In this document: in pieces, positions 1-64,000 of the stretch | Numbering within the stretch: the first letter of the stretch is position 1 | Layout of the letters: every line of letters starts with the position of its first letter | Assembly: GCA_025363815.1 (NCBI GenBank) | Contig: JANYLB010000060.1 | Coordinates: 1 to 64,000 of the forward strand | Source of the DNA: Actinomycetes bacterium | Lineage (GTDB): Bacteria; Actinomycetota; Acidimicrobiia; IMCC26256; JANYLB01 | Length of the DNA stretch: 64,000 nt | Direction: 5' to 3' | Translations under genes and position numbers: made by a program | Notes under the pieces: model-generated | What the model saw: only the letters and a program-made list of their open reading frames with translations | What the model was told of the DNA's origin: nothing | Database searches by the model: none

Positions 1-226
1 CGATAACTGCAGGACCGCGCAGACCAACATTCAAAAAGTCAGAACGATTCCGGACTACCCGGACGGTCCGGTGGCCGAGCACCTCGCGTCTGCCATGACG
101 CACTTCTATGCGGCGGTCACGGCTTGCCTGGCGGGAGCGTCCGCGGAATCGGCCGCCCAGATCAGCTCCGAGTTCACGCAGGGCAACCGCGAGCTGAGTT
201 TGATGACCGGCTTGATGAAAGCCTGA
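1..226 (+). CDS. 3' end of an unidentified protein (partial)
   Basis: An open frame enters from the left edge (first full codon at 2) and stops with TGA at 224-226, giving the last 74 residues of a protein. There is no in-frame start because the gene begins outside the window. The visible part is rich in Ala, Ser, Thr and Gln, looks helical, and has two Cys (CRTAQT near the edge and TACLAG in the middle). That would fit a secreted or lipoprotein-type helical domain, but I do not recognise a family. It ends 132 bases before the tRNA-Met on the other strand. Confidence 0.55.
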   Translation, partial: DNCRTAQTNIQKVRTIPDYPDGPVAEHLASAMTHFYAAVTACLAGASAESAAQISSEFTQGNRELSLMTGLMKA

Positions 227-358
227 GCTTGCAAGGACGCGCGGTGCAGACGAGCGTGAAGGGTCCCGCGACACGAATTCCTGTGACCAAACGGTGACCA
301 CGGGTCTCGCGGAAGCCACTCCGAGGTGCTGGCCAAGTGCGAAACCCCCTGGTATTCC

Positions 359-434
359 TGGTGGGGCCGGAAGGGATCGAACCTTCGACCGAGGGATTAT
401 GAGTCCCCTGCTCTGACCACTGAGCTACGGCCCC
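359..434 (-). tRNA. tRNA-Met (CAT anticodon)
   Basis: The reverse complement folds as a full cloverleaf: acceptor GGGGCCG/CGGCCCC, anticodon stem GGGGA/TCCCT around the loop CTCATAA, T-arm GAAGG-TTCGATC-CCTTC, discriminator A, and an encoded CCA (359-361). The CAT anticodon makes it elongator Met most simply; a lysidine-modified Ile2 tRNA shares this anticodon and is not excluded. It is not the initiator by overall form, since the first acceptor pair is a good G-C. Confidence 0.93.
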
Positions 435-502
435 GTTGTGGCGTGGTGCGATCTCTGACGCTCAGCCCTATTCTGCGCCCAGGCGGCGAGCGGCGATCGA
501 GA

Positions 503-705
503 TCATGTGCAGCGCAGATCCTCACACATCGCCGGGTGCGTCGCGCCGAGTCGTATGAGGTTGCCGTGTAGATCGATGAGCGCCCACTCGACCGAGCCGT
601 CGAGCTCCTCCACCGGCCCACCTCCACGAAACCGACGGTTGCATGGAAGTTCGCGGTCGCATCGAAGTCGGTGCTGGGAAGGATCGGGCTCGTGACGAGT
701 CCCAT
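503..705 (-). pseudogene. Decayed VOC/glyoxalase-family gene, copy 1
   Basis: From ATG at 705 the frame begins MGLVTSPILPSTDFDATANF, the usual opening of a VOC (glyoxalase/bleomycin-resistance) domain. After about 30 codons the match moves to another frame, where the typical C-terminal strand EWALIDLHGNLIRLGA appears before TGA at 503-505. Whole VOC proteins have about 115-125 residues; the middle is missing here and the halves are out of frame, so it is broken. A second, differently damaged copy lies at 1392-1627. Confidence 0.7.
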
Positions 706-740
706 GGCTCCAAGGGCGAGGCTCGAACTCGCGACAAATC
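525..740. repeat. Direct repeat, copy 1 (VOC remnant plus tRNA-Asn 3' end)
   Basis: This stretch is a diverged copy of 1393-1662 in the same orientation. Shared blocks include GAGGTTGCCGTGTAGATC, CCTCCACGAAACCGACGG and GCGAGGCTCGAACTCGCGAC. The copies differ by point changes and by a longer middle segment in copy 2. Homology ends inside the tRNA-Asn anticodon region. Confidence 0.85.
705..740 (-). pseudogene. tRNA-Asn 3' fragment
   Basis: This matches the 3' end (T-arm, acceptor strand and CCA) of the intact tRNA-Asn at 1627-1702. The acceptor strand has two changes (CCCTTGGA for CCCCCGGA), and past 740 the sequence no longer matches a tRNA, so the D-arm and anticodon stem are absent. It cannot form a tRNA. 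It sits directly before the VOC remnant, as the intact gene does in copy 2. Confidence 0.8.
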
Positions 741-861
741 TCTAACGTAGCGAGGTCGGGGTCGCACAGTTCACCCCGGAGATCTTCGAAGCCTCGATGA
801 CGACGGTTCCCCGCGGATCTTCGATCGGTTGCCTCCAGCCAGGGCCCGGTACCTCCCGGAC

Positions 862-1125
862 TCAGGTCGGGTAGATGACGGGGTCGGTGCAGGTGCCGTC
901 GGCGGCGGGAAACACGTCGGGCAGGTTCCGGGGACCATGCCCGGGAGCGGTGCCATCGAAGTGACCGTTCAGCGCGTTCGCGTCGACGGTGATGAGCACG
1001 TAATGGTTGGCCGAGCCGTGACAGATCGTCACCTTCGACTGGCCCGGGTCGGCGAACGCCGTTGCCGCCCCGCTTGAGGCCATCAACGCGCCGACCACCG
1101 CGACCATGATCATTCGAAGTGCCAT
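862..1125 (-). CDS. Small secreted protein with a VTICH...H motif
   Basis: 87 residues. ATG at 1125 is chosen over upstream in-frame starts because AAGGAG lies a few bases before it and a signal peptide follows at once (hydrophobic run MIMVAVVGALMASSGAA, likely cut after AFA). The mature part, about 60 residues, begins near DPGQSKVTICHGSANHYVLI and continues with GHFDGTAPGHGP. This resembles short exported actinobacterial proteins or domains that carry VTxCHxT...P..I and later His-Gly residues; their function is unknown to me. Cys and His placement might suit metal binding, which is a guess. The gene lies between two copies of a direct repeat. Confidence 0.75.
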   Translation of the reverse strand: MALRMIMVAVVGALMASSGAATAFADPGQSKVTICHGSANHYVLITVDANALNGHFDGTAPGHGPRNLPDVFPAADGTCTDPVIYPT

Positions 1126-1391
1126 CGAGATCTCCTTGTCGTCGCCCGCTGCGCGTGATCGACAGCACACGCCGAAAACTTGAACCGCGAACCGCATCTC
1201 CGGCTCCTGGCGTAGTGGACGCCACCCTTCCCGGCGACGATCGTGGAGTCGCAACGCCGCGTCGGCAAGCTCTCGCTCGTCCGAGTCCACCCGCCACCGA
1301 TCGATCTGATCGTCCCTCTCGATGATCCCGAGCTCGCACCGCGCCAGATCGGTTGTAGTCACGTCGGCACTTCTCGCTCAGAGCAAGAGAT

Positions 1392-1627
1392 TCACATCGC
1401 CAGGTGCGGGAACGCGCCGAGTCGGATGAGGTTGCCGTGTAGATCAATGAGCGTACGAAGCAGGCGACGTCGTCAGTCGGCGAATCGAGGTCGTAATCGA
1501 AACAGAAATGGGATCAGGTACTCCTGCAGCCACCCGGGCTCACCTCCACGAAACCGACGGTTGCATCGCAGTTCGCCATCGCATCGAAGTCGGGGCTGGG
1601 AAGGATCGGGATCGTGACGAGTCCCAT
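1392..1627 (-). pseudogene. Decayed VOC/glyoxalase-family gene, copy 2
   Basis: The frame starts at ATG 1627, whose A is the last base of the tRNA-Asn CCA, with MGLVTIPILPSPDFDAMANC. It is lost after about 30 codons. The C-terminal strand TLIDLHGNLIRLGAFPHLAM follows in another frame and ends with TGA at 1392-1394. The spacer between the conserved ends is longer than in copy 1, so the copies decayed separately after duplication. The core of a VOC domain, with its metal ligands, is missing. Confidence 0.7.
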
Positions 1628-1662
1628 GGCTCCGGGGGCGAGGCTCGAACTCGCGACAAATC
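1393..1662. repeat. Direct repeat, copy 2 (intact tRNA-Asn side)
   Basis: Second copy of the repeat at 525-740, ending inside the intact tRNA-Asn gene. It is about 54 bases longer than copy 1 because of extra sequence around 1455-1540. The two copies enclose about 650 bases that include the small secreted-protein gene. Confidence 0.85.
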
Positions 1663-1702
1663 GCTTAACAGGCGATCGCTCTGCCAACTGAGCTACCCCG
1701 GA
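1627..1702 (-). tRNA. tRNA-Asn (GTT anticodon)
   Basis: The reverse complement starts TCCGGGGTAGCTCAGTTGGC and folds fully. Acceptor arms are TCCGGGG/CCCCCGGA, the anticodon stem is ATCGC/GCGAT around CTGTTAA (anticodon GTT), and the T-arm carries GTTCGAG. The discriminator is G and CCA is encoded at the 3' end. Its 3' half is copied at 705-740. Confidence 0.95.
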
Positions 1703-1912
1703 AGGGCCTCGAACGATAGCAGTGCCCGAATGAGCCCCAAGACCTTCCGGTGCATGCTCGGGAAGCGTCTTGACCGGCGCGAGATCGCGCTGGTTCATCT
1801 CCTTGGCGCGGGACCCATTGCGCCCTCCTCGGACCATCTCAGATCATCGAACATCCGTTCGTTCCTCGAGGGCGAAGGTGCGCGCACGAGTTGGAACGGG
1901 TAGGAAGAGTGG

Positions 1913-2145
1913 ATGACGCGCTTTCGGATCGGACTCGGGGCTGGCTTGGCGGTGGGTTTCTACCTCGGCGCGCGCGCTGGTCGCGGGCGCTACGAACAGA
2001 TAAACCGCACCGTCTCACGATTGCGCAAGACCAAGCCGCTGCACAAAGTGAAGGCAGCGGTCGACCTGGGCCGCGGGCGACTCCGGACCAGGGGCAACCA
2101 TGCACCGGTGCAGCTCGTGCTGGTCGACGAGACCACCTCGCTGGT

Positions 2146-2164
<19 letters not shown>
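1913..2164 (+). CDS. Small membrane-anchored protein with a [12 protein letters not shown] motif
   Basis: 83 residues. The N-terminus ([20 protein letters not shown]) can form a short membrane segment. The basic stretch [20 protein letters not shown] follows, a pattern common in short YtxH-like actinobacterial proteins of unknown role. GGAAG precedes the ATG at a workable distance. The gene converges on rpoD and their 3' ends overlap by 19 bases, so the two transcripts run into each other. No enzymatic motif is visible. Confidence 0.7.
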
Positions 2165-3543
<1,379 letters not shown>

Positions 3544-3549
3544 GGTGTC

Positions 3550-5322
3550 CTACTCCTCCGCCACGCCCGTGATCCACGTTACCAACTGTTCGGCTGCCCG
3601 CTCGGCGTTGTCCCACTCACCCTGGGTCCGACCCCGTACGAGCTCGTCGAGCAGGACCTTCATCGGCGCGGAACGCTCGTCACCTGACCTGAGAAGTTCG
3701 TCGAGCCGACGTTGGGCCGCCGGTTCAACCGCGTTTGCCATCAATCGGGCTCGCAGCGTTGCGTCGTCGCCGACGTCGGGCTCCTCGACTGAGATCCGTT
3801 CGAGGATGGCGCGCACATCGCCCGATGACGATTCGATCGCCCCGGCCAAGGTGTCGGCACTGACGAGGGCGATGAAGACCTCTCGGGCCAACGGATCGGC
3901 GTAGATCGCCTCGTCGAGCCAATCGTCGAGTAGCTCTGGCCGGTGGATCGCCCATCGGAGAATGTCGAGCTCACGCGGATCGATCGATTGCGCAGCCCGC
4001 TCACGACGGGGTTCGACGCGCGCGCGGGGGGTCTGGTTGCGCGCTATCGCGTCCTTGAACCAGGCGTGCTCCACGCCGAGCGTTCCGGCCACGCGCTGGA
4101 TATAGCCCTCACGCACGAGCTCGTTCGGATGCTCCCGCAACACCGGAACGAGGTCTTGCGCGGCACGGGCGCGGCCCTCCGGCGACGTGAGATCGGCCGA
4201 GCCGAGGACCCGGTCAATGCGGAACTGGAGGAAAGCGCTCGCGGTCGTTACCGCTTTCAGGAGCCTGGCCGGGTCGTCACGCCAGACGTCGGCTGGATCA
4301 CGTCCGGCCGGGAGGTCGGCCACCTGGAACTGCACCTCGAACTTCTGCTCCCACTGGTAGCAGCGCTCGGCGGCGGCCTGGCCCGCCGCGTCGGCGTCGT
4401 AGGCGAGCGTCACCTTGCGGGCGAGGTTCTTCAGGATCTGGAAGTGCTCGTCGGCGAGGGCGGTTCCACAGGTGGCCACGGCCTGCGGTACCCCTGACAG
4501 CGCGAACGCCATCACATCGGTGTACCCCTCGCAGATCACGACCTCGCCGCGGGCCACGATCTCGGCCTTCGCCCAGTTCAGCCCGTAGAGCAGCCGGCTC
4601 TTCTGATAGATCGGCGTCTCGGGTGAGTTCTTGTACTTCGGGCCGTTGCCACCTTCGAGCGCGCGACCGCCGAAGCCGACGGGTTCGCCGCGGCCGTCGT
4701 AGATGGGGAACATCAACCGACCGCGGAACTGGTCCTGCAGGGAATTGGTCCGGTTGACGAACGCGAGGCCGGCGCCGACGATGTCTTCACGCGCGAACTT
4801 GGCCTGTTGAAGATGCTTGCTCACCGCGTCGAACTTGTCGGGTGACCAACCGAGGGTGAACTGCCGCACCGCGGCGCCGTCGAAGCCGCGGCTGCGGATG
4901 TATCGACGGGCGTTCCCCGCGTCGTCGGATTTGATCAGCCTTTGGTGGTAGAAGTCGATGGCCGCGCCGACGGCTTCGGCGAGGCGCATCTTGTGTTGCC
5001 TATCGCGCGTGTGCGACGCGTCGTCGTAGCGCAACGTGAGGTTCGCCTTGGCCGCGAGTCGTTCGACCGCCCCGACGAAGTCGAGATGCTCGACCTCGCG
5101 CACGAACGTGATCGCATCACCACTCTTTTGGCATCCGAAACAATGGAACAATCCCATGCTCGGGTTGATCGAGAACGACGGCGATTTCTCCGAGTGGAAC
5201 GGGCAGAGGCCGACGAAGCGCTGGCCGACGCGCTTCAGCGCGAGGTGCTCGCTCGCGAGCGCAACCAGGTCGGTCGACTCACGGACCCGCGCTACGTCCT
5301 CGTCGAGAATTCCCATCTGCAA
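3550..5322 (-). CDS. dnaG: DNA primase DnaG
   Basis: 590 residues. It makes the RNA primers for DNA replication. The CHC2-type zinc-binding domain is at the N-terminus (LCPFHSEKSPSF then LFHCFGCQKSGDAI, about 39-68). The TOPRIM catalytic core includes VICEGYTDVMA and TLAYDADAAGQAAA, supplying the Glu and the DxD acidic residues. A C-terminal helical region for DnaB helicase contact follows. The start is either TTG at 5322 or ATG at 5316; TAGGGTG lies upstream of both. The next gene downstream is rpoD. Confidence 0.96.
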   Translation of the reverse strand: MQMGILDEDVARVRESTDLVALASEHLALKRVGQRFVGLCPFHSEKSPSFSINPSMGLFHCFGCQKSGDAITFVREVEHLDFVGAVERLAAKANLTLRYDDASHTRDRQHKMRLAEAVGAAIDFYHQRLIKSDDAGNARRYIRSRGFDGAAVRQFTLGWSPDKFDAVSKHLQQAKFAREDIVGAGLAFVNRTNSLQDQFRGRLMFPIYDGRGEPVGFGGRALEGGNGPKYKNSPETPIYQKSRLLYGLNWAKAEIVARGEVVICEGYTDVMAFALSGVPQAVATCGTALADEHFQILKNLARKVTLAYDADAAGQAAAERCYQWEQKFEVQFQVADLPAGRDPADVWRDDPARLLKAVTTASAFLQFRIDRVLGSADLTSPEGRARAAQDLVPVLREHPNELVREGYIQRVAGTLGVEHAWFKDAIARNQTPRARVEPRRERAAQSIDPRELDILRWAIHRPELLDDWLDEAIYADPLAREVFIALVSADTLAGAIESSSGDVRAILERISVEEPDVGDDATLRARLMANAVEPAAQRRLDELLRSGDERSAPMKVLLDELVRGRTQGEWDNAERAAEQLVTWITGVAEE

Positions 5323-5384
5323 TCACCCTACGGCAGCCGGCCGGTCACGGTTCCGGGGTTCGCGCGCCGCCGGCGACGGTGTGG

Positions 5385-6470
5385 TCAGACACCCCTGGGA
5401 AGATCCTCGGGGCGCCAACCCAACAGCTCCACCCCGAGGCCGAGGGCGAACCGATCGGTCATGCCGCTCACATACCGGACTGCCTCGGCAGCGGCTTCCG
5501 GCGAGCCGGCGTCGACCACCGGCACCGCCGCTGCCGCGACCTCGGGGATCCGCAACGGAGCGTCGGTGAAGTGCTCGACGAGGCCCCGCAGCAGGAATAT
5601 CGCTCGATCGGCCTGGCGCCGCGCCGCGGGGCGCAGGTAGATCCGCTCGAAGTTGAACGCCCGGAACGCATCGAGCGCGCCGGCTGCCGGTTGGGTCATC
5701 CCGACCGATCCGGATCGACGGATCCCGTCGAGCACGGCGACGACGAACACACCTATCTGTTGGGAACGACGGCTCCCCACGACTTCGCGTACATCGACCG
5801 GAAGATCGTCGGCAACGAGGATCCCTGCTCGCACGGCGTCTTCGAAGTCGTGACAGACGTAGGCGATGCGATCTGCCCACGCCACCACTTCGCCTTCGGG
5901 CGTGCGGGGAGCGGGTCGGCGCCACGAGTGGTTGCGCACACCGTCGAGCGTCTCGGTGCAGAGGTTGAGCGGCGCGAGCGTGACGTCGGCCCCGTAGACC
6001 GCGTGGTCGTATCCACCCTCGGGGAGAAACGGGCTGAACGCCTCCTCGGAGGCGTGTCCGGCAGGCCCGTGGCCGCAGTCGTGGGCCAGCGCGATCGCCT
6101 CGATGAGGGGAAGGCAGAGGTTGGCCGCCCTGGCGATTCCGGTGGCGACCTGGGCGACCTCGACCGCATGCGTCAGGCGGGTACGGAGATGATCGTCTTC
6201 GGGGGCGACGAACACTTGGCACTTCCCGGCCAGCCGCCGCCACGGACGCGAATGCTTAACCCGGTCGAGATCGCGCTCGAAGCACAACCGGTACGGATCG
6301 GGTTCTTCGCTCCGTTTGCGATCCCCCGCGCCTAGGGGCCGGGTCGCACCGGGGGCGAGCATCACGTCGAGCTCGGCTTCGCGTTCCTTGCGGTCGAGCA
6401 GCCTGCCACCGACCCACGCATGGGCGCCATCGTGAGCGTGGGCAATATCTGCGTCGACGAGCTCCTCCAT
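5385..6470 (-). CDS. dgt: Deoxyguanosinetriphosphate triphosphohydrolase-like HD protein
   Basis: 361 residues from ATG 6470 (MEELVDADIA); an upstream in-frame start at 6521 is less natural. It is an HD-domain hydrolase that cleaves dNTPs to nucleoside plus triphosphate. The metal-binding His and His-Asp residues are in TRLTHAVEVAQV and AIALAHDCGHGPAGHASEEA, with another Asp in RIAYVCHDFEDA. Length and motifs fit the dGTPase type 2 group found next to dnaG in actinobacteria. It could contribute to dNTP pool control beside replication genes. Confidence 0.9.
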   Translation of the reverse strand: MEELVDADIAHAHDGAHAWVGGRLLDRKEREAELDVMLAPGATRPLGAGDRKRSEEPDPYRLCFERDLDRVKHSRPWRRLAGKCQVFVAPEDDHLRTRLTHAVEVAQVATGIARAANLCLPLIEAIALAHDCGHGPAGHASEEAFSPFLPEGGYDHAVYGADVTLAPLNLCTETLDGVRNHSWRRPAPRTPEGEVVAWADRIAYVCHDFEDAVRAGILVADDLPVDVREVVGSRRSQQIGVFVVAVLDGIRRSGSVGMTQPAAGALDAFRAFNFERIYLRPAARRQADRAIFLLRGLVEHFTDAPLRIPEVAAAAVPVVDAGSPEAAAEAVRYVSGMTDRFALGLGVELLGWRPEDLPRGV

Positions 6471-6527
6471 GGTGTCAGGGTACCGACCGGGTGGGACATG
6501 ACCCGATCGCCGGAACCGCACGGCGGG

Positions 6528-6677
6528 TCAGGTGGGCCGGTGCGACGACGGGATGGCATAGGTGACGCTCGCGTGAGCCACCGCTGCTGGATCACCGATC
6601 TCCTCGATCGCGAAGTGATCCATCGCCCCGGGGAAGACCTCGAGGAGGAACGCCGAGATCTCGTCGGCGTCGACCAC
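6528..6677 (-). pseudogene. Short remnant, possibly the start of a hotdog-fold thioesterase
   Basis: An open frame from GTG 6677, overlapping the end of ppdK by 12 bases and coupled to it in position, encodes 49 residues. The stretch LLEVFPGAMDHFAIEEIGDP resembles the first strand and helix of PaaI-type thioesterases, whose next conserved stretch is around LRPGGT. Here the frame stops after SSHRPT, and no continuation is found in the other frames before dgt. It may be a truncated gene or a chance ORF. Confidence 0.25.
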
Positions 6678-6685
6678 CGGCGCGC

Positions 6686-9316
6686 TCAAGCCGTCGAGCC
6701 CTGTCCGTCGGCATCGAGCGCCGCGTGCGCGGCCGCGAGTCGGGCGATCGGCACCCGGTACGGCGAGCACGACACGTAGTCGAGGCCGACGTCGTGACAG
6801 AAGCGGACCGACTCCGGATCCCCACCATGCTCGCCGCAGATCCCGAGCTTGATGTCGGGACGGGTTGAACGACCCTTCTCGATTGCCCAACGCACCAGCA
6901 GGCCGACCCCGCTCTGGTCGAGCGTCTCGAACGGGTTCGCCGGCAGAAGGCCCAGCTCCAGGTATTCCGGCATGAACCGGCCTTCGACGTCATCGCGCGA
7001 GAAGCCGAATGCCATCTGGGTCAGGTCGTTGGTGCCGAACGAGAAGAACTCCGCCACCTCCGCGATCTCGTCGGCGGTGAGCGCAGCGCGAGGTGTCTCT
7101 ATCATCGTGCCGACCAGGTACTCCACGCCGCCGAGCGCGTCGGCCGCAGTCGCCTCGGCGACCTCGCGGGTCCAGTCGACCAGCAGCGCGAGCTCGGCCT
7201 TGCTGACCACGAGCGGGATCATGATCTCGACTTTGGGATCACCACCGGCCAGCTTGCGCTCGATGGCCGCCTCGATCAGCGCCCGAACCTGCATGCGATA
7301 CAGCCCCGGCTTCAAGATCCCGAGCCTGCACCCGCGCGTTCCCAGCATCGGGTTGACTTCGCGCCAAGCCTCGGCCGCGGCGAGGAGTTGGCTCTCCTTG
7401 GCATCGAGACCGCTCTTGGCCTGTTTCACCAGCAGCTCCTCCACGTTCGGGAGGAACTCGTGCAACGGCGGGTCGAGAAGGCGCACGGTAACGGGCAGGC
7501 CATCCATTGCCTCGAGCAGCTCGACGAAGTCCTGCCGCTGGAGGGCATGGAGCTCGGCGAGCGCCGCGGTCTCCTCGGCCTCTGTATCGGCGAGGATCAT
7601 GCGCTGCACGGTAGGAAGCCGGTCGCCGAGGAACATGTGCTCGGTACGACACAGGCCGATGCCCTCGGCACCGAACTCGAGCGCCTTGCGCGCGTCTTCG
7701 GGAAGGTCGGCGTTCGTGCGCACCTTGAGGCGGCGGTAGTTGTCGGCCCAACCGAGCAGGGTCTCGAACGGTCCCGACGGTTCGGGAACCACGACCGGTA
7801 CCTCGCCGATGACGATCTCGCCGGTGCTTCCATTGATCGAGATCACGTCGCCCTCACGGACAACGGTGTCACCGACGCGGAACAGCTTGGCCGCGAGGTC
7901 GATCTTGACCGACTCGGCGCCGCAGATCGCCGGCGTACCCATGCCCCGGGCAACCACAGCCGCATGACTCACCAGGCCGCCACGCGACGTGAGGATCCCC
8001 TCGGCCGCGATCATGCCGTGCAGGTCGTCGGGCGACGTCTCGGGCCGCACGAGCAGCACCTTCTCCCCCGCCTCCTGACGGGTCTGGGCATCGTCGGCGG
8101 TGAAGTACACCCGACCGACTGCAGCGCCGGGCGACGCGTTCAGGCCCTTCGCGAGCGTGGTGTACTCGGCATCAGGATCGAACTGCGGGTGAAGCATCTG
8201 GTCGAGCTGGCCGGGTTGCACGCGCAACACGGCCTCGCGCTCGTTGATGAGCCCTTCACCGGCCATCTCGACCGCCATGCGCAGCGCGGCGGCGGCGGTC
8301 CGCTTCCCTACGCGTGTCTGGAGCAGGAAGAGCCGGCCCTGCTCGATCGTGAACTCGATGTCGCACATGTCGCGGTAGTGGTTCTCGAGCATCGCGAACG
8401 CGGCGAGAAGCTGCTGGTAGCAATCGGGGAAATGGTTCCCCATCGAGTCGAGCGGCTCGGTCACCCGGATGCCGGCCACGACGTCTTCGCCCTGCGCGTT
8501 GGTGAGGAAGTCGCCGTAGTGATTGTTCTCACCGGTCGCCGGGTTCCGAGTGAAGCCGACGCCGGTTCCGGAGTCATCGCCTTTGTTCCCGAAGACCATC
8601 GTCTGTACGTTGACCGCCGTGCCGAGATCGTCGGGGATGCTCTCCATCTTCCGGTAGAGCTTCGCCCGATCACCGTTCCACGAACGGAATACCGCCTGGA
8701 TCGCGTAGCGGAGCTGCTCGTGCGGCTCCTGAGGGAACTCGACTCCTGCTTCCCTGGCGACGATCGCCTTGAACGTCTCTACGAGACCGCGGAGATCGTC
8801 TGCCGACAGCTCCGGGTCGGTGGCGACTCCCCGCTCCTCGCGGAGGTCGTCGAGTGCCTCTTCGAAGAGCTCACCGTCGACGTCGAGCACGATTTTGCCG
8901 AACATCTGCACGAACCGGCGGTACGAGTCGAATGCGAACCGCTCGTTGCCGGTCTGGGTGGCGAGGCCGCCAACCGACACGTCGTTCAGGCCGAGGTTGA
9001 GGACCGTGTCCATCATCCCGGGCATCGAGAACGGCGCGCCCGACCGCACCGACACCAACAACGGGTCCACGGGATCGCCCAACAGCTTGGCGATCTTCGT
9101 TTCGAGTGCGCGAAGCGCGACCTCGACCTCGTTCATCAGGCCGTCGGGGAGCTCGTCACCCGCGGCCCTGTAGGCGTTGCACGCCTCGGTGGTGATCGTG
9201 AACCCCGGAGGGACCGGCAGGCCGAGCTTCGTCATCTCGGCGAGGTTCGCCCCTTTGCCTCCGAGCAGGTACTTCTGCTCCTTGGAGCCCTCTTCGAAGA
9301 CGTAGACGTACTTCAT
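6686..9316 (-). CDS. ppdK: Pyruvate, phosphate dikinase
   Basis: 876 residues, the usual length. It interconverts pyruvate, ATP and phosphate with PEP, AMP and pyrophosphate. The ATP-grasp nucleotide domain is N-terminal (YLLGGKGANLAEMTKLGLPV at about 17-36). The phosphohistidine swivel domain has TSRGGLVSHAAVVARGMGTP with the catalytic His. The C-terminal PEP/pyruvate TIM barrel ends with GICGEHGGDPESV and SCSPYRVPIARLA. The gene stands between dgt and a J-like/RDD gene, and its role in gluconeogenic or glycolytic PEP balance is inferred from the family. Confidence 0.96.
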   Translation of the reverse strand: MKYVYVFEEGSKEQKYLLGGKGANLAEMTKLGLPVPPGFTITTEACNAYRAAGDELPDGLMNEVEVALRALETKIAKLLGDPVDPLLVSVRSGAPFSMPGMMDTVLNLGLNDVSVGGLATQTGNERFAFDSYRRFVQMFGKIVLDVDGELFEEALDDLREERGVATDPELSADDLRGLVETFKAIVAREAGVEFPQEPHEQLRYAIQAVFRSWNGDRAKLYRKMESIPDDLGTAVNVQTMVFGNKGDDSGTGVGFTRNPATGENNHYGDFLTNAQGEDVVAGIRVTEPLDSMGNHFPDCYQQLLAAFAMLENHYRDMCDIEFTIEQGRLFLLQTRVGKRTAAAALRMAVEMAGEGLINEREAVLRVQPGQLDQMLHPQFDPDAEYTTLAKGLNASPGAAVGRVYFTADDAQTRQEAGEKVLLVRPETSPDDLHGMIAAEGILTSRGGLVSHAAVVARGMGTPAICGAESVKIDLAAKLFRVGDTVVREGDVISINGSTGEIVIGEVPVVVPEPSGPFETLLGWADNYRRLKVRTNADLPEDARKALEFGAEGIGLCRTEHMFLGDRLPTVQRMILADTEAEETAALAELHALQRQDFVELLEAMDGLPVTVRLLDPPLHEFLPNVEELLVKQAKSGLDAKESQLLAAAEAWREVNPMLGTRGCRLGILKPGLYRMQVRALIEAAIERKLAGGDPKVEIMIPLVVSKAELALLVDWTREVAEATAADALGGVEYLVGTMIETPRAALTADEIAEVAEFFSFGTNDLTQMAFGFSRDDVEGRFMPEYLELGLLPANPFETLDQSGVGLLVRWAIEKGRSTRPDIKLGICGEHGGDPESVRFCHDVGLDYVSCSPYRVPIARLAAAHAALDADGQGSTA

Positions 9317-9421
9317 GCGGCGGCCCTCCGGCAGCGTGGAACGAGCGGGATCTGCAGTGGTCTCGAGGTTATCGAGCCGGCATCGGAGCCGGCATCGGAG
9401 CCGACGTCGAAAGAGTGGTCG

Positions 9422-10387
9422 TCAAACCTCGACGACGAACGTCTTGGCCAGCTTGTCGTTTATGCCCTGGCCGTTCTTGTCCCAGACCGACCAGACGACC
9501 ATTCCGATTGCGACAACTGCGCCGAGCAGCGCGAGCGCGATCGCAATCGCAATCGGCACGCCGTAGTGCAAGAGCGACTGCGCCCAGGCCACGTCGCTGC
9601 CGTCGGCGCCCACGAGCCTGATCTTGAAGATCCGTTTACCAAGAGTCTGGCCCGTCCGAGCTGATGGGATGACCGTGTAGAGGAGCGCGAGAACGAGGGT
9701 GATGAGCTGGAAGATCAGAGTGATGTTGCCAGGGACGACCTTGACCTTGTCGACCGCGACCTTCGGGGCCTTCTTGACGCCGGGGTTGTCCTTCTTCCAC
9801 TTGGCCACGGCCTTGGGCTGCTCGATCTGCTTCACCGCGTCGGCGGTGCTGTTCTTGATCTCGGTGGTCGAGACGATCTTGTCGTTGATCGTCACCTGCA
9901 CCGCCGGGTTGGAGAAGAGCACGCCGGCGAGAAAGTTGAGGCCGAACACCATCACCAAGATCACGAGAACATCCACCGAGAGCGCGTTGATGCGCGCTCG
10001 GGTCGGTGCGATTGCCAGCCCGGTCGGCGTAAGCTTGACCTGGGCCGAATCGCGCTTTGCGACGGCCGCCGCGCTGTTTCTCGCCGGCTTCGCCTTGGCT
10101 TTCCCGTTGCGACCACTAGTCGCCGAGGTATCACCATCGGACGCGTCGATGTCGTCGATCCCCTCGATGGTGTCGTCGATGCCGCTGTCGTAGCGCTCCT
10201 TCTGGAACGGATCCGACAACACGTTCCAGGCGCGGTTCACCGAGGCGGCGCGATCCCGCCGCTCGGAGGCGTCCCCCTTCCAGCTCTCAGGGTCCAGCTC
10301 GCTGACCCGGGCGCGGTATGCGTCACGGATCTCGTCGCGCGAAGCATCGGTGGAGACCCCGAGGATCTCGTAGTGGGTATCGCTCAT
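9422..10387 (-). CDS. J-like domain fused to an RDD membrane domain
   Basis: 321 residues from ATG 10387 (GAGG upstream; MSDTHYEILGVSTDASRDEI). Residues 5-70 look like a J domain with conserved ends (HYEILGV and AWNVLSDPFQKERYD), but the HPD tripeptide that stimulates Hsp70 is replaced by LDPE in VSELDPESW. After an acidic, then Lys/Ala-rich linker comes an RDD domain with about four hydrophobic segments (INALSVDVLVILVMVFGLNF; RTGQTLGKRIFKIRLVGADG). RDD proteins are membrane proteins of mostly unknown or transport function. The gene follows glyQS by 10 bases. Confidence 0.85.
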   Translation of the reverse strand: MSDTHYEILGVSTDASRDEIRDAYRARVSELDPESWKGDASERRDRAASVNRAWNVLSDPFQKERYDSGIDDTIEGIDDIDASDGDTSATSGRNGKAKAKPARNSAAAVAKRDSAQVKLTPTGLAIAPTRARINALSVDVLVILVMVFGLNFLAGVLFSNPAVQVTINDKIVSTTEIKNSTADAVKQIEQPKAVAKWKKDNPGVKKAPKVAVDKVKVVPGNITLIFQLITLVLALLYTVIPSARTGQTLGKRIFKIRLVGADGSDVAWAQSLLHYGVPIAIAIALALLGAVVAIGMVVWSVWDKNGQGINDKLAKTFVVEV

Positions 10388-10397
10388 TGCAACCTCG

Positions 10398-11726
10398 TCA
10401 TTGGGGGATGCGATCACGGAGGTACGACAGCATCTGATCGAGGCCAACGCGGTCCTGGTTCATGGTGTCGCGGTCTCTGATCGTCACCGCTCGGTCATCG
10501 AGCGTGTCGAAGTCGATCGTGACGCAAAGCGGCGTACCGACCTCGTCCTGGCGGCGATACCGCTTGCCGATCGAACCGGTGATATCGACCTCGATCATGA
10601 AGTGCGGACGGAGCGAGTCGGCGACCTCGTTCGCGACAGGAGTCAGCTGCTCGTTCTTCGAGAGCGGCAGGATCGCGACCTTCGTCGGCGCCAGGCGCGG
10701 ATCGAGGTGCAGCACCGTCCGCTTCTCGACCTTGCCGCCGGCCGTCGTGACCTCTTCCTCGTCGTACGCGGCGAGCAGGAACGCGAGGGTCGCCCGGTCG
10801 GCGCCGGCCGCGGGCTCGATCACGTGCGGGATGTACCGCCGGTCGTTCTCCTGATCGAAGTACGAGAGATCCTGGCCCGAGAACTCACCGTGCTTGGTCA
10901 GGTCGAAGTCGGTGCGGTTCGCGATGCCCTCGAGCTCGCCCCAACCCCACGGGTACTCGAACTCGACGTCTGACGTGGCGACGCTGTAGTGCGAGAGCTC
11001 GTCGGGGTCGTGCGGTCGCAAGCGAAGCAGCTCCGCGGGGATCCCGAGGTCGAGATACCAGTTGAACCGCTCCTGGCACCAGTATTCGTACCACTGCGGG
11101 CCGTCTTCGGGCGGCACGAAGAACTCCATCTCCATCTGCTCGAACTCGCGCGTGCGGAAGATGAAGTTGCCGGGCGTGATCTCGTTGCGGAACGACTTGC
11201 CGATCTGGGCGATGCCGAACGGCGGCTTCTTGCGCGTCGTGGTCTGCACGTTGGCGAAGTTGACGAGGATGCCCTGGGCGGTCTCGGGCCGCAGGTACGC
11301 GACCGCGGCGGCGTCTTCCACCGGACCGACGAAGGTCTTGAACATCAGGTTGAACTGGCGCGCCTCAGTCAAGGTGTCCTTGGCCCCGCATTTCGGGCAC
11401 GCCCCCGACCCCGGCAGCTGGTCGGCGCGGAAACGCTCCTTGCAGTTGCGGCAGTCGACGAGCGGGTCGGTGAAGGTCGCGATGTGGCCGCTCGCCTCCC
11501 ACACCCGCGGCGCCATCATGATCGCGGCGTCGAGCCCGACGACGTCGTCACGCATCTGCACCAGTGAACGCCACCAGGCGTCCTTCACGTTGCGCTTGAG
11601 CAGCACGCCGAGGGGTCCGTAGTCCCAGGTGGAGCGGAACCCACCGTAGATCTCGCTCGACGGGAACACCAGACCTCGCCGCTTGGCGAGATTGACGACG
11701 CGATCCATGAGGTCCGAGCGAGCCAC
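10398..11726 (-). CDS. glyQS: Glycyl-tRNA synthetase (single-chain, alpha2 type)
   Basis: 442 residues. A class II synthetase that charges tRNA-Gly. The N-terminus [20 protein letters not shown] is characteristic. A zinc-ribbon-like insertion (CRNCKERF and CPKCGAK) follows, then motif 2 with [20 protein letters not shown] and motif 3. The C-terminal anticodon-binding domain starts around [13 protein letters not shown]. Length fits the short bacterial alpha2 enzyme rather than the GlyQ/GlyS tetramer. Confidence 0.96.
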
Positions 11727-11875
11727 GGCCGATCAGGGTAGTCGCACCACCTCTTTCTCCTTGCAGTGATTACCCCAAAAATCGGCGCTGCTCGACCCAT
11801 CCGGCACGGGTCTGGTCGGGTTTTCGCCCCACATCGCGGCAGGAACCTGACCAGAAGGAGGGGTTAAACGGGGGG

Positions 11876-12595
11876 TTAGAGGAGGGCAGCGCTGCGGAGG
11901 CGACGCTCGAGGTGGTACTCCATCGAGCCGAGCGCGAGGCGTTCCACCTCGGCCACGATCTCGCCGGTAGGGACGTCGGCGAGCACGGTCCGCAGCTCAC
12001 CGCCGAGCATGCGGCGCAACACGTCGACGGTCTCCTCCCGCACCCGGAACCCGCCGAGCTTCGAGCAGTCGGCGCAGAGCAACCCGCCCTCTCCGAGATC
12101 GAACGCGGGGAACGGACCCGCCTCGGTCGAGCACCGCACGCAACCATCCAGGTGCGGGTGGAAGCCCTCGAGGCTGAGCAGCTTCCAGAAGAACGCCGGT
12201 GCGACCATCGGAGAAGGCTGGTCGGCCAGGGTCTTGAGCGCCCCGACAATCATGCGATAGATGGCCGGGTTGCATTCCCGATCGGGGCTCACCTGATCGA
12301 CCGCTTCGAGCATCGCCACCGAATGGATCAGACTGCCGTAATGCTCGCGCAGCGCGCGGTTGGCGTCGATCGTCTCGACCTGGGTCACGACATCGAGCTC
12401 ACGACCCCTGTAGCACTGGAGCGTGACGTTGGTCGTCGGCTCGAGCCTGGCCCCGAAGCGGCTGCCGGGCCGGCGGACGCCCTTGGCGACAGCGCGGATC
12501 TTGCCGTTTCCCTGCGTGAAGATGGTGACGATCCGGTCGGTCTCGCCGAGCTTCACGGTGCGCAGCACCACACCCTGATCTCGGTAGAGACTCAC
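11876..12595 (-). CDS. recO: DNA repair protein RecO
   Basis: 239 residues. RecO helps load RecA on SSB-coated DNA in the RecFOR pathway. The N-terminal OB-fold region reads LYRDQGVVLRTVKLGETDRI. The central helical domain has a zinc-finger-like CVRCSTEAGPF...CADC (four Cys), as in many actinobacterial RecO proteins. The start ATG lies 163 bases from the divergent metallophosphoesterase gene, so the space between must hold both promoters. Confidence 0.93.
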   Translation of the reverse strand: MSLYRDQGVVLRTVKLGETDRIVTIFTQGNGKIRAVAKGVRRPGSRFGARLEPTTNVTLQCYRGRELDVVTQVETIDANRALREHYGSLIHSVAMLEAVDQVSPDRECNPAIYRMIVGALKTLADQPSPMVAPAFFWKLLSLEGFHPHLDGCVRCSTEAGPFPAFDLGEGGLLCADCSKLGGFRVREETVDVLRRMLGGELRTVLADVPTGEIVAEVERLALGSMEYHLERRLRSAALL

Positions 12596-12758
12596 TGCCT
12601 ACAGGCTACTGCCGCGACCATCAGTCACACGCTTTGGACGGACCACGAAACCAGCCTCCAATCGCCTCGACCGATCCTCCTGTCGTAGTAGGATTCCAAG
12701 CGGGTCAAGGGTCGGTTTGCTCAGCGAGCCGGTGGGTATTTCGGGACGGGGGGCCAAG

Positions 12759-15287
12759 ATGAGGCGAAGGATCGCGCGGAGCGGCATGGCACTGCTCGCG
12801 ACGCTGGCGCTGGTTTCAGCAGCAGGACTCTCGGCGGTGCCGTCGGGCGCGGCCGTAGCTTTCGACCCGCACCTCACCCGCGCCCCCTACCTCACCGATC
12901 TCGTCGGCCTTCACGTCAACGTGAACTGGGCCACCGACCGCTCTGCGACGACTGGTTCGGTGCAGTGGGGTGCAGTGAGCGACGGCTCATGCACACTCAC
13001 GAACACCCAGACCGCGACGCGGTACTCACTCACCGTCGGTGCTGTGAGCCAGTACCGGTGGAAGGCATCGCTGACGCTGCCGAGCAGCGGCACGTATTGC
13101 TACGAGATCTACCTGCGGACCACTGATCTCCTCACCGGAGCCCCGTCGCCGCAGTTCGTCACCCAGGCCCAGCCGGGGAGCGCCGAGACGTTCTCGTTCG
13201 GCGTGATCGGAGACTGGGGTGAGGTCGACTCGAACGGCAACAACCCCGATCAGGCCAACGTCATCAGCCAGGTCGCCGGCGCCGGCCTCCGGTTCGCGGT
13301 GACGACAGGAGACAACGGCTACCCATCGGGCAGCCAGGTGAACTATGGCGACCTGCAACAGACCGGAGCCGACACGAGCGCGATCTTCGGTCCCGCGTTC
13401 TGGACCAAGGCCGGGAGTTCTACGCCGCTCTTCACCACCGTCGGGAACCACGGGCTCAGCGGTACCACGCACTCCGACATCACCAATTGGCCTCAGGATC
13501 TCACCGTGTCCAGCTCCGCGGGTCGCTACCAGAACGACGTGTACTGCTGCGTGAACGGCACGAGCTCAACCAACTACGCCAGCGAGTGGTACGCCTTCGA
13601 TGCCGGCCCGGCCCGGATCTACATGCTCCAGGCCGCGTGGGGTGACACCAACGTCGGCAACGCCGACGTCTATGCGAACGACGCCGCGGCGCGCTGGAGC
13701 CCGGGAGCGCCCGAGTATCAGTGGCTGCTCAACGACCTCCAGACGCACCCGTCGGCTCTCAAGTTCGCGGTGTTCCACTACCCGCTCTACTCCGACAGCA
13801 GTACCGAGCCTTCCGACGTGCCTCTCCGGACCGCGCTCGAGCCGGTCTTCACCCAGTACGGCGTCGACATGGTGTTCAACGGCCACTCGCACATATACCA
13901 GCGCAACAACCCCAGCTCACCGGGAGCTCCAGTCACCTATGTGACCGGCGGTGGTGGCGCGACGGTCGCGCCGATCAACAGCTGCAGCGCCATCGACGCG
14001 TACGGAATCGGCTGGTCGAACTCCTCGTCCAAGGGCTACAAGTGCGGCGCGGCGCCCCTACCCACCTCACGGTCCCAGGTCTTCCACTTCTTGAAGGTGA
14101 CCGTGTCCGGCACCACCGTCACCGTGGCACCGACCGACTCGCTCGGCAACACATTCGACGTACAGACGTACGACTTCGGTGGCGGGGCGCCCGACACCGT
14201 GATCGACACCTCGCCGGCGCCACTCACTGCCTCCACGTCCGCGAGCTTCAGCTTCTACTCCACGACCACACCCGCGACCTTCGCCTGCTCGCTCGACAGC
14301 GCCCCCGCCACCACGTGCACCAGCCCGGCCAACTACGCCGGCCTGGCCGAAGGGAGCCACACCTTGAGCGTGGCGGCGACCACAGTCGGCGGTACCGACC
14401 CGAGCGCGGCCACCCGGACGTGGACGATCGACACCACCGCGCCGAGCCTGGCCGGCAATCTCACCGCAACCGCGCCGACCAGCAATTCGGTCCAGTTGGG
14501 TTGGAGCGCCGCCACCGACGCCACGGGCGTTACCGCCTACGACGTCCTGCGGAACGGAACGCCGTTCGGCTCGACCGGAGGCGCCACCCTGGCCTTCACC
14601 GACACCACCGTGTCGGCCGGGACCACCTACCAATACGCGCTCAAGGCGCGCGACGGCGCCGGCAACACATCGGGCACGACCGATGCCGTATCGGTCACGA
14701 CCCCGGCCGGGGTGCCGCCCGTGTTCAGCGATGGTTTCGAGTCGGGCAACTTCTCGAGCTGGACCTCGTCTGGTGGCCTCGTCACGCAGGGAGCCACCGT
14801 TCATGGGGGCTCATTCGCCGCCCAGGGCGACACCAACGTCGGTGCCACCTACGCCAAGAAGACCCTTCCGTCGACGTACGGCGGCGGGTACGGGCGCACC
14901 TACTTCAACGTGCTCAGCGCTTCGAGCCAGGTGAACCTGTTGCGCCTACGGACCGCTGCCGGCGGCTCGCTCGGCTACGTCTTCGTGACCTCAGCCGGAC
15001 AGGTCGGCGTCCGCAACGACGTCGGTGCCACCACGACGACCAGCGCCACCACGGCCGCGCCGGGGTCCGGATGGCACGCGATCGAGTTGCACATGGTGGT
15101 GAGCGGCACGAGCTCTTCGATCGAAGTCTGGCTCGACGGCATCAAGCTCGCCGACCTGTCACCGTCGGGAGTGAACCTCGGGACCACGCCGATCGGCGGG
15201 CTCCAGATCGGCGAGGTCCAGAACGGCCGCACTTACAACGTGGCTCTCGACGACGCCGTGTTCGCCACCCAACCCATCGGGCTCTGA
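12759..15287 (+). CDS. Secreted purple-acid-phosphatase-like metallophosphoesterase, multidomain
   Basis: 842 residues from ATG 12759, preceded by GGACGGGGGG. Signal peptide (MALLATLALVSAAGLSAV), then a PAP-type N-terminal beta domain. The catalytic metallophosphoesterase domain has D152 (GDWGEVD), D185 and Y188 (TTGDNGY), N230-H231 (VGNHG), H340 (FHYPLY) and H376/H378 (NGHSHIYQR), so the dinuclear-metal site looks complete. Further on are an Ig-like stretch, a fibronectin type III domain (SNSVQLGWSAATDATGVTAY) and a C-terminal beta-sandwich with GFESGNFSSW like carbohydrate-binding modules. It probably removes phosphate from extracellular esters. It converges on the glycan operon, ending 4 bases from that operon's last stop. 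Confidence 0.88.
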   Translation: MRRRIARSGMALLATLALVSAAGLSAVPSGAAVAFDPHLTRAPYLTDLVGLHVNVNWATDRSATTGSVQWGAVSDGSCTLTNTQTATRYSLTVGAVSQYRWKASLTLPSSGTYCYEIYLRTTDLLTGAPSPQFVTQAQPGSAETFSFGVIGDWGEVDSNGNNPDQANVISQVAGAGLRFAVTTGDNGYPSGSQVNYGDLQQTGADTSAIFGPAFWTKAGSSTPLFTTVGNHGLSGTTHSDITNWPQDLTVSSSAGRYQNDVYCCVNGTSSTNYASEWYAFDAGPARIYMLQAAWGDTNVGNADVYANDAAARWSPGAPEYQWLLNDLQTHPSALKFAVFHYPLYSDSSTEPSDVPLRTALEPVFTQYGVDMVFNGHSHIYQRNNPSSPGAPVTYVTGGGGATVAPINSCSAIDAYGIGWSNSSSKGYKCGAAPLPTSRSQVFHFLKVTVSGTTVTVAPTDSLGNTFDVQTYDFGGGAPDTVIDTSPAPLTASTSASFSFYSTTTPATFACSLDSAPATTCTSPANYAGLAEGSHTLSVAATTVGGTDPSAATRTWTIDTTAPSLAGNLTATAPTSNSVQLGWSAATDATGVTAYDVLRNGTPFGSTGGATLAFTDTTVSAGTTYQYALKARDGAGNTSGTTDAVSVTTPAGVPPVFSDGFESGNFSSWTSSGGLVTQGATVHGGSFAAQGDTNVGATYAKKTLPSTYGGGYGRTYFNVLSASSQVNLLRLRTAAGGSLGYVFVTSAGQVGVRNDVGATTTTSATTAAPGSGWHAIELHMVVSGTSSSIEVWLDGIKLADLSPSGVNLGTTPIGGLQIGEVQNGRTYNVALDDAVFATQPIGL

Positions 15288-15291
15288 GCCG

Positions 15292-16581
15292 TCAGCGCCG
15301 ACCACCCGGTCGGCCACGAGGAGCTTGGCTTTCCCGACGGGCCGACACGATCTCGTGGCGGGTCCGGGCCACGAGCGCGGTTTCGTTCAGCGCAACGAGC
15401 TCAGGCTCGTTTCTCTCGACCACCCGGAGCATCGGGGAATAGCGGCCCCGCCGGGCCACCACGACGATGAGGAACCCGAAGATCACCACGAACACGCCGA
15501 GCACGAGCGGGCCCGACAAACCCGAACGTGCGGGGGTGGATGCGGTCGCGGGTGTCGCCCGCTTCCCACCGGATGACGTCTCAGTACCCAGCCCGTTTGC
15601 ACCCGGCCGTACCGCGCCATGGCCGAGCCGCTCACCGACCACGTTCAACGCCTCGTAGCCGTGCCGGACGCTCGGCTCGATGTGGGAGTTCTCACTGAAC
15701 TCGTTCCAGGAGATAAGGCCGAGCGCGTCGGGTGACGACGCCAGGGCCGTGTCGATCTCGGTCCGCAGTGTCGTGCCGTTCCCTCGGGAAACGATCGTCG
15801 TACCGCCGATCAAACGGGCGTCGAATCCGCTGGCCGCCGGCGCGATCCAGAGCCCGCCACCCGCGTGGACAGCGCGGCCGAGGTCGGTGAGCTTCTCGAG
15901 ATACCCGTTGTAGGTAGAAGGGTTCACCGACGACCAGTAGTACGCATCGCCGTCGACCAGGCCGGACAGTCGGGAGTAGCCGGCGACGCTCTTCTCTGAC
16001 GCGAGGATGGAGAGGGATGCTCGTCGACCGGCAGTGACCCGCGCTACGTCCTCGACGCTGAATTCCCACGTCCCCGACCAGATCACCAGTGGCTTCGCGA
16101 AGATGGCGAACGGCGCTCGCGAGGAGAACGTTGTCGCGAAATAGTCGAGGTCGGCCGCGATCGTGTCTGCAGGGAGGGGCCTGCGGGTGAAGTCTAGACC
16201 CTGGTAGATCATGCCCAACTGGAAATGTTCTTCTTCGGCGATGCCGACGAGCTGGCTGAGCCGTCGGTCAAGCGTCGGCGTGTGCTTCCAGCTGACGAGG
16301 AAACCCTCGATACCCGCCTGCTTGGCCAGTCGCACCTGCGCGCGCATCACCGTGGCGTCGTCGCTCGAGTAACGACCGGCTTGGGGGTAGTCCGTCTTTG
16401 CCCGGCTCCAGCTGTTCTCGTCGAACCAGATGTAGTAGTACGCGAGCACGGGAACCTTGGCGCCAGCGGTTCCCGATGCCGATGTCACCACCGATCTTGC
16501 CGCTTGCGCGCGGCTCGGCGTGAGCCCACTCGCGGCGGCAACCACGGCGAAGCACACGAGTGCGATCGCCGCCCGTTTCAT
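15292..16581 (-). CDS. Exported, membrane-anchored GH99-like glycosidase
   Basis: 429 residues. Signal peptide (MKRAAIALVCFAVVAAASGL). The catalytic barrel begins VPVLAYYYIWFDENSWSRAK and includes QAGIEGFLVSWKH. The motif SWNEFSENSHIEPS (E294, E297) matches the WNEWxExxxIEP motif of GH99 and GH71/WbsX-like proteins, so the catalytic Glu pair seems kept. A Ser/Thr/Pro linker, one transmembrane helix (PLVLGVFVVIFGFLIVVVAR, about 358-377) and a basic cytoplasmic tail follow. GH99 enzymes cleave alpha-mannosides; the real substrate is unknown. Its ATG overlaps the stop of the gene before it (ATGA). Last gene of the five-gene operon. Confidence 0.85.
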   Translation of the reverse strand: MKRAAIALVCFAVVAAASGLTPSRAQAARSVVTSASGTAGAKVPVLAYYYIWFDENSWSRAKTDYPQAGRYSSDDATVMRAQVRLAKQAGIEGFLVSWKHTPTLDRRLSQLVGIAEEEHFQLGMIYQGLDFTRRPLPADTIAADLDYFATTFSSRAPFAIFAKPLVIWSGTWEFSVEDVARVTAGRRASLSILASEKSVAGYSRLSGLVDGDAYYWSSVNPSTYNGYLEKLTDLGRAVHAGGGLWIAPAASGFDARLIGGTTIVSRGNGTTLRTEIDTALASSPDALGLISWNEFSENSHIEPSVRHGYEALNVVGERLGHGAVRPGANGLGTETSSGGKRATPATASTPARSGLSGPLVLGVFVVIFGFLIVVVARRGRYSPMLRVVERNEPELVALNETALVARTRHEIVSARRESQAPRGRPGGRR

Positions 16582-17675
16582 TGCGTCCTTACCAACTCCC
16601 GCGGTTCTTCGCGCTCGTCGCCCACCAAGCCGGCCTCGCGGATTCCCCTGCGTCGCAGGGTCCTACGAACAACCAGAAGCGCTGCCGCGATGCCAAGCAG
16701 CAGCGCGAGCCCCAGCCCGATGTCGATCCAGGTGACAGTGTCGATGTCGGCAGTCTGGGTTTTGGACACCGTGAGCTTCTGCGAAAGTGCTGGGCCCGAT
16801 CCGTTGATGGTGAGGTGATACGAGCCGCGCGGCAGTCGACGAGCGGTCACCGAGCCGTTCGGTCCGAACCGGAGGTGGGCGAGGTGCCCGTCGGGATACT
16901 CGACCGTGACGCCCGAGCCGGTTCCTCCCCCCAGCAGCGCGTCACGCGCCGAGATTCGGACGTCGAACAGCAGCAGCGCGACCGTGACGTCCTGATTGCG
17001 ACTCGGGAAGAACTGTCGCTGACCTCGATGCACCGCGTTGGCGCCCGAGGTGGTGACCGAGTCGATGCGGTACGACACCGCGCGACTCTGGAGTCCCAAG
17101 GCTCCCGTGGTCGTGCGGCTGCCCTGCAACCACACGGGATGCGGGGGCGTAAGGGTGATTCGCCGACCGAGACTGCTCGCGAGCTGCATCGACGTCAACG
17201 TTGCCGTGTCCACCGAGCGTCCCGCACGCGCCACGAATGCAAAGTTGGTCAGATACTCGATGTCGAAAGTGGCCCGCTGGTAGTCCTCGGGGAGCCTCCC
17301 GGACCGGTACACGCCCGTTCCCGACCAGCCGGTGAAGCGCGCCCTGACCCCGGTGCCCTGGGCCAGAAGCGGCGTGACGACGGTGAGGTGCTGGTCGCGG
17401 GCCGCCCGCATGGACTCCCTCTGCGCTTTCGTGACGAGAATCGAAGCGACGCCCTGGGCATCGGCAGTGAAGACCGCGCCGTCAATCGCGAACTGCATCC
17501 CGGGAACCGAAGGGAGTGTCGCGACCGTCAGGCGTCTCAGCCCCTGCAAGGGATGTAGGTCTGTCGGTGCGGGGACGGGCGGCGGAACCGTGGGCGCAGC
17601 CACCGCGCGGCCGAGGTTCATGCCCGCGCTGATGCCGACGACTGCGATGAAGAGCGCCACCTTGCTGCGGATCAC
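16578..17675 (-). CDS. Exported single-pass membrane protein of unknown family
   Basis: 365 residues from GTG 17675, which overlaps the previous stop as GTGA with GAGGTGG upstream; an in-frame start at 17711 is less likely. Signal peptide (SKVALFIAVVGISAGMNLG), then about 290 residues predicted to face outside and rich in beta-prone stretches. One of these (RFTGWSGTGVYRSGR) recalls bacterial Ig or PKD-like surface domains. Another segment, RRLPRGSYHLTINGSG, resembles a carboxypeptidase-regulatory-like strand. A transmembrane helix (WIDIGLGLALLLGIAAALLV) and a basic tail finish it. I cannot name a family. Its place between the phosphoesterase and the glycosidase suggests a partner or scaffold. 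Confidence 0.8.
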   Translation of the reverse strand: MIRSKVALFIAVVGISAGMNLGRAVAAPTVPPPVPAPTDLHPLQGLRRLTVATLPSVPGMQFAIDGAVFTADAQGVASILVTKAQRESMRAARDQHLTVVTPLLAQGTGVRARFTGWSGTGVYRSGRLPEDYQRATFDIEYLTNFAFVARAGRSVDTATLTSMQLASSLGRRITLTPPHPVWLQGSRTTTGALGLQSRAVSYRIDSVTTSGANAVHRGQRQFFPSRNQDVTVALLLFDVRISARDALLGGGTGSGVTVEYPDGHLAHLRFGPNGSVTARRLPRGSYHLTINGSGPALSQKLTVSKTQTADIDTVTWIDIGLGLALLLGIAAALLVVRRTLRRRGIREAGLVGDEREEPRELVRTQ

Positions 17676-19033
17676 GGGAGCGCCACCTCGCCCCGCCGCC
17701 GCGCTCGCCACCCGATGGCGACGAGAGCCATCAACGCGCCTACGAAGGCGAGGCCGTAGAGCGCCAGCACAATTCCCACGCGAGCCGGCGCGGCACGGGC
17801 CGCCGGCTCACCGGAACCGATCACCTCAGCAGGCCTGGGAGCATGCCCGAACGCGAACGCCGATGCGAGGCTGGCAGCCGGCGATTCGCCTGCGCCCAGC
17901 GGAGGAAGGTTCCAGTTCTCTTCGATGAACTTCGGGATCGAGGTGGTCTCGAGCTGGGTGTGATCGACGACGCCCTTACGGGCATACGCGCTCACGAGGA
18001 GCGTCGGGACGCGAAAGCCGCTCGTGGCGGCGGCGGTCGCTACTGGATTCACATGGTCGTAGTAGCCGCCCCAGCCGTCGTAGGTCACCGCGAACGCGCT
18101 CGTCGGCCACGACCGGCTGGCCACCAGCGCGCCGATCAGGCCTTGCACGAAACGCTCGCCCGAGACGACGTTCGTCGGTGAGCGTTCACTCGGGCCCGAC
18201 GGGACGATGTACGAGACGGCCGGCAGCTTCCCGCTTTGCAGGTCTTCGAAGTACTGCGACACCGGCACGATGTGGGCGAACAGTGCAGGATCGTCGATGT
18301 AGCGCGCGTAGGCGAGGAGCGGAACTCTCACGACCTGCGCGCGGCGCGCCGCGCCCGGTCCCCGGCGAAACGTCACCTTCGGGTCGTAGTTCTGCACGTA
18401 GAACTTCCAGCTGACTCCCGCCGCCTGAAGCCGATCGAAGATCGTCGGAAGGTCGCCGAACCCTCCGGCGGGAATCGACTCACGCGTCCCCACCGCCGAG
18501 CTGCCGGTTATCCACGAGAGGTGAGTCGCGAGGTTGCCGCCGGGGGCAGAGGCGAAGAACCGATCGAAGAGAACGAACTGGTCGGCAACGTTCCAGTAGA
18601 ACGAGAGGCTCGACCGGTCGTAAAAGCCCATCGTCTGCTCGTCGGTCACTCCGTTGCGGCTCTGCGCCCGGACGAAACCGTTCATCGCCCCGTTGGCAGA
18701 GGCCGTGGCCTGAGCTGCGGCGCCGTGCTGGAGGTCGCGCAGCGGACGGGACTTCAGCGAGAAAGGCTGGACGCAGGGCGTCGGGGCCGACACGCTCACC
18801 GGCATGCACACCTTGGCCGGTGTGCCGTCTGCTCCGGGATAGGTGCCGAAGTAGTTGTCGAAGCTGTGGCCCTCTTGCATGACGGTCACAACGTGTTCAA
18901 TCGGGGTGCGCGGATTCCCGAGTGACGGGCCGCTCGCACCGGCGGCAGGAGTGAGCGCAACCCCAAGAACACCAACAACAACGAGGCACATCGCGGCGGA
19001 CGCGACACCGACGTCCCGCCATACCTGCTTCAC
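17672..19033 (-). CDS. Exported phosphoesterase-family protein (PLC/acid phosphatase-like), altered active site
   Basis: 453 residues. Signal peptide (15-32), then the opening of the phospholipase C/AcpA family: EHVVTVMQEGHSFDNYFGTY. The family normally has MQENHSFD; here the metal-ligand Asn is Gly55. Later TYDGWGGYYDHVNP replaces the usual TYDEWGGFYDHV, so the second acidic ligand is Gly320. The nucleophile loop (usually GPT.PN) reads APGGNLATH. Fold conserved, catalysis doubtful. The C-terminus has a transmembrane helix (ARVGIVLALYGLAFVGALMA) and RARRRGE. It may act as a binding protein for phospho-glycans or use different chemistry. Overlaps its neighbours by 4 bases on both sides. Confidence 0.85.
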   Translation of the reverse strand: MKQVWRDVGVASAAMCLVVVGVLGVALTPAAGASGPSLGNPRTPIEHVVTVMQEGHSFDNYFGTYPGADGTPAKVCMPVSVSAPTPCVQPFSLKSRPLRDLQHGAAAQATASANGAMNGFVRAQSRNGVTDEQTMGFYDRSSLSFYWNVADQFVLFDRFFASAPGGNLATHLSWITGSSAVGTRESIPAGGFGDLPTIFDRLQAAGVSWKFYVQNYDPKVTFRRGPGAARRAQVVRVPLLAYARYIDDPALFAHIVPVSQYFEDLQSGKLPAVSYIVPSGPSERSPTNVVSGERFVQGLIGALVASRSWPTSAFAVTYDGWGGYYDHVNPVATAAATSGFRVPTLLVSAYARKGVVDHTQLETTSIPKFIEENWNLPPLGAGESPAASLASAFAFGHAPRPAEVIGSGEPAARAAPARVGIVLALYGLAFVGALMALVAIGWRARRRGEVALP

Positions 19034-21237
19034 GGACGAACCTCGTAGACGGTGACGGCAGGTTGGCGGCCGACGAGCTCTCGGTGCACGACCCGGCCGT
19101 GGTAACGCCGCGCGAGATCGAGCAGCTTCGCCGAGAAGGTCGGTGTACGGCCGGCCGAGTTCGCGTCCCAGACGACGTATTGGATCTCACCGCTACGCAA
19201 GCGGAGATCGGCGTTGCCTACCGGTTCGTAGACCGGATTGCGATGCAGCGGGTTCGAGCTGACCGACAGGCCGAGCGAAGTGCGCCCACCGAAGTACCGA
19301 ATCACGTTCGACATCGAGGGTCCGATGGTGAGCACCTTTGCGCCAAGCGGGGTGTGCACGCCGATCCATCTGCCGGCCTCCCGGCCCCCGGCTACACCAC
19401 CGGAACCCGCGTCTGAGGTGGGATTCGTCGGCGGTTGGATGGCCGTCCACGTCGGCACCACCAGGGTCAGGGCAACCACGACCATCACGACACCAGTGGC
19501 GATCCGGGTCGGCACCTGCCAGCCGCCGACGCTGAACCAGCCCTTCACTGGGAGTGCGGCGAGCGCGCGACCGGCGAGGATCGCGAACGGGGGGGCGAGC
19601 GGCAGAAGATACTGAAAGCCCTTCACCGGCCACAGCATGAAGAACACCAGCGGGACGACGATCCAGCAAAGGAGCAACGTCTCTCGCCACGTCCGGTCGC
19701 GGCGAAGCACCCATAGACCGATGAGTGCGACGACGACGACGCCGATACCGAGCGCCTGGGGCACATGGCCGAAGTAGTACGTGAGCGTGTGGTTCGGCCG
19801 CCGAAGGAGCTGCCAGAGGAAGAACTGCTCCCCCGTCTTGGCGCGCTTGCCGACCAGCACGGCGAGGGGAAACACCACGACGAACCCCATCAGAATGAAG
19901 ATCGACGCGACCACATCGCGATAGCGCACCCGCAAGCGCGGCGTGAGCACGACGAACGCGTACATCGCGACCGCAAGCAGGATCCCCGTCTCCTTGGCGA
20001 GGAACGTGAGCCCGAGCGCGACCGTCGCACCGAAGAACCAGGCGACCCGGCGCGATTCGGCGAACCGAGCGAGGAGACCGAGCGCGAGGGTCGCGAAGAA
20101 GACCATCGGCCCGTCGAGCAAAACCTGGCGGTTGACTACCACCATGTACGGCATGGCGGCGAGGATCGCCGCCGCGATCAACCCGGCGCGGCGGCCGTAC
20201 ATCGACTTCGCAGCCCAGTAGCCGACAACGATGGTCCCGAGCCCGAACCCGACTGAAAGCAGCCGTGCGAGGAAGTCGCTCATGTGCACGCGATATATCA
20301 ACGAGAGCAGTCCCTGAAACAGCAACGGGTGAGCTCGGAACACCGAGAAGAGCTCCGAGAAGCTCGACTTCCCCGCCAACAGTGCCGCCTGAGACGAATA
20401 GACGACTTCGTCACTGTTGAACCCGACGCGATCGAGGTTCCACACCCGGACAGCGATGGCAACGACACCGATCGCGACCGGGGCCATCCATAGACGGAGG
20501 TACCGGCCTCGCGATGGCTCGGTGTCGGCATCGTCGAGCGCGGTCGGCGGTGCCTCGATGGTTGCCGAGAGCGATGTAGGACCTGATGCCATCGTGACCA
20601 CTCGCGCCGGCGCAACCGGGCGGATCGGGAAGAATCGGCGCGGATGGGCAACGGGCTCTTCGCCTTCCACGACCATCTCCGCTCCGGGCACCGAGGCGAC
20701 CGCTACCTCCGCCGCGATGCTCACCCACGCTTCATCGGACTCTAGGCCACCCGATCCCGAGTGGTCGGCAGATCCGGATCGGGAAGCCCAGATCCAGTTG
20801 TCGGCAACGGCGAACCGCACGACAGTGAGGAGGCCGAGAGACACGAGGTTGCTCACTAGATAGTTGAAGCCGCCAACGCTGGTGAGGAGCACGAGCACCG
20901 GCCCGCGGAGCAGCAGTGCAGCATTGTTGACCATGTAGAAGAGGAGAAGCCGACGAGCTCCCGAGCGTTTCGCGTCGGTCGAGCGGAAGGCCCAGAGCTC
21001 CACCAGCGAGAAGTTCCACAGCGTCGACACCTGCGTCGCCGCGACCGCTCCGGCCAGGTAGTTGATGCCGAACGTCGAGACGAAGACTGCCAGTGCAATC
21101 TCGTTGACGACAAAGCCCGATGCCCCGACTACGCCGAAGCGCGCGAACCGAACGACCCGCCCCCACGACCCCGAGCTGATCACACCTACTGGCGAATTCG
21201 GATCAGAAGCGGGGGCGGTGCTTCCCCCACTGTTCAC
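19030..21237 (-). CDS. GtrA flippase domain fused to a GT39-like (PMT/ArnT) glycosyltransferase
   Basis: 735 residues from GTG 21237, overlapping the upstream stop as GTGA. Residues 29-150 are a GtrA domain with four hydrophobic helices (RFARFGVVGASGFVVNEIAL; NFSLVELWAFRS), a family that moves polyprenyl-phosphate-linked sugars across the membrane. A polar linker (about 151-245) leads to a GT-C domain with about ten helices and the acidic motif FNSDEVVY (D276, E277) in the first outer loop, then HPLLFQGLL. GT39-type enzymes transfer a sugar from a polyprenyl-phosphate donor on the outer face. Fusing flippase and transferase in one chain is unusual. The donor-making domain is encoded just upstream. 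Confidence 0.87.
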   Translation of the reverse strand: MNSGGSTAPASDPNSPVGVISSGSWGRVVRFARFGVVGASGFVVNEIALAVFVSTFGINYLAGAVAATQVSTLWNFSLVELWAFRSTDAKRSGARRLLLFYMVNNAALLLRGPVLVLLTSVGGFNYLVSNLVSLGLLTVVRFAVADNWIWASRSGSADHSGSGGLESDEAWVSIAAEVAVASVPGAEMVVEGEEPVAHPRRFFPIRPVAPARVVTMASGPTSLSATIEAPPTALDDADTEPSRGRYLRLWMAPVAIGVVAIAVRVWNLDRVGFNSDEVVYSSQAALLAGKSSFSELFSVFRAHPLLFQGLLSLIYRVHMSDFLARLLSVGFGLGTIVVGYWAAKSMYGRRAGLIAAAILAAMPYMVVVNRQVLLDGPMVFFATLALGLLARFAESRRVAWFFGATVALGLTFLAKETGILLAVAMYAFVVLTPRLRVRYRDVVASIFILMGFVVVFPLAVLVGKRAKTGEQFFLWQLLRRPNHTLTYYFGHVPQALGIGVVVVALIGLWVLRRDRTWRETLLLCWIVVPLVFFMLWPVKGFQYLLPLAPPFAILAGRALAALPVKGWFSVGGWQVPTRIATGVVMVVVALTLVVPTWTAIQPPTNPTSDAGSGGVAGGREAGRWIGVHTPLGAKVLTIGPSMSNVIRYFGGRTSLGLSVSSNPLHRNPVYEPVGNADLRLRSGEIQYVVWDANSAGRTPTFSAKLLDLARRYHGRVVHRELVGRQPAVTVYEVRP

Positions 21238-23216
21238 GGAGCGACTCGCTCACTGTCTCCATGGTCGAGAACCGTCGACGCGACCGAGCCGATGACGAGA
21301 GACTGGTCGCCGAGCGCTGCACCCGTGCTCAGATCCTCGATCAACGCGGGAATGCGAGTCGCCCAGTCGAGACTCGTGCTCGAGAGCAGCGCCGACGGAA
21401 TGCCTTCGAATGCATCGCCGAGGATCCGACGCTCGATCTGGCGCAGGTCTTGCTCCGCCGCGCCGAGGAGGAAGTCTTCGATGCGGTGGTAAGGCGGGAA
21501 CCCGTAGGCGTCCTCGCAGTTCCCGAGCAGGATGTCGAGCGCGTCTTCTTCGGCCAGCCACTCGAATCCGTCGCCCGATCGCTGGATCACCATCAGCCCG
21601 GCCAGCTTCGCACCGCTGGCGATCTTCACGCCCGGAACCAGGCGCTCAACCGGGTACTTCGGTGGTGGGACGACCAGTTGGACGATCGTGTTGACGGTTG
21701 CGACAGGGAGCCCCGTACGTGCGAGCACGAACGCGAACCGACGACCCGAACGGGAATGGAGCCGGCTCTGCAACGGCAGAGTCGTCCGCTCCCGGCGGTT
21801 CAACCGCGGTCGCTTCACCGCGTGGAGCGTGTGGCTGCTGATGGTCAAGGGCTTCGGGTACGGAAGCACCTCTCCGTTCGGTCGGACGATCGTCAGATCG
21901 TCGGCGATGAACTCGTAGGGCTCGGCGTCGAGCAGCTTGAGCATGGTCGTCGTCTTGCCGGTGTCGGTTCGTGCCGTGACCATGAACGCGTCGGTACCCC
22001 GCACGACGCAGGCTCCGTGCGCGAGCGCGTATCCCCGCCGAGCGAACTCCCAGCGGAGGATGGGCTCGACCAGGTTCGTGTACAGCACGTGGGGTGAGTA
22101 CCGAAGCAACGGGGTGGCACGCACCTCGACGGTATCTCCGAGCAGGATGTCGGCCCCGAAGCTGAGGTTCCCTCCTCGCTCCGTGTACCGCAGGTGGCGG
22201 GTGAAGCCACCGGTCAGCGCCGGGGCAGTAGGCGGGAGCGCTCCGATCCGGACTCTGATGTCGGGCGCGCGATCAAGACTCGCGACCTTGAACGATTCCA
22301 GCTCGGGGAGCTTGCCTTCTGATTCGACGGCGATGATCCCGTGGATGTCGTATGACCGCACCGAACGCGCTGGGAGCCGGGGTCGCACCTCGAAGCGGAG
22401 CTTCGACAGGTGCCGCCCGTAGACCACGCCTTCGCGGGCTGATGCCTTGCTGGTACCGGCTTGACGGCGGCCGAATTCATAGGGGATCTCGGCGACCTTC
22501 AGCTCGGGCGCGCGCACCAGGATCTCGAGCAAGATCTTGAAACCGAGCGGACGGAGCTGCTCCGGGTCGACGCAGTCGCGTCGGAACATGAAAAACCCGC
22601 TCATCGGGTCGGTGAGCTCGCGCAGCCGGCGAGGGAACGCCGCCTTGGCCAGGCTCGCGGCCCCTCGCGAGATCAGGCCACGCGCGGGCTGGAGACCATC
22701 GGCTGCGCCGCCCGCCCGGTATCGGCTCCCAACAACCAGCCCTGCTCCAGACTTGCGGGCCTCCCGTAGGAGCTCGGGGACGACCTCGGCGGGATGTTGC
22801 AGATCGCCGTCCATCACGCACACCCACTCGCCCCGAGCGATCCGCAGCCCCTCGACGACCGCGCCTCCGAGCCCACCGGAACGCTCGTTCCGAGGGCGGT
22901 GGAGCAGTGATACGGCACACATCGGGTTCGAGTGTGACCGCACGAGCCCGTCAATCACGCCAGGGGTTCCGTCGTCGCTGTCGTCGACGAAGATCAGCTC
23001 GCTCTCGATGCCGGCGAGGGAGCGCCCCAGGCCTTCGACGAGAGCACCGACCGACTGCGCCTCATGTCGCGTCGGAACGATGACCGAAAGCACGACAGAC
23101 GATGGATCTCCGTCGCCCGGCTCGATGGCATCAACGCTGCCCATCGCCCTGTTCGCCCGCGCGGGGATATTTCCGAACGAAGACCCAGCCACTGTCGCCC
23201 CTTCCGTGGAGCACAA
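21234..23216 (-). CDS. GT2 polyprenyl-phosphate sugar synthase-like domain fused to an HPr-kinase-like P-loop domain
   Basis: 660 residues if TTG 23216 is used; ATG 23144 is an alternative 24 codons in. Residues 41-270 are a GT2 domain like dolichyl-phosphate mannose synthase: SVIVPTRHEAQSVGALVEGL, FVDDSDDGT, MDGDLQHP (136-141), GSRYRAGG and LTDPMSGFFMFRR. It lacks the C-terminal membrane helices of GtrB. Residues 280-640 hold an HprK-like domain with P-loop ARTDTGKT (415-422, first Gly replaced by Ala), FIADDLTIV (D439, D440) and LPYPKPLTIS. The first half should load a sugar on a polyprenyl phosphate at the inner face; the second may be a kinase with an unknown target. First gene of the operon. 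Confidence 0.85.
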   Translation of the reverse strand: MCSTEGATVAGSSFGNIPARANRAMGSVDAIEPGDGDPSSVVLSVIVPTRHEAQSVGALVEGLGRSLAGIESELIFVDDSDDGTPGVIDGLVRSHSNPMCAVSLLHRPRNERSGGLGGAVVEGLRIARGEWVCVMDGDLQHPAEVVPELLREARKSGAGLVVGSRYRAGGAADGLQPARGLISRGAASLAKAAFPRRLRELTDPMSGFFMFRRDCVDPEQLRPLGFKILLEILVRAPELKVAEIPYEFGRRQAGTSKASAREGVVYGRHLSKLRFEVRPRLPARSVRSYDIHGIIAVESEGKLPELESFKVASLDRAPDIRVRIGALPPTAPALTGGFTRHLRYTERGGNLSFGADILLGDTVEVRATPLLRYSPHVLYTNLVEPILRWEFARRGYALAHGACVVRGTDAFMVTARTDTGKTTTMLKLLDAEPYEFIADDLTIVRPNGEVLPYPKPLTISSHTLHAVKRPRLNRRERTTLPLQSRLHSRSGRRFAFVLARTGLPVATVNTIVQLVVPPPKYPVERLVPGVKIASGAKLAGLMVIQRSGDGFEWLAEEDALDILLGNCEDAYGFPPYHRIEDFLLGAAEQDLRQIERRILGDAFEGIPSALLSSTSLDWATRIPALIEDLSTGAALGDQSLVIGSVASTVLDHGDSERVAP

Positions 23217-23243
23217 ACAGGATGCGCTCGCCCAAGTGCGTTT

Positions 23244-23272
23244 AAGTTAACGTCTGCGCCTACAAGAGTCAA
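23244..23272 (-). promoter_or_regulatory. Promoter of the five-gene glycan operon
   Basis: On the minus strand TTGACT (23267-23272) and TAACTT (23244-23249) are 17 bases apart, close to the sigma-70 family consensus. Transcription would start near 23237, about 20 bases before the TTG start and about 93 before the alternative ATG at 23144. No other promoter of this quality is seen inside the operon, whose genes overlap. Confidence 0.65.
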
Positions 23273-23311
23273 CTACCAGGTGAAAGTTGGGGGTCGTGCT
23301 GCCGCTGTGAG

Positions 23312-23695
23312 TCAGTCTCCGGGGTAGGCGACCGCCGCCGCCGCCAGGAGCAAGATCAGATCATCGAACGTGCGGCGGCGATCGTCGTTCCACGAGGCGA
23401 GGTTCGAGGTCCCTGCGAGTTCACAGAGGTGGCTGCGGACGCGGGCGGCGCGGGCAAGCGAAGGCCCCTTGGGCCCAGGATCATCCGAGGATGACCCCAC
23501 CACGATGTCGATCGCCGCGGTGAGCGACAGTCGCGCGCGGTGCGTGTGACGACCTTGTACCCAGCCGCGCTCGTCGAGCGCGGCGCGGACCTCGTCGTAG
23601 ACCGTTGCCCTGCTGATGAGGCGCCCAGCACGAATGTCGTCCCTGCGCCACGGTGTCGGTTCGATCTCGAGGTCACCATCGCCCGAGGTTGGCAC
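23312..23695 (-). CDS. Small hypothetical protein, DUF6197-like
   Basis: 127 residues from GTG 23695 with CAGGGGG upstream. The C-terminal half has ASWNDDRRRTFDDLILLLAA, like the WND..R...EVI pattern of short actinobacterial proteins grouped as DUF6197, whose function is unknown. The N-terminal part (RATVYDEVRAALDERGWVQG) suits the same family. No signal peptide or membrane segment. It lies between the promoter of the glycan operon and uppS and has its own upstream inverted repeat at 23723-23738. Confidence 0.65.
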   Translation of the reverse strand: MPTSGDGDLEIEPTPWRRDDIRAGRLISRATVYDEVRAALDERGWVQGRHTHRARLSLTAAIDIVVGSSSDDPGPKGPSLARAARVRSHLCELAGTSNLASWNDDRRRTFDDLILLLAAAAVAYPGD

Positions 23696-23722
23696 ACGAA
23701 CCCCCTGCTGGGAGCGCCTTCA

Positions 23723-23738
23723 TGACAATCAACTGTCA
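23723..23738. promoter_or_regulatory. Inverted repeat TGACA-N6-TGTCA, possible operator
   Basis: A perfect 5-base inverted repeat with a 6-base spacer lies 28 bases before the GTG of the DUF6197-like gene. The minus strand also reads TTGACA here, which could be a -35 box, but no good -10 follows at 16-18 bases. It could bind a dimeric regulator; no regulator gene is adjacent. Confidence 0.3.
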
Positions 23739-23795
23739 ACCCTATTGGGTCCGCGGACAAGATCGGTACCGGGCAAACCGACGATAAGCCGCGCT

Positions 23796-24530
23796 TCACT
23801 CGCCTTCTTGGATCTCGCCGAACCGACGTTCACGGTGCTGGAACTCCCGGATCGCCGCGAACAGATTCTCGCGGCGGAAGTCGGGCCAGAGCACGTCGGT
23901 GAACACGAACTCCGAGTACGCGCTCTCCCAGAGCAGGTAGTTCGAGATCCGAAACTCCCCCGACGTCCGCACGACCAGATCAGGGTCGGGCATGTCGTGC
24001 GCGTAGAGGTGGCGCGCGATCGTGCGCTCGTCGATCTTGTCGGGCTTGAGCTTCCCTGCCGCGACCTCGGCCGCGATGGCCCTGGTCGCGTCCACCAGCT
24101 CGGCCCTGCCGCCATAGTTGAACGCGAACGTGAGCGTCATCCTCCGGTTTTGCGCGGTTAGCGCCTCGGTGTCTTCGATGTGGCGCACGACCCGCCGCGG
24201 CACCCTTCCGCTGCGACGACCGATGAACCGCACCCGGACCCCGCGCTCGTTCAGATCGTCACGGCGGCGAAGGAGAAGGCTCTCGTTGAACCGCATGAGG
24301 AACCGGACCTCGTCTAGCGGTCGGCGCCAGTTCTCGGTGGAGAACGCGTACACGGTCATCCACTGAAGACCGATCTCGAGGCCACCCTCGACGGCGTCAA
24401 AGAGTGCGTCCTCGCCGGCGGCGTGGCCTTCGGTGCGCTTCAGCCCTCTCCGCTTGGCCCAGCGTCCGTTACCGTCCATGACGATCGCAACGTGCTTGGG
24501 GATGCGCGACTGATCAATCTCCGGAACCAC
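23796..24530 (-). CDS. uppS: Isoprenyl transferase (undecaprenyl diphosphate synthase family)
   Basis: 244 residues. It condenses isopentenyl diphosphate onto an allylic diphosphate to form the long cis-polyprenyl carrier for cell wall and glycans. The motifs are all present: HVAIVMDGNGRWAKRRGL, GLQWMTVYAFSTENWRRP, TLTFAFNYGGRAEL, DLVVRTSGEFRISNYLLW and YSEFVFTDVLWPDF. The GTG start at 24530 gives the normal length. It lies at the end of the oxidase gene cluster and near the polyprenyl-dependent glycan operon, whose donor substrate it could supply. Confidence 0.95.
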   Translation of the reverse strand: MVPEIDQSRIPKHVAIVMDGNGRWAKRRGLKRTEGHAAGEDALFDAVEGGLEIGLQWMTVYAFSTENWRRPLDEVRFLMRFNESLLLRRRDDLNERGVRVRFIGRRSGRVPRRVVRHIEDTEALTAQNRRMTLTFAFNYGGRAELVDATRAIAAEVAAGKLKPDKIDERTIARHLYAHDMPDPDLVVRTSGEFRISNYLLWESAYSEFVFTDVLWPDFRRENLFAAIREFQHRERRFGEIQEGE

Positions 24531-24570
24531 GTCGGGTCACGCTAGCCAACCCGCGATCTTCGACCCGGTA

Positions 24571-24957
24571 TCACGTGATGGTGAGAGTGCCCTGCATCCC
24601 TGCGGCGCGGTGACCGGGAAGCGTGCAGTAGAAGGTGTACTTCCCCTTCTTCAGGTCAACCTTGGCGGAAGCGGTGTCGCCGGAACCGGGCGTCGACAAC
24701 TTGAAGCCGGACAGGCCCTCGATCACGAAGTCGTGACCACCCGAGGTGCTCTTCACGGTGATCCCGATGATGCCGGCAGGCGCGTTGGCGTTCTTGGGGG
24801 TGAAGGCGAAGTTCCGCGCCGCGAAGCTGAGCTGGGCGCCCGCAGGGCCCTTGGGCTCGGTGTAGCCGGACGAGCCGCCACTCCCGCCGCACGCGGCTAC
24901 ACCGACGACGAGGCAGAGGACGAGCGCGAGAGAGGCGATACCGCGATGACTGCGCAT
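24571..24957 (-). CDS. Cupredoxin-domain lipoprotein
   Basis: 128 residues. Lipoprotein signal with lipobox VAAC (Cys23), a short Gly/Ser spacer, then a plastocyanin-like fold. Likely type I copper ligands are His75 (SGGHDFVIE), Cys111, His116 and Met121 in YCTLPGHRAAGM. It should be anchored outside the cell membrane and carry electrons or copper. It follows the membrane-bound cupredoxin by one base and shares the loop GHRAAGM with it, so the two look like paralogues. Position in the ctaC-ctaG cluster suggests work with the oxidase. Confidence 0.87.
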   Translation of the reverse strand: MRSHRGIASLALVLCLVVGVAACGGSGGSSGYTEPKGPAGAQLSFAARNFAFTPKNANAPAGIIGITVKSTSGGHDFVIEGLSGFKLSTPGSGDTASAKVDLKKGKYTFYCTLPGHRAAGMQGTLTIT

Positions 24958-24958
24958 C

Positions 24959-25690
24959 TCAGCCCGCCGGGACGGTGGTCGAGGTCGAGGCGCCCGCGGC
25001 GGGAGCCGAGGCCGCGGTTACATGGATAGTGGCTTGCATCCCGGCGGCGCGGTGACCCGCGATGGAGCAGTAGACGATGTAGTCGGTACCGGCGACGAGC
25101 GGGACCTTGCCCGTCTTCGGCCCACCCGGGACGGCCAGATTGAAGTAGTTGAGCTTCGGGTCGGTGAACACGAGAGTGTGGGAACCGCCCTTGTCGACAT
25201 AATCGATCTGGTTTATCCCCGCGGGAACGGTGAACGCCGTCGCCTGGAACGAGAGAGTGGGCAACGCGTCGATCGCGAGCGTGTTCACCGGAGGGCCGGT
25301 CGGCGCCGCAGGCCCATTCGCCACCTTCTTCTCCTCACCGGACCCGAAGGTGATGAGTCCGGCCGAGAAGACCAGCACGAGGACCAGGGACAGACCGAGG
25401 ACGAGCGACGACGTGCGCACGTGGCGGGCCGCGGCGAGCGCCGCGGCGCCGATGAGAATCCCGAGGGTGATCACCGTTGCCACGATTACCGCGGCTGATT
25501 GCGTCTTTCCTCCGGCCAGGAAGAGGCGCGAGATGTTGAGCGCGACGAGGACGACCACAAAGATCGAGACGAGCGGCAGCAACAACGGCATGAGAAACCG
25601 GTTGCGCAGGTCGTCGCCGGTGCTCGGAGCGAGCGCCGCTCTCGGCCCGTCGGCCTCTGGGCTGTTCTGCTGCTCTTCGTCGGTGCTCAC
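24959..25690 (-). CDS. Membrane-anchored cupredoxin
   Basis: 243 residues from GTG 25690, overlapping the ctaG stop as GTGA. Three transmembrane helices (about 33-55, 65-88 and 94-116) precede an outward cupredoxin domain with His171 (KGGSHTLVF) and Cys208, His213, Met218 (YCSIAGHRAAGM). A Ser/Thr/Ala tail ends the chain. It may be an electron donor or copper carrier for the caa3 oxidase; no exact homologue of known function comes to mind. Its loop is nearly the same as in the lipoprotein cupredoxin just downstream. Confidence 0.85.
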   Translation of the reverse strand: MSTDEEQQNSPEADGPRAALAPSTGDDLRNRFLMPLLLPLVSIFVVVLVALNISRLFLAGGKTQSAAVIVATVITLGILIGAAALAAARHVRTSSLVLGLSLVLVLVFSAGLITFGSGEEKKVANGPAAPTGPPVNTLAIDALPTLSFQATAFTVPAGINQIDYVDKGGSHTLVFTDPKLNYFNLAVPGGPKTGKVPLVAGTDYIVYCSIAGHRAAGMQATIHVTAASAPAAGASTSTTVPAG

Positions 25691-26574
25691 CGGACCTGCT
25701 GACTCCTCGAAGCGGTGGCCGTCAGTTGCCGTTCAAGATCCTGCCATCCCGGCGGGCCGAGAGACCGATCGGCGCTCTCTTCCTCGCCGGCCCAACGGAA
25801 GAACACGACCGCGATGATGGCCCAGATGAGGAGTCCGGCCCCGAGTTTCATGATGAGTCCCGCGATGCGCTGATCGTCGAGCGTCGTCGCGCCCCAGAGA
25901 TGGGGCAGCCCCTCGTAGGCCTTGTAGAGGGGCTTGTCGCCGAATGTGAGGAATGACGCCGGGATCGTCGGGACCACGGACTCAAGGAACAGGAAGATCA
26001 TTCTTGCTACGGGGACGAGACGGGGGATCTCCGGGAGCGGGCTGAGGATCGGGAGCCACACGATCAGCGAGCTAACGAAGAGGACCGCGTGCGCCACGAA
26101 GTGGGCGAGTCCATTGCGAAGCGTCAGGTCGACGACCGCGGGCCAGTGGGAGAGCACGAGCACGACGTTGTAGAGGATCACCGCGGGGAGGAACCGCGCC
26201 ATCCACCGAACGGTGCGGAACAACCACTGGGGCGAGAGGATCCACCGCAATAGCCACGCGGGCGTGCCCAGCAGCAGCAGCGGCGCGGCGACGAGCGTGA
26301 ACGTCAGGTGCTGCACCATGTGTGCGCTGTAGAGCGACTGCTCGGCGACGTCGTGCATGGGCCAGTCGGATGCGAACCAGATGGCGAACACCCCCAAGGA
26401 CCAACACGTGATCTGGAGGCGGGTGACGACGGGTTGACCGGCGGGGCTGAGCCGCGGACCCAAGCGCACGATCGCCAACGCGTACCCGAGCGCGAGCAGA
26501 CCGACCAGGATCCACACGTCGGGGTGGGGCTGCCACTTCGGGATCGGGACCGAAGCCAGCAGGCCGACGGTCAC
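25687..26574 (-). CDS. ctaG: Cytochrome c oxidase assembly protein, caa3 CtaG family
   Basis: 295 residues from GTG 26574, which overlaps the ctaF stop as GTGA; a GTG at 26589 is also possible. A polytopic membrane protein with about seven helices and conserved His residues (DWPMHDVAEQSLYSAHMVQH; NGLAHFVAHAVLF). The family helps assemble the copper centres of caa3-type oxidases. It is the Bacillus-type CtaG, unrelated to the Cox11-type CtaG. It sits between oxidase subunit IV and two cupredoxins, which supports a copper-linked role. Confidence 0.9.
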   Translation of the reverse strand: MTVGLLASVPIPKWQPHPDVWILVGLLALGYALAIVRLGPRLSPAGQPVVTRLQITCWSLGVFAIWFASDWPMHDVAEQSLYSAHMVQHLTFTLVAAPLLLLGTPAWLLRWILSPQWLFRTVRWMARFLPAVILYNVVLVLSHWPAVVDLTLRNGLAHFVAHAVLFVSSLIVWLPILSPLPEIPRLVPVARMIFLFLESVVPTIPASFLTFGDKPLYKAYEGLPHLWGATTLDDQRIAGLIMKLGAGLLIWAIIAVVFFRWAGEEESADRSLGPPGWQDLERQLTATASRSQQVR

Positions 26575-27011
26575 GCGCCGCCGCTCCACACGTGGAGCGT
26601 GGTGAGGACGATCGTGTAGAGGATGACGGCGCCGACCCCGGCCATGATGAAGAACCGCCGGAACACGGGCTTGTCGGTCTTCAGGTGCATGTAGAAGGCC
26701 GCGACAACGATGAACTTCACCAGCCCCATGCTGAGCAGCAAGAAGATGATCAGGCCCTTGGGGATGTCGCCGTCGAGGTAGCTCACACCGACTTCGACGG
26801 CGGTGATGACAACCAGGATCATCGCGATGATCACGTATTGGAACGGGCTCGGGTGGTGCGTCAGCTCACCGGGAAGCAGTGGCAGCTCCTCGGGACGGAT
26901 CTCCTCCAGCCCGTATTTGCGCTCGCGCTCGCGCTCTTCCTCGGTCCCGACAAGCATGTTGTGCTCCGGGTCCTGAGTGGGTTCGGTGGTGGTCGTCTCG
27001 GCGTCGCTCAT
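26571..27011 (-). CDS. ctaF: Cytochrome c oxidase subunit IV
   Basis: 146 residues. A charged, Glu-rich N-terminal tail of about 55 residues (EEERERERKYGLEEIRPEEL) precedes three membrane helices (FQYVIIAMILVVITAVEVGV; LIIFLLLSMGLVKFIVVAAF; FIMAGVGAVILYTIVLTTLH). FYMHLKTD between the second and third is typical of the small prokaryotic subunit IV. It stabilises the oxidase complex and is not catalytic. The gene follows ctaE by 15 bases. Confidence 0.9.
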   Translation of the reverse strand: MSDAETTTTEPTQDPEHNMLVGTEEERERERKYGLEEIRPEELPLLPGELTHHPSPFQYVIIAMILVVITAVEVGVSYLDGDIPKGLIIFLLLSMGLVKFIVVAAFYMHLKTDKPVFRRFFIMAGVGAVILYTIVLTTLHVWSGGA

Positions 27012-27026
27012 GTTCTCGTCCGACCT

Positions 27027-27647
27027 CTAGCGCGGGATCAGGTACACGACAGTGAAGATCACGATCCAGACCACGTCGACGAAGTGCCAATAGAGCCCGG
27101 CGATCTCGATCGTCTCGGAGTGTCTCTGTTGAAGTTTGCCCTGCGAGACCAAGCCCCACAGCGACAGCAACCAGATGATGCCCAGGGTGACGTGGAGACC
27201 GTGGATACCGGTCAGCAGATAGAAGCTCGAACCGAACAGGTTCGTGCTCACCGTGAGCCCCTTGCGGCTGAACTCGGTGAACTCGTAGATCTGTCCGCCC
27301 ACGAAGGTCATCCCGAACAGTGCGGTCGCGATGATCCAGATCTTGGTGCGGCGGTAGTCACCGCGTTGGATCGCCGCGAGCGCGAGCACCATCGTGAGGC
27401 TGCTCATGAGCAGGATGAACGACGTCGCCGACGTGAACGGGATGTTGTAGACGCTCGATGCCGAGAGACCCTTAGAGCGGTCGCGATACAGGAGGTAGGT
27501 GGCGATCAGCGCGCCGAAGAGCAAGCACTCCGACGACAAGAAGATCCACATCGCCAGCTTGGTGTTCGTGACCCCCGTACTGGTCTCGAGCGCGCTAGGC
27601 GACGAATGCACATCGGTTGGCGGAGGCGCGATCGCCGCCTGTTCCAT
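27027..27647 (-). CDS. ctaE: Cytochrome c oxidase subunit III
   Basis: 206 residues from ATG 27647, chosen because GGGGAG lies 5 bases upstream; an in-frame start at 27668 would overlap ctaD. Five membrane helices are visible, with TKLAMWIFLSSECLLFGALI, SFYLLTGIHGLHVTLGIIWL and GLYWHFVDVVWIVIFTVVYL, the hallmark sequences of the short five-helix form of CoxIII. It completes the oxidase core with CtaC and CtaD. Confidence 0.95.
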   Translation of the reverse strand: MEQAAIAPPPTDVHSSPSALETSTGVTNTKLAMWIFLSSECLLFGALIATYLLYRDRSKGLSASSVYNIPFTSATSFILLMSSLTMVLALAAIQRGDYRRTKIWIIATALFGMTFVGGQIYEFTEFSRKGLTVSTNLFGSSFYLLTGIHGLHVTLGIIWLLSLWGLVSQGKLQQRHSETIEIAGLYWHFVDVVWIVIFTVVYLIPR

Positions 27648-27660
27648 CAGTTCTCCCCGC

Positions 27661-29628
27661 TCACTCACTGGATGGCTCTAGCGCCCACGCGTACATACCG
27701 AAGATCAAGATAAGGACGCCGAGCGCTCCGAGGTACCAATTGTGGAAGACGATTCCGTAGCCGAGAGTGGGGAGACCGAAGGTCATCACCAGCGGGAAGT
27801 ACGAGGGTGACGGCATATGGATCCCGTGCCCACCCGCACTGTGACCACCGTCGGCGGGAACCACGTCCCCGCCATGATCTCCACCGTCGTGTTCGAGTGT
27901 CGCGACCGCGCCACGCGACGGAGCGTCGGCACCGCCGCTCGGGAGCCGCACCAAGCGCCCTTCGGCGTCTTCGGTGTATTTGCGGTGCCAGAGGTCGTCG
28001 CGGGCCTCGACCTGCGGGATCTCCTCGAAGTTGTACTCCGGCGGCGGGTAGGACGAGACCGACCACTCGAGCGTCCGCGCGTCCCAGGGATCGTGGGGAG
28101 CGATCTTGCCGTGGCGTCGGCTCACGAGGATGTTGGTGAGGAGAAGCAGGACCGCGACCGCGATGATGAACGAGCCGACTGTCGCGGCCAGGTTGAGGCT
28201 GTCGAAACCCATACCTGGCGGGTAGCGGTAGGTGCGACGCGGCTGGCCCTCGAGCCCGAGAATGTGCATCGGGAAGAACGTGAGGTTGAACCCGATCAGC
28301 ACGAGCCAGAACGTGGTCTTGCCGAGCTTCTCGTTCATGAACCGGCCGTAGACCAGCGGGAACCAGTAGAAGAGCCCACCGAAGATCGCGAACACGAGCC
28401 CACCGAAGAGCACGTAGTGGAAGTGCGCGACGACGAAGTAGGTGTCTGTCTGCTGGGTGTCGGCCGGGACGACGGAGTGGAGCACGCCCGACAGGCCCCC
28501 GATCGTGAACATCGCGACAAACCCGAGCGCGAACAGCATCGGGGTGTTGAGCCGTAATGAGCCGCCCCACACAGTGCCGAGCCAGTTGAAGATCTTCACG
28601 CCGGTCGGAATCGCGATCAGCATGGTCGAGAGGCTGAACGCCGATACCGCTACCGGACCGAGGCCCGTGGCAAACATGTGGTGGGCCCAAACGCCCCACC
28701 CGAGGAACCCGATGGCGATGCCAGAGAACACGACGACCGAGTAGCCGAACAGCGGCTTGCGCGACATCACCGGGAGGATCTCGGAGACGATGCCCATCCC
28801 GGGCAAGATCAGTATGTACACCTCGGGATGCCCGAATAACCAGAACAGATGCTGATACAGCAGCGGATCACCGCCGGCTGACGCGTTGAAGAAGTTCGAG
28901 AGCAGGTTGCGGTCCCACCACACCATCGTCAACGCCACCGTGACGATGGGCATCGCGAAGACGGTGAGGAACGCAGTCACCAGCATCATCCAGGTGAACA
29001 CCGGCATTCGCATGAGGGTCATGCCCGGCGCGCGCATGTTGAGCACGGTGACGATGAAGTTGACGGCGGATGTCGTCGAGCCGAGGCCCAACATGATGAG
29101 GCCGATGGTCCAGAAGTCGGGTCCGCGGCCGGGCAGCGCCCCCAACGACATCGGGCTGCTGGTGAGCGGCGTGTACCCGAACCACCCACCGTTCGGCGCG
29201 CCGCCGAGGAAGAAGCTCGAGTACACGAACAAGCCACCGAAGAGCACGACCCAGTAGCCGAAGGCATTGAGCCGCGGGAAGGCGACGTCACGCGCGCCGA
29301 TCTGCAACGGGATGAGGTAGTTGCCGAGAGCCACCGAAAGCGGCATCCCCATGAGGAAGATCATGGTGGTGCCGTGCATCGTGAACATCGTGTTGTACTG
29401 ACTGGCCGTAAGCACGGAGCCGTTCGGCTGGGCCAGCTGGAGCCGGATGAGCAGCGCCTCGATACCGCCGATCACCAGGAACATCAGCGCCGTCGCGGCG
29501 TACATGATGCCGATCTTCTTGTGGTCGACAGTGGTGAACCAGCTCCCGAAGCCGGTTGTGGCCGTCGGCCGACGCAGCGGCGAACGCCGGACCTCGGGTT
29601 GGCTCAGGGTGTCGGAGACCGCGGTCAT
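27661..29628 (-). CDS. ctaD: Cytochrome c oxidase subunit I, with His-rich linker and C-terminal extension
   Basis: 655 residues. Catalytic heme-copper subunit that reduces O2 and pumps protons. Twelve core helices are recognisable, with the heme ligand His in MFTMHGTTMIFLMGMP, the CuB-Tyr site in HLFWLFGHPEVYILILPGMG, the CuB histidines in GWGVWAHHMFATG, and the heme ligands in VVAHFHYVLFGG. After about residue 577 comes a His/Gly/Asp-rich segment (EHDGGDHGG; GGHSAGGHGIHM, 578-604) and two more hydrophobic helices, an extension common in actinobacterial CtaD. The His-rich part might bind copper. Confidence 0.96.
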   Translation of the reverse strand: MTAVSDTLSQPEVRRSPLRRPTATTGFGSWFTTVDHKKIGIMYAATALMFLVIGGIEALLIRLQLAQPNGSVLTASQYNTMFTMHGTTMIFLMGMPLSVALGNYLIPLQIGARDVAFPRLNAFGYWVVLFGGLFVYSSFFLGGAPNGGWFGYTPLTSSPMSLGALPGRGPDFWTIGLIMLGLGSTTSAVNFIVTVLNMRAPGMTLMRMPVFTWMMLVTAFLTVFAMPIVTVALTMVWWDRNLLSNFFNASAGGDPLLYQHLFWLFGHPEVYILILPGMGIVSEILPVMSRKPLFGYSVVVFSGIAIGFLGWGVWAHHMFATGLGPVAVSAFSLSTMLIAIPTGVKIFNWLGTVWGGSLRLNTPMLFALGFVAMFTIGGLSGVLHSVVPADTQQTDTYFVVAHFHYVLFGGLVFAIFGGLFYWFPLVYGRFMNEKLGKTTFWLVLIGFNLTFFPMHILGLEGQPRRTYRYPPGMGFDSLNLAATVGSFIIAVAVLLLLTNILVSRRHGKIAPHDPWDARTLEWSVSSYPPPEYNFEEIPQVEARDDLWHRKYTEDAEGRLVRLPSGGADAPSRGAVATLEHDGGDHGGDVVPADGGHSAGGHGIHMPSPSYFPLVMTFGLPTLGYGIVFHNWYLGALGVLILIFGMYAWALEPSSE

Positions 29629-29671
29629 CGACGTGCTCCCTCATGGACGGTGGTCGGCGCTGAGGTCATCA

Positions 29672-30784
29672 CTACTTCTCCGCCAGCAGGTAGCCGGCGA
29701 TCTGCTCGGCCTGCGCTTTCGTCATCACCGGGTAGTCGCCCTTCGGGGTGTTCTTCGTGAACGACGGCATACCGACACACGTGGCCGGTGGCGGCAACCG
29801 ACAATCCTTCGACTGCATCGGCACGTCGCCGGGCGCGTTGAGGATCCAGCCGACCAGGTTCGCGCGATTCAGCTCCATCGAACCTCCCGCGAACGTGGTG
29901 CGCGACGCGAGATGGGTGAGATTCGGTCCGTACGTCGCCTTCGACGAATCGTTGAAAACATGACAGTTCGTGCAGGCGAACGTGTTCGCGGTGAGCTTTT
30001 CGATCTCACCGCTCCATGCTTGTGCCGGGCCATTCTGTTGGTTGGCCACCCAGGTCGCGAAATCGGCGCGGGTCTGGGCAACCACTCGCATTCGCATGTT
30101 GGCGTGTGACAGCCCGCAAAACTCGGCACAAGCCCCGAGGAAGGTGCCGGGCTTGTCGGCGTAGAAGGTGATGTGCTGCTCGCGGCCGGGGATCACGTCT
30201 TGCTTGCCGCCCAGCTCGGGGATCCAGAAGCTGTGGATCACGTTGTCGGACTGGAGCGCGATCTCGAGGGGCACGCCGGCGATCATGTGGATCTCGTTGG
30301 CCGTGACAACCGTTTTGGCAATGTTCGCGTTCGCGACCGTGTCTTGCTTGTCGTACTGGGCCTGCCACCACCATTGCTTGCCGACCACCGTGGCGTGGAG
30401 CACCTCGCCCTTGGGACTCTCGGCGATCTTGAAGATCGTTGCGATCGTCGGGACCGCGATGACCGCGAGAATGAGCGCAGGGACGATCGTCCAGCCGATC
30501 TCGAGCGGGGTGGAGCCGTGGATCTGTTTGGGGTTGTCGTCGGTACCCTCGCGGTGGCGGAACTTGATCGCGAACACCACGGTCGCGCCGACCACGAGTA
30601 CGCCGATGATCCCGGCGAGGATGACGATCGGAATGAAGAGATCGCTGATCAGCCGGGCGTTCCTGCCCTTGGGTTGCAGCGAGTTCTGCCCGTTGTTGTT
30701 GCTGCTGCAGCCCGCGACTACGAGCGCGAGGCCCAAGAGGACGGCGAACGGAGCGCCACTGCGTGCATCTCGGAGCAGTTTCAT
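29672..30784 (-). CDS. ctaC: Cytochrome c oxidase subunit II with fused cytochrome c domain (caa3 type)
   Basis: 370 residues from ATG 30784, which puts a lipoprotein signal at the N-terminus (VVAGCSS, lipid-modified Cys); the longer frame upstream is not convincing. Two membrane helices, then the CuA domain with HSFWIPELGG, CAEFCGLSHANMRM (two Cys, His, Met). A C-terminal cytochrome c has the heme motif CTNCH and a later Met. It takes electrons from soluble or bound carriers and passes them to subunit I. First gene of the oxidase cluster; 180 bases without other features lie upstream. Confidence 0.95.
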   Translation of the reverse strand: MKLLRDARSGAPFAVLLGLALVVAGCSSNNNGQNSLQPKGRNARLISDLFIPIVILAGIIGVLVVGATVVFAIKFRHREGTDDNPKQIHGSTPLEIGWTIVPALILAVIAVPTIATIFKIAESPKGEVLHATVVGKQWWWQAQYDKQDTVANANIAKTVVTANEIHMIAGVPLEIALQSDNVIHSFWIPELGGKQDVIPGREQHITFYADKPGTFLGACAEFCGLSHANMRMRVVAQTRADFATWVANQQNGPAQAWSGEIEKLTANTFACTNCHVFNDSSKATYGPNLTHLASRTTFAGGSMELNRANLVGWILNAPGDVPMQSKDCRLPPPATCVGMPSFTKNTPKGDYPVMTKAQAEQIAGYLLAEK

Positions 30785-30964
30785 CTCGTCATACCCAGGT
30801 GCGTCCCGAGGCGCATCCGCATGCACTTCCGCTCTTCTGGTGGAGGTCTCCGACAACGCCAACGATCTCGCACCGAAACGACCTCCCCGACACGTCTCGA
30901 TGGCGAAGCGACTCTATCGCCGCGCCATCGCGAACCAGCAACTTGTGGTTCGTGGTCTCTTGCC

Positions 30965-31897
30965 TCACAGCCCCAGGCGGTCGAGTGAGGTCGCCTTGCG
31001 TTGCCAGTCTTTGTCGACCCGTACCTTGGTCTCCAGGTACACCCTGGTACCGAGAAGCGCCTCGAGCTCCTTGCGGGCACGGGTCCCTGCATCGCGTAGC
31101 ACCGCGCCACCCTTGCCGATGACGATCCCCTTCTGCGAGTCACGTTCGACCCTGATGATCACTTTCACTCGCAAGACGTCAGGGTCCTCGCCTGCGGCCG
31201 CCTCGAGCAACTCGCCTGTGACGCCGATCGAGTGCGGCAGCTCCTCACGGGCTCCGGCCAGCAGCTTCTCCCGCACGAGCTCGGCCGCGAGGGTGCTCTC
31301 GGGCTGGTCACTCACCATCCCGGGAGGGTAATAGGACGGACCTGGCGGCAGCCGGGCCTCGAGCTCGGAAAGCAACGCGTCGACCCCTTCGCCCGTGCGC
31401 GCCGAGAGCGGTACGTAGGCCGCGAAATCTCCGAGCCGGGCCGATGCGTCGGCCAGCCGACGAGCGGTTCCGGCTGGGCTCGCGGCGTCGACCTTGTTCA
31501 CCACCAGGATCGATGCCGTGCCCGATTCCTGTACGAGGCGGGCTACGAACTCGTCACCGGGACCTATGCCTTCATTCGCGGCGACGACATGGCACACGAC
31601 GTCCACCTCGGCGAGGGTCGCGAGGGCGCGCCGGTTGGTCCGCTCACCCAGCAGCGTGCGCGGGCGGTGGACGCCGGGCGTATCGAGGAACACGAGCTGG
31701 GTTGACTCGGTCGTGCGGACCCCGCGGACCTGGGTGCGCGTCGTCTGGGGTCGATCCGAGACTATCGATACCTTCTGGCCCACGATCTGGTTCATCAGGG
31801 TCGACTTACCGACGTTCGGACGACCCACAAGGGTGACGAAACCCGAACGGAACGCGGGTTTGGCCGCCCGCTCGGTCGCGTCGTCTGAATCGCTCAC
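30965..31897 (-). CDS. era: GTPase Era
   Basis: 310 residues from GTG 31897, overlapping the upstream stop as GTGA. A GTPase that binds 16S rRNA 3' ends in 30S assembly. G1 is GRPNVGKSTLM, the switch region is RPQTTRTQVRG, G3 is LDTPG, and G4 is VNKVD. The C-terminal KH domain contains SQKGIVIGKGGAVLRDAGTR. Length and order match. It forms a group with the CorC-like protein, YbeY and PhoH, a common actinobacterial ribosome-maturation cluster. Confidence 0.97.
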   Translation of the reverse strand: MSDSDDATERAAKPAFRSGFVTLVGRPNVGKSTLMNQIVGQKVSIVSDRPQTTRTQVRGVRTTESTQLVFLDTPGVHRPRTLLGERTNRRALATLAEVDVVCHVVAANEGIGPGDEFVARLVQESGTASILVVNKVDAASPAGTARRLADASARLGDFAAYVPLSARTGEGVDALLSELEARLPPGPSYYPPGMVSDQPESTLAAELVREKLLAGAREELPHSIGVTGELLEAAAGEDPDVLRVKVIIRVERDSQKGIVIGKGGAVLRDAGTRARKELEALLGTRVYLETKVRVDKDWQRKATSLDRLGL

Positions 31898-33216
31898 CCG
31901 TTCACTGCCCGCTTCTGGATGCCCGACGGCTCCGCGGCGCTCACAGAGTCGTCATCGGAATCGGGGTCGAGGATCGGCGTTATCACGACCGACCCGATTC
32001 GATGCCCATCTACGCGCTCGGTCCGGAACTCGAGGCCTTGGAACTGCACGGTCTCTCCTTCGTGGGGGACCTTGCCGAGGAGATTGAAGACGAGCCCCCC
32101 GACCGTGTCCCACTCGTCGTCGGGAAGCTCGACGTCGAGCGCCTCGTTGACCTCGTCGATGTTGGTACGTCCGCGGACTCGTAGCGAACCGTCTTCGAGA
32201 TACTCGAGGTGGGGCGTCTCGATGTCGTACTCGTCGACGATCTCGCCGACTATCTCCTCAACGACATCTTCCAGGGTTATGAGACCGGCAGTGCCGCCGT
32301 GCTCGTCGACGACCATCGCCATGTGAAACTTCTCCTTCTGCATCTCGCGCAGAAGTTCGGCCACCCGCTTCTGTTCGGGCACGAACACCGCTTCGCGCAC
32401 GGCATCGCGTACCGGCCGATCGCCCTCGCCGGCTCGGGTGCGGCGCACAAGATCTTTGAGATATACGAGCCCGAGGATGTTGTCGGTGGTGTCCTCGTAG
32501 ACGGGCAGGCGCGAGAACCCGCGATCGATCGCGACCTCGATCGCGGTTTCTATGGGTGCCTCGGCCTCGATGGCGGTCATGTCGGGGCGCGGGAGCATGA
32601 CCTCGCGCACGACGGTGTCGCCGAACTCGAAGATCGAGTGAATCAGCCGTCGCTCCTCGACTTCGATCACCGCTTCGTCGGCGGCGACGTCGGCCATCTG
32701 GCGGATCTCCTCCTCGGTGACGAACGGGCCTTCCTTCAAGCCCTTGCCGGGAAGAAGCACGTTCGCGAGCCCGATGAGACCGCGCGAGAACATTCGCAGG
32801 GGCGGAAAATGGGTAATCGCCCACAGGAACCCCGAGACCGAGAGCGCAGCCTTGTCGGTGTGCTGCACCGCGTACGTCTTCGGCGCGACCTCACCGACGA
32901 CGAAGAACACCACGATCTGCAGTATCACGCCGACGACGACACCGAGCGTTCCGAACGCGCCTTCGAGCACGACGCCAAGCAGCGTCGCGCTCGTCAGCTG
33001 GGTGACGAGAACGAGGAGGAGCACCGAGTTGAGCGTCTCTGTCGGGTTCGCCAACATCTTGACGAGCCGCGCCGCGCCTTTACGCCCTTCTTCCTCCAGC
33101 GTCATCGCCCTGACGCGGTTCATCCGGACGAACGCCGTCTCTGCGAGGGCCAGGAATATCGAGAAGACGTAGAGGACGCCGATCAGCGCGACGACCGCCC
33201 AATCTGCGGCGGTCAT
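31894..33216 (-). CDS. CNNM/CorC-family membrane protein with CBS pair
   Basis: 440 residues. N-terminal DUF21/CNNM membrane domain with about four helices (VALIGVLYVFSIFLALAETA; VLLLVLVTQLTSATLLGVVL; VVVGVILQIVVFFVVGEVAP) and the EVAPKTYA motif. Then two CBS domains (MLPRPDMTAIEAEAPIETAI; FHMAMVVDEHGGTAGLITLE) and a C-terminal transporter-associated domain (DGSLRVRGRTNIDEVNEAL). The family includes Mg2+/Co2+ efflux-linked CorC and hemolysin-C-like proteins; the ion here is not shown by sequence. Its stop overlaps the era start by 4 bases. Confidence 0.92.
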   Translation of the reverse strand: MTAADWAVVALIGVLYVFSIFLALAETAFVRMNRVRAMTLEEEGRKGAARLVKMLANPTETLNSVLLLVLVTQLTSATLLGVVLEGAFGTLGVVVGVILQIVVFFVVGEVAPKTYAVQHTDKAALSVSGFLWAITHFPPLRMFSRGLIGLANVLLPGKGLKEGPFVTEEEIRQMADVAADEAVIEVEERRLIHSIFEFGDTVVREVMLPRPDMTAIEAEAPIETAIEVAIDRGFSRLPVYEDTTDNILGLVYLKDLVRRTRAGEGDRPVRDAVREAVFVPEQKRVAELLREMQKEKFHMAMVVDEHGGTAGLITLEDVVEEIVGEIVDEYDIETPHLEYLEDGSLRVRGRTNIDEVNEALDVELPDDEWDTVGGLVFNLLGKVPHEGETVQFQGLEFRTERVDGHRIGSVVITPILDPDSDDDSVSAAEPSGIQKRAVNG

Positions 33217-33243
33217 CGTCGGCCCGAATTCGAGACGTGTTCC

Positions 33244-33771
33244 CTATGTGGAGGTTTGCTCACCGTTGCGCTCCAGCTCTCGGAATCGTGTGAGCAACTC
33301 ACGCTCACGCCGCTTCATCGTCTCCGACTCCTCTGGCTCCGCGTGGTCGTAGTTCAGCAGGTGCAAGACCCCGTGGACGACCAACAGGGCTACCTCGTCT
33401 TCGAGACTCTCGCCGGCGATTCCGGCCTGGCGGTGGGCGACCGCGGGGCAGACGACCACATCGCCCAGGAGCGTCGGCGGGTCACCGGGCTCGGTCGGCG
33501 ATCCGGGGCCCCTCCCACCCTGATCGGGCTGGCGTCCGCCGAGAACGACGTCGTCGTCCATCGGAAAGGCGAGCACGTCGGTCGGGCCGGTGCCGGCAAG
33601 GAAGCGTTCGTTCAGATCCGACATCACCTGCTCGTCGACGAAGATCACCGAGAGCTCCGTCTCGTCCGGAACCTGCTCCTCCTCGACCACGAGCCGGGCG
33701 AGGCGGACCCAGCGCGCCACGTCGACCGGAAATTTCGTCTGCTCGTCGGCGCCGAACACATCGTGGGTCAC
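33244..33771 (-). CDS. ybeY: Endoribonuclease YbeY
   Basis: 175 residues from GTG 33771, 4 bases after the phoH stop. An in-frame extension to 33948 only overlaps phoH and is rejected. YbeY is a zinc-dependent RNase for 16S rRNA processing and ribosome quality control. The metal site HGVLHLLNYDHAE carries the three His. GTGPTDVLAFPM and GDVVVCPAVAHRQA are also typical. An insertion rich in Gly/Pro (RQPDQGGRGPGSPTEPGDPP) sits before the GDVVV strand. Confidence 0.94.
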   Translation of the reverse strand: MTHDVFGADEQTKFPVDVARWVRLARLVVEEEQVPDETELSVIFVDEQVMSDLNERFLAGTGPTDVLAFPMDDDVVLGGRQPDQGGRGPGSPTEPGDPPTLLGDVVVCPAVAHRQAGIAGESLEDEVALLVVHGVLHLLNYDHAEPEESETMKRRERELLTRFRELERNGEQTST

Positions 33772-33775
33772 GCGC

Positions 33776-34744
33776 CTAGACCTGGCCTTCGCGCGGGGCT
33801 TCGTGCTTGTCGTACGCGTCGACGATCGATTGAACGATGCGGTGGCGGACCACGTCGGTCGAGCCCATCTCGACGAACGCGATGTCGTCGATGTCGGTGA
33901 GGATGTTGCGCACCGCGAGCAGGCCGGAGCGGCCACGACCTTCACCAATGTCGATCTGGGTGACGTCGCCGGTGACGACGATCCTCGAGCCGAAGCCGAG
34001 CCGGGTGAGAAACATCTTCATCTGCTCCGGCGTCGTGTTCTGCGCTTCGTCGAGGATGATGAACGAGTCGTTCAGGGTTCGCCCGCGCATGTAGGCGAGC
34101 GGCGCGACCTCTATCTCGCCCCGTTCCATCAGCCGGCCAACCGTCTCGGGGCCGAGCATGTCGTAGAGCGCGTCGTAGAGAGGCCGCAGGTACGGGTCGA
34201 CCTTGGCGAGCATGTCGCCGGGGAGGAACCCGAGCCGCTCCCCCGCTTCGACCGCCGGGCGAGTCAGGATGATCCGGTTGATCTCCTTCGCCTGGAGCGC
34301 CTGCACCGCGAGCGCGACCGCGAGGTAGCTCTTGCCCGTTCCGGCCGGACCGATCGCGAAGGTGATGACGTTGTCGCGCACCGCATCGACGTAGCGCTTC
34401 TGTCCGGTGGTCTTGGGCCGCACGCTCTTGCGGCCGCGCAGCACCTCGGTAGAGAGCACCTGCGTCGGTCGCTGGTCGGCTTTCATCATCTCGATCGAAC
34501 GCCCGATGCCTTCACGATCGAGGTGGTGTCCTTGCTCGAGCAGGGTGACCAGCTCTTCGAAGAGGCGGGCAACCCGCTCGGCTTCGACCGTGTCACCGGT
34601 GACGGTGATCTCATTGCCGCGAACGTGGATGCCGGCATCGAACGCGTCCTCGACCACGCGGAGGAGCTCATCTCGCTGCCCGAGCAGATCCACCATGAGA
34701 TGGTTGCCGGGCACGAGGACTTTGATCTGGGTCGGTGCGGACAC
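33776..34744 (-). CDS. phoH: PhoH-family P-loop ATPase
   Basis: 322 residues. Walker A is GPAGTGKSYLAVALA and Walker B is FIILDEAQNTTPEQ. Other family signs are LTRPAVEAGERLGFLPGDM, APLAYMRGRTL and VVTGDVTQIDI. An N-terminal KH-like part (about 1-75) is present as in standard bacterial PhoH/YbeZ proteins. They are thought to act on RNA, often with YbeY, which is encoded next. The name PhoH comes from phosphate-starvation control in E. coli; no such control is visible here. Confidence 0.94.
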   Translation of the reverse strand: MSAPTQIKVLVPGNHLMVDLLGQRDELLRVVEDAFDAGIHVRGNEITVTGDTVEAERVARLFEELVTLLEQGHHLDREGIGRSIEMMKADQRPTQVLSTEVLRGRKSVRPKTTGQKRYVDAVRDNVITFAIGPAGTGKSYLAVALAVQALQAKEINRIILTRPAVEAGERLGFLPGDMLAKVDPYLRPLYDALYDMLGPETVGRLMERGEIEVAPLAYMRGRTLNDSFIILDEAQNTTPEQMKMFLTRLGFGSRIVVTGDVTQIDIGEGRGRSGLLAVRNILTDIDDIAFVEMGSTDVVRHRIVQSIVDAYDKHEAPREGQV

Positions 34745-34824
34745 GTCGCCCTGAGATTACCCGAGGGCGACCCGGTCGTAACCGAGGTTTCCCTGAAATT
34801 GGTTTGCGGGCCGAGTCGCGCGCT

Positions 34825-35304
34825 TCAGCTGCGGGCCCGGAGGCCCAGCTCGCCCAGGCGGGTGCCGAGATCTTCGGGCCGGCGCCCGAGCACGGCCGCG
34901 AGCACCCTGAGGTCGTCACGACGGATCGTGAGCAGCCTTCCGTTGAAATCTTGGCGTTGCAGCTGAATCGTCGAGGCGTAGCGCGCGAGCACCTGGGCCT
35001 CGGGGTCATCGAGAGAGTGGAGGCGCACTAGATCGATCGTGAACGCGTCTTCGAGCTCCGAGACGCCATCGGTGAGATTGATCTCTACGTCGGCGTCACG
35101 AGGGAGCAGCTGATCAGCCGGCACCTCGTAGATCTCCGACAAGCGCAGGAGGCGCGGTACCGAGATAGCACGCTCCCCACGCTCGTACGCGCCTAGGACC
35201 GAGGCTTTGAACTCGAGACCGGAACGCGCTTCGACATCGTGCAGTGAGAGGCCCTTCTGGCGACGAATCGCCCGAAGCCGCTCTCCGACGTGGGTGCCGC
35301 TCAT
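34825..35304 (-). CDS. bldD: BldD-like transcription regulator with c-di-GMP-binding motif
   Basis: 159 residues from ATG 35304 (a start at 35313 adds three residues). An N-terminal XRE-type HTH (ERLRAIRRQKGLSLHDVEAR; VLGAYERGERAISVPRLLRL) resembles Streptomyces BldD throughout. The C-terminal domain has R117-x-D119, eight residues, then R128-x-x-D131 (RQDFNGRLLTIRRDD). This matches the RxD-X8-RxxD signature by which BldD binds tetrameric c-di-GMP; the middle residue of the first motif is Gln instead of Gly. In Streptomyces it represses development genes. What it controls here is unknown. Confidence 0.9.
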   Translation of the reverse strand: MSGTHVGERLRAIRRQKGLSLHDVEARSGLEFKASVLGAYERGERAISVPRLLRLSEIYEVPADQLLPRDADVEINLTDGVSELEDAFTIDLVRLHSLDDPEAQVLARYASTIQLQRQDFNGRLLTIRRDDLRVLAAVLGRRPEDLGTRLGELGLRARS

Positions 35305-35471
35305 CCCCACCATTTCCCCTTACCGCCCCCAAAGGCCCTGACGAAGATGTGAGACTAACAAAGGGTCGAAGTTGCCGCCCTGGTGCGGTTTCACCCATCG
35401 CTCAGAGCCGAGACCAAGCATCCCGTCTCGCGCTCCCCACGCGCGAATCCGTCTGCTAACGGGCTGCAGCG

Positions 35472-36209
35472 TCACCCAAGTTGTCGCATGAGCGCAAGCG
35501 CGGATGCTGCAGCGACCACCGCGGTCTCGGCCCGGAGCACGTGGGGACCGACAGCGAACCGGCCAACGGGCTCGAGCTCAGCGACCTCCTCCGGCTCCAA
35601 CCCACCCTCGGGACCCACCACCACCAGCCACTCCCCACCCGCGGGCGACCCGGCCAGACGATCGGTCGCGGCGACCTCGGCCACGAGAAGAGCAGGGTGG
35701 CCACCGAGCAACGCGATCGGTGCGACGTCATCGATCGTGGGCAGCACCGCGCGGTGGGACTGCATCGCAGCCTCGCGGGCGACGCGTCGGAACCGCTCGC
35801 CCGCGGCGAAACGGCGGGCGTCGTCCCATCGGACTACGGATCGGCGCGCGATCACGGGAACAATCCGATCCACGCCGAGCTCGGTGAGCTGGGCGACGAC
35901 CCTTTCCGGCTTCTCACCCTTCGTCAGCGCGAAGGCAACCGCGATGCGAGGCTCCGGTCGCGGCTCGCGCCTCGACGCGGCAATGGCGACCAGATCGAGC
36001 GCGCCGCCCGACACTGCCATGATCTCGTAGGGACGCCACGAGCCCTGATCGTCGGCCGCTGTGATCGCCTCCCCCACCCGCAACCGCCGAACCCGTGCGA
36101 GGTGGTGACCGTCGCCACCCGACACTGCGCAGGCATCGTCGAGAGAGCTGACGAACACATGAGCAACTGCGCGGTAACCGGATGCCCACTCGTCGGGTTC
36201 GGTGGTCAC
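35472..36209 (-). CDS. rsmE: 16S rRNA (uracil1498-N3)-methyltransferase RsmE
   Basis: 245 residues from GTG 36209, 4 bases after the dnaJ stop. It methylates U1498 of 16S rRNA with SAM. The N-terminal PUA-like part includes DGHHLARVRRLRVGEAITAA. The C-terminal SPOUT knot has VAFALTKGEKPERVVAQLTE, ARRSVVRW, the SAM-binding VVVGPEGGLEPEEVAEL and GPHVLRAETAVVAAASALAL. All family landmarks are intact. The hrcA-dnaJ-rsmE order is common in bacteria. Confidence 0.94.
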   Translation of the reverse strand: MTTEPDEWASGYRAVAHVFVSSLDDACAVSGGDGHHLARVRRLRVGEAITAADDQGSWRPYEIMAVSGGALDLVAIAASRREPRPEPRIAVAFALTKGEKPERVVAQLTELGVDRIVPVIARRSVVRWDDARRFAAGERFRRVAREAAMQSHRAVLPTIDDVAPIALLGGHPALLVAEVAATDRLAGSPAGGEWLVVVGPEGGLEPEEVAELEPVGRFAVGPHVLRAETAVVAAASALALMRQLG

Positions 36210-36213
36210 GTGC

Positions 36214-37338
36214 TTACTGGAACGCGGAGCGGATGCGCGAGAAGAGCCCGCCCTCGTGCTGCGGTTCGACCACCTCACCGCGCAGCTCGGCGAGCTGACG
36301 CAACAAGGACTCCTCCGCCTCGCTCAGATGTTCGGGAACCCGCACCTCGACCTGCACGAGCAGATCACCACGCCCACGGCCGGACAACACAGGCACGCCT
36401 CGGCCCCGCAACCGAAACACACGACCGGGCTGGGTGCCCGCAGGGATGACCAGGTCCTCGGGGCCGTCGAGGGTCTCGATGGTGCACGCGGTGCCCAACG
36501 CGGCCTGCGTCAAGCCGATCGTTCGCACGTGGAGCAGGTCGTTACCGTCGCGGACAAAATCGGCGTTCGGCGCGACCCGTACGTGCACGTACAGGTCGCC
36601 CGACGCGCCGCCGCGCGGTGCGGCCGCCCCGCGCCCAGGAAGCCGAAGTCGCTGACCGTGGTCGATTCCAGCCGGCACCTCTACGTCGAGCCGACGCTCG
36701 GCGACCACCCGGCCGTCGCCTCCGCACGTCGTACACGGTGACGGGATCACCGAGCCGGCGCCGCCACAGGTCGGGCACACGCCGGCCGTCACGATCTGAC
36801 CAAGAATCGATCGGCGCACCTGGCGAACCTGACCCGCTCCGCCACATGTCTCGCAGCGCGCCGCATGCGTGCCCGCCGCCGCGCCCGATCCGCTGCACGG
36901 ATCGCACACCACAGGGAGTCGAACCTCGAGCGCCTTCGTCGTGCCGAAGACCGCCTCGCTCAGCGAGAGGTCGAGTACCGCTTCGGCGTCGGCGCCGGTA
37001 GGACGGCCGGTCGGTCCACTTGCTCCGCGCCCACCGAACACATCGCCGCCGAAGAAGGCATCGAAGAGGTCGTTGATCCCGAAGCCTTCGGCCCCCGGAG
37101 CCGGCGCGCCACTACCGCCCCGCTCGGGCCCGAACATGTCGTAACGACGCCGACGCTCGGGATCGCGCAGCGTCTCGTACGCGACCGAGATCTCCTTGAA
37201 CCGGGCCTCGGCGCCGGGGTCACCCGGGTTCGCGTCTGGGTGGTATTGCCGAGCAAGGGAGCGGTACGCCCGCTTGATGTCGTCGGCATTCGCGCTCCGT
37301 TCGACCCCGAGCAGCAGGTAGTAGTCGTCGGTGTCCAT
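36214..37338 (-). CDS. dnaJ: Chaperone protein DnaJ
   Basis: 374 residues. J domain (DYYLLLGVERSANADDIKRA) with an intact HPD (QYHPDANPGDPG), then a Gly/Phe-rich stretch. The four zinc-binding CxxCxGxG repeats are CDPCSGSG, CETCGGAG, CPTCGGAG and CTTCGGDG. The C-terminal substrate-binding domains include GIDHGQRLRLPGRG. It delivers unfolded proteins to DnaK and stimulates its ATPase. The stop of hrcA and this start share one base (TGATG), so it is under HrcA/CIRCE control. Confidence 0.96.
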   Translation of the reverse strand: MDTDDYYLLLGVERSANADDIKRAYRSLARQYHPDANPGDPGAEARFKEISVAYETLRDPERRRRYDMFGPERGGSGAPAPGAEGFGINDLFDAFFGGDVFGGRGASGPTGRPTGADAEAVLDLSLSEAVFGTTKALEVRLPVVCDPCSGSGAAAGTHAARCETCGGAGQVRQVRRSILGQIVTAGVCPTCGGAGSVIPSPCTTCGGDGRVVAERRLDVEVPAGIDHGQRLRLPGRGAAAPRGGASGDLYVHVRVAPNADFVRDGNDLLHVRTIGLTQAALGTACTIETLDGPEDLVIPAGTQPGRVFRLRGRGVPVLSGRGRGDLLVQVEVRVPEHLSEAEESLLRQLAELRGEVVEPQHEGGLFSRIRSAFQ

Positions 37339-38405
37339 CAGGTGTGCAGGCTGCGGCCGAGCTGCTGCGAAACCGTCGCCACCGCCGCGAGCGCTCGGTG
37401 ATAGTCCATCCGGGTCGGGCCGAGGATGCCGATCGAGCCGACGACCTCACCCTCGACGACGTACGGCGCCAGCACGAGTGAGCAGTCACGCAGCTCTTCG
37501 CGTTCGTTCTCCGCGCCGATGCGAACGATGAGCCCATGGTCGAGGAGCCCGCGCACGAGCGAGACGACGACCGCCTGGTGTTCGAGTAGCTCGAGCAACC
37601 GGGCCGCGCCGTCGACAGTGCCGTACGAACCCTGTTCCATTGCGATCCGACTTACTCCGCTCACGTAGAGCGGCTCGAGCTGACCGGCCACTCGCGCCGC
37701 GAGCGCGTCACGGGCGACAAGCACGCACCGGTCGACCACTAGATCGCCGGTCGGTTCGGACACCGGAAGACCGGCGAGCGTCGAACCGTGGAGCTGCGCG
37801 TTGAGCGCTGTTCCGGCGCGAGCGAGGTCGCCCTCGCTCGGTTCGCCCTCCAAGTGGAGGACTTCCTTCTCGACGGCACCGTTCGACAACACCCCGACCA
37901 CCAAGGCGAGACCGGGTTGGAGCGACACGATCTGCACGCTGCGCAGTACCGCGGCGTCGGAGGCCGGCCCCACGACGACGGAGGCATGCTGGGTGAGATT
38001 CGCGAGGAGCTGACCCGTCTCGTGGAGTAGATCCTCGAGCGCGCGGTGCGCGCTTGTGAAAAAGTCGGAGACGGTGCGGCGCTGCGCCGGCGGCAGACCC
38101 GGTGCGCGCTCGAAGTGGTCGACGAAGAAGCGGTACCCGCGGTCAGTCGGAATGCGGCCGGCCGAAGTGTGCGGCTGCACCAGGTAGCCCTCACGCTCGA
38201 GAACCGTCATGTCGTTGCGCACCGTCGCGCTCGAGACACCGAGCTCCCGGGAGGTGGCGATCGTCTGGGATCCGACCGGCTGAGCCGTGGCGACATACTC
38301 CTCGACAACGGCCCGCAGCACACGAGCTCTTCGCTCGTCCAGCGGCGGACGCGCCTGACCCTCGTCGCCGGCGTCGCTCACAGGGATGGTGATGTCTGGC
38401 GCCAT
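37338..38405 (-). CDS. hrcA: Heat-inducible transcription repressor HrcA
   Basis: 355 residues. N-terminal winged helix (LRAVVEEYVATAQPVGSQTI; GVSSATVRNDMTVLEREGYL; TSAGRIPTDRGYRFFVDHF) that binds CIRCE, followed by the GAF-like dimerisation part and the C-terminal SIGILGPTRMDYHRALAAV, all typical. HrcA represses chaperone genes and needs GroEL to stay active. A CIRCE element lies at 38476-38502, upstream of this gene, so it should repress its own operon with dnaJ. Confidence 0.96.
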   Translation of the reverse strand: MAPDITIPVSDAGDEGQARPPLDERRARVLRAVVEEYVATAQPVGSQTIATSRELGVSSATVRNDMTVLEREGYLVQPHTSAGRIPTDRGYRFFVDHFERAPGLPPAQRRTVSDFFTSAHRALEDLLHETGQLLANLTQHASVVVGPASDAAVLRSVQIVSLQPGLALVVGVLSNGAVEKEVLHLEGEPSEGDLARAGTALNAQLHGSTLAGLPVSEPTGDLVVDRCVLVARDALAARVAGQLEPLYVSGVSRIAMEQGSYGTVDGAARLLELLEHQAVVVSLVRGLLDHGLIVRIGAENEREELRDCSLVLAPYVVEGEVVGSIGILGPTRMDYHRALAAVATVSQQLGRSLHT

Positions 38406-38475
38406 GCTCAGGTCCCTCGCGCGGGTCCGTTCTTTGTTCGGGATGACCGGGAACGCACACTCCGGGGCTCCGGAG

Positions 38476-38502
38476 CTAGCAGTCGAGTCTACCGAGTGCC
38501 AG
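38476..38502. promoter_or_regulatory. CIRCE operator upstream of hrcA-dnaJ
   Basis: The sequence CTAGCAGTC-N9-GAGTGCCAG matches the CIRCE consensus TTAGCACTC-N9-GAGTGCTAA at 7 of 9 bases in each arm with the exact 9-base spacer. On the minus strand the spacer contains TAGACT, a fair -10 box, 71 bases or more before the hrcA ATG. HrcA bound here would block the promoter. The gene it controls is encoded next, which supports the call. Confidence 0.8.
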
Positions 38503-38552
38503 CCCGGAAGGTGCGGGGATCGCTCCGGACGAACCCGGTCGGGACCGACGCC

Positions 38553-39704
38553 CTAGCCGATCCCAGGTCGGGGTGGAGCTGCGCCGGCCAGAAGGAGCCG
38601 AGCCGTGACGTCGTCGCCGAGAAGCCGTCCGGCACGGGTCAACCTCACCCGGGTACCCGTGGATTCCTCGCTGATCAGTTCGAGGATTCCGCCGTCGGCG
38701 AGGTCGGCGATGGTCTCTCTCGCCGCCGGGGCGACGACCGCGCCCGGGCGAGTGCGTAGTGCGAGCCCGAACGCCTCCTCGGCCCGAGTGGGTCCGTCGA
38801 GCTGCTCCGCTCCAGCGCGCGGCGATTCGGCCGCGTCGACGGCTTCGATGTAACGCTCGGGAGTACGGACGTTCCACCATCTCTCGCCGTCGCGGTGGCC
38901 GTGCGCGGCGCAACCGATTGCCATGTACTCACCCTGATCCCAGTAGAGAAGGTTGTGGCGGCATTCCTGACCCGTACGAGACCAGTTCGAGATCTCATAC
39001 CAGTCGAAGCCCGCGTCGGCGAAGGCGGAGTCGGCAAGCTCGTACTTCGTCGCCTGGTCATCGTCATCGGGCGCCCTCGTCACCCCGGTCGCCACCTGCC
39101 GACCGAGCGGCGTCGACGGGACGACGGTCAGCGCGTACGCGCTGATGTGGTCGGGTTCGAGCTTGATCACACCATCGACGGTCCGGTGCCAGTCGTCGAG
39201 GGTCTCGCCCGCTGCGCCGAAGATGACGTCGACGTTGAGGCGTTCGAACCCGGCGGCACGCGCGCCGGTGAGCGCGTCGACGACATTGGCCGGATCGTGG
39301 GTGCGACCCAGCGAGGCGAGCACCGAGGTCTGCAATGACTGGACGCCGAACGATACGCGGTTCGCTCCTGCGAGTCGATATCCGGCGAGCTTGGCCTGAT
39401 CGACGGAATCAGGGTTGCACTCGATCGTGATCTCGGCTCCGGGCGCGATCGGGATCGCGTCGATGATCCGTGCCATCGCATCGGGCTCGAGCAACGACGG
39501 TGTACCACCACCGAAGAACACCGTGTTCGCCGGGCGCAGACCTCCACCAAATTGACGGCCGAGATCGGTCACGCAGGCGTCGACGTATGCGTTGATCAGA
39601 TGGTCTCGGTCGGTCCAGGTCGCGAAGTCGCAGTAGTCACACCGGTGAACACAGAACGGCACGTGGACGTAGACCCCGAGGGCTGCATTCGGCACAGGCC
39701 TCAT
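38553..39704 (-). CDS. hemW: Radical SAM protein HemW (heme chaperone)
   Basis: 383 residues. The radical-SAM cluster motif is CVHRCDYC near the N-terminus (VYVHVPFCVHRCDYCDF). FFGGGTPSLL, ITIECNPDSV, NRVSFGVQSLQ and LNVDVIFGAAGET follow, as in the HemN/HemW family. The C-terminal HemN-type region includes GYMAIG-like GEYMAIGCAAHGH. HemW inserts heme into respiratory enzymes. True coproporphyrinogen dehydrogenase HemN has a longer N-terminal part, which is lacking here. It may serve the caa3 oxidase made from this window. Confidence 0.93.
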   Translation of the reverse strand: MRPVPNAALGVYVHVPFCVHRCDYCDFATWTDRDHLINAYVDACVTDLGRQFGGGLRPANTVFFGGGTPSLLEPDAMARIIDAIPIAPGAEITIECNPDSVDQAKLAGYRLAGANRVSFGVQSLQTSVLASLGRTHDPANVVDALTGARAAGFERLNVDVIFGAAGETLDDWHRTVDGVIKLEPDHISAYALTVVPSTPLGRQVATGVTRAPDDDDQATKYELADSAFADAGFDWYEISNWSRTGQECRHNLLYWDQGEYMAIGCAAHGHRDGERWWNVRTPERYIEAVDAAESPRAGAEQLDGPTRAEEAFGLALRTRPGAVVAPAARETIADLADGGILELISEESTGTRVRLTRAGRLLGDDVTARLLLAGAAPPRPGIG

Positions 39705-39739
39705 GGTCGCGCGCCAGCCGAGGTGTCGAAGTTCGGCCC

Positions 39740-40561
39740 TCAGGCGGGAACGAGGCCTGTGGCCTGCGGCTTCTGGAGCGAGGAGATCACTCCCGGCGCC
39801 TTCTCCAGGGTGACGGCGAAACCGTTGACCGGACCTGAGAACCGGAAGCTCGCGACCCGTGGGTCCCTCCCGAGCACCCCGGCCGAGATCGCTTCCGGCT
39901 GCTTCGGATCACCCACAAGAGCCCAGAGTTGGTACACCTCGCCTTCTGGCGCGACTTTCAAGCCCTTTGACACGAAGTAGCCAGTTCCACTCGGTCGCAA
40001 CACGATGCTCGCGAGCTCGGCTCCGCTGTCGGCGGTGAGGCTCACGGCACGGCTACCGGGTGCGGAAACCGCGGTCGCGGCGCCACGCTGGACGGCGTCG
40101 CTGGTCATGGCCACATCGAGGCGGTCAATCCGATCGTTCTGCCGGACGACCTCGACGGAGAGCACGGCGATGAGAGTCGCCGCGACTGCGGCGGCCACGC
40201 CGACCCAACGCAACGCGACCGAACGATGCCCGGACTCCCGCACGCGCTTCGCTTCGGAGATAGGTGTGACCACTTCGCGACCTGCCGTGATGTTCAGATC
40301 CGGCATCTCGACGCCGATCTGTTCGAGGTTGCGTTGCTCGCCGTCTATCTCGCCGACGATGCGGTCCCAGATGCCCGACGGCGCGTCGGCGCCCGACATC
40401 GCGAGCATCGAAGCCGCCTCCCGGAATGATTCGACCTCGGCGCGCGCCCTCGGGTCGGAATCGAGGTACCGCTCGATCTGATCGCGCTCGTCGTCGTCGA
40501 CGGCGTCGAGCGCGTAGGCCCCGAGCAGGGCCTGCAACTCTTCCCTCTGCAGATCAGCCAC
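39740..40561 (-). CDS. Anti-sigma factor, RskA type
   Basis: 273 residues from GTG 40561, overlapping the sigma-factor stop by 8 bases. The N-terminal cytoplasmic anti-sigma domain (QALLGAYALDAVDDDERDQI) lacks the zinc HxxxCxxC motif. A single membrane helix (WVGVAAAVAATLIAVLSVEV) precedes the outer RskA domain (YFVSKGLKVAPEGEVYQLWA; VNGFAVTLEKAPG). It holds the ECF sigma factor at the membrane until an outside signal leads to proteolysis. No separate protease gene is adjacent. Confidence 0.9.
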   Translation of the reverse strand: MADLQREELQALLGAYALDAVDDDERDQIERYLDSDPRARAEVESFREAASMLAMSGADAPSGIWDRIVGEIDGEQRNLEQIGVEMPDLNITAGREVVTPISEAKRVRESGHRSVALRWVGVAAAVAATLIAVLSVEVVRQNDRIDRLDVAMTSDAVQRGAATAVSAPGSRAVSLTADSGAELASIVLRPSGTGYFVSKGLKVAPEGEVYQLWALVGDPKQPEAISAGVLGRDPRVASFRFSGPVNGFAVTLEKAPGVISSLQKPQATGLVPA

Positions 40562-41174
40562 GTCCCACCGCCTCCGACTCTTCCAGCCCGGCACGCAATC
40601 GGGCGAGCCCGCTGCGAATCCGACTCTTGATCGTGCCTTCCGGTTTATCCAGGATCCGCGCGACCTCTCGGTAGGTATGTCCGCCGAAGTACGCGAGCTC
40701 GATGGCGGCTCGTTCGCCCTCCGCAAGCTTGCCGACGGCTTCGCGAACGTGCTCGGCAAGCGCGAGATCCCAAACCTCGCGTTCGAGGTCGTAGCCAGAC
40801 TCGGCGTTCAGCCGCGCTTCGCGCTCTTCCCGTCGACGACGGGCCGACTCCGACCGAACAAGGTCGACGCTGCGCCCGTGGGTCTGGGCCAAGAGATAGG
40901 AGCGCAGCGTCCCGCGGTCGGGGTCGAACTTCTCGGGTTGGTTCCAGAGTCGGAGGAACACCTCCTGTACGACCTCCTCGGCGAACGAGCGGTCACCCGC
41001 CAGCCGTTGGGCGAGGCCGAAGCACGCCCCGCCATGGCGTCGGTACGCCTCGGCGAGAGCCTCTTGGCGGAACCGAGCGATGGCGAGAACGAGCTTGGCA
41101 TCGCTCGATTCCCGGACATCTCTTGCGAACATCACATCCTCTTCGGAACCAGATCCACGTTCGGATGACGACAT
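40554..41174 (-). CDS. ECF RNA polymerase sigma factor, SigK type
   Basis: 206 residues from ATG 41174; a start at 41132 (MFARDVRESS) is possible. Sigma-70 region 2 is FGLAQRLAGDRSFAEEVVQE, VFLRLWNQPEKFDPDRGTLR and SYLLAQTHGRSVDLVRSESA. Region 4 is LAEGERAAIELAYFGGHTYR and EVARILDKPEGTIKSRIRSG. Regions 1.1 and 3 are absent, as expected for ECF factors. It is cotranscribed with its anti-sigma factor and divergent from an acyl-CoA dehydrogenase gene only 20 bases away. Confidence 0.92.
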   Translation of the reverse strand: MSSSERGSGSEEDVMFARDVRESSDAKLVLAIARFRQEALAEAYRRHGGACFGLAQRLAGDRSFAEEVVQEVFLRLWNQPEKFDPDRGTLRSYLLAQTHGRSVDLVRSESARRRREEREARLNAESGYDLEREVWDLALAEHVREAVGKLAEGERAAIELAYFGGHTYREVARILDKPEGTIKSRIRSGLARLRAGLEESEAVGRG

Positions 41175-41194
41175 AAGGCCATAGCCTGCCCGCG

Positions 41195-42370
41195 ATGCGC
41201 GTGGATGTAACGGAGTTCCTTGCCGACGACTCACAGGCCGAGGCCCATGCGGCCACAGAAGCAACCCGTGGGTTCCTCGCTGCGCACCGGGGTGGCGACG
41301 GGCGGTGGCCCACCGACTGGTATCGGACGATGGCCGCCGGCGGCTATGTGGCGCCACACTGGCCGCGGCCGTGGGGCCTCGCCGCCTCACCTGTGGAACA
41401 GCTCATGATTGACGCCGAGCTCAGGGCCGCCGGTGCGCCGAAGCCGTTGAATCCCATCGGTATCGGTTGGGCCGGTCCGACGCTCCTCGCCGCCGGAACC
41501 CCCGAACAGCACGATAGATACCTGCCCGGACTGCTCGACGGCTCCGAGATCTGGTGCCAGTTGTTCAGCGAGCCGGGGTCGGGTAGCGACCTCGCGTCGC
41601 TGACGACCAGCGCCGAGCGTGACGGCGACGAATACGTCGTCAACGGCCAGAAGATCTGGACGACCCTCGCCCACATCTCCCGCTACGGGATCCTGCTCGC
41701 CCGCACCCACCCGACCGCCGAACCCCACCGAGGGATCAGCTACTTCATCGTCGACATGGCGACTACCGGGATCACCACGCGACCGATCCGCCAGATGGAC
41801 GGCCAGTCCATGTTCAACGAGGTGTTCCTCGACAGTGTGCGCGTGCCCGTAGAGAACCTGGTCGGCGCCGAGAATGACGGATGGCGGTTGGCGAAGGTCA
41901 CGCTCGGCAACGAGCGGGTGTCGCTTTCGGGCGAGGGCGCGCTCTGGGGGATCGGCCCGACTGCCGACGATCTTCTCGACATGGTCCGCGCCCACGGTGG
42001 TGTCGACGACGCGATGCTTCGCCAACGACTTGCGGCGCTCTACGTCGAGCAAGAGGTGCTGCGGCTCATCCGGCTACGCACCGTGTCGGCACGGGTGCGC
42101 GGGCTCGAGCCCGGGCCTGAGGTTTCGGTCCGAAAGGCGCTCGCCGATGAGCACGGCCAGCATGTAATGGCGATGGCGGTCGAGCTCGCCGGGACCGACG
42201 GGTTGGTCGTCGACCGCGGCCCGTTCGGCACGGTCGACTCAGAGTGGTCCCGCGGTTACCTCTACTCACGCGCGCTCACGATCGGCGGTGGGACATCGGA
42301 GGTTCAGCGCAACATCATCGGCGAACGCGTCCTCGGCCTCCCCCGCGACCCTGACCCGCGCGACCCCTGA
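41195..42370 (+). CDS. Acyl-CoA dehydrogenase family flavoprotein
   Basis: 391 residues. It likely oxidises an acyl-CoA to the enoyl-CoA with FAD. FAD-binding parts are WCQLFSEPGSGSDLASLTTS, VVNGQKIWTTLAHISRYGIL and the C-terminal RALTIGGGTSEVQRNIIGER. The catalytic base is not clear: the expected Glu region reads VDRGPFGTVDSEWSRGYLYS, and Asp or Glu there could serve. Such enzymes in actinobacteria often act on steroid or branched substrates, which I cannot decide. It is the only metabolic gene in this stretch, divergent from the sigma factor. Confidence 0.88.
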   Translation: MRVDVTEFLADDSQAEAHAATEATRGFLAAHRGGDGRWPTDWYRTMAAGGYVAPHWPRPWGLAASPVEQLMIDAELRAAGAPKPLNPIGIGWAGPTLLAAGTPEQHDRYLPGLLDGSEIWCQLFSEPGSGSDLASLTTSAERDGDEYVVNGQKIWTTLAHISRYGILLARTHPTAEPHRGISYFIVDMATTGITTRPIRQMDGQSMFNEVFLDSVRVPVENLVGAENDGWRLAKVTLGNERVSLSGEGALWGIGPTADDLLDMVRAHGGVDDAMLRQRLAALYVEQEVLRLIRLRTVSARVRGLEPGPEVSVRKALADEHGQHVMAMAVELAGTDGLVVDRGPFGTVDSEWSRGYLYSRALTIGGGTSEVQRNIIGERVLGLPRDPDPRDP

Positions 42371-42386
42371 ATTCACCCCGATTGGG

Positions 42387-44177
42387 TTACTCGTCGAGCT
42401 TGAGGGCGGCGACGAAGGCTTCCTGAGGGACCTCGACGCGGCCGATCTGCTTCATGCGCTTCTTGCCCTCCTTCTGGCGGTCGAGCAACTTGCGCTTGCG
42501 GCTGACGTCGCCGCCATAGCACTTCGCGATCACGTCCTTGCGTCGAGCTTTGACCGTCTCCCTGGCAATGATGCGCCCGCCGATCGCGGCCTGGATCGGC
42601 ACGTCGAACAACTGCCTCGGGATCAGCTCCTTGAGCTTGCCCGCCATCCGCCGGCCGTAGTCGTAGGCCTTGTCGTTGTGCACGATCGCCGAGAACGCGT
42701 CGACGGGAGTGCCGTTCAGCAGGACATCGACCTTCGCGAGCTTCGACGCGCGCCAGCCGGCTGGTTCGTAGTCGAGGCTCGCGTATCCCCGGGTGCGTGA
42801 CTTCATGTGGTCAAAGAAATCGAGCACGATCTCGCCCAGCGGCATCTCGTAGACGATCTCGACCCGTTCCTCCGAGAGATAGTCCATCTTCTTCATGTCG
42901 CCCCGCCGACCTTGACACAGCTCCATGAGGGTGCCGACGTATTCCGTAGGCGTGAGGATCGTGACGGTGACGTACGGCTCCTCGATCGACTCGACGAAGT
43001 TCGGCTGCGGCATCGACGACGGGTTGTCGACCACCTGCGTACTTCCATCGGCCATGTTCGCTACGTACTCGACATTCGGCGCGGTAGCGACCAAGGCGAG
43101 GTTGTACTCCCGCTCCAGGCGCTCCCGAACGATCTCCATGTGCAGGAGCCCGAGGAACCCACAGCGAAAGCCGAATCCCAGCGCGCCCGACGTCTCGGGC
43201 TCGTACGTGAAGCTCGAGTCGTTGAGGCGCAACCGTTCGAGTGCCTCGCGCAGTTCGGTGTATTCGTCGCCGTCGACGGGATAGAGGCCGCAGAACACCA
43301 TCGGCTTCGGGTCGAGATAGCCCGGGAGGGCCGGAGCCGGGTTCCCCGCGCTCGTCACGGTCTCCCCCACCCGCGCCTGACCGACGTCTTTCATCCCGGC
43401 AATCAAGTAGCCGACCTCACCGGGGCCCAGCGCGTCGACCGGCGTGGGAACCGGGAGCCGGACACCCACCTCCTCGGCATCGTGGGTGTCGTTCGCCTGC
43501 ACGAAGCGCAGGCGCGCGCCAGAAGTGAGCGTGCCACTGAAGACGCGCACCGCGCTCACAACTCCACGGTAGGGGTCGTAGTGCGAGTCGAAGATCAGGC
43601 CCTGAAGCGGCGCGTCGGCGTCGCCGGTCGGCGCGGGCACGCGCTCGATCACCGCGTCGAGCAGCTCGGGAACACCTTCGCCGGTCTTTGCCGAGATGCG
43701 CAGGATCTCCTCTGCCGGGATGCCGAGCACCTTTTCGATCTCCCCTGCGACTCGTTCCGGCTCAGCGCCAGGTAGATCGATCTTGTTGAGTGCGGCGACG
43801 ATCGTGAGATCGTGTTCGATCGCGAGATAGCAGTTGGCCAACGTCTGGGCTTCGATCCCCTGGCTCGCGTCGACGAGCAGGATCACGCCCTCGCAGGCGG
43901 CGAGGCTGCGAGACACCTCGTATCCAAAGTCGACGTGGCCGGGGGTGTCGATCAGGTTGACGACGTGGCCGTGCCAACGGACCCGCACGTTCTGCGCCTT
44001 GATCGTGATCCCACGCTCCCGCTCGATGTCCATCGAGTCGAGGTACTGGGCCCGCATGTCGCGGAGCTCGACGGCGCCGGTCATCTCCAGGAACCGGTCG
44101 GCAAGCGTCGACTTGCCGTGGTCGATGTGGGCGATGATCGAGATGCAGCGCAACTGTTCCAGGGGGGTCACCGACAC
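42387..44177 (-). CDS. lepA: Elongation factor 4 (LepA)
   Basis: 596 residues from GTG 44177; upstream in-frame codons to 44264 would overlap the rpsT promoter and exceed family length. A ribosome-bound GTPase linked to translation initiation or back-translocation. G1 is [14 protein letters not shown], then [18 protein letters not shown]3 DTPGHVDF and G4 [12 protein letters not shown]. The LepA-specific C-terminal domain includes [20 protein letters not shown] and ending [20 protein letters not shown]. It is divergent from rpsT, a frequent pairing. Confidence 0.96.
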
Positions 44178-44225
44178 ATTCTCGCGGATGAACGGGGTGA
44201 TCGACCGGCTCGAGGCTGCTGGTGC

Positions 44226-44231
44226 TACCCT
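44226..44231 (+). promoter_or_regulatory. Possible extended -10 box for rpsT
   Basis: TGCTACCCT has the extended TGn in front of TACCCT, about 39 bases before the rpsT ATG. No clear -35 box is found at 16-18 bases. The call rests on this and on the need for a promoter in the 92-base gap between divergent lepA and rpsT. Confidence 0.35.
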
Positions 44232-44269
44232 TTTTCGACCGTCTGAAAGTTCTGGGAGCCCCAACGCGC

Positions 44270-44530
44270 ATGGCGAACATCAAGCAGCAGAAGAAGCGAA
44301 ACCTGCAGAACGAGACCCGCCGGGTCCGGAATCTCGCGGTCCGCACCGAGCTCAAGACCCGGGTGAAGAACGTCCACTCAGCCATCGACGGCGACGCCGA
44401 TGACAAGGCCGAGCCGCTTCGCATGGCTCAGAAGCGCCTCGACAAGGCCGGATCCAAGGGCGTGATCCACAGGCGCCAGGCCGCTCGACGCACGTCGCGC
44501 CTGATGAAGCGCGCCAACAAGGGCGCCTGA
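44270..44530 (+). CDS. rpsT: 30S ribosomal protein S20
   Basis: 86 residues from ATG 44270 (GGGAG upstream). The sequence [20 protein letters not shown], the Lys/Arg-rich helices and [20 protein letters not shown] are standard for S20, which binds 16S rRNA early in 30S assembly. The earlier in-frame ATG at 44222 lies within the promoter region and is not used. It converges on holA with a 28-base gap. Confidence 0.96.
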
Positions 44531-44558
44531 TCCCGGTCTCGAGCTAGCTCAAATCGGC

Positions 44559-45644
44559 TCAGCGTCGGGTCGGTGTCGAGCCTCGCCCGCGTGATCCGCG
44601 TCGGGACCGGCCGGCCAACCCAGTCAGGCGAGCCACGAGCACTTCGATCACGGTCCCTGGCGGGAGTGCGCTCGAACCCTTGAGGTCCAAATCGGCCTGG
44701 TGCAACAGATCGATGGCTTTGCGCAGGCCGTCGGTTCCCAACGACCGAGTTACCTCTAAACCCTTCTTGGCCGGAAACGAGCTCCCCTTCCCGCCGAGCG
44801 CCGCGTGGGCCTGGTCGACCGTCGCGATCCCAGGATCGTCGAGTCGTAACAACTTGCGGTACCTGCCGTGCAGCAAATTGATCACCTGCAACGGATGCAT
44901 CGGTTTGGGATCGCGGGCAGTTGTCGCGCTCAGCATGCGATGCAGGGTCGCGAGGGCGGCAGCGACCTCGCCTTCCTCGATCCGGTTCGTCAGCTGCCAT
45001 ACCGGGACCGAACCGACTTCACCAAGGTACGCCTCGACCTCGTCGGCGCCGAGTATGGCGCCGGAACCGTAGGTGCCGGCGAGCAGGTCGACCAGACCAC
45101 CGACCCGACCCGCGTCGTCACCGAGATGGGCGCCGACCAGAGCGCTCGCCTCAGGACGCAACGTCAAGCCCGCCTTCTCGGCGGCCTGGGCCAACACATC
45201 GACGGTCTTCTCGGAGTCGGGCCCCACCGTCTCGGCGCCGGCCTGCTTCAGCCCGTCGGCCAGGGCCTTGGGAACGCGTCCGCCGCCGCCCACGAATACG
45301 AGTGCGGTCGTGTCTAGCGGATCGGCGAGATACGCGACGATCGGCGCGACCTCGGCCGTGGGGATCTGCTCGTAGTCGCGCACGACAACGACGCGCCTCG
45401 CGGTCATGAATGGTGGGCTCTGCGCGGCGTTGAGAATCGCGGCGATCAAACCGCCTTCACCACCCTCCCCAGACCCGGACGGGCGATCGTCGACGTCACC
45501 GTCGCCGCCCCGCCGATTGGCGATGGTGAAGTCTTCCAGCGCGAACGAGCGATCGTCACCGTCGAGCAGCTCTGTCACCAGCCGGTCGAGTGCATCGACG
45601 CGCAGGAGCGGATCGGATGCTCTGACCACGTGGACGGAGCTCAT
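44559..45644 (-). CDS. holA: DNA polymerase III subunit delta
   Basis: 361 residues from ATG 45644, which overlaps the folP stop as ATGA. Delta opens the sliding clamp in the clamp loader. The N-terminal domain has VHVVRASDPLLRVDALDRLV and PFMTARRVVVVRDYEQIPTA. The AAA+-like middle and C-terminal collar (MHPLQVINLLHGRYRKLLRL) are family-like. No Walker A is expected and none is seen. Similarity in this family is low, but position and length agree. Confidence 0.88.
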   Translation of the reverse strand: MSSVHVVRASDPLLRVDALDRLVTELLDGDDRSFALEDFTIANRRGGDGDVDDRPSGSGEGGEGGLIAAILNAAQSPPFMTARRVVVVRDYEQIPTAEVAPIVAYLADPLDTTALVFVGGGGRVPKALADGLKQAGAETVGPDSEKTVDVLAQAAEKAGLTLRPEASALVGAHLGDDAGRVGGLVDLLAGTYGSGAILGADEVEAYLGEVGSVPVWQLTNRIEEGEVAAALATLHRMLSATTARDPKPMHPLQVINLLHGRYRKLLRLDDPGIATVDQAHAALGGKGSSFPAKKGLEVTRSLGTDGLRKAIDLLHQADLDLKGSSALPPGTVIEVLVARLTGLAGRSRRGSRGRGSTPTRR

Positions 45645-46501
45645 GGCGAGCGCGACGGAGTCGGGGCTTCGGTATGCATCAGGATCGCTTCGACCATGCG
45701 ACATACCCGAACAGTCCCGGCGACGTCGTGGACGCGGACGATCCTGCATCCGTGCGCGACTCCGAACGCGACTGCCGCGAGTGACACGTCGCGTCGATCC
45801 GAGATCGCGAGATCGACAAGCTCACCGAGAAACCGCTTGTTCGAGGCCGAAAGGAGCAGGGTGTAGCCGGTGGCCGCGAGCAAGTCACTCTCGCGAAGCA
45901 GCACCGCGCTCTGCGTCGGCGTCTTGCCGAGATCGAGCCCGGCGTCGATCGCGATCTGCTCCGGCTCGAGGCCCGCTGCCTCCGCCTGGTGGGCCCGGTC
46001 GACCAGGAACCTCGTGACGTCGCCCACGAGATCGTCGTAATGCGGGTCGGGATCAGCGACCCGCGGCCGGAGGCGGATGTGGGTTGCGACGACCGACGCT
46101 TTCGCAGCTGCGGCCACCTGGAGATACTTCGGATCTCCGAACCCGCTGATGTCGTTGCCCACGACCGCGCCCGCCCGGCACGCCTCGGCGAGCACAGAGG
46201 ACCGCCAGGTGTCGACCGAGATCGCAACGTCGAGGCGGGCGTGGAGCGCTTCGATCGCCGGGACCACCCGCTCGAGCTCCTCGGCCTCGCCGACCTCTGG
46301 CCCCGGACCGGCCTTCACCCCACCCACGTCGAGCAGGTCGGCGCCGTCGACCACCAACTGCTCGGCCCGTCGCACCAGCGCGTCGAGCTCATAGGTCAGC
46401 CCGGCGTCGTAGAACGAGTCAGGCGTGCGATTCAGTATCCCCATCACCAGGGTGCGTTCAGTGACGTCGTGGACCCGATCGCCGAGGCGGTACGTCGTCA
46501 T
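45641..46501 (-). CDS. folP: Dihydropteroate synthase
   Basis: 286 residues from ATG 46501 with GAGGAA 9 bases before it; a GTG two codons earlier is also in frame. It joins p-aminobenzoate to the pterin diphosphate in folate synthesis. Motifs are VMGILNRTPDSFYDAG (canonical NxTPDSF), GADLLDVGGVKAGPG, ISVDTWRSSVL, GAVVGNDISGFGD and the final RIVRVHDVAGTVRVCRM. The usual GG-E-S-T-R-P stretch reads DVGGVKAGPG here, which is the form of the second actinobacterial group (FolP2-like). So catalysis of the standard reaction is likely but not certain. Confidence 0.85.
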   Translation of the reverse strand: MTTYRLGDRVHDVTERTLVMGILNRTPDSFYDAGLTYELDALVRRAEQLVVDGADLLDVGGVKAGPGPEVGEAEELERVVPAIEALHARLDVAISVDTWRSSVLAEACRAGAVVGNDISGFGDPKYLQVAAAAKASVVATHIRLRPRVADPDPHYDDLVGDVTRFLVDRAHQAEAAGLEPEQIAIDAGLDLGKTPTQSAVLLRESDLLAATGYTLLLSASNKRFLGELVDLAISDRRDVSLAAVAFGVAHGCRIVRVHDVAGTVRVCRMVEAILMHTEAPTPSRSP

Positions 46502-46543
46502 GCGCACCGATTCCTCACCAGCGGGGATTGCACTTCATCGAGC

Positions 46544-48070
46544 CTACCGGCGGTCCGGCGGGTGTTCCCCACCCGACGTACCCGAAGAGAGATGAGCGAA
46601 CCGACCGCCGTTTAACAGCACACACCCGATCACGGCGGAGCCGATCGCGACGATGGCGAGCGCGCTCCGCTCATCGAGCGCGAAGGGAACGAGCGCGGCA
46701 ACGGCGGCGATCCCCTCGAGCGCCTGCACGAGCGCGATCACCGGACCCAGGAGCGCCGCCGAGACCGTCGGCGCGAAACTTCGCACGACGCCACCGATTG
46801 ATCCGGCGACCAGACCACCGATCGTGATCGGACCCATGAGCGGCGCGGCCAGGACATTCGCCGGCAGCGACGCCAGCGGCAGATCTCCGAATACCGGGAG
46901 CAGGACCGGCGCAACTCCGATCTGCGCCGCCATCGTAACGGCAAGTGGATCGCGCAATGCCCGAGGACCACGGAGACGAGCCGCGATCGGCGCGGAGCCC
47001 AGGGCTATCCCCACGGTCGCGCCGCACGACATCAGGAACCCGACCGAATGCCACAAGAACGGATCTGCGAGCAGCAGCCCGGTCACTGCGATCACCAGAA
47101 CGCGCAAGCCCTGCGCCGGCCGACCGAGGAAGCCGGCGAACATCGCACACCCGGCCATCGCGACCGCACGCAGCACCGACGGTTCCCAACGGGTCATCGT
47201 CCCGAAGACCATGATCACGACGAGCCCGGCCACGAAGCGGCCGCGGAACCCAAGTCGACGGAGCAACGGACCCACGAGCGCGAGCACGAACGCGACGTTC
47301 TCGCCCGAGACGGCAAGATGGTGTGTCAGCCCCGCAGCCCGGAACTGCTCGACGGTCGTGCGCGGGATGGAACGGGTGTCTCCCAGGAGCAGTCCGGCAA
47401 GCAACGCTCGCTCGGAGGCCGGGGCGAGCCCCGTGCCTTCGAGCACGAGATCGCGCAACCGGTTCGCGAGTCGAGCAAGCACAGACGACGGACCGGCCAG
47501 ATCGATCATAGCGGTCGCTTCGAAGGCACCGACGGCATGCCGCCACCGTTCGCGGGTGTCCCAACCAGACAAAGGCCGGAATGAACCCGCGAGGCGGACC
47601 CGATCGCCCGCAGAGAGGATCCGCAATCGGCCCGCGGCGTCACCGCGAGCGACGACCAGAACCGTGCGGCCGGAGACCCGCCCGAGCGCGTCGACCACAA
47701 AGCGCGTCGGTCCCGCCGGGTCCTCGGTGAGCGTCACCCACACGATCCGTGATCGGTATGTCGCGACTGTTTCGGTGAGCGGCGAGTGCTCAAGTCCGTC
47801 GAGCGCACGCTGCATAGACGCGGAGCCGAGGAGAAACAGCGCGACCATTCCGATCGCGATCCGCCCCCGCTCCCCACCGATCGCAAATCCTCCAAGCGCG
47901 ACACCGGATCTACCGGCGGCGCCACCGGCGACGCCAGCGACCGCGAGCCCCGCGAGCGCAAGGCCGGTGACTAGCTCGGGGACAGCCGGGGTACCTCCCA
48001 CGCGCTGGCCCACCGTTACGCCCAGAACGACGGCGGCGAGGAGCAGGAGCGGACCTCTGGGGATGCGCAC
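46544..48070 (-). CDS. comEC: ComEC/Rec2-family DNA uptake channel, short form
   Basis: 508 residues. The competence-type membrane domain is clear: ERALLAGLLLGDTRSIPRTT, AAGLTHHLAVSGENVAFVLA, RWEPSVLRAVAMAGCAMFAG and LLADPFLWHSVGFLMSCGAT, with about ten helices. The N-terminal OB-like domain (about 115-195) is also present. The C-terminal metallo-beta-lactamase domain of full ComEC proteins (about 750 residues) is absent. It starts directly after the comEA stop and probably forms the inner-membrane pore for single-stranded DNA import. Confidence 0.9.
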   Translation of the reverse strand: MRIPRGPLLLLAAVVLGVTVGQRVGGTPAVPELVTGLALAGLAVAGVAGGAAGRSGVALGGFAIGGERGRIAIGMVALFLLGSASMQRALDGLEHSPLTETVATYRSRIVWVTLTEDPAGPTRFVVDALGRVSGRTVLVVARGDAAGRLRILSAGDRVRLAGSFRPLSGWDTRERWRHAVGAFEATAMIDLAGPSSVLARLANRLRDLVLEGTGLAPASERALLAGLLLGDTRSIPRTTVEQFRAAGLTHHLAVSGENVAFVLALVGPLLRRLGFRGRFVAGLVVIMVFGTMTRWEPSVLRAVAMAGCAMFAGFLGRPAQGLRVLVIAVTGLLLADPFLWHSVGFLMSCGATVGIALGSAPIAARLRGPRALRDPLAVTMAAQIGVAPVLLPVFGDLPLASLPANVLAAPLMGPITIGGLVAGSIGGVVRSFAPTVSAALLGPVIALVQALEGIAAVAALVPFALDERSALAIVAIGSAVIGCVLLNGGRFAHLSSGTSGGEHPPDRR

Positions 48071-48889
48071 TCAGACGGTGACGAGATCGCGCAGATCCTC
48101 GAAGCGCTTCTGCCCTATGCCGTGCACGCTACGGAGCTCGTCGGTGGAGCGGAACCCACCTCGCTTGTCGCGCTCGGCCAGAATCGCCGCACCGAGCACC
48201 GGTCCGATACCCGGCAACGCTTCGATCTGGGCCTGCGTGGCCGTATTTAGATTCAGCGGTCCCGCGGTCGACCCGCCCGGCCCCCCGGCGGAGCCCGTCG
48301 ATGCACCGGCCGGGGCGCCGACCGACCCGACTGCCGCCGACGGCTGAGCGGGGAGGCCGACTGCAATCCGTTGCCCGTCGGCCACCTTGGCCGCGAGGTT
48401 GAGCTGGTCGAGATCGGCCTGAGGAACGGCACCACCGGCCGCGGCGATCGCGTCGACAACCCGCGCGCCCGCGCGCAGCCGCACGATCCCCGGTCGCGCG
48501 ACCGCACCGGCGACGTGAACGACCAATTCGGCGTTCGCGTCGCGTGGGCCACGGGTCGTCGCCGTCGAAGATCTGCGGATCTTCGCCGTGGAGCGCGACG
48601 TCGATGCGCCAACCGGGTGGTCGGCCGCGTCGACGCCGATGCGGTACCAAACCAGGCCCGCGACGAGCGCTACGGCGAGAAGCGCTACCGCGCCGACGCG
48701 GCGGTCGCCGCGAAGACGCTCAAACCACGAGGCACCGGGTGGTCCGCCGAGCGGCCGGTGGCCGAGCGGCGGGCGATCATGCCCCCAGAACGCGAAGGAG
48801 GCGAGCGGATCAGAGAGGCGATCGGGCTCGCGATCTGATCCGCGATCAAGTCGGGGCGACTCGGGCGGGGTGTGAGCGGCAACGGACAC
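48071..48889 (-). CDS. comEA: ComEA-like DNA-binding receptor
   Basis: 272 residues from GTG 48889, chosen because AGGAGG lies 5 bases upstream. A cytoplasmic N-terminal part, one membrane helix (VGAVALLAVALVAGLVWYRI), an SLBB domain (ELVVHVAGAVARPGIVRLRA), a Gly/Ala/Ser linker, and two helix-hairpin-helix motifs (LNLNTATQAQIEALPGIGPV; GGFRSTDELRSVHGIGQKRF). It binds incoming double-stranded DNA outside the membrane for ComEC. The pair abut with no gap and are surely cotranscribed. Confidence 0.93.
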   Translation of the reverse strand: MSVAAHTPPESPRLDRGSDREPDRLSDPLASFAFWGHDRPPLGHRPLGGPPGASWFERLRGDRRVGAVALLAVALVAGLVWYRIGVDAADHPVGASTSRSTAKIRRSSTATTRGPRDANAELVVHVAGAVARPGIVRLRAGARVVDAIAAAGGAVPQADLDQLNLAAKVADGQRIAVGLPAQPSAAVGSVGAPAGASTGSAGGPGGSTAGPLNLNTATQAQIEALPGIGPVLGAAILAERDKRGGFRSTDELRSVHGIGQKRFEDLRDLVTV

Positions 48890-49016
48890 GGTGACCTCCT
48901 GGCGGCGCGAGGAACCAACAGGAGGAAGCGCCCGGGGAGGTACGGAGAAGCTACCCGCGCTGGAGCCCGACGGAAAGGGCGCGCGCCCGATCGAGTGCAG
49001 AGACGTGCACGAACGA

Positions 49017-51905
49017 CTACCCGACCACGAAGTTGACGAGCTTGCCGGGCACGACAATGACCTTGCGGATCGTCACGCCTTCGAGCAGCCGGTCAATTCG
49101 TTCGTCGGCTCTGGCAGCAGCCTCGGTCGCGATGGCGTCGGAACCGTTGGGGACCATGACCGTGCTGCGCATCTTGCCGTTCACCGACACCGGGATCTCC
49201 ACCGTCTCGTCAACGAGCAGTGCCGGGTCGGCGACCGGAAAGTCGGCGAACGCGAGCGACTCGGTGTGGCCGAGCCGCGCCCACAGCTCCTCGCCAATAT
49301 GCGGCGCGAGGGGCGCGACCATGAGCACGAGCGGGACGACGACCTCCTCGGGCGCGACACCGCGTTCGGCGACGACCTGAGTCAGACAGTTGTTCAGCTC
49401 GAACAGCCGCGCGATCGCGGTGTTGAAGCCGAGGTCGTCCATGTCGTGTGCGACTGCGTCGATCGTCCGGTGCAGCAGCCGACGGGTCCCCTCGTCGGCT
49501 GGCTCCTTGGACACTTTGGCCTCGCCGGTCTCCTCGTCGATCACGTTTCGCCATAACCGCTGGAGAAAGCGGTGGACACCGATGATGTCAGTCGTGTTCC
49601 ACGGTCGGCTGGCGTCGAGCGGGCCCATGAACATCTCGTAGAGCCGCAGCGTGTCGGCTCCGTACTGCTCGTAGATGTCATCGGGAGTGACGACGTTGCG
49701 CAGGCTCTTGCCCATCTTCCCGTACTCACGGTTGACGTGTTCACCGTTCACAGAGAGCTCGCCATCGCGCTCGGTGACGGCGGTCGCCTCTACATAGACA
49801 CCACGATCGTCGGTGTACGCGTAGGCCTGGATGTAACCCTGGTTGAACAGGCGCTGGAACGGCTCGGGCGTGTGCACCCTCCCGAGATCCCACAACACCT
49901 TGTGCCAGAAACGTGCGTAGAGCAGGTGCAGCACAGCGTGCTCGACTCCACCGACGTAGAGGTCCACTCCCCCGCTCGACGTCCCCATCCAGTACTGCTC
50001 GGCTTCGGTGGACACCATCTCGTCATCGTTCGTGGGATCGAGATAGCGCAGGTAGTACCAACACGAGCCGGCCCACTGCGGCATCGTGTTCAACTCACGC
50101 CGGTACGATTTCGTACCGTCACCGAGATCGATCTCGACAGTCACCCAGTCTTCGGCTCGGGCGAGCGGCGGGTCGGGCAGGCTCTTCTCGTCGTGGTCCA
50201 CGATGCGCGGAGCGAAGTCGACGATCTCCGGCAGCTCGACCGGCAACATCGACTCGGGAAGTGCGATGGGTAGCCCGTGCTCGTCGTACACGATCGGGAA
50301 CGGCTCTCCCCAGTATCGCTGCCGGCTGAAGAGCCAGTCACGAAGCTTGTAGGTGACCGTCGGTGCGCCCAGGGTCTCGGCCTCCAGCCACGCGTTGATC
50401 GCGGCCTTCGCCTCAACCACCCTGAGGCCGTCGAGCGAGACGTGTTCGTTGGCAGAGCCGATCGCGACGCCGTCGCCCGTGAACGCCTCTGGCCAATTGG
50501 CTGCCGGCGCGCCGATCTCGATGTCGCGCTCCGCGAACCACGCGTCGCTCGGGCGGATGACCCCGATGATCGGTAGCTCGAACTCGTGGGCGAACTCGAA
50601 GTCGCGTTCGTCGTGTGCGGGAACCGCCATAATCGCGCCGGTGCCGTAGCCCATCAGCACGTAGTCGGCGATGAAGATCGGGATCGCGACACCATTGGTC
50701 GGGTTGACCGCGAAGGCTCCCGTGAACACGCCCGTCTTCTCGCGGCCCTCGGCCTGACGCTCGAGGTCGCTCTTGCCCACCGCGAACTCGCGATAGCGAC
50801 GGATCGCCTCCGCGGGCAGATTGTCGATGCCGAAGATGCCCTTCCACGCAAGCGGAATACCATCGATGTCGGGCATCAAGGTCGCGTCGGGCCACTCCGA
50901 CCCGACGATCTCGTCGACCAAGGGATGCTCGGGTGCCAGCACCATGTAGGTGGCTCCGAACAGCGTGTCGGGTCGGGTGGTGAACACAGTGATCGCGACG
51001 CCCTCGTGACCCTTGACCGCGAAATCGACCTCGGCGCCGACGCTGCGACCGATCCAGTTGCGCTGCATGGCCTTGATCGACTCGGGCCAGTCGAGCAGAT
51101 CGAGATCGGCGAGTAGCCGGTCGCTGTAGGCGGTTATGCGCAGCATCCACTGCTTCATCGGCCGGCGGTACACGGGATGGTTTCCGCGCTCGCTGCGACC
51201 ATCGCCAGTGATCTCCTCGTTGGCGAGGACGGTGCCCAGCGCCGGACACCAGTTCACCGGCTGCTCGGAGAGATAGGCCAGCCTGTTGCCGTCGACCAGA
51301 CGCCTCCGCTCGATGGCGTCGAGATCGGCCCAACCGGTATCGGGATCGGCCTCGAGAATCGGGATCAGTTCGGTGATCGGCCGGGCGGTCTGGCGGTCGT
51401 CGTCGTACCAGGAGTTGAAGATCTGCAGGAAGATCCACTGGGTCCAGCGGTAGTACGAGACATCGGTGGTGGCCACCCTTCGACGGGAGTCGTGCCCGAG
51501 CCCGAGGGCCCGGAGCTGGCGCGCCATATTGGCGATGTTCGCCTCGGTGGTGACCCGCGGATGCTGGCCCGTCTGCACCGCGTACTGCTCGGCCGGTAGC
51601 CCGAACGCGTCATAGCCCATGGCGTGCAAGACGTTGAAGCCGGTCATGCGCTTGTACCGCGCGTAGACGTCAGTTCCGATGTAGCCCAGCGGATGCCCGA
51701 CGTGGAGCCCGGCGCCGCTCGGGTACGGGAACATGTCGAGCACGTAGAGCTTCTCGCGGTCGGCGAACTGCTCGAATCCCTCCGAGAGCGCGCCCGATGG
51801 GTTCGGCGCCCAGAAGGTGTGCTCGGACTCCCATCGGTCCTGCCACTTGCGCTCGATCTCGCTCGCGAGGGCAGCCCTATAACGATGCTTCGGTAGGTCG
51901 GTCAT
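49017..51905 (-). CDS. leuS: Leucyl-tRNA synthetase
   Basis: 962 residues, a normal length. Class I synthetase. The HIGH-type motif lies in [20 protein letters not shown]. The editing domain ([35 protein letters not shown]) is in the middle. The second signature is KMGKSLRN in place of KMSKS, the common actinobacterial form. The anticodon-binding domain and the C-terminal part ending [15 protein letters not shown] are complete. The gene stands alone between comEA and tRNA-Ala. Confidence 0.97.
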
Positions 51906-52039
51906 CGTCGCTCAGCGTACGGGGCGCGTGAACGCGTCCCCGTCGTCGCCGTCCCACCCGCCGCGTACAGTTCAGGGGGATGTGTTCGGTATGCGAAGCC
52001 CACGACGTCGCGCTCACTCCTGGTAACGTGTTCTTTCTT

Positions 52040-52112
52040 GGGGCTGTAGCTCAATTGGCAGAGCGCGTCCATGGCATGGACGAGGTAGCCCGTTCGACCC
52101 GGGTCAGCTCCA
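52040..52112 (+). tRNA. tRNA-Ala (GGC anticodon)
   Basis: Full cloverleaf: acceptor GGGGCTG/CAGCTCC with a G3-U70 wobble (the alanine identity element), anticodon stem CGTCC/GGACG around ATGGCAT (anticodon GGC), and T-arm CCCG-TTCGACC-CGGG. The discriminator is A. CCA is not encoded, unlike in the other two tRNAs here, so it must be added by the nucleotidyltransferase. Confidence 0.95.
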
Positions 52113-52163
52113 CTTCAGTTCTTCATCAGTTTCACGTCTGAGCGCCTCCATAGACTCACCGGC

Positions 52164-52796
52164 GTGATCGCAGTCGTCGACTACAGGGCCGGCAACGCGC
52201 CGAGCGTGATCTTCGCCCTCGAGCGGCTCGGGATCCCATGTCGGCTCGCGTCGAGGCCCGACCAGCTCGAGCATGCGGAGCGGATCATCCTCCCCGGGGT
52301 CGGCGCGGCCCGAGCGACAATCGATTCCCTGCGCGACTCCGGCCTCGTCGAACCCCTCAGCGAGCGGGTCCTCGGCGCCGGCGTTCCCTTCCTCGGCATC
52401 TGCATCGGGCTGCAGGTGCTCTTCGACCACAGCGAAGAGGGAGATGTCGAGGGGCTGGGCTGGATCCCCGGCCAGGTCCGGCGCTTTGCCGACACCCTAC
52501 GGGTTCCACAAATCGGTTGGAACGCCGTGCAGCCCACACAGCCACACCCGCTCTGGGGCGATGTAGCTCAGCCGGCTTACTGCTACTTCGTGAACTCCTA
52601 CTACGCGGTGCCCGCCGATTCCTCCGATGTTCTCGCCACCACCGAGTACGGAATCGAGTTCTGCTCGATGGCGGTGCGCGCCAATATCGCGGCCACGCAG
52701 TTCCACGCCGAGAAGAGCGGACAGCTCGGCCTGGCGCTCCTCGCCAACTTCGCGGTGTGGGACGGTCGCACCGGGGCGACGAGCCCGTCGTGCTGA
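52164..52796 (+). CDS. HisH-like glutamine amidotransferase
   Basis: 210 residues from GTG 52164. Class I glutamine amidotransferase of the HisH type: DYRAGNAPSVIFALERLG, ILPGVGAARATIDSL, the nucleophile Cys80 in FLGICIGLQVLFDHSEEGD, and the His181/Glu183 pair in TQFHAEKSGQLGLALLANF. The full triad is present, so it should release ammonia from glutamine for its partner. The partner is the overlapping HisF-like gene. No other his genes are nearby, and the partner has a changed catalytic residue, so a role outside histidine synthesis is plausible (WbuY-like). Confidence 0.85.
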   Translation: MIAVVDYRAGNAPSVIFALERLGIPCRLASRPDQLEHAERIILPGVGAARATIDSLRDSGLVEPLSERVLGAGVPFLGICIGLQVLFDHSEEGDVEGLGWIPGQVRRFADTLRVPQIGWNAVQPTQPHPLWGDVAQPAYCYFVNSYYAVPADSSDVLATTEYGIEFCSMAVRANIAATQFHAEKSGQLGLALLANFAVWDGRTGATSPSC

Positions 52797-53587
52797 CCAA
52801 GCGGATCATCGCCTGCTTCGACGTGATCGCCGGACGGGTCACCAAGGCGCAGCAGTTCCAGGACAACATCGACGTCGCCGCGGCCGACGCGCTCGCGACC
52901 CGTCTCTACGACGATCAGATCGACGAGATCGTGTTCTACGACATCACCGCCAGCTCGGAGCAGCGCAAGATCGATCTCGACACTGTGCGCGCAGTCGCCC
53001 GACACGTGTTCGTCCCGTTCACCGTCGGTGGAGGAATCCGATCGATCGAAGACATGTTCGAGGTGCTCAAGGCCGGCGCGGAGAAGATCAGCGTCGACTC
53101 GATGGCGGTGCGGGACCCCGACATCATCCGCCAGGGCGCGGAAGCCTTCGGTCGTCAGTGCATCGTGCTCTCGACCCAGGTGAAAGCCGTAGGCATCCGC
53201 CAGGGCATCCCGAGCGGGTACGAGGTCTTCGTCGACGGCGCCCGCACCGCCACCGGCATGGACGCGCTCGAATGGGTGCAACGGGGGGCGGCCCTCGGCG
53301 CAGGCGAGATCTGCGTGAACAGCATCGACCGGGACGGCACTGCCTCTGGTTACGACCTCGACATAACCCGCGCCGTCGCCGATGCGGTCAACGTCCCGGT
53401 GATCGCGTCGGGCGGCGCCGGAACCGTCGAGCACATCGCCGACGGACTCACCGCGGGAGGGGCGTCGGCCGCGATCATCAGCTCGATCCTGTATTCACCT
53501 CGCTTCGAGCGGAACCTCGGCGTGCGTGAAATCAAGGACGGCCTCGCAGAGCTCGGCGTCCCCACCCGTCCCTATCTCGACACCTGA
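52790..53587 (+). CDS. HisF-like cyclase subunit with Gln at position 130
   Basis: 265 residues from GTG 52790, overlapping the HisH-like stop by 7 bases. A (beta/alpha)8 barrel of the HisA/HisF family: TKRIIACFDVIAGRVTKA with the catalytic Asp11 kept, FYDITASSE, VPFTVGGGIRSIEDM, CVNSIDRDGTASGYDL and IASGGAGTVEHI. The second catalytic Asp (Asp130 in Thermotoga HisF) is Gln here, in IVLSTQVKAVG. This form recalls the WbuZ-type proteins linked to sugar amidation. Loop 1 (residues 16-30) is also unlike canonical HisF. The true substrate is unknown. Confidence 0.85.
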   Translation: MLTKRIIACFDVIAGRVTKAQQFQDNIDVAAADALATRLYDDQIDEIVFYDITASSEQRKIDLDTVRAVARHVFVPFTVGGGIRSIEDMFEVLKAGAEKISVDSMAVRDPDIIRQGAEAFGRQCIVLSTQVKAVGIRQGIPSGYEVFVDGARTATGMDALEWVQRGAALGAGEICVNSIDRDGTASGYDLDITRAVADAVNVPVIASGGAGTVEHIADGLTAGGASAAIISSILYSPRFERNLGVREIKDGLAELGVPTRPYLDT

Positions 53588-53610
53588 ACCGTAGCGATGT
53601 CGGCCCGGCC

Positions 53611-54000
53611 CTAGGCCAGCGCCGCGCCGCAGGCCTGCCAGTCGACGCGCGGGGCGTCGGCCCAGAGACGTTCAAGGTCGTAGAAGTCGCGCGTCTCACC
53701 TAGAAAGACGTGCACGACGACGTCGCCGTAGTCGACCAGCACCCACGACGCGTCGCGCGTCCCTTCGATGCTCATCGGCACGACACCGGTGTCGTCTTTG
53801 ATTCTGCGTTCCACCTCTTCCACGATCGTGCGCACCTGGCGCGCGTTAGGAGCGCTGGCGATCACGAAGTACTCGGTGATCGCAATGATGGCACCGACCT
53901 CGAGAACGATCGGATCCACAGCTTGCTTGTCGTCGGCTGCCTTCGCGGCGCTGACAGCTCGACTCTTGGCGTCCGTGAGAGCTCCTCGTGAGTGGGTCAA
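53611..54000 (-). CDS. rsfS: Ribosomal silencing factor RsfS
   Basis: 129 residues with TTG 54000 as the start; the exact start is uncertain since no strong ribosome binding site is seen. RsfS binds L14 and blocks subunit joining in starvation. IAITEYFVIASAPNARQVRT, SWVLVDYGDVVVHVFLGETR and DFYDLERLWADAP are the standard motifs. It follows nadD and an LCP-like gene, the usual nadD-lytR-rsfS order in actinobacteria. Confidence 0.92.
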   Translation of the reverse strand: MTHSRGALTDAKSRAVSAAKAADDKQAVDPIVLEVGAIIAITEYFVIASAPNARQVRTIVEEVERRIKDDTGVVPMSIEGTRDASWVLVDYGDVVVHVFLGETRDFYDLERLWADAPRVDWQACGAALA

Positions 54001-54003
54001 ACT

Positions 54004-55227
54004 TCAGATCTTCGGGCAGTCTGCCCCGACGATGACGGTGACGTCGACCACGTTGATTGGGCGCGTGGCCTTGCGCAGGCTCCCGCAACCCAGGGCCGAC
54101 AGCAGACGCTGTGCGGCCGACTTCTCGTCATCGCGGTAGTACACCACCTGGGTGTCGGCCACGCCGAAACCAGGAACGTTCCCGGTCAGTGTGACGCGGC
54201 CACCGGCCGGGACCACCCTCTGGGCCACCCCCTGGGTCACACCCACCGCGCCGGTCCCGTTCAGGATCTCGACTCGGGGCCGCTTTCCGCCGACTCCCAG
54301 CAGCGCGTCGGGGAACGCCGAGTGGACGTATTGGTTGAGCGCGTCGGTACGCACTTGGAACTGCTGACCACTCGGCGCCGCCAGCGAGTCGACCGGCAGG
54401 CTCCCGACCCGCGCCGGCTTGTTCGCGGCGTGCACCAGCGCCGCGAGATCGGGTCGCACTGTGAGCGACGCTTTGGCCACCGTGCGGTTGCGGAGTCGGG
54501 CCATCCACCCTTCCATCACTGCCTGCACAGTCACGAGATGTTCGATCTCGCCGCCTGATTCCTGCGCTGTGAGCACGCGAGCAGCATCGCCGGCCGACAG
54601 CGACTGACGGCCCGCGGGGATGATCGCCTCGGCCCCCGGGGTCGTTATGTCGACCTCGTGGCGTAGGTCGACGGGTATCGGCGCTGCCGGCTGCATTGCC
54701 GCGACCAGCGCGGCATCGTCGACGGTCACGGTCGACGCGATATCGACCCCGAGCAAGTTCTCGAGGGTCGTGTTCAACAACCCGGCCTCGCCGAGAGTAG
54801 GCACGTCGGCGAGCGCCTGGATTCCGAGCGACGGAACGTCGGAGAGGGTTCCGGGAGGCACGAGCAGGACCGACGAGCCCGCGCCCGCGCCGGGCCCGAC
54901 AACGATGAGCAGATCGGCGCGCCCATTCGGTGCCCGGTGTTCGAGGAGCAACGTGTCGGGGCCGGAGGCGACCTGACCCGTCTCGACCTTGGCCGCGGGG
55001 GCGGCGCTACGACGGGCGTCGGAGTTGCGCACAGCCTGACCCACGAAAAACACCGCGATCACCGCGACGGCGATCGTCGGCACGACGATGACGATACGTC
55101 GTTTGCGTTCGGCCCGGTGCCGGCGCTCACGCCTCGTGCTGTGATTCGAGACCCGACCGCTGTCGGCAGTGACACCGTCGATGGGTTCGGTAGCGAGGGG
55201 CGCCGGATCCATCCCTTCCACAGCCAT
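54004..55227 (-). CDS. LCP-like membrane protein with LytR C-terminal domain, catalytic Arg missing
   Basis: 407 residues from ATG 55227 (a GTG at 55230 is in frame). A basic N-terminus and one membrane helix (RIVIVVPTIAVAVIAVFFVG) lead to a LytR-CpsA-Psr-like domain: RADLLIVVGPGAGAGSSVLL, then LVPPGTLSDVP where active enzymes have SIPRDT, so the Arg and Asp are lost. The C-terminal LytR_C domain (RVEILNGTGAVGVTQGVAQR; VVDVTVIVGADCP) is clear. LCP enzymes attach glycopolymers to peptidoglycan. This one may be inactive or structural. It shares a base with the nadD stop (TGATG). Confidence 0.8.
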   Translation of the reverse strand: MAVEGMDPAPLATEPIDGVTADSGRVSNHSTRRERRHRAERKRRIVIVVPTIAVAVIAVFFVGQAVRNSDARRSAAPAAKVETGQVASGPDTLLLEHRAPNGRADLLIVVGPGAGAGSSVLLVPPGTLSDVPSLGIQALADVPTLGEAGLLNTTLENLLGVDIASTVTVDDAALVAAMQPAAPIPVDLRHEVDITTPGAEAIIPAGRQSLSAGDAARVLTAQESGGEIEHLVTVQAVMEGWMARLRNRTVAKASLTVRPDLAALVHAANKPARVGSLPVDSLAAPSGQQFQVRTDALNQYVHSAFPDALLGVGGKRPRVEILNGTGAVGVTQGVAQRVVPAGGRVTLTGNVPGFGVADTQVVYYRDDEKSAAQRLLSALGCGSLRKATRPINVVDVTVIVGADCPKI

Positions 55228-55820
55228 CACCGACGAGTGTAGAGATCGCGGGCACGAATCAAACGGACTACGGCGGGGGGCACCAGCCCGTCGATGGAGC
55301 GCCCCGCGGCGAGGCGTCCGCGGACATCGGTCGAGGAGATGTCGAGGCGCGGGATCCCGATGTGCTCGACCCGCCAGCCCGGGCCGGGCGGCACGACAGC
55401 TCGGTCGCCGGCCCGCTCCACCACTACGACGGTGGCAAGGTCGCGGGTGTCGTCGAGCCTTCGCCAGGTCGACATGTTCACGACCGCGTCGGCGCCGAGC
55501 ACCAAAAAGAGATCACGATCAGGAGCCGCGAGCAGCTCGAGGGTGTCGGCGGTCACCGAAGCTCGCCCTGACTCGATCTCGACCGGGCTCGCCTCGAGGC
55601 CTTCGATCCCCTCCACCGCGGCCTCCACCAGATCGAATCGGTCGGCGGCCGACGCGACGACCCGGCCCCGCTTCTGCCAGGGGTCGCCGGCGACCACGAA
55701 AACCACCCGATCGAGACGAAGCGCGGTTCTAACTTCGTTCGCGGCGACGATGTGGGCAGTGTGTACGGGATCGAAAGTGCCGCCGAGCACACCTATCCGC
55801 TGATGCTGGGGGCCCGGCAT
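55227..55820 (-). CDS. nadD: Nicotinate-nucleotide adenylyltransferase
   Basis: 197 residues from ATG 55820. It makes nicotinate adenine dinucleotide from nicotinate mononucleotide and ATP. The nucleotide-binding motif is GVLGGTFDPVHTAHIVAANE (with GxFxPxHxGH-type residues), and the C-terminal ISSTDVRGRLAAG is the conserved ISxTxIR. Length is normal. First of the nadD, LCP-like, rsfS series. Confidence 0.95.
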   Translation of the reverse strand: MPGPQHQRIGVLGGTFDPVHTAHIVAANEVRTALRLDRVVFVVAGDPWQKRGRVVASAADRFDLVEAAVEGIEGLEASPVEIESGRASVTADTLELLAAPDRDLFLVLGADAVVNMSTWRRLDDTRDLATVVVVERAGDRAVVPPGPGWRVEHIGIPRLDISSTDVRGRLAAGRSIDGLVPPAVVRLIRARDLYTRR

Positions 55821-55940
55821 CACCCGAGTGTACGGCTCGGATCGACGCCATCCGGCCTCGACGACAGTGAAACCTCGATACCCGGAGCCGATCGTCGACC
55901 ATCACGAGGCGATCACCGCGCACAAGGCACGATTGTGCTG

Positions 55941-56561
55941 ATGAACCCGACCATCAGCCAGCTACACAAGCGCGAGATCCGAGCAGCCACCGCCGTGCTC
56001 GCGCGCGCCTTCGATGACTCGCCGATCATGGTCCACTGCATGCCGAACGGCCGGACACGCCCGTCCATCCTCCGATCGTTCTTCCGCGCCTCGATCCGCG
56101 ATGCGCTCCCGTTCGAGAACGTCTTCGCCGCGCGCGACGGTGACCAAGTGCTCGGCGCGGCCGTCTGGCTCCCGCCCGGCGCGTACCCCCCGTCGATGAT
56201 TCGCCAGATCCGCCAGATGACGGGCAACCTGAAGCTCGGGCCGCTCTCTCCCCGCGCCATCCAGCCGTCGCTCCGGTACCTACGCGCGACCGAGAAGGCG
56301 CACCCCAAAGGAACCCACTGGTACCTGGGTGTGCTCGGAGTCGATCCCGCATTCCAGGGCAGAGGGCTCGGCGGGCGGCTGCTGCAACCGAACCTCCAGC
56401 GCGCCGACACCGAGGGTACGGCTGTCTATCTGGAGACCGACAAAGAGCGAAACCTCGCGTTCTACGCCCGGTACCGCTTTGAGCTCGTCGAGACCTTGTA
56501 CCCCGACGGTCCCGACGCGCCAGAGGAATGGACCATGTGGCGCGACCCGAAGTCCGACTGA
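55941..56561 (+). CDS. GNAT-family N-acetyltransferase
   Basis: 206 residues from ATG 55941. The acetyl-CoA loop is in LGVLGVDPAFQGRGLGGRLL (Q/RxxGxG/A, here QGRGLGG). ERNLAFYARYRFELVETLY is motif B. EVWxPPG-like AAVWLPPGAYPP in the middle resembles the group of GNATs found across actinobacteria with unknown acceptors. It is alone on the plus strand among minus-strand genes, 120 bases after nadD's start and 21 bases before the VWA gene's stop. Confidence 0.87.
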   Translation: MNPTISQLHKREIRAATAVLARAFDDSPIMVHCMPNGRTRPSILRSFFRASIRDALPFENVFAARDGDQVLGAAVWLPPGAYPPSMIRQIRQMTGNLKLGPLSPRAIQPSLRYLRATEKAHPKGTHWYLGVLGVDPAFQGRGLGGRLLQPNLQRADTEGTAVYLETDKERNLAFYARYRFELVETLYPDGPDAPEEWTMWRDPKSD

Positions 56562-56582
56562 CCGGGGGAACCGCGAAGCGGG

Positions 56583-58097
56583 TCAGCCGTCGACGATGTC
56601 GGTGACGAACCGTTCGAGCTGGCGAAGATTGCGGCACTCGAACACACCGTCGCAGAACTTGGCGTACTCGGAGACGATCGAATCGCCGCTGTCCCAGTAA
56701 CCGCGCGGCTCGGGATTCAGCCAGTACACGTGACGGGCCCGAGTCGCGAGCTGCTCGACGACCCACGACTCCGACGCGTGATAGTTGTTCCGAGCGTCCC
56801 CCAGAAGGATGACAGAGGTCTTGGGCGTGATCTCGGCGAAGTGGCGTTGGTGGAATATCTCGAACGCGTGGCCGTAATCAGAATGCCCATCGACCCAGAC
56901 CACGTCGGCCTCTGTGTTCACCCGGTGCACGGCCTCGGTGATCTCGTCGGACTCCTGGAAGAACCGCGTGACCTCGTCGATCCCGTCGATGAACACCCAC
57001 GACCGCACCTTCGAGAACTGCGCGGCCATGGCGTAGACGAACTGCAAGGTGAACCGGGCGAAGCTCGCGACAGAACCGGAGATGTCGGCGACGACCATGA
57101 TCTCGGGGCGGGACGGGCGAGGATGACGGAACTTTGGTTCGGCCGGCACCCCGCCGTACGACAACGAGTGCCGTACTGTCGCCCGGAAGTCGAGATGGCC
57201 GCGGTTGCGACGCTTCCGGCGCTGGGCGAGCCGGGCGGCCATCGCGCGCGTCAACGGGTAGATGGCGCGCTGCAACGCCAGCATCTCCTCGCGGGACGCG
57301 TGCATGAAGTCGACGTCTTCTGGAAGTGGCTTGCGCAACGTGCGCGCCATCGCCTCCGCGCCGCGGTCGGCCACGAGGCGTCGACGGATCTCCGACTCGA
57401 CCAGATCGCGCAGCACCCGGAGCCGCTCCTCGAACTCCTCGCGCTGGAATCGCTCGGCGAGTGTGTCGACGTCGTCGGCTTCGTCGGGCTCGCGGACTTC
57501 CTGCGCGCGCGCGATCATCTTGGCCACGAGGCCGTCGTAGTCGAGCTGACGGAGGGTGCGGTACAGGTAATAGGTGCCACCCACCGGACGGCCCGGCTCC
57601 ATACCGGCGAAGCGGGCGACCGCCGCCGCTGCGATCTTGCGGAGCTGCTCGCGGTCCATCGACATCATGGCGGAGAGCAGCATCTCAGCCAGCTCCTCGG
57701 CAGAGACCTGACCCTCGCCGCCGGAGCCGCCTGTGCCCTGGATCTGCGATTCGAGACTCTCGGCGGCCTCGGTTCCGTCGTCACCGAACCCGTCGCCGCC
57801 GATTCCCGGCACGATCAGGGAGAAGTAGACATCGAAGACGGTGTCGAAAGCGCCGGCGTGCTGGTGGTGCTTGACCAAGGTCGCCGCGAGGGACGATTTG
57901 AACGACTGCCGATCCTCGATAGACACGTGTTCGAGCGCGCGCATCGCGTCGAGGTTCTCCGTCATCGAAACGGGGAGACCGGCGGCCCGCAGCTCGTGGA
58001 CGAACCCCTGCAGCACGTCGAGCAACGTGTCGCCGGGCGGAGAGATCAACGGGCCGTTGGTCCGGGTCATCACGTCGTTCAGCTTCGCCCACTGCAC
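56583..58097 (-). CDS. VWA-domain protein, CoxE-like
   Basis: 504 residues from GTG 58097; ATG 58070 is an alternative. An N-terminal helical part (LLDVLQGFVHELRAAGLPVS) and an acidic Gly-rich loop lead to a C-terminal VWA domain with the MIDAS motif DISGS (MVVADISGSVASFARFTLQF) and DGHSDYGHAFE. It belongs with the MoxR ATPase encoded 4 bases upstream. Such pairs act as metal-dependent chaperones, as in CO dehydrogenase maturation (CoxD/CoxE). No target enzyme is encoded next to them. Confidence 0.87.
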   Translation of the reverse strand: MQWAKLNDVMTRTNGPLISPPGDTLLDVLQGFVHELRAAGLPVSMTENLDAMRALEHVSIEDRQSFKSSLAATLVKHHQHAGAFDTVFDVYFSLIVPGIGGDGFGDDGTEAAESLESQIQGTGGSGGEGQVSAEELAEMLLSAMMSMDREQLRKIAAAAVARFAGMEPGRPVGGTYYLYRTLRQLDYDGLVAKMIARAQEVREPDEADDVDTLAERFQREEFEERLRVLRDLVESEIRRRLVADRGAEAMARTLRKPLPEDVDFMHASREEMLALQRAIYPLTRAMAARLAQRRKRRNRGHLDFRATVRHSLSYGGVPAEPKFRHPRPSRPEIMVVADISGSVASFARFTLQFVYAMAAQFSKVRSWVFIDGIDEVTRFFQESDEITEAVHRVNTEADVVWVDGHSDYGHAFEIFHQRHFAEITPKTSVILLGDARNNYHASESWVVEQLATRARHVYWLNPEPRGYWDSGDSIVSEYAKFCDGVFECRNLRQLERFVTDIVDG

Positions 58098-58101
58098 AAG
58101 T

Positions 58102-58998
58102 TCAACGACGGACGCCCGTGGGGGTCGGCCCCGTATCCACGCCCAGCTCCTTGCGCGCCTTGGTGATGTCGGACTGGTACTTCAGCAGCACGTGCAGCGT
58201 CTCGCCGATCACCGCGGGGTCGATCTCGTTTCGGCCCAGAAACAGCAACGTGCGGGCCCAGTCGATGGTCTCGGAGATCGACGGTGCCTTCTTCAGGTCG
58301 AGCGCGCGGATGGAACGCACGACCTGGGCGACCTGGTCGGCGAGCGCGTCGTCAATCTCCGGCACGCGCACCCGCACAATGTCTTTCTCGCGTTCGATGT
58401 CGGGATAGTCGATGTGCAGGAAGAGGCACCGGCGCTTCAACGCTTCGGAGAGCTCACGGGTGTTGTTCGACGTGAGGATCACAATCGGACGCTGCTTGCC
58501 GATGATGGTTCCCAGCTCCGGGATCGACACCTGGAAGTCGGAGAGGACCTCAAGCAGCAGCGCCTCGGTCTCGATCTCGACGCGGTCCACCTCGTCGATG
58601 AGCAGCACAATCGGCTCTTCGGCCCTGATCGCTTCGAGCAACGGCCGGGTCAGGAGGAAAGGTTCCGAGAAGATGTCGGACTCGACCTCTGCCCAGTCAC
58701 CCTCGTGCTCACGGTCGGCTTGTATCCGCAACAGTTGCTTCTTGTAGTTCCACTCGTAGAGCGCCTTCGACTCGTCGAGGCCCTCGTAGCACTGGAGGCG
58801 GATGAGCCGCGATCCGGTGATCTCGGCGATGGCCTTGGCGAGCTCGGTCTTGCCGACCCCGGCCGGGCCCTCGACGAGTACCGGCTTCTCGAGCCGGTCG
58901 GCGAGGAACACCACGCCGGCGATGCTGGCGTCGGCCAGGTAGTCGGCGCCGCGCAGGCGGTCGACCACCTCGTCGACCGAGTCGAAACGTTCTGCCAC
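58102..58998 (-). CDS. MoxR-family AAA+ ATPase
   Basis: 298 residues. Walker A is VEGPAGVGKTELAKAIAE, Walker B is IVLLIDEVDRVEIE, sensor 1 is IVILTSNNTRELSEALKRRC and the arginine-finger region follows (RRCLFLHIDYPD). It resembles CoxD from CO dehydrogenase clusters more than the classical MoxR. It should remodel a protein together with the VWA partner downstream. It follows proA by 4 bases, and no functional tie with proline synthesis is known. Confidence 0.9.
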   Translation of the reverse strand: MAERFDSVDEVVDRLRGADYLADASIAGVVFLADRLEKPVLVEGPAGVGKTELAKAIAEITGSRLIRLQCYEGLDESKALYEWNYKKQLLRIQADREHEGDWAEVESDIFSEPFLLTRPLLEAIRAEEPIVLLIDEVDRVEIETEALLLEVLSDFQVSIPELGTIIGKQRPIVILTSNNTRELSEALKRRCLFLHIDYPDIEREKDIVRVRVPEIDDALADQVAQVVRSIRALDLKKAPSISETIDWARTLLFLGRNEIDPAVIGETLHVLLKYQSDITKARKELGVDTGPTPTGVRR

Positions 58999-59002
58999 GG
59001 TG

Positions 59003-60265
59003 CTATCCCCTCACCTGACCGTCGCCCCAGACGACGTACTTGTAGGTCGTGAGCTCGCGCAGGCCCATCGGGCCACGCGCGTGCAGCTTCTGCGTGCTGA
59101 TCCCGATCTCCGCTCCGAAACCGAATTCCTCACCATCGGTGAAGCGGCTCGAGGCGTTCACGACGACAGCAGCGGCGTCGACCTCGCGGGTGAAGCGGCG
59201 GGCCGCTTCGAGATCGGCCGTCAGGATCACCTCGGTGTGGCCGGAGCCGAACCGATTCACGTGAGCGATGGCCGCCTCGATCGACGGGACCACCGCAACA
59301 CTGATCTTCAGCGCGAGGAACTCACGGGCGAAATCGTCGTCGGTGGCCGAGCCCATCGCAGGAACGCGGGCGCGGGCGCCGTCGTCACCGACCAGCTCGA
59401 CGCCCTCGGCCGTGAGCGCGCTCGCCACCTGTGGGAGGAAGAGGTCGGCCACCGCCTCGTGCACGACCAGTGACTCCGCCGCGTTGCACACACCCGGCCG
59501 TTGCGACTTCGCGTTCACAACGATGTCGAGCGCCTGGTCGAGGTCGGCGTGCGCGTCGACGTAGATATGGCAGTTCCCGTCACCGTCGATGACGACCGGC
59601 ACCGTGGCGTTCTCGCGGATCGACGCGATGAGCGACGCACCACCACGCGGGATGAGGCAGTCGACCGACTCCCGCAATTGCATTACCTCGACTGCGGACT
59701 CGTGTGAAGGGTCGTCGACGAGCACGAGCGCGTCTTGCGGAAGGCCCGCCTTGGCGAAGCCTTCGCGGAGTATCGCTGCGATCGCGAGGTTCGATCCGAG
59801 GGCCGTGCCGGATCCCCGCAACAGCGCGGCGTTCCCCGACTTCAGGCACAGGCCGGCAGCATCACTGGTCACGTTGGGCCGGTTCTCGTAGATGATCGCG
59901 ACGACCCCGAGCGGCACCCGCACCCGTTGAATCTCGAGACCATTGGGTCGGCGCCATCCGCCGAGCACCTCACCGACCGGATCGGCGAGCGCCGCAACAT
60001 TCCGCAGACCCCCGGCCATCCCGGTAATGCGCGCCTCGGTGAGGCGCAGGCGATCAAGCGGCGCTGCTTCCATTCCCCCGGCACGAGCGGCTTCGAGATC
60101 GGTGGCGTTGGCCGCGATCAGGTCGCCGACGCGCTGGTCGAGGAGATCTGCGGCGGCGAGGAGCGCCGCGTCCTTCGCCGACGTGGACACGACGGCGAGC
60201 ACCCGGGCCGCCGCCTTCGCCCTGCGCCCGAGCTCTGCGACGGGGGTCGGTGAGGGGGCGGTCAC
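59003..60265 (-). CDS. proA: Gamma-glutamyl phosphate reductase
   Basis: 420 residues. It reduces glutamyl phosphate to glutamate semialdehyde with NADPH in proline synthesis. The sequence fits the ALDH-fold ProA family: [60 protein letters not shown], and the catalytic Cys in [20 protein letters not shown]. The C-terminal [20 protein letters not shown] and [16 protein letters not shown] are also standard. proB lies upstream, 300 bases away. Confidence 0.96.
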
Positions 60266-60281
60266 AGGCCGAGTCTAATCC

Positions 60282-60297
60282 TTGACCGCCCGGTCAA
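60282..60297. promoter_or_regulatory. Palindrome TTGACCG-CC-CGGTCAA, possible repressor operator
   Basis: A perfect 7-base inverted repeat with a 2-base centre lies 16 bases before the proA start codon. Its form (TTGACCG..CGGTCAA) is like operators of TetR-type regulators in actinobacteria. On the minus strand its TTGACC could be part of a promoter for proA. No regulator gene is next to it. Confidence 0.45.
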
Positions 60298-60368
60298 CTT
60301 TTTGGGACGTTCGCCCACAGACAGCTCTGACGGGCGAGCGGAGAGATCGAGGAGGCCATCAAGAACAA

Positions 60369-60407
60369 GGGGCCGCAGCCGGCGAGTGTGCCTCGCGCTG
60401 CAGCCCC
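60369..60407 (-). terminator. Strong hairpin downstream of proB, possible terminator
   Basis: As minus-strand RNA the arms GGGGCTGCAGC and GCTGCGGCCCC pair along 11 bp with one U-G, capped by a bulged GCGAG/CTCGC stem. TTGTTCTT follows at once, a weak U-rich tract. It would end proB transcripts about 160 bases after the stop and separate proB from proA. Confidence 0.4.
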
Positions 60408-60565
60408 ACGTTCTTCGCCGGCCACTCCGAGCCCCACCGTCCGTGATGGACGGTTCGGGCCCTCCCCCCGTTGACCGACGACTAGTGGCGTGATTGTGAC
60501 CGATGCCACACTCCGTGACAAGGTCCAACCCGATATTTCTCGCCCAGCGTCCAACGCGACCCCCT

Positions 60566-61651
60566 TTATGGGAGCACGACCAGGTCGTCGCGGTGCACCA
60601 CCTCCTGGGGGGCACCCTCGGCGAGTTCGCCGGACCGCCTCCCCGCCGCCGCCTCCAGCGCCACGCTGGTGTATCTGACCAGGCCTTTCGCGAATGCCCG
60701 GCCATCCAGCCCCAGCACCTCGACGGCGTCGTCGACATCGAACGTGCCCCGGACCTCTCGGACCCCCGCGGCCAGCAGCGAGCGGCCCTGGGAGACGAGA
60801 GCTCGTCGCGCGCCGTCATCGACGACGATGCTGCCGCTCGAGTGCCGAGCAAAGGCGATCCAGAGCTTTCGACTCGACAACCGCTCCGCATGGGGCTGCA
60901 CGACCGTTCCTACTGCATCGCCGGCGAGCGCACCTGCGAGCACCCCGGGCTCGTCGGCCGCCGCGATCACCGCCCGAACCCCCGACCACGACGCGATCTT
61001 GGCCGCGGCGAGCTTGCTCGCCATCCCCCCACTCCCCCGTTCCGTTCCGCGTCCACCCGCGACCGCCTCGAGCGCTTCGTCGACCGCGGTGATCTCCTCG
61101 ATGAGCGACGCACCCTGATCGAGCCGCGGATCGGCGGTGAACAGGCCCGCAGTGTCGGTGAGAAGCACCAGCAGGTCGGCCGAGACGAGGTTCGCGACCA
61201 GCGCAGCGAGGCGGTCGTTGTCGCCGTAGCGGATCTCATCGTCGGCCACGGTGTCGTTCTCGTTCACGATGGGCACGACGCCGAGCTCGAAGAGCCGTTC
61301 CAACGTGGCTCGCGCGTGCAGGTACTGCGTACGCTGACCGAAGTCATAAGGGTCGAGCAGGATCTGGCCCGCGACGAGGTCGTGCTCACCCAGGAGGGCA
61401 CCGAGCTCTGCCGCGAGCCGGGGCTGGCCGACCGCCGCGATCGCCTGCAGGGTCCGTATGTCGGTAGGTCGTTGTTCGAGGCCGAGCGCGGGCATCCCCG
61501 CGGCAATCGCGCCGGAGCACACGAGCGCAACGACGTGGCCCATCGCGCGTGCGTCCGCGACCTCCGTGCACAGCTTCCCCAGCGCGACGCGGTCGAGCTC
61601 GCCGCGCACGTTGGTGATCGACGATGTCCCTGTCTTTACGATGACCCGCAA
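60566..61651 (-). CDS. proB: Glutamate 5-kinase
   Basis: 361 residues from TTG 61651, one base after the obgE stop; the longer frame to 61744 lies inside obgE. It phosphorylates glutamate, the first step of proline synthesis. Kinase motifs are VIVKTGTSSITN, ALVCSGAIAAGMPALGL, VVPIVNENDTVADDEIRYGD, NDRLAALVANLVSADLLVLL and GSGGMASKLAAAKIASWSGV. A C-terminal PUA domain (SSGSIVVDDGARRALVSQGR) is present. The TTG start and missing clear binding site leave the start somewhat open. Confidence 0.94.
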   Translation of the reverse strand: MRVIVKTGTSSITNVRGELDRVALGKLCTEVADARAMGHVVALVCSGAIAAGMPALGLEQRPTDIRTLQAIAAVGQPRLAAELGALLGEHDLVAGQILLDPYDFGQRTQYLHARATLERLFELGVVPIVNENDTVADDEIRYGDNDRLAALVANLVSADLLVLLTDTAGLFTADPRLDQGASLIEEITAVDEALEAVAGGRGTERGSGGMASKLAAAKIASWSGVRAVIAAADEPGVLAGALAGDAVGTVVQPHAERLSSRKLWIAFARHSSGSIVVDDGARRALVSQGRSLLAAGVREVRGTFDVDDAVEVLGLDGRAFAKGLVRYTSVALEAAAGRRSGELAEGAPQEVVHRDDLVVLP

Positions 61652-61652
61652 C

Positions 61653-62885
61653 TCAGAAGCCTTCGAGATACTCGAGCTCGACCGGGCCGACGCGCACTGT
61701 GTCACCCTCGCGGGCACCGGCACGCGCGAGAGCGCGCTCGACACCCATCCGCCGGAATCGTTCGTGCACGTACCGCAATGCTTCTTCGTTGGTCAGATCG
61801 GCCATCGCTACGACCCGTTCGGCGGCGCGACCACTGATCCGCCACGAGCCATCGCCATCGCGCTCGATGATGAAGCCCTCTTGGGCTGGTCGGTGCACCA
61901 CGAGTAGCTCCGGAGTCTCCTGCACCTCACGGGCGTCGTCGACCAGAGCGGCGAGACGACCGAGGAAGATATCGAGCCCTTCGTGGGTAACCGCCGACAC
62001 GCACAGGCCGTCGAACACCTCAGTCGCGACATCGGTCTTGCTGCCGATCACCAGACGAGGCCGCTCGAGCAGATCGGGCTGGTACCGGCCGAGCTCGTCG
62101 AGCAGCACGCGCTCCTGGTCGGCCGGCAATTGACCGTCGACCGATGCCAGATCGAGCAGGATGACCAGCACCCGACTCCGCTCGACGTGGCGAAGGAACT
62201 GGTGGCCGAGACCACGGCCTTCGGCTGCACCTTCGATCAAGCCGGGGATGTCGGCCAGCACGAACTCGTGCTCATGGAAACGGACGACCCCGAGGTTCGG
62301 CTCGAGGGTCGTGAACGGGTAGTCGCCGATCTTCGGACGCGCGGCACTGACAGCCGCTATCAACGTCGACTTCCCCGCGTTCGGGAATCCGACCAGCGCC
62401 GCGTCGGCCATGAGCTTGAGCTCGAGCCGGAGCCAGCGATCCTCGCCATACTCTCCCTGCTCCGCGAAGGAGGGCGCTCGACGTGCATTCGAGAGGAACC
62501 GGGCGTTGCCGCGTCCACCCCGACCGCCGCCTGCCGCGAGGAACGAGTCGCCATGGTTCACGAGGTCGGCGAGAAGCTCGTCACTCTCGTTGATGCGAAC
62601 GACGGTGCCCTCCGGAACGGTGACGACGAGGTCATTGCCACTGGAACCGTGCTTCTTCTTGCCCGCGCCGTGCGTCCCTCGTTCAGCCTTGCGGTGCGGA
62701 TGATCACGGAAGGCGAGCAATGAAGCAACGTTGCGGTCCGCCCTGATCCAGACGTCGCCGCCCTTGCCCCCATCGCCACCGTCGGGACCGCCACGCGGCA
62801 CGTGGGCCTCACGGCGGAACGCGACCGAGCCTGCGCCGCCGTCGCCACCCTTCACGTTGAGCTGGGCTTCGTCGACGAAGCTCAT
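61653..62885 (-). CDS. obgE: GTPase ObgE/CgtA
   Basis: 410 residues from ATG 62885 (GAGGTG before it). A GTPase linked to 50S assembly and stress signalling. The Gly-rich Obg fold is N-terminal (VKGGDGGAGSVAFRREAHVP; GGPDGGDGGKGGDVW). The G domain has LVGFPNAGKSTLIAAVSAAR, FTTLEPNLGVV, ADIPGLIEGAAEGRGLGHQF and VIGSKTD. The C-terminal OCT domain (SWRISGRAAERVVAMADLTN) is kept. It lies in the rng-rplU-rpmA-obgE-proB-proA order seen in many bacteria. Confidence 0.97.
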   Translation of the reverse strand: MSFVDEAQLNVKGGDGGAGSVAFRREAHVPRGGPDGGDGGKGGDVWIRADRNVASLLAFRDHPHRKAERGTHGAGKKKHGSSGNDLVVTVPEGTVVRINESDELLADLVNHGDSFLAAGGGRGGRGNARFLSNARRAPSFAEQGEYGEDRWLRLELKLMADAALVGFPNAGKSTLIAAVSAARPKIGDYPFTTLEPNLGVVRFHEHEFVLADIPGLIEGAAEGRGLGHQFLRHVERSRVLVILLDLASVDGQLPADQERVLLDELGRYQPDLLERPRLVIGSKTDVATEVFDGLCVSAVTHEGLDIFLGRLAALVDDAREVQETPELLVVHRPAQEGFIIERDGDGSWRISGRAAERVVAMADLTNEEALRYVHERFRRMGVERALARAGAREGDTVRVGPVELEYLEGF

Positions 62886-63023
62886 GGGCACCTCACGCCG
62901 ACGAGGATAGGGGGCCCCGCACTAAAGCCCTGGCGGGACGAAAATCATTTCTGCCCCAGCCTCGTGCTTCACTCCAGGAATGAGCCACGGAGTGCCAGAG
63001 CTCGCAGGGCGTCGCGAGAATGG

Positions 63024-63281
63024 CTACTCGGAGGAGGGGAGGACGTCGACGAGCTTGCGGCCGCGTCGGTGGCCGAAGCGGACGATGCCATCGGCCAGGG
63101 CGAACAGCGTGTCGTCGCCACCGCGGCCCACGTTGTCGCCCGGGTGGAACCGGGTGCCGCGCTGGCGAACGATGATCGATCCGGCGGTCACCTCGGTGCC
63201 GGTCGACGCCTTCACGCCGAGCCGCTGCGCGTTGGAGTCACGACCGTTGCGTGAAGATGCCGCGCCCTTCTTCTTCGACAC
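63024..63281 (-). CDS. rpmA: 50S ribosomal protein L27
   Basis: 85 residues from GTG 63281, one base after the rplU stop; the track upstream of this in the same frame is an overlap with rpl[21 protein letters not shown] is the L27 start, followed by [20 protein letters not shown] and [16 protein letters not shown]27 reaches the peptidyl-transferase centre. The N-terminus is the direct form, with no need for the cleaved leader found in Firmicutes. Confidence 0.96.
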
Positions 63282-63282
63282 G

Positions 63283-63597
63283 TCAGGCTCCCTTGGCGAT
63301 CGCGGTGATCTCGATGGTGGAGTACTTCTGGCGGTGGCCCCACCGCTTGCGCTGGTTCGACTTCGGCTTGTAGGTGAAGCCATCGATCTTGGGTCCGCGC
63401 GCGGCACCGACCACGCGGGCCTTCACCGTGGCGCCGCCGAGCTGGGCGGGCGTAGCCAAGACGGTGTCGCCGTCCACCACCAGGACCGGGGCTAGCTCAA
63501 TCTCGGAATCGGTGTCGACGCCGAGCCGCTCGACGTCGAGCCGTTGGCCTTGCTTGACCTTGTACTGCTTCCCACCGGTGCTGATGACCGCATACAT
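63283..63597 (-). CDS. rplU: 50S ribosomal protein L21
   Basis: 104 residues from ATG 63597 ([20 protein letters not shown]). A TTG three codons earlier is in frame but not needed. The C-terminal part has [20 protein letters not shown] and [17 protein letters not shown], the L21 signature. It is the first gene of the rplU-rpmA pair, with a likely promoter at 63628-63633. Confidence 0.96.
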
Positions 63598-63627
63598 GCG
63601 CGACAAACCTCGCTCGAAGACCTGAGA

Positions 63628-63633
63628 ACTATA
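63628..63633 (-). promoter_or_regulatory. Possible -10 box (TATAGT) for rplU-rpmA
   Basis: TATAGT on the minus strand matches the -10 consensus at five of six positions. It lies 31 bases before the rplU ATG, in the short gap after rng. The -35 region is weak (GAATCG or TGAATC at the right distance). The pair may also be read through from rng. Confidence 0.4.
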
Positions 63634-63638
63634 AGATC

Positions 63639-64000
63639 CTAGCCGAGAAGCGATTCATCGACCATGAAGCCCCGGCCGCGGCACACTTCACACGTCTCCG
63701 AGAACGCCTCGACCAGGCCTTCGGAGATGCGCTTGCGGGTCATCTCGACCAGGCCCAGTTCGGAGATCTCAAAGACCTGGGTCCGAGTCTTGTCTCGGGC
63801 CAGGGCATCCTTGAATCCCCGAAGCACGGCATCTCGGTTCTTCTTGATCTCCATGTCGATGAAGTCGATCACGATGATCCCGCCGATGTCGCGGAGACGG
63901 AGCTGACGGGCGACCTCGTCGGCGGCCTCCAAGTTGTTGTTGAAGACCGTCTCCTCGAGGTTCGACGTCCCTACGTTCTTTCCCGTGTTCACGTCGATCA
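63639..64000 (-). CDS. rng: Ribonuclease E/G family, C-terminal part (cut by window edge)
   Basis: The frame runs off the right edge, so only the last 120 residues or so are visible. IDVNTGKNVGTSNLEETVFN and IGGIIVIDFIDMEIKKNRDA carry the two catalytic Asp of the DNase I-like subdomain, and the zinc-link Cys pair is in CEVCRGRGFM, close to the end. RNase E/G cuts single-stranded RNA in rRNA processing and mRNA decay. It ends 41 bases before the rplU start codon; rng and rplU are neighbours in many actinobacteria. Confidence 0.93.
   Translation of the reverse strand, partial: IDVNTGKNVGTSNLEETVFNNNLEAADEVARQLRLRDIGGIIVIDFIDMEIKKNRDAVLRGFKDALARDKTRTQVFEISELGLVEMTRKRISEGLVEAFSETCEVCRGRGFMVDESLLG

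Follow-up and report, generated by a model that had tools for sequence, protein, structure and literature searches.

HisF is a model enzyme for the evolution of TIM barrels, for allostery and for ammonia channelling, and Asp11 and Asp130 are its accepted catalytic pair. In T. maritima HisF these two residues serve as general acid and general base, respectively (PMC11350729); Asp130 has been reported to be essential (PMC5919458, PMC11350729), and the substitution G20A cuts kcat about 100-fold (PMC11350729). Positions 103 and 130 belong to one layer of the residues lining the cleft, and no substitution at either of them, or at 171, came out of a complementation library screen (PMC4565649). N103 is also a predicted functional residue (PMC5980557).

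The hisHF pair described here is located in a stretch of 64,000 nucleotides from an Actinomycetes bacterium, referred to below as the window (Table 1). With the HisH-HisF imidazole glycerol phosphate synthase (IGPS; TIGR00735/TIGR01855; T. maritima 1gpw, 7ac8) it has in common the fold, the heterodimer genes, the HisH triad, the ammonia gate (R5/E46/K99/E167), Asp11, Lys19, Phe23, Asp176, the phosphate loops and the pathway context; it differs from the T. maritima type by Gln130, Asp103, Ala20, Glu98, Tyr50, Met105, Asn171, Ser224 and inserts. The WbuY/WbuZ and AglZ/HisF2 systems (TIGR03572, NF038364) likewise pair a HisF fold with HisH, but the WbuZ/HisF2-like proteins from the order of the window possess Leu11, Asn or Gly103 and Asp130, and constitute a separate clade. 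Yeast His7, a HisHF fusion (1ox5/1ox6), has Asn at the Thr171 position as in the variant (PMC5980557), but its Asp404, the counterpart of Asp130, is retained, and Gly stands in place of residue 103. In T. maritima HisF engineered to carry D98E, glutaminase is hyperactivated, with a shift to the active state and a higher turnover (PMC8115485), whereas Glu98 of the variant is natural, fixed and accompanied by a rebuilt cleft. A separation of hisHF from the his operon also occurs in Lachnospiraceae, as a two-gene hisF-hisH operon in Roseburia; the accessible part of that report mentions no active-site change (PMC7478625). On the sequence evidence, the pair is a real and consistent IGPS variant rather than an orphan amidation enzyme; we infer both that it is active and what Asp103 does in it.

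Table 1. Features of the hisHF locus and its surroundings in the window; codons were assigned by alignment to T. maritima HisF (1thf).
Feature	Position	Strand	Remarks
tRNA-Ala(GGC)	52040..52113	+	ARAGORN; upstream of hisH, after leuS
hisH (glutaminase subunit)	52164-52796	+	GTG start, 210 aa, TIGR01855
hisF	52790-53587	+	GTG start, 265 aa
Asp11 codon	52820..52822	+	catalytic acid, retained
Ala20 codon	52847..52849	+	Gly20 in canonical HisF
Glu98 codon	53081..53083	+	Asp98 in canonical HisF
Asp103 codon	53096..53098	+	replaces Asn103 of canonical HisF; proposed new site of the carboxylate
Gln130 codon (CAG)	53177-53179	+	Asp130 in canonical HisF
Asn177 codon	53318..53320	+	counterpart of T. maritima HisF Thr171
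VWA/CoxE-like protein adjoining AAA ATPase	56583-58998	minus	MoxR-like arrangement

The hisHF locus and its genomic background

The two genes overlap by 7 bases. The HisH subunit matches TIGR01855 with 197.1 bits, above the cut-off of 105.4, and the complete Cys-His-Glu triad recognized in the initial annotation corresponds to Cys80, His181 and Glu183 (HisH positions 84, 178 and 180); Lys184, equivalent to K181 of T. maritima, is retained. Among relatives, C84 and H178 are present in 94/94 and E180 in 93/94. The alignment of HisF to 1thf, which provides the residue numbering used throughout, bore out the combination of Asp11 and Gln130 that had been read from the sequence. The protein scores 277.6 bits against TIGR00735, under the cut-off of 294.55, as does most of its clade (mostly 268-291 bits, with a single member slightly above at 299), and identity to canonical HisFs is 38-49%. 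Its AlphaFold2 model has a mean pLDDT of 94.7 and best matches HisF-LUCA (4evz), 1ka9 and 1gpw in the PDB.

The initial annotation had also noted that no other his gene is close, and none was found among the open reading frames listed for positions 40000-64000 of the window. In the 20 named Acidimicrobiia loci, rsfS follows hisF without exception, nadD then being present at 18, the two exceptions being contigs that end early. Upstream, leuS and tRNA-Ala(GGC) are found at most loci where the contig extends that far; the tRNA occupies the same position at 13 of the 20, the remainder being truncated or devoid of it, and the isolate IMCC26256 has neither leuS nor the tRNA within 5 kb of the pair. 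The placement of the pair between tRNA-Ala(GGC) and rsfS (52040-53587 in the window) is largely conserved across the order.

The description of the pair as an orphan holds for its location and not for the genome, which is 89% complete and carries hisG, hisI, hisA, hisB and hisD elsewhere. In this genome hisA comes after hisC and hisB without a flanking hisH or hisF, hisD and hisI share a contig with hisA and hisB, and hisG is located elsewhere. HisA, judged by eye, retains its aspartates; therefore PRFAR should be the substrate of the variant pair. A search with PF00977 clearly recovered two HisA/HisF proteins, the HisA encoded on a different contig and the variant HisF, which are also the only matches to TIGR00735. 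No second HisH was found in the genome with TIGR01855, so that the search for another hisHF suggested by the initial annotation yielded none. A borderline PF00977 match of 23.3 bits (23.6 with its neighbours) lies on a third contig (G000:C25:7921-8226, L003).

Taken by itself, a genome of this completeness could have lost a further copy from view. It is nevertheless unlikely that a second hisHF was missed through incomplete assembly, given the order-wide pattern and the complete genome of the isolate IMCC26256 (CP011489, L058; G015/G296), which encodes one variant HisF and one HisH together with hisA, hisB, hisD, hisG and hisI. We then considered 58 genomes of the order, the group to which IMCC26256 belongs; length and score of the match (plus the sequence itself where fetched) served to tell variants from the WbuZ-like class. 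Of these genomes, 28 have the variant and 19 a canonical HisF, with no overlap. Canonical genomes have hisB, hisH, hisA and hisF clustered, and variant genomes have hisB-hisA together and hisHF at a separate site. The simplest reading of this placement is a single acquisition of the pair by the order, at the site between tRNA-Ala and rsfS, followed by vertical descent; the hisH and hisF copies in the his operon of the variant lineages would presumably have disappeared afterwards.

A conserved exchange of active-site residues

We compared 118 sequences with Q130 (85 distinct as aligned) to 37 canonical HisFs; the set was collected using the variant as query, and intermediates may be under-sampled. 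D11, K19, A20, F23, E98, K99, D103, S104, Q123, Q130, V131, N171, D176 and S224 are invariant in 118/118 variants, and Y50 occurs in 110. In canonical HisFs, D130 and G20 are present in 37/37 and N103 in 35/37. Thus, of the accepted catalytic pair the window protein has the first member and lacks the second, which is Gln in all 118 variants; this fixation means that Gln130 is neither an artefact of sequencing nor an accidental substitution. Additional exchanges in the clade are G20A, L50Y, T104S, A105M, T171N and A224S, accompanied by inserts behind beta-5 and close to the C-terminus. The ammonia gate (R5/E46/K99/E167) is invariant in 118/118, and the phosphate-binding residues D176, G177, S201 and S225 are likewise invariant in the variants.

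About 20 positions have been swapped jointly and invariantly, and we therefore favor a rebuilt active site. The initial annotation held that a sole hisHF in a histidine-making genome would point to a tolerated change; the pair is indeed the only one, but this term undersells such a concerted exchange. The reading that the enzyme is weak, with Gln130 tolerated or a sign of decay, would agree with the crippling effect that G20A and the loss of Asp130 each have in T. maritima HisF (PMC11350729, PMC5919458). This is nonetheless highly unlikely, as the signature does not vary among the 118 sequences and conservation across the families of the order is no lower for the variant than for canonical HisF (mean identities of 81% and 76%, respectively). 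More improbable still is a phosphoribosylanthranilate isomerase (TrpF-like) activity. Mutating Asp130 of T. maritima HisF does yield such an activity, and non-charged residues at this position permit it on the HisF scaffold (PMC2667513), but HisH, the ammonia gate and the subunit interface, all needless for an isomerase, are fully conserved, and the genes are seen in a his-operon context, with no trp context observed.

In the rebuilt active site that we favor, HisH would hydrolyse glutamine and the ammonia would pass through the HisF barrel, where HisF would turn PRFAR and ammonia into imidazole glycerol phosphate and AICAR. Asp11 would be kept as the acid, while the textbook base Asp130 is replaced by Gln and Asn103 on the neighbouring strand by Asp; the carboxylate would thus have moved from strand 5 to strand 4. 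From the sequence pattern we infer that the part of Asp130 as base has passed to Asp103, perhaps together with Tyr50. Since D98E has its activating effect in T. maritima (PMC8115485), the fixed Glu98 likely confers, by analogy, a tighter or faster coupling to HisH, and it would allow the allosteric model to be tested on a natural enzyme. Histidine synthesis without Asp130, as is evident in this large natural clade, would imply either an incomplete accepted mechanism or a migration of the catalytic residues within the barrel; the textbook mechanism could then not apply to every enzyme of this type.

Phylogeny and distribution of the variant HisF

The initial annotation likened the pair to WbuY/WbuZ proteins and proposed a tree of HisF, WbuZ and the window protein. 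In a tree rooted on WbuZ-like sequences, these remain separate and the variant clade falls among canonical HisFs, with an SH-aLRT support of 99 (100 after removal of the diagnostic columns, in the set without L203). Leu11 and Asp130 are found in each of the ten WbuZ-like HisFs of the order (L220-L229), a reversal of the Asp11 and Gln130 of the window protein. Four of them were scanned and have WbuZ as top model, all slightly below its curated cut-off. The window HisF scores only 218.3 against the WbuZ model TIGR03572 (cut-off 299.7) and 186 against the AglZ/HisF2 model NF038364 (cut-off 310). Taken together, the scores, the separate clade and the opposite residue signature rule out its membership of the WbuZ/HisF2 group, and the supposed resemblance does not hold.

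A scan of GTDB genomes identified relatives with 62-71% identity, which belong to Clostridia, Treponema and further Spirochaetes, Coriobacteriia, a MAG of the Planctomycetaceae and a single cyanobacterium. The Planctomycetaceae sequence L203 (G330:C14:31838-32599) is sister to the variant clade, on a long branch; it has the insert and Asn171 of the clade, yet Asn103 and Asp130, and is possibly an intermediate form in view of these residues. An open-access literature search found no description of the variant clade, of a HisF without Asp130 or of a HisH-less HisF, and so far this widespread family appears to have been previously unremarked. An annotation gap is apparent here, the clade lying mostly under the cut-off of the HisF model and one RefSeq copy being vaguely named. 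This copy belongs to a hisHF pair of the variant type on a linear plasmid of Streptomyces sp. NBC_01462 (L230:14342-15789), and its HisF is labelled only 'HisA/HisF-related TIM barrel protein'. A role of the plasmid copy in specialised metabolism was considered and rejected; the adjoining HisA/HisF-like protein is a very weak match (27-30 bits) and there is no clear pathway.

Histidine operons and genomes with both HisF forms

At six clostridial loci, a complete his operon has the variant as its HisF. The order hisG-D-C-B-A-H-F(variant)-I is found at L066, L071, L075, L078 and L098, and matches that of L085 on a shorter contig; L081 has hisH-F(variant)-G-D-C-B-A-I. No other HisF was detected with TIGR00735 in G298, G302, G304, G305 and G306 (the genomes of L066, L071, L075, L078 and L081), the sole other match being HisA. 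The product of hisB consumes the IGPS product, and hisB is present in all 36 variant genomes reached via the wider scan. The variant is thus both the sole HisF of several histidine-making genomes and a member of his operons, and with the constant presence of hisB this makes IGPS by far the simplest role. The pair of the window is almost certainly the only IGPS of the cell. The best explanation, and in our view a very probable one, is a glutamine-dependent IGPS whose HisF belongs to a distinct clade and has a rebuilt active site, its activity being predicted.

A counter-point to the IGPS reading is that 14 of the 36 variant genomes from the wider scan also have a canonical HisF, and in these the variant could do something else. 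Together with the loss of Asp130, the separate locus and the Streptomyces plasmid copy, this could be taken to indicate that the pair supplies ammonia for a non-histidine amidation of the WbuY/WbuZ-HisF2 type or for some other new reaction, as the initial annotation had proposed. We regard this as quite unlikely: in this order, proteins of the WbuZ type carry the reverse combination of residues and form a separate clade, no sugar-amidation partner was seen in the examined part of the window, and the variant is the only HisF, within the his operon, in several genomes. There is no need to invoke a new ammonia-using reaction.

For the genomes with both forms, it is conceivable, though we hold it only tentatively, that the variant is an IGPS with a second function or a glutamine-dependent isoform beside a canonical HisF that uses ammonia. 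This is compatible with the main explanation, to which it adds a role in other genomes, and is inapplicable to the window genome with its one HisF. In 9 of the 14 dual genomes the sole HisH adjoins the variant, and the fetched his operons L252, L253 and L259-L263 have a canonical HisF without HisH. Gln123, presumably an interface residue, is lost in 8/9 HisH-less canonical HisFs, several of which also lack Asp98, whereas both residues are retained in the four canonical HisFs whose genomes encode a second HisH. A literature search gave no confirmation of Gln123 as an interface residue. Outside Acidimicrobiia, glutamine/ammonia enzymes (GuaA, CarB, GlmS, GatAB, AsnA, PyrG, GltBD, NadE, MurT/GatD) occur within about 6 kb of 23/60 variant loci compared with 1/20 arbitrary stretches, although their identities were assigned by eye from sequence, the queries had been drawn from the variant loci themselves and the controls from few genomes; most of the genomes are, moreover, MAGs. 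A division of labour would fit these sequences, in which the canonical HisF would use free ammonia and the variant HisHF glutamine. A natural and widespread IGPS class in which Asp103 replaces Asp130, Glu98 is activating and, in some anaerobes, a glutamine-dependent isoform stands beside a HisH-less canonical HisF that uses ammonia would likewise be a speculative proposal.

Variant hisHF genes lie amid glutamine/ammonia genes at L067, L086, L090, L105, L113, L119, L122 and others. The HisH-less canonical his operons (L252, L253, L259-L263; genomes G299-G330) look like those of stand-alone enzymes using free ammonia.
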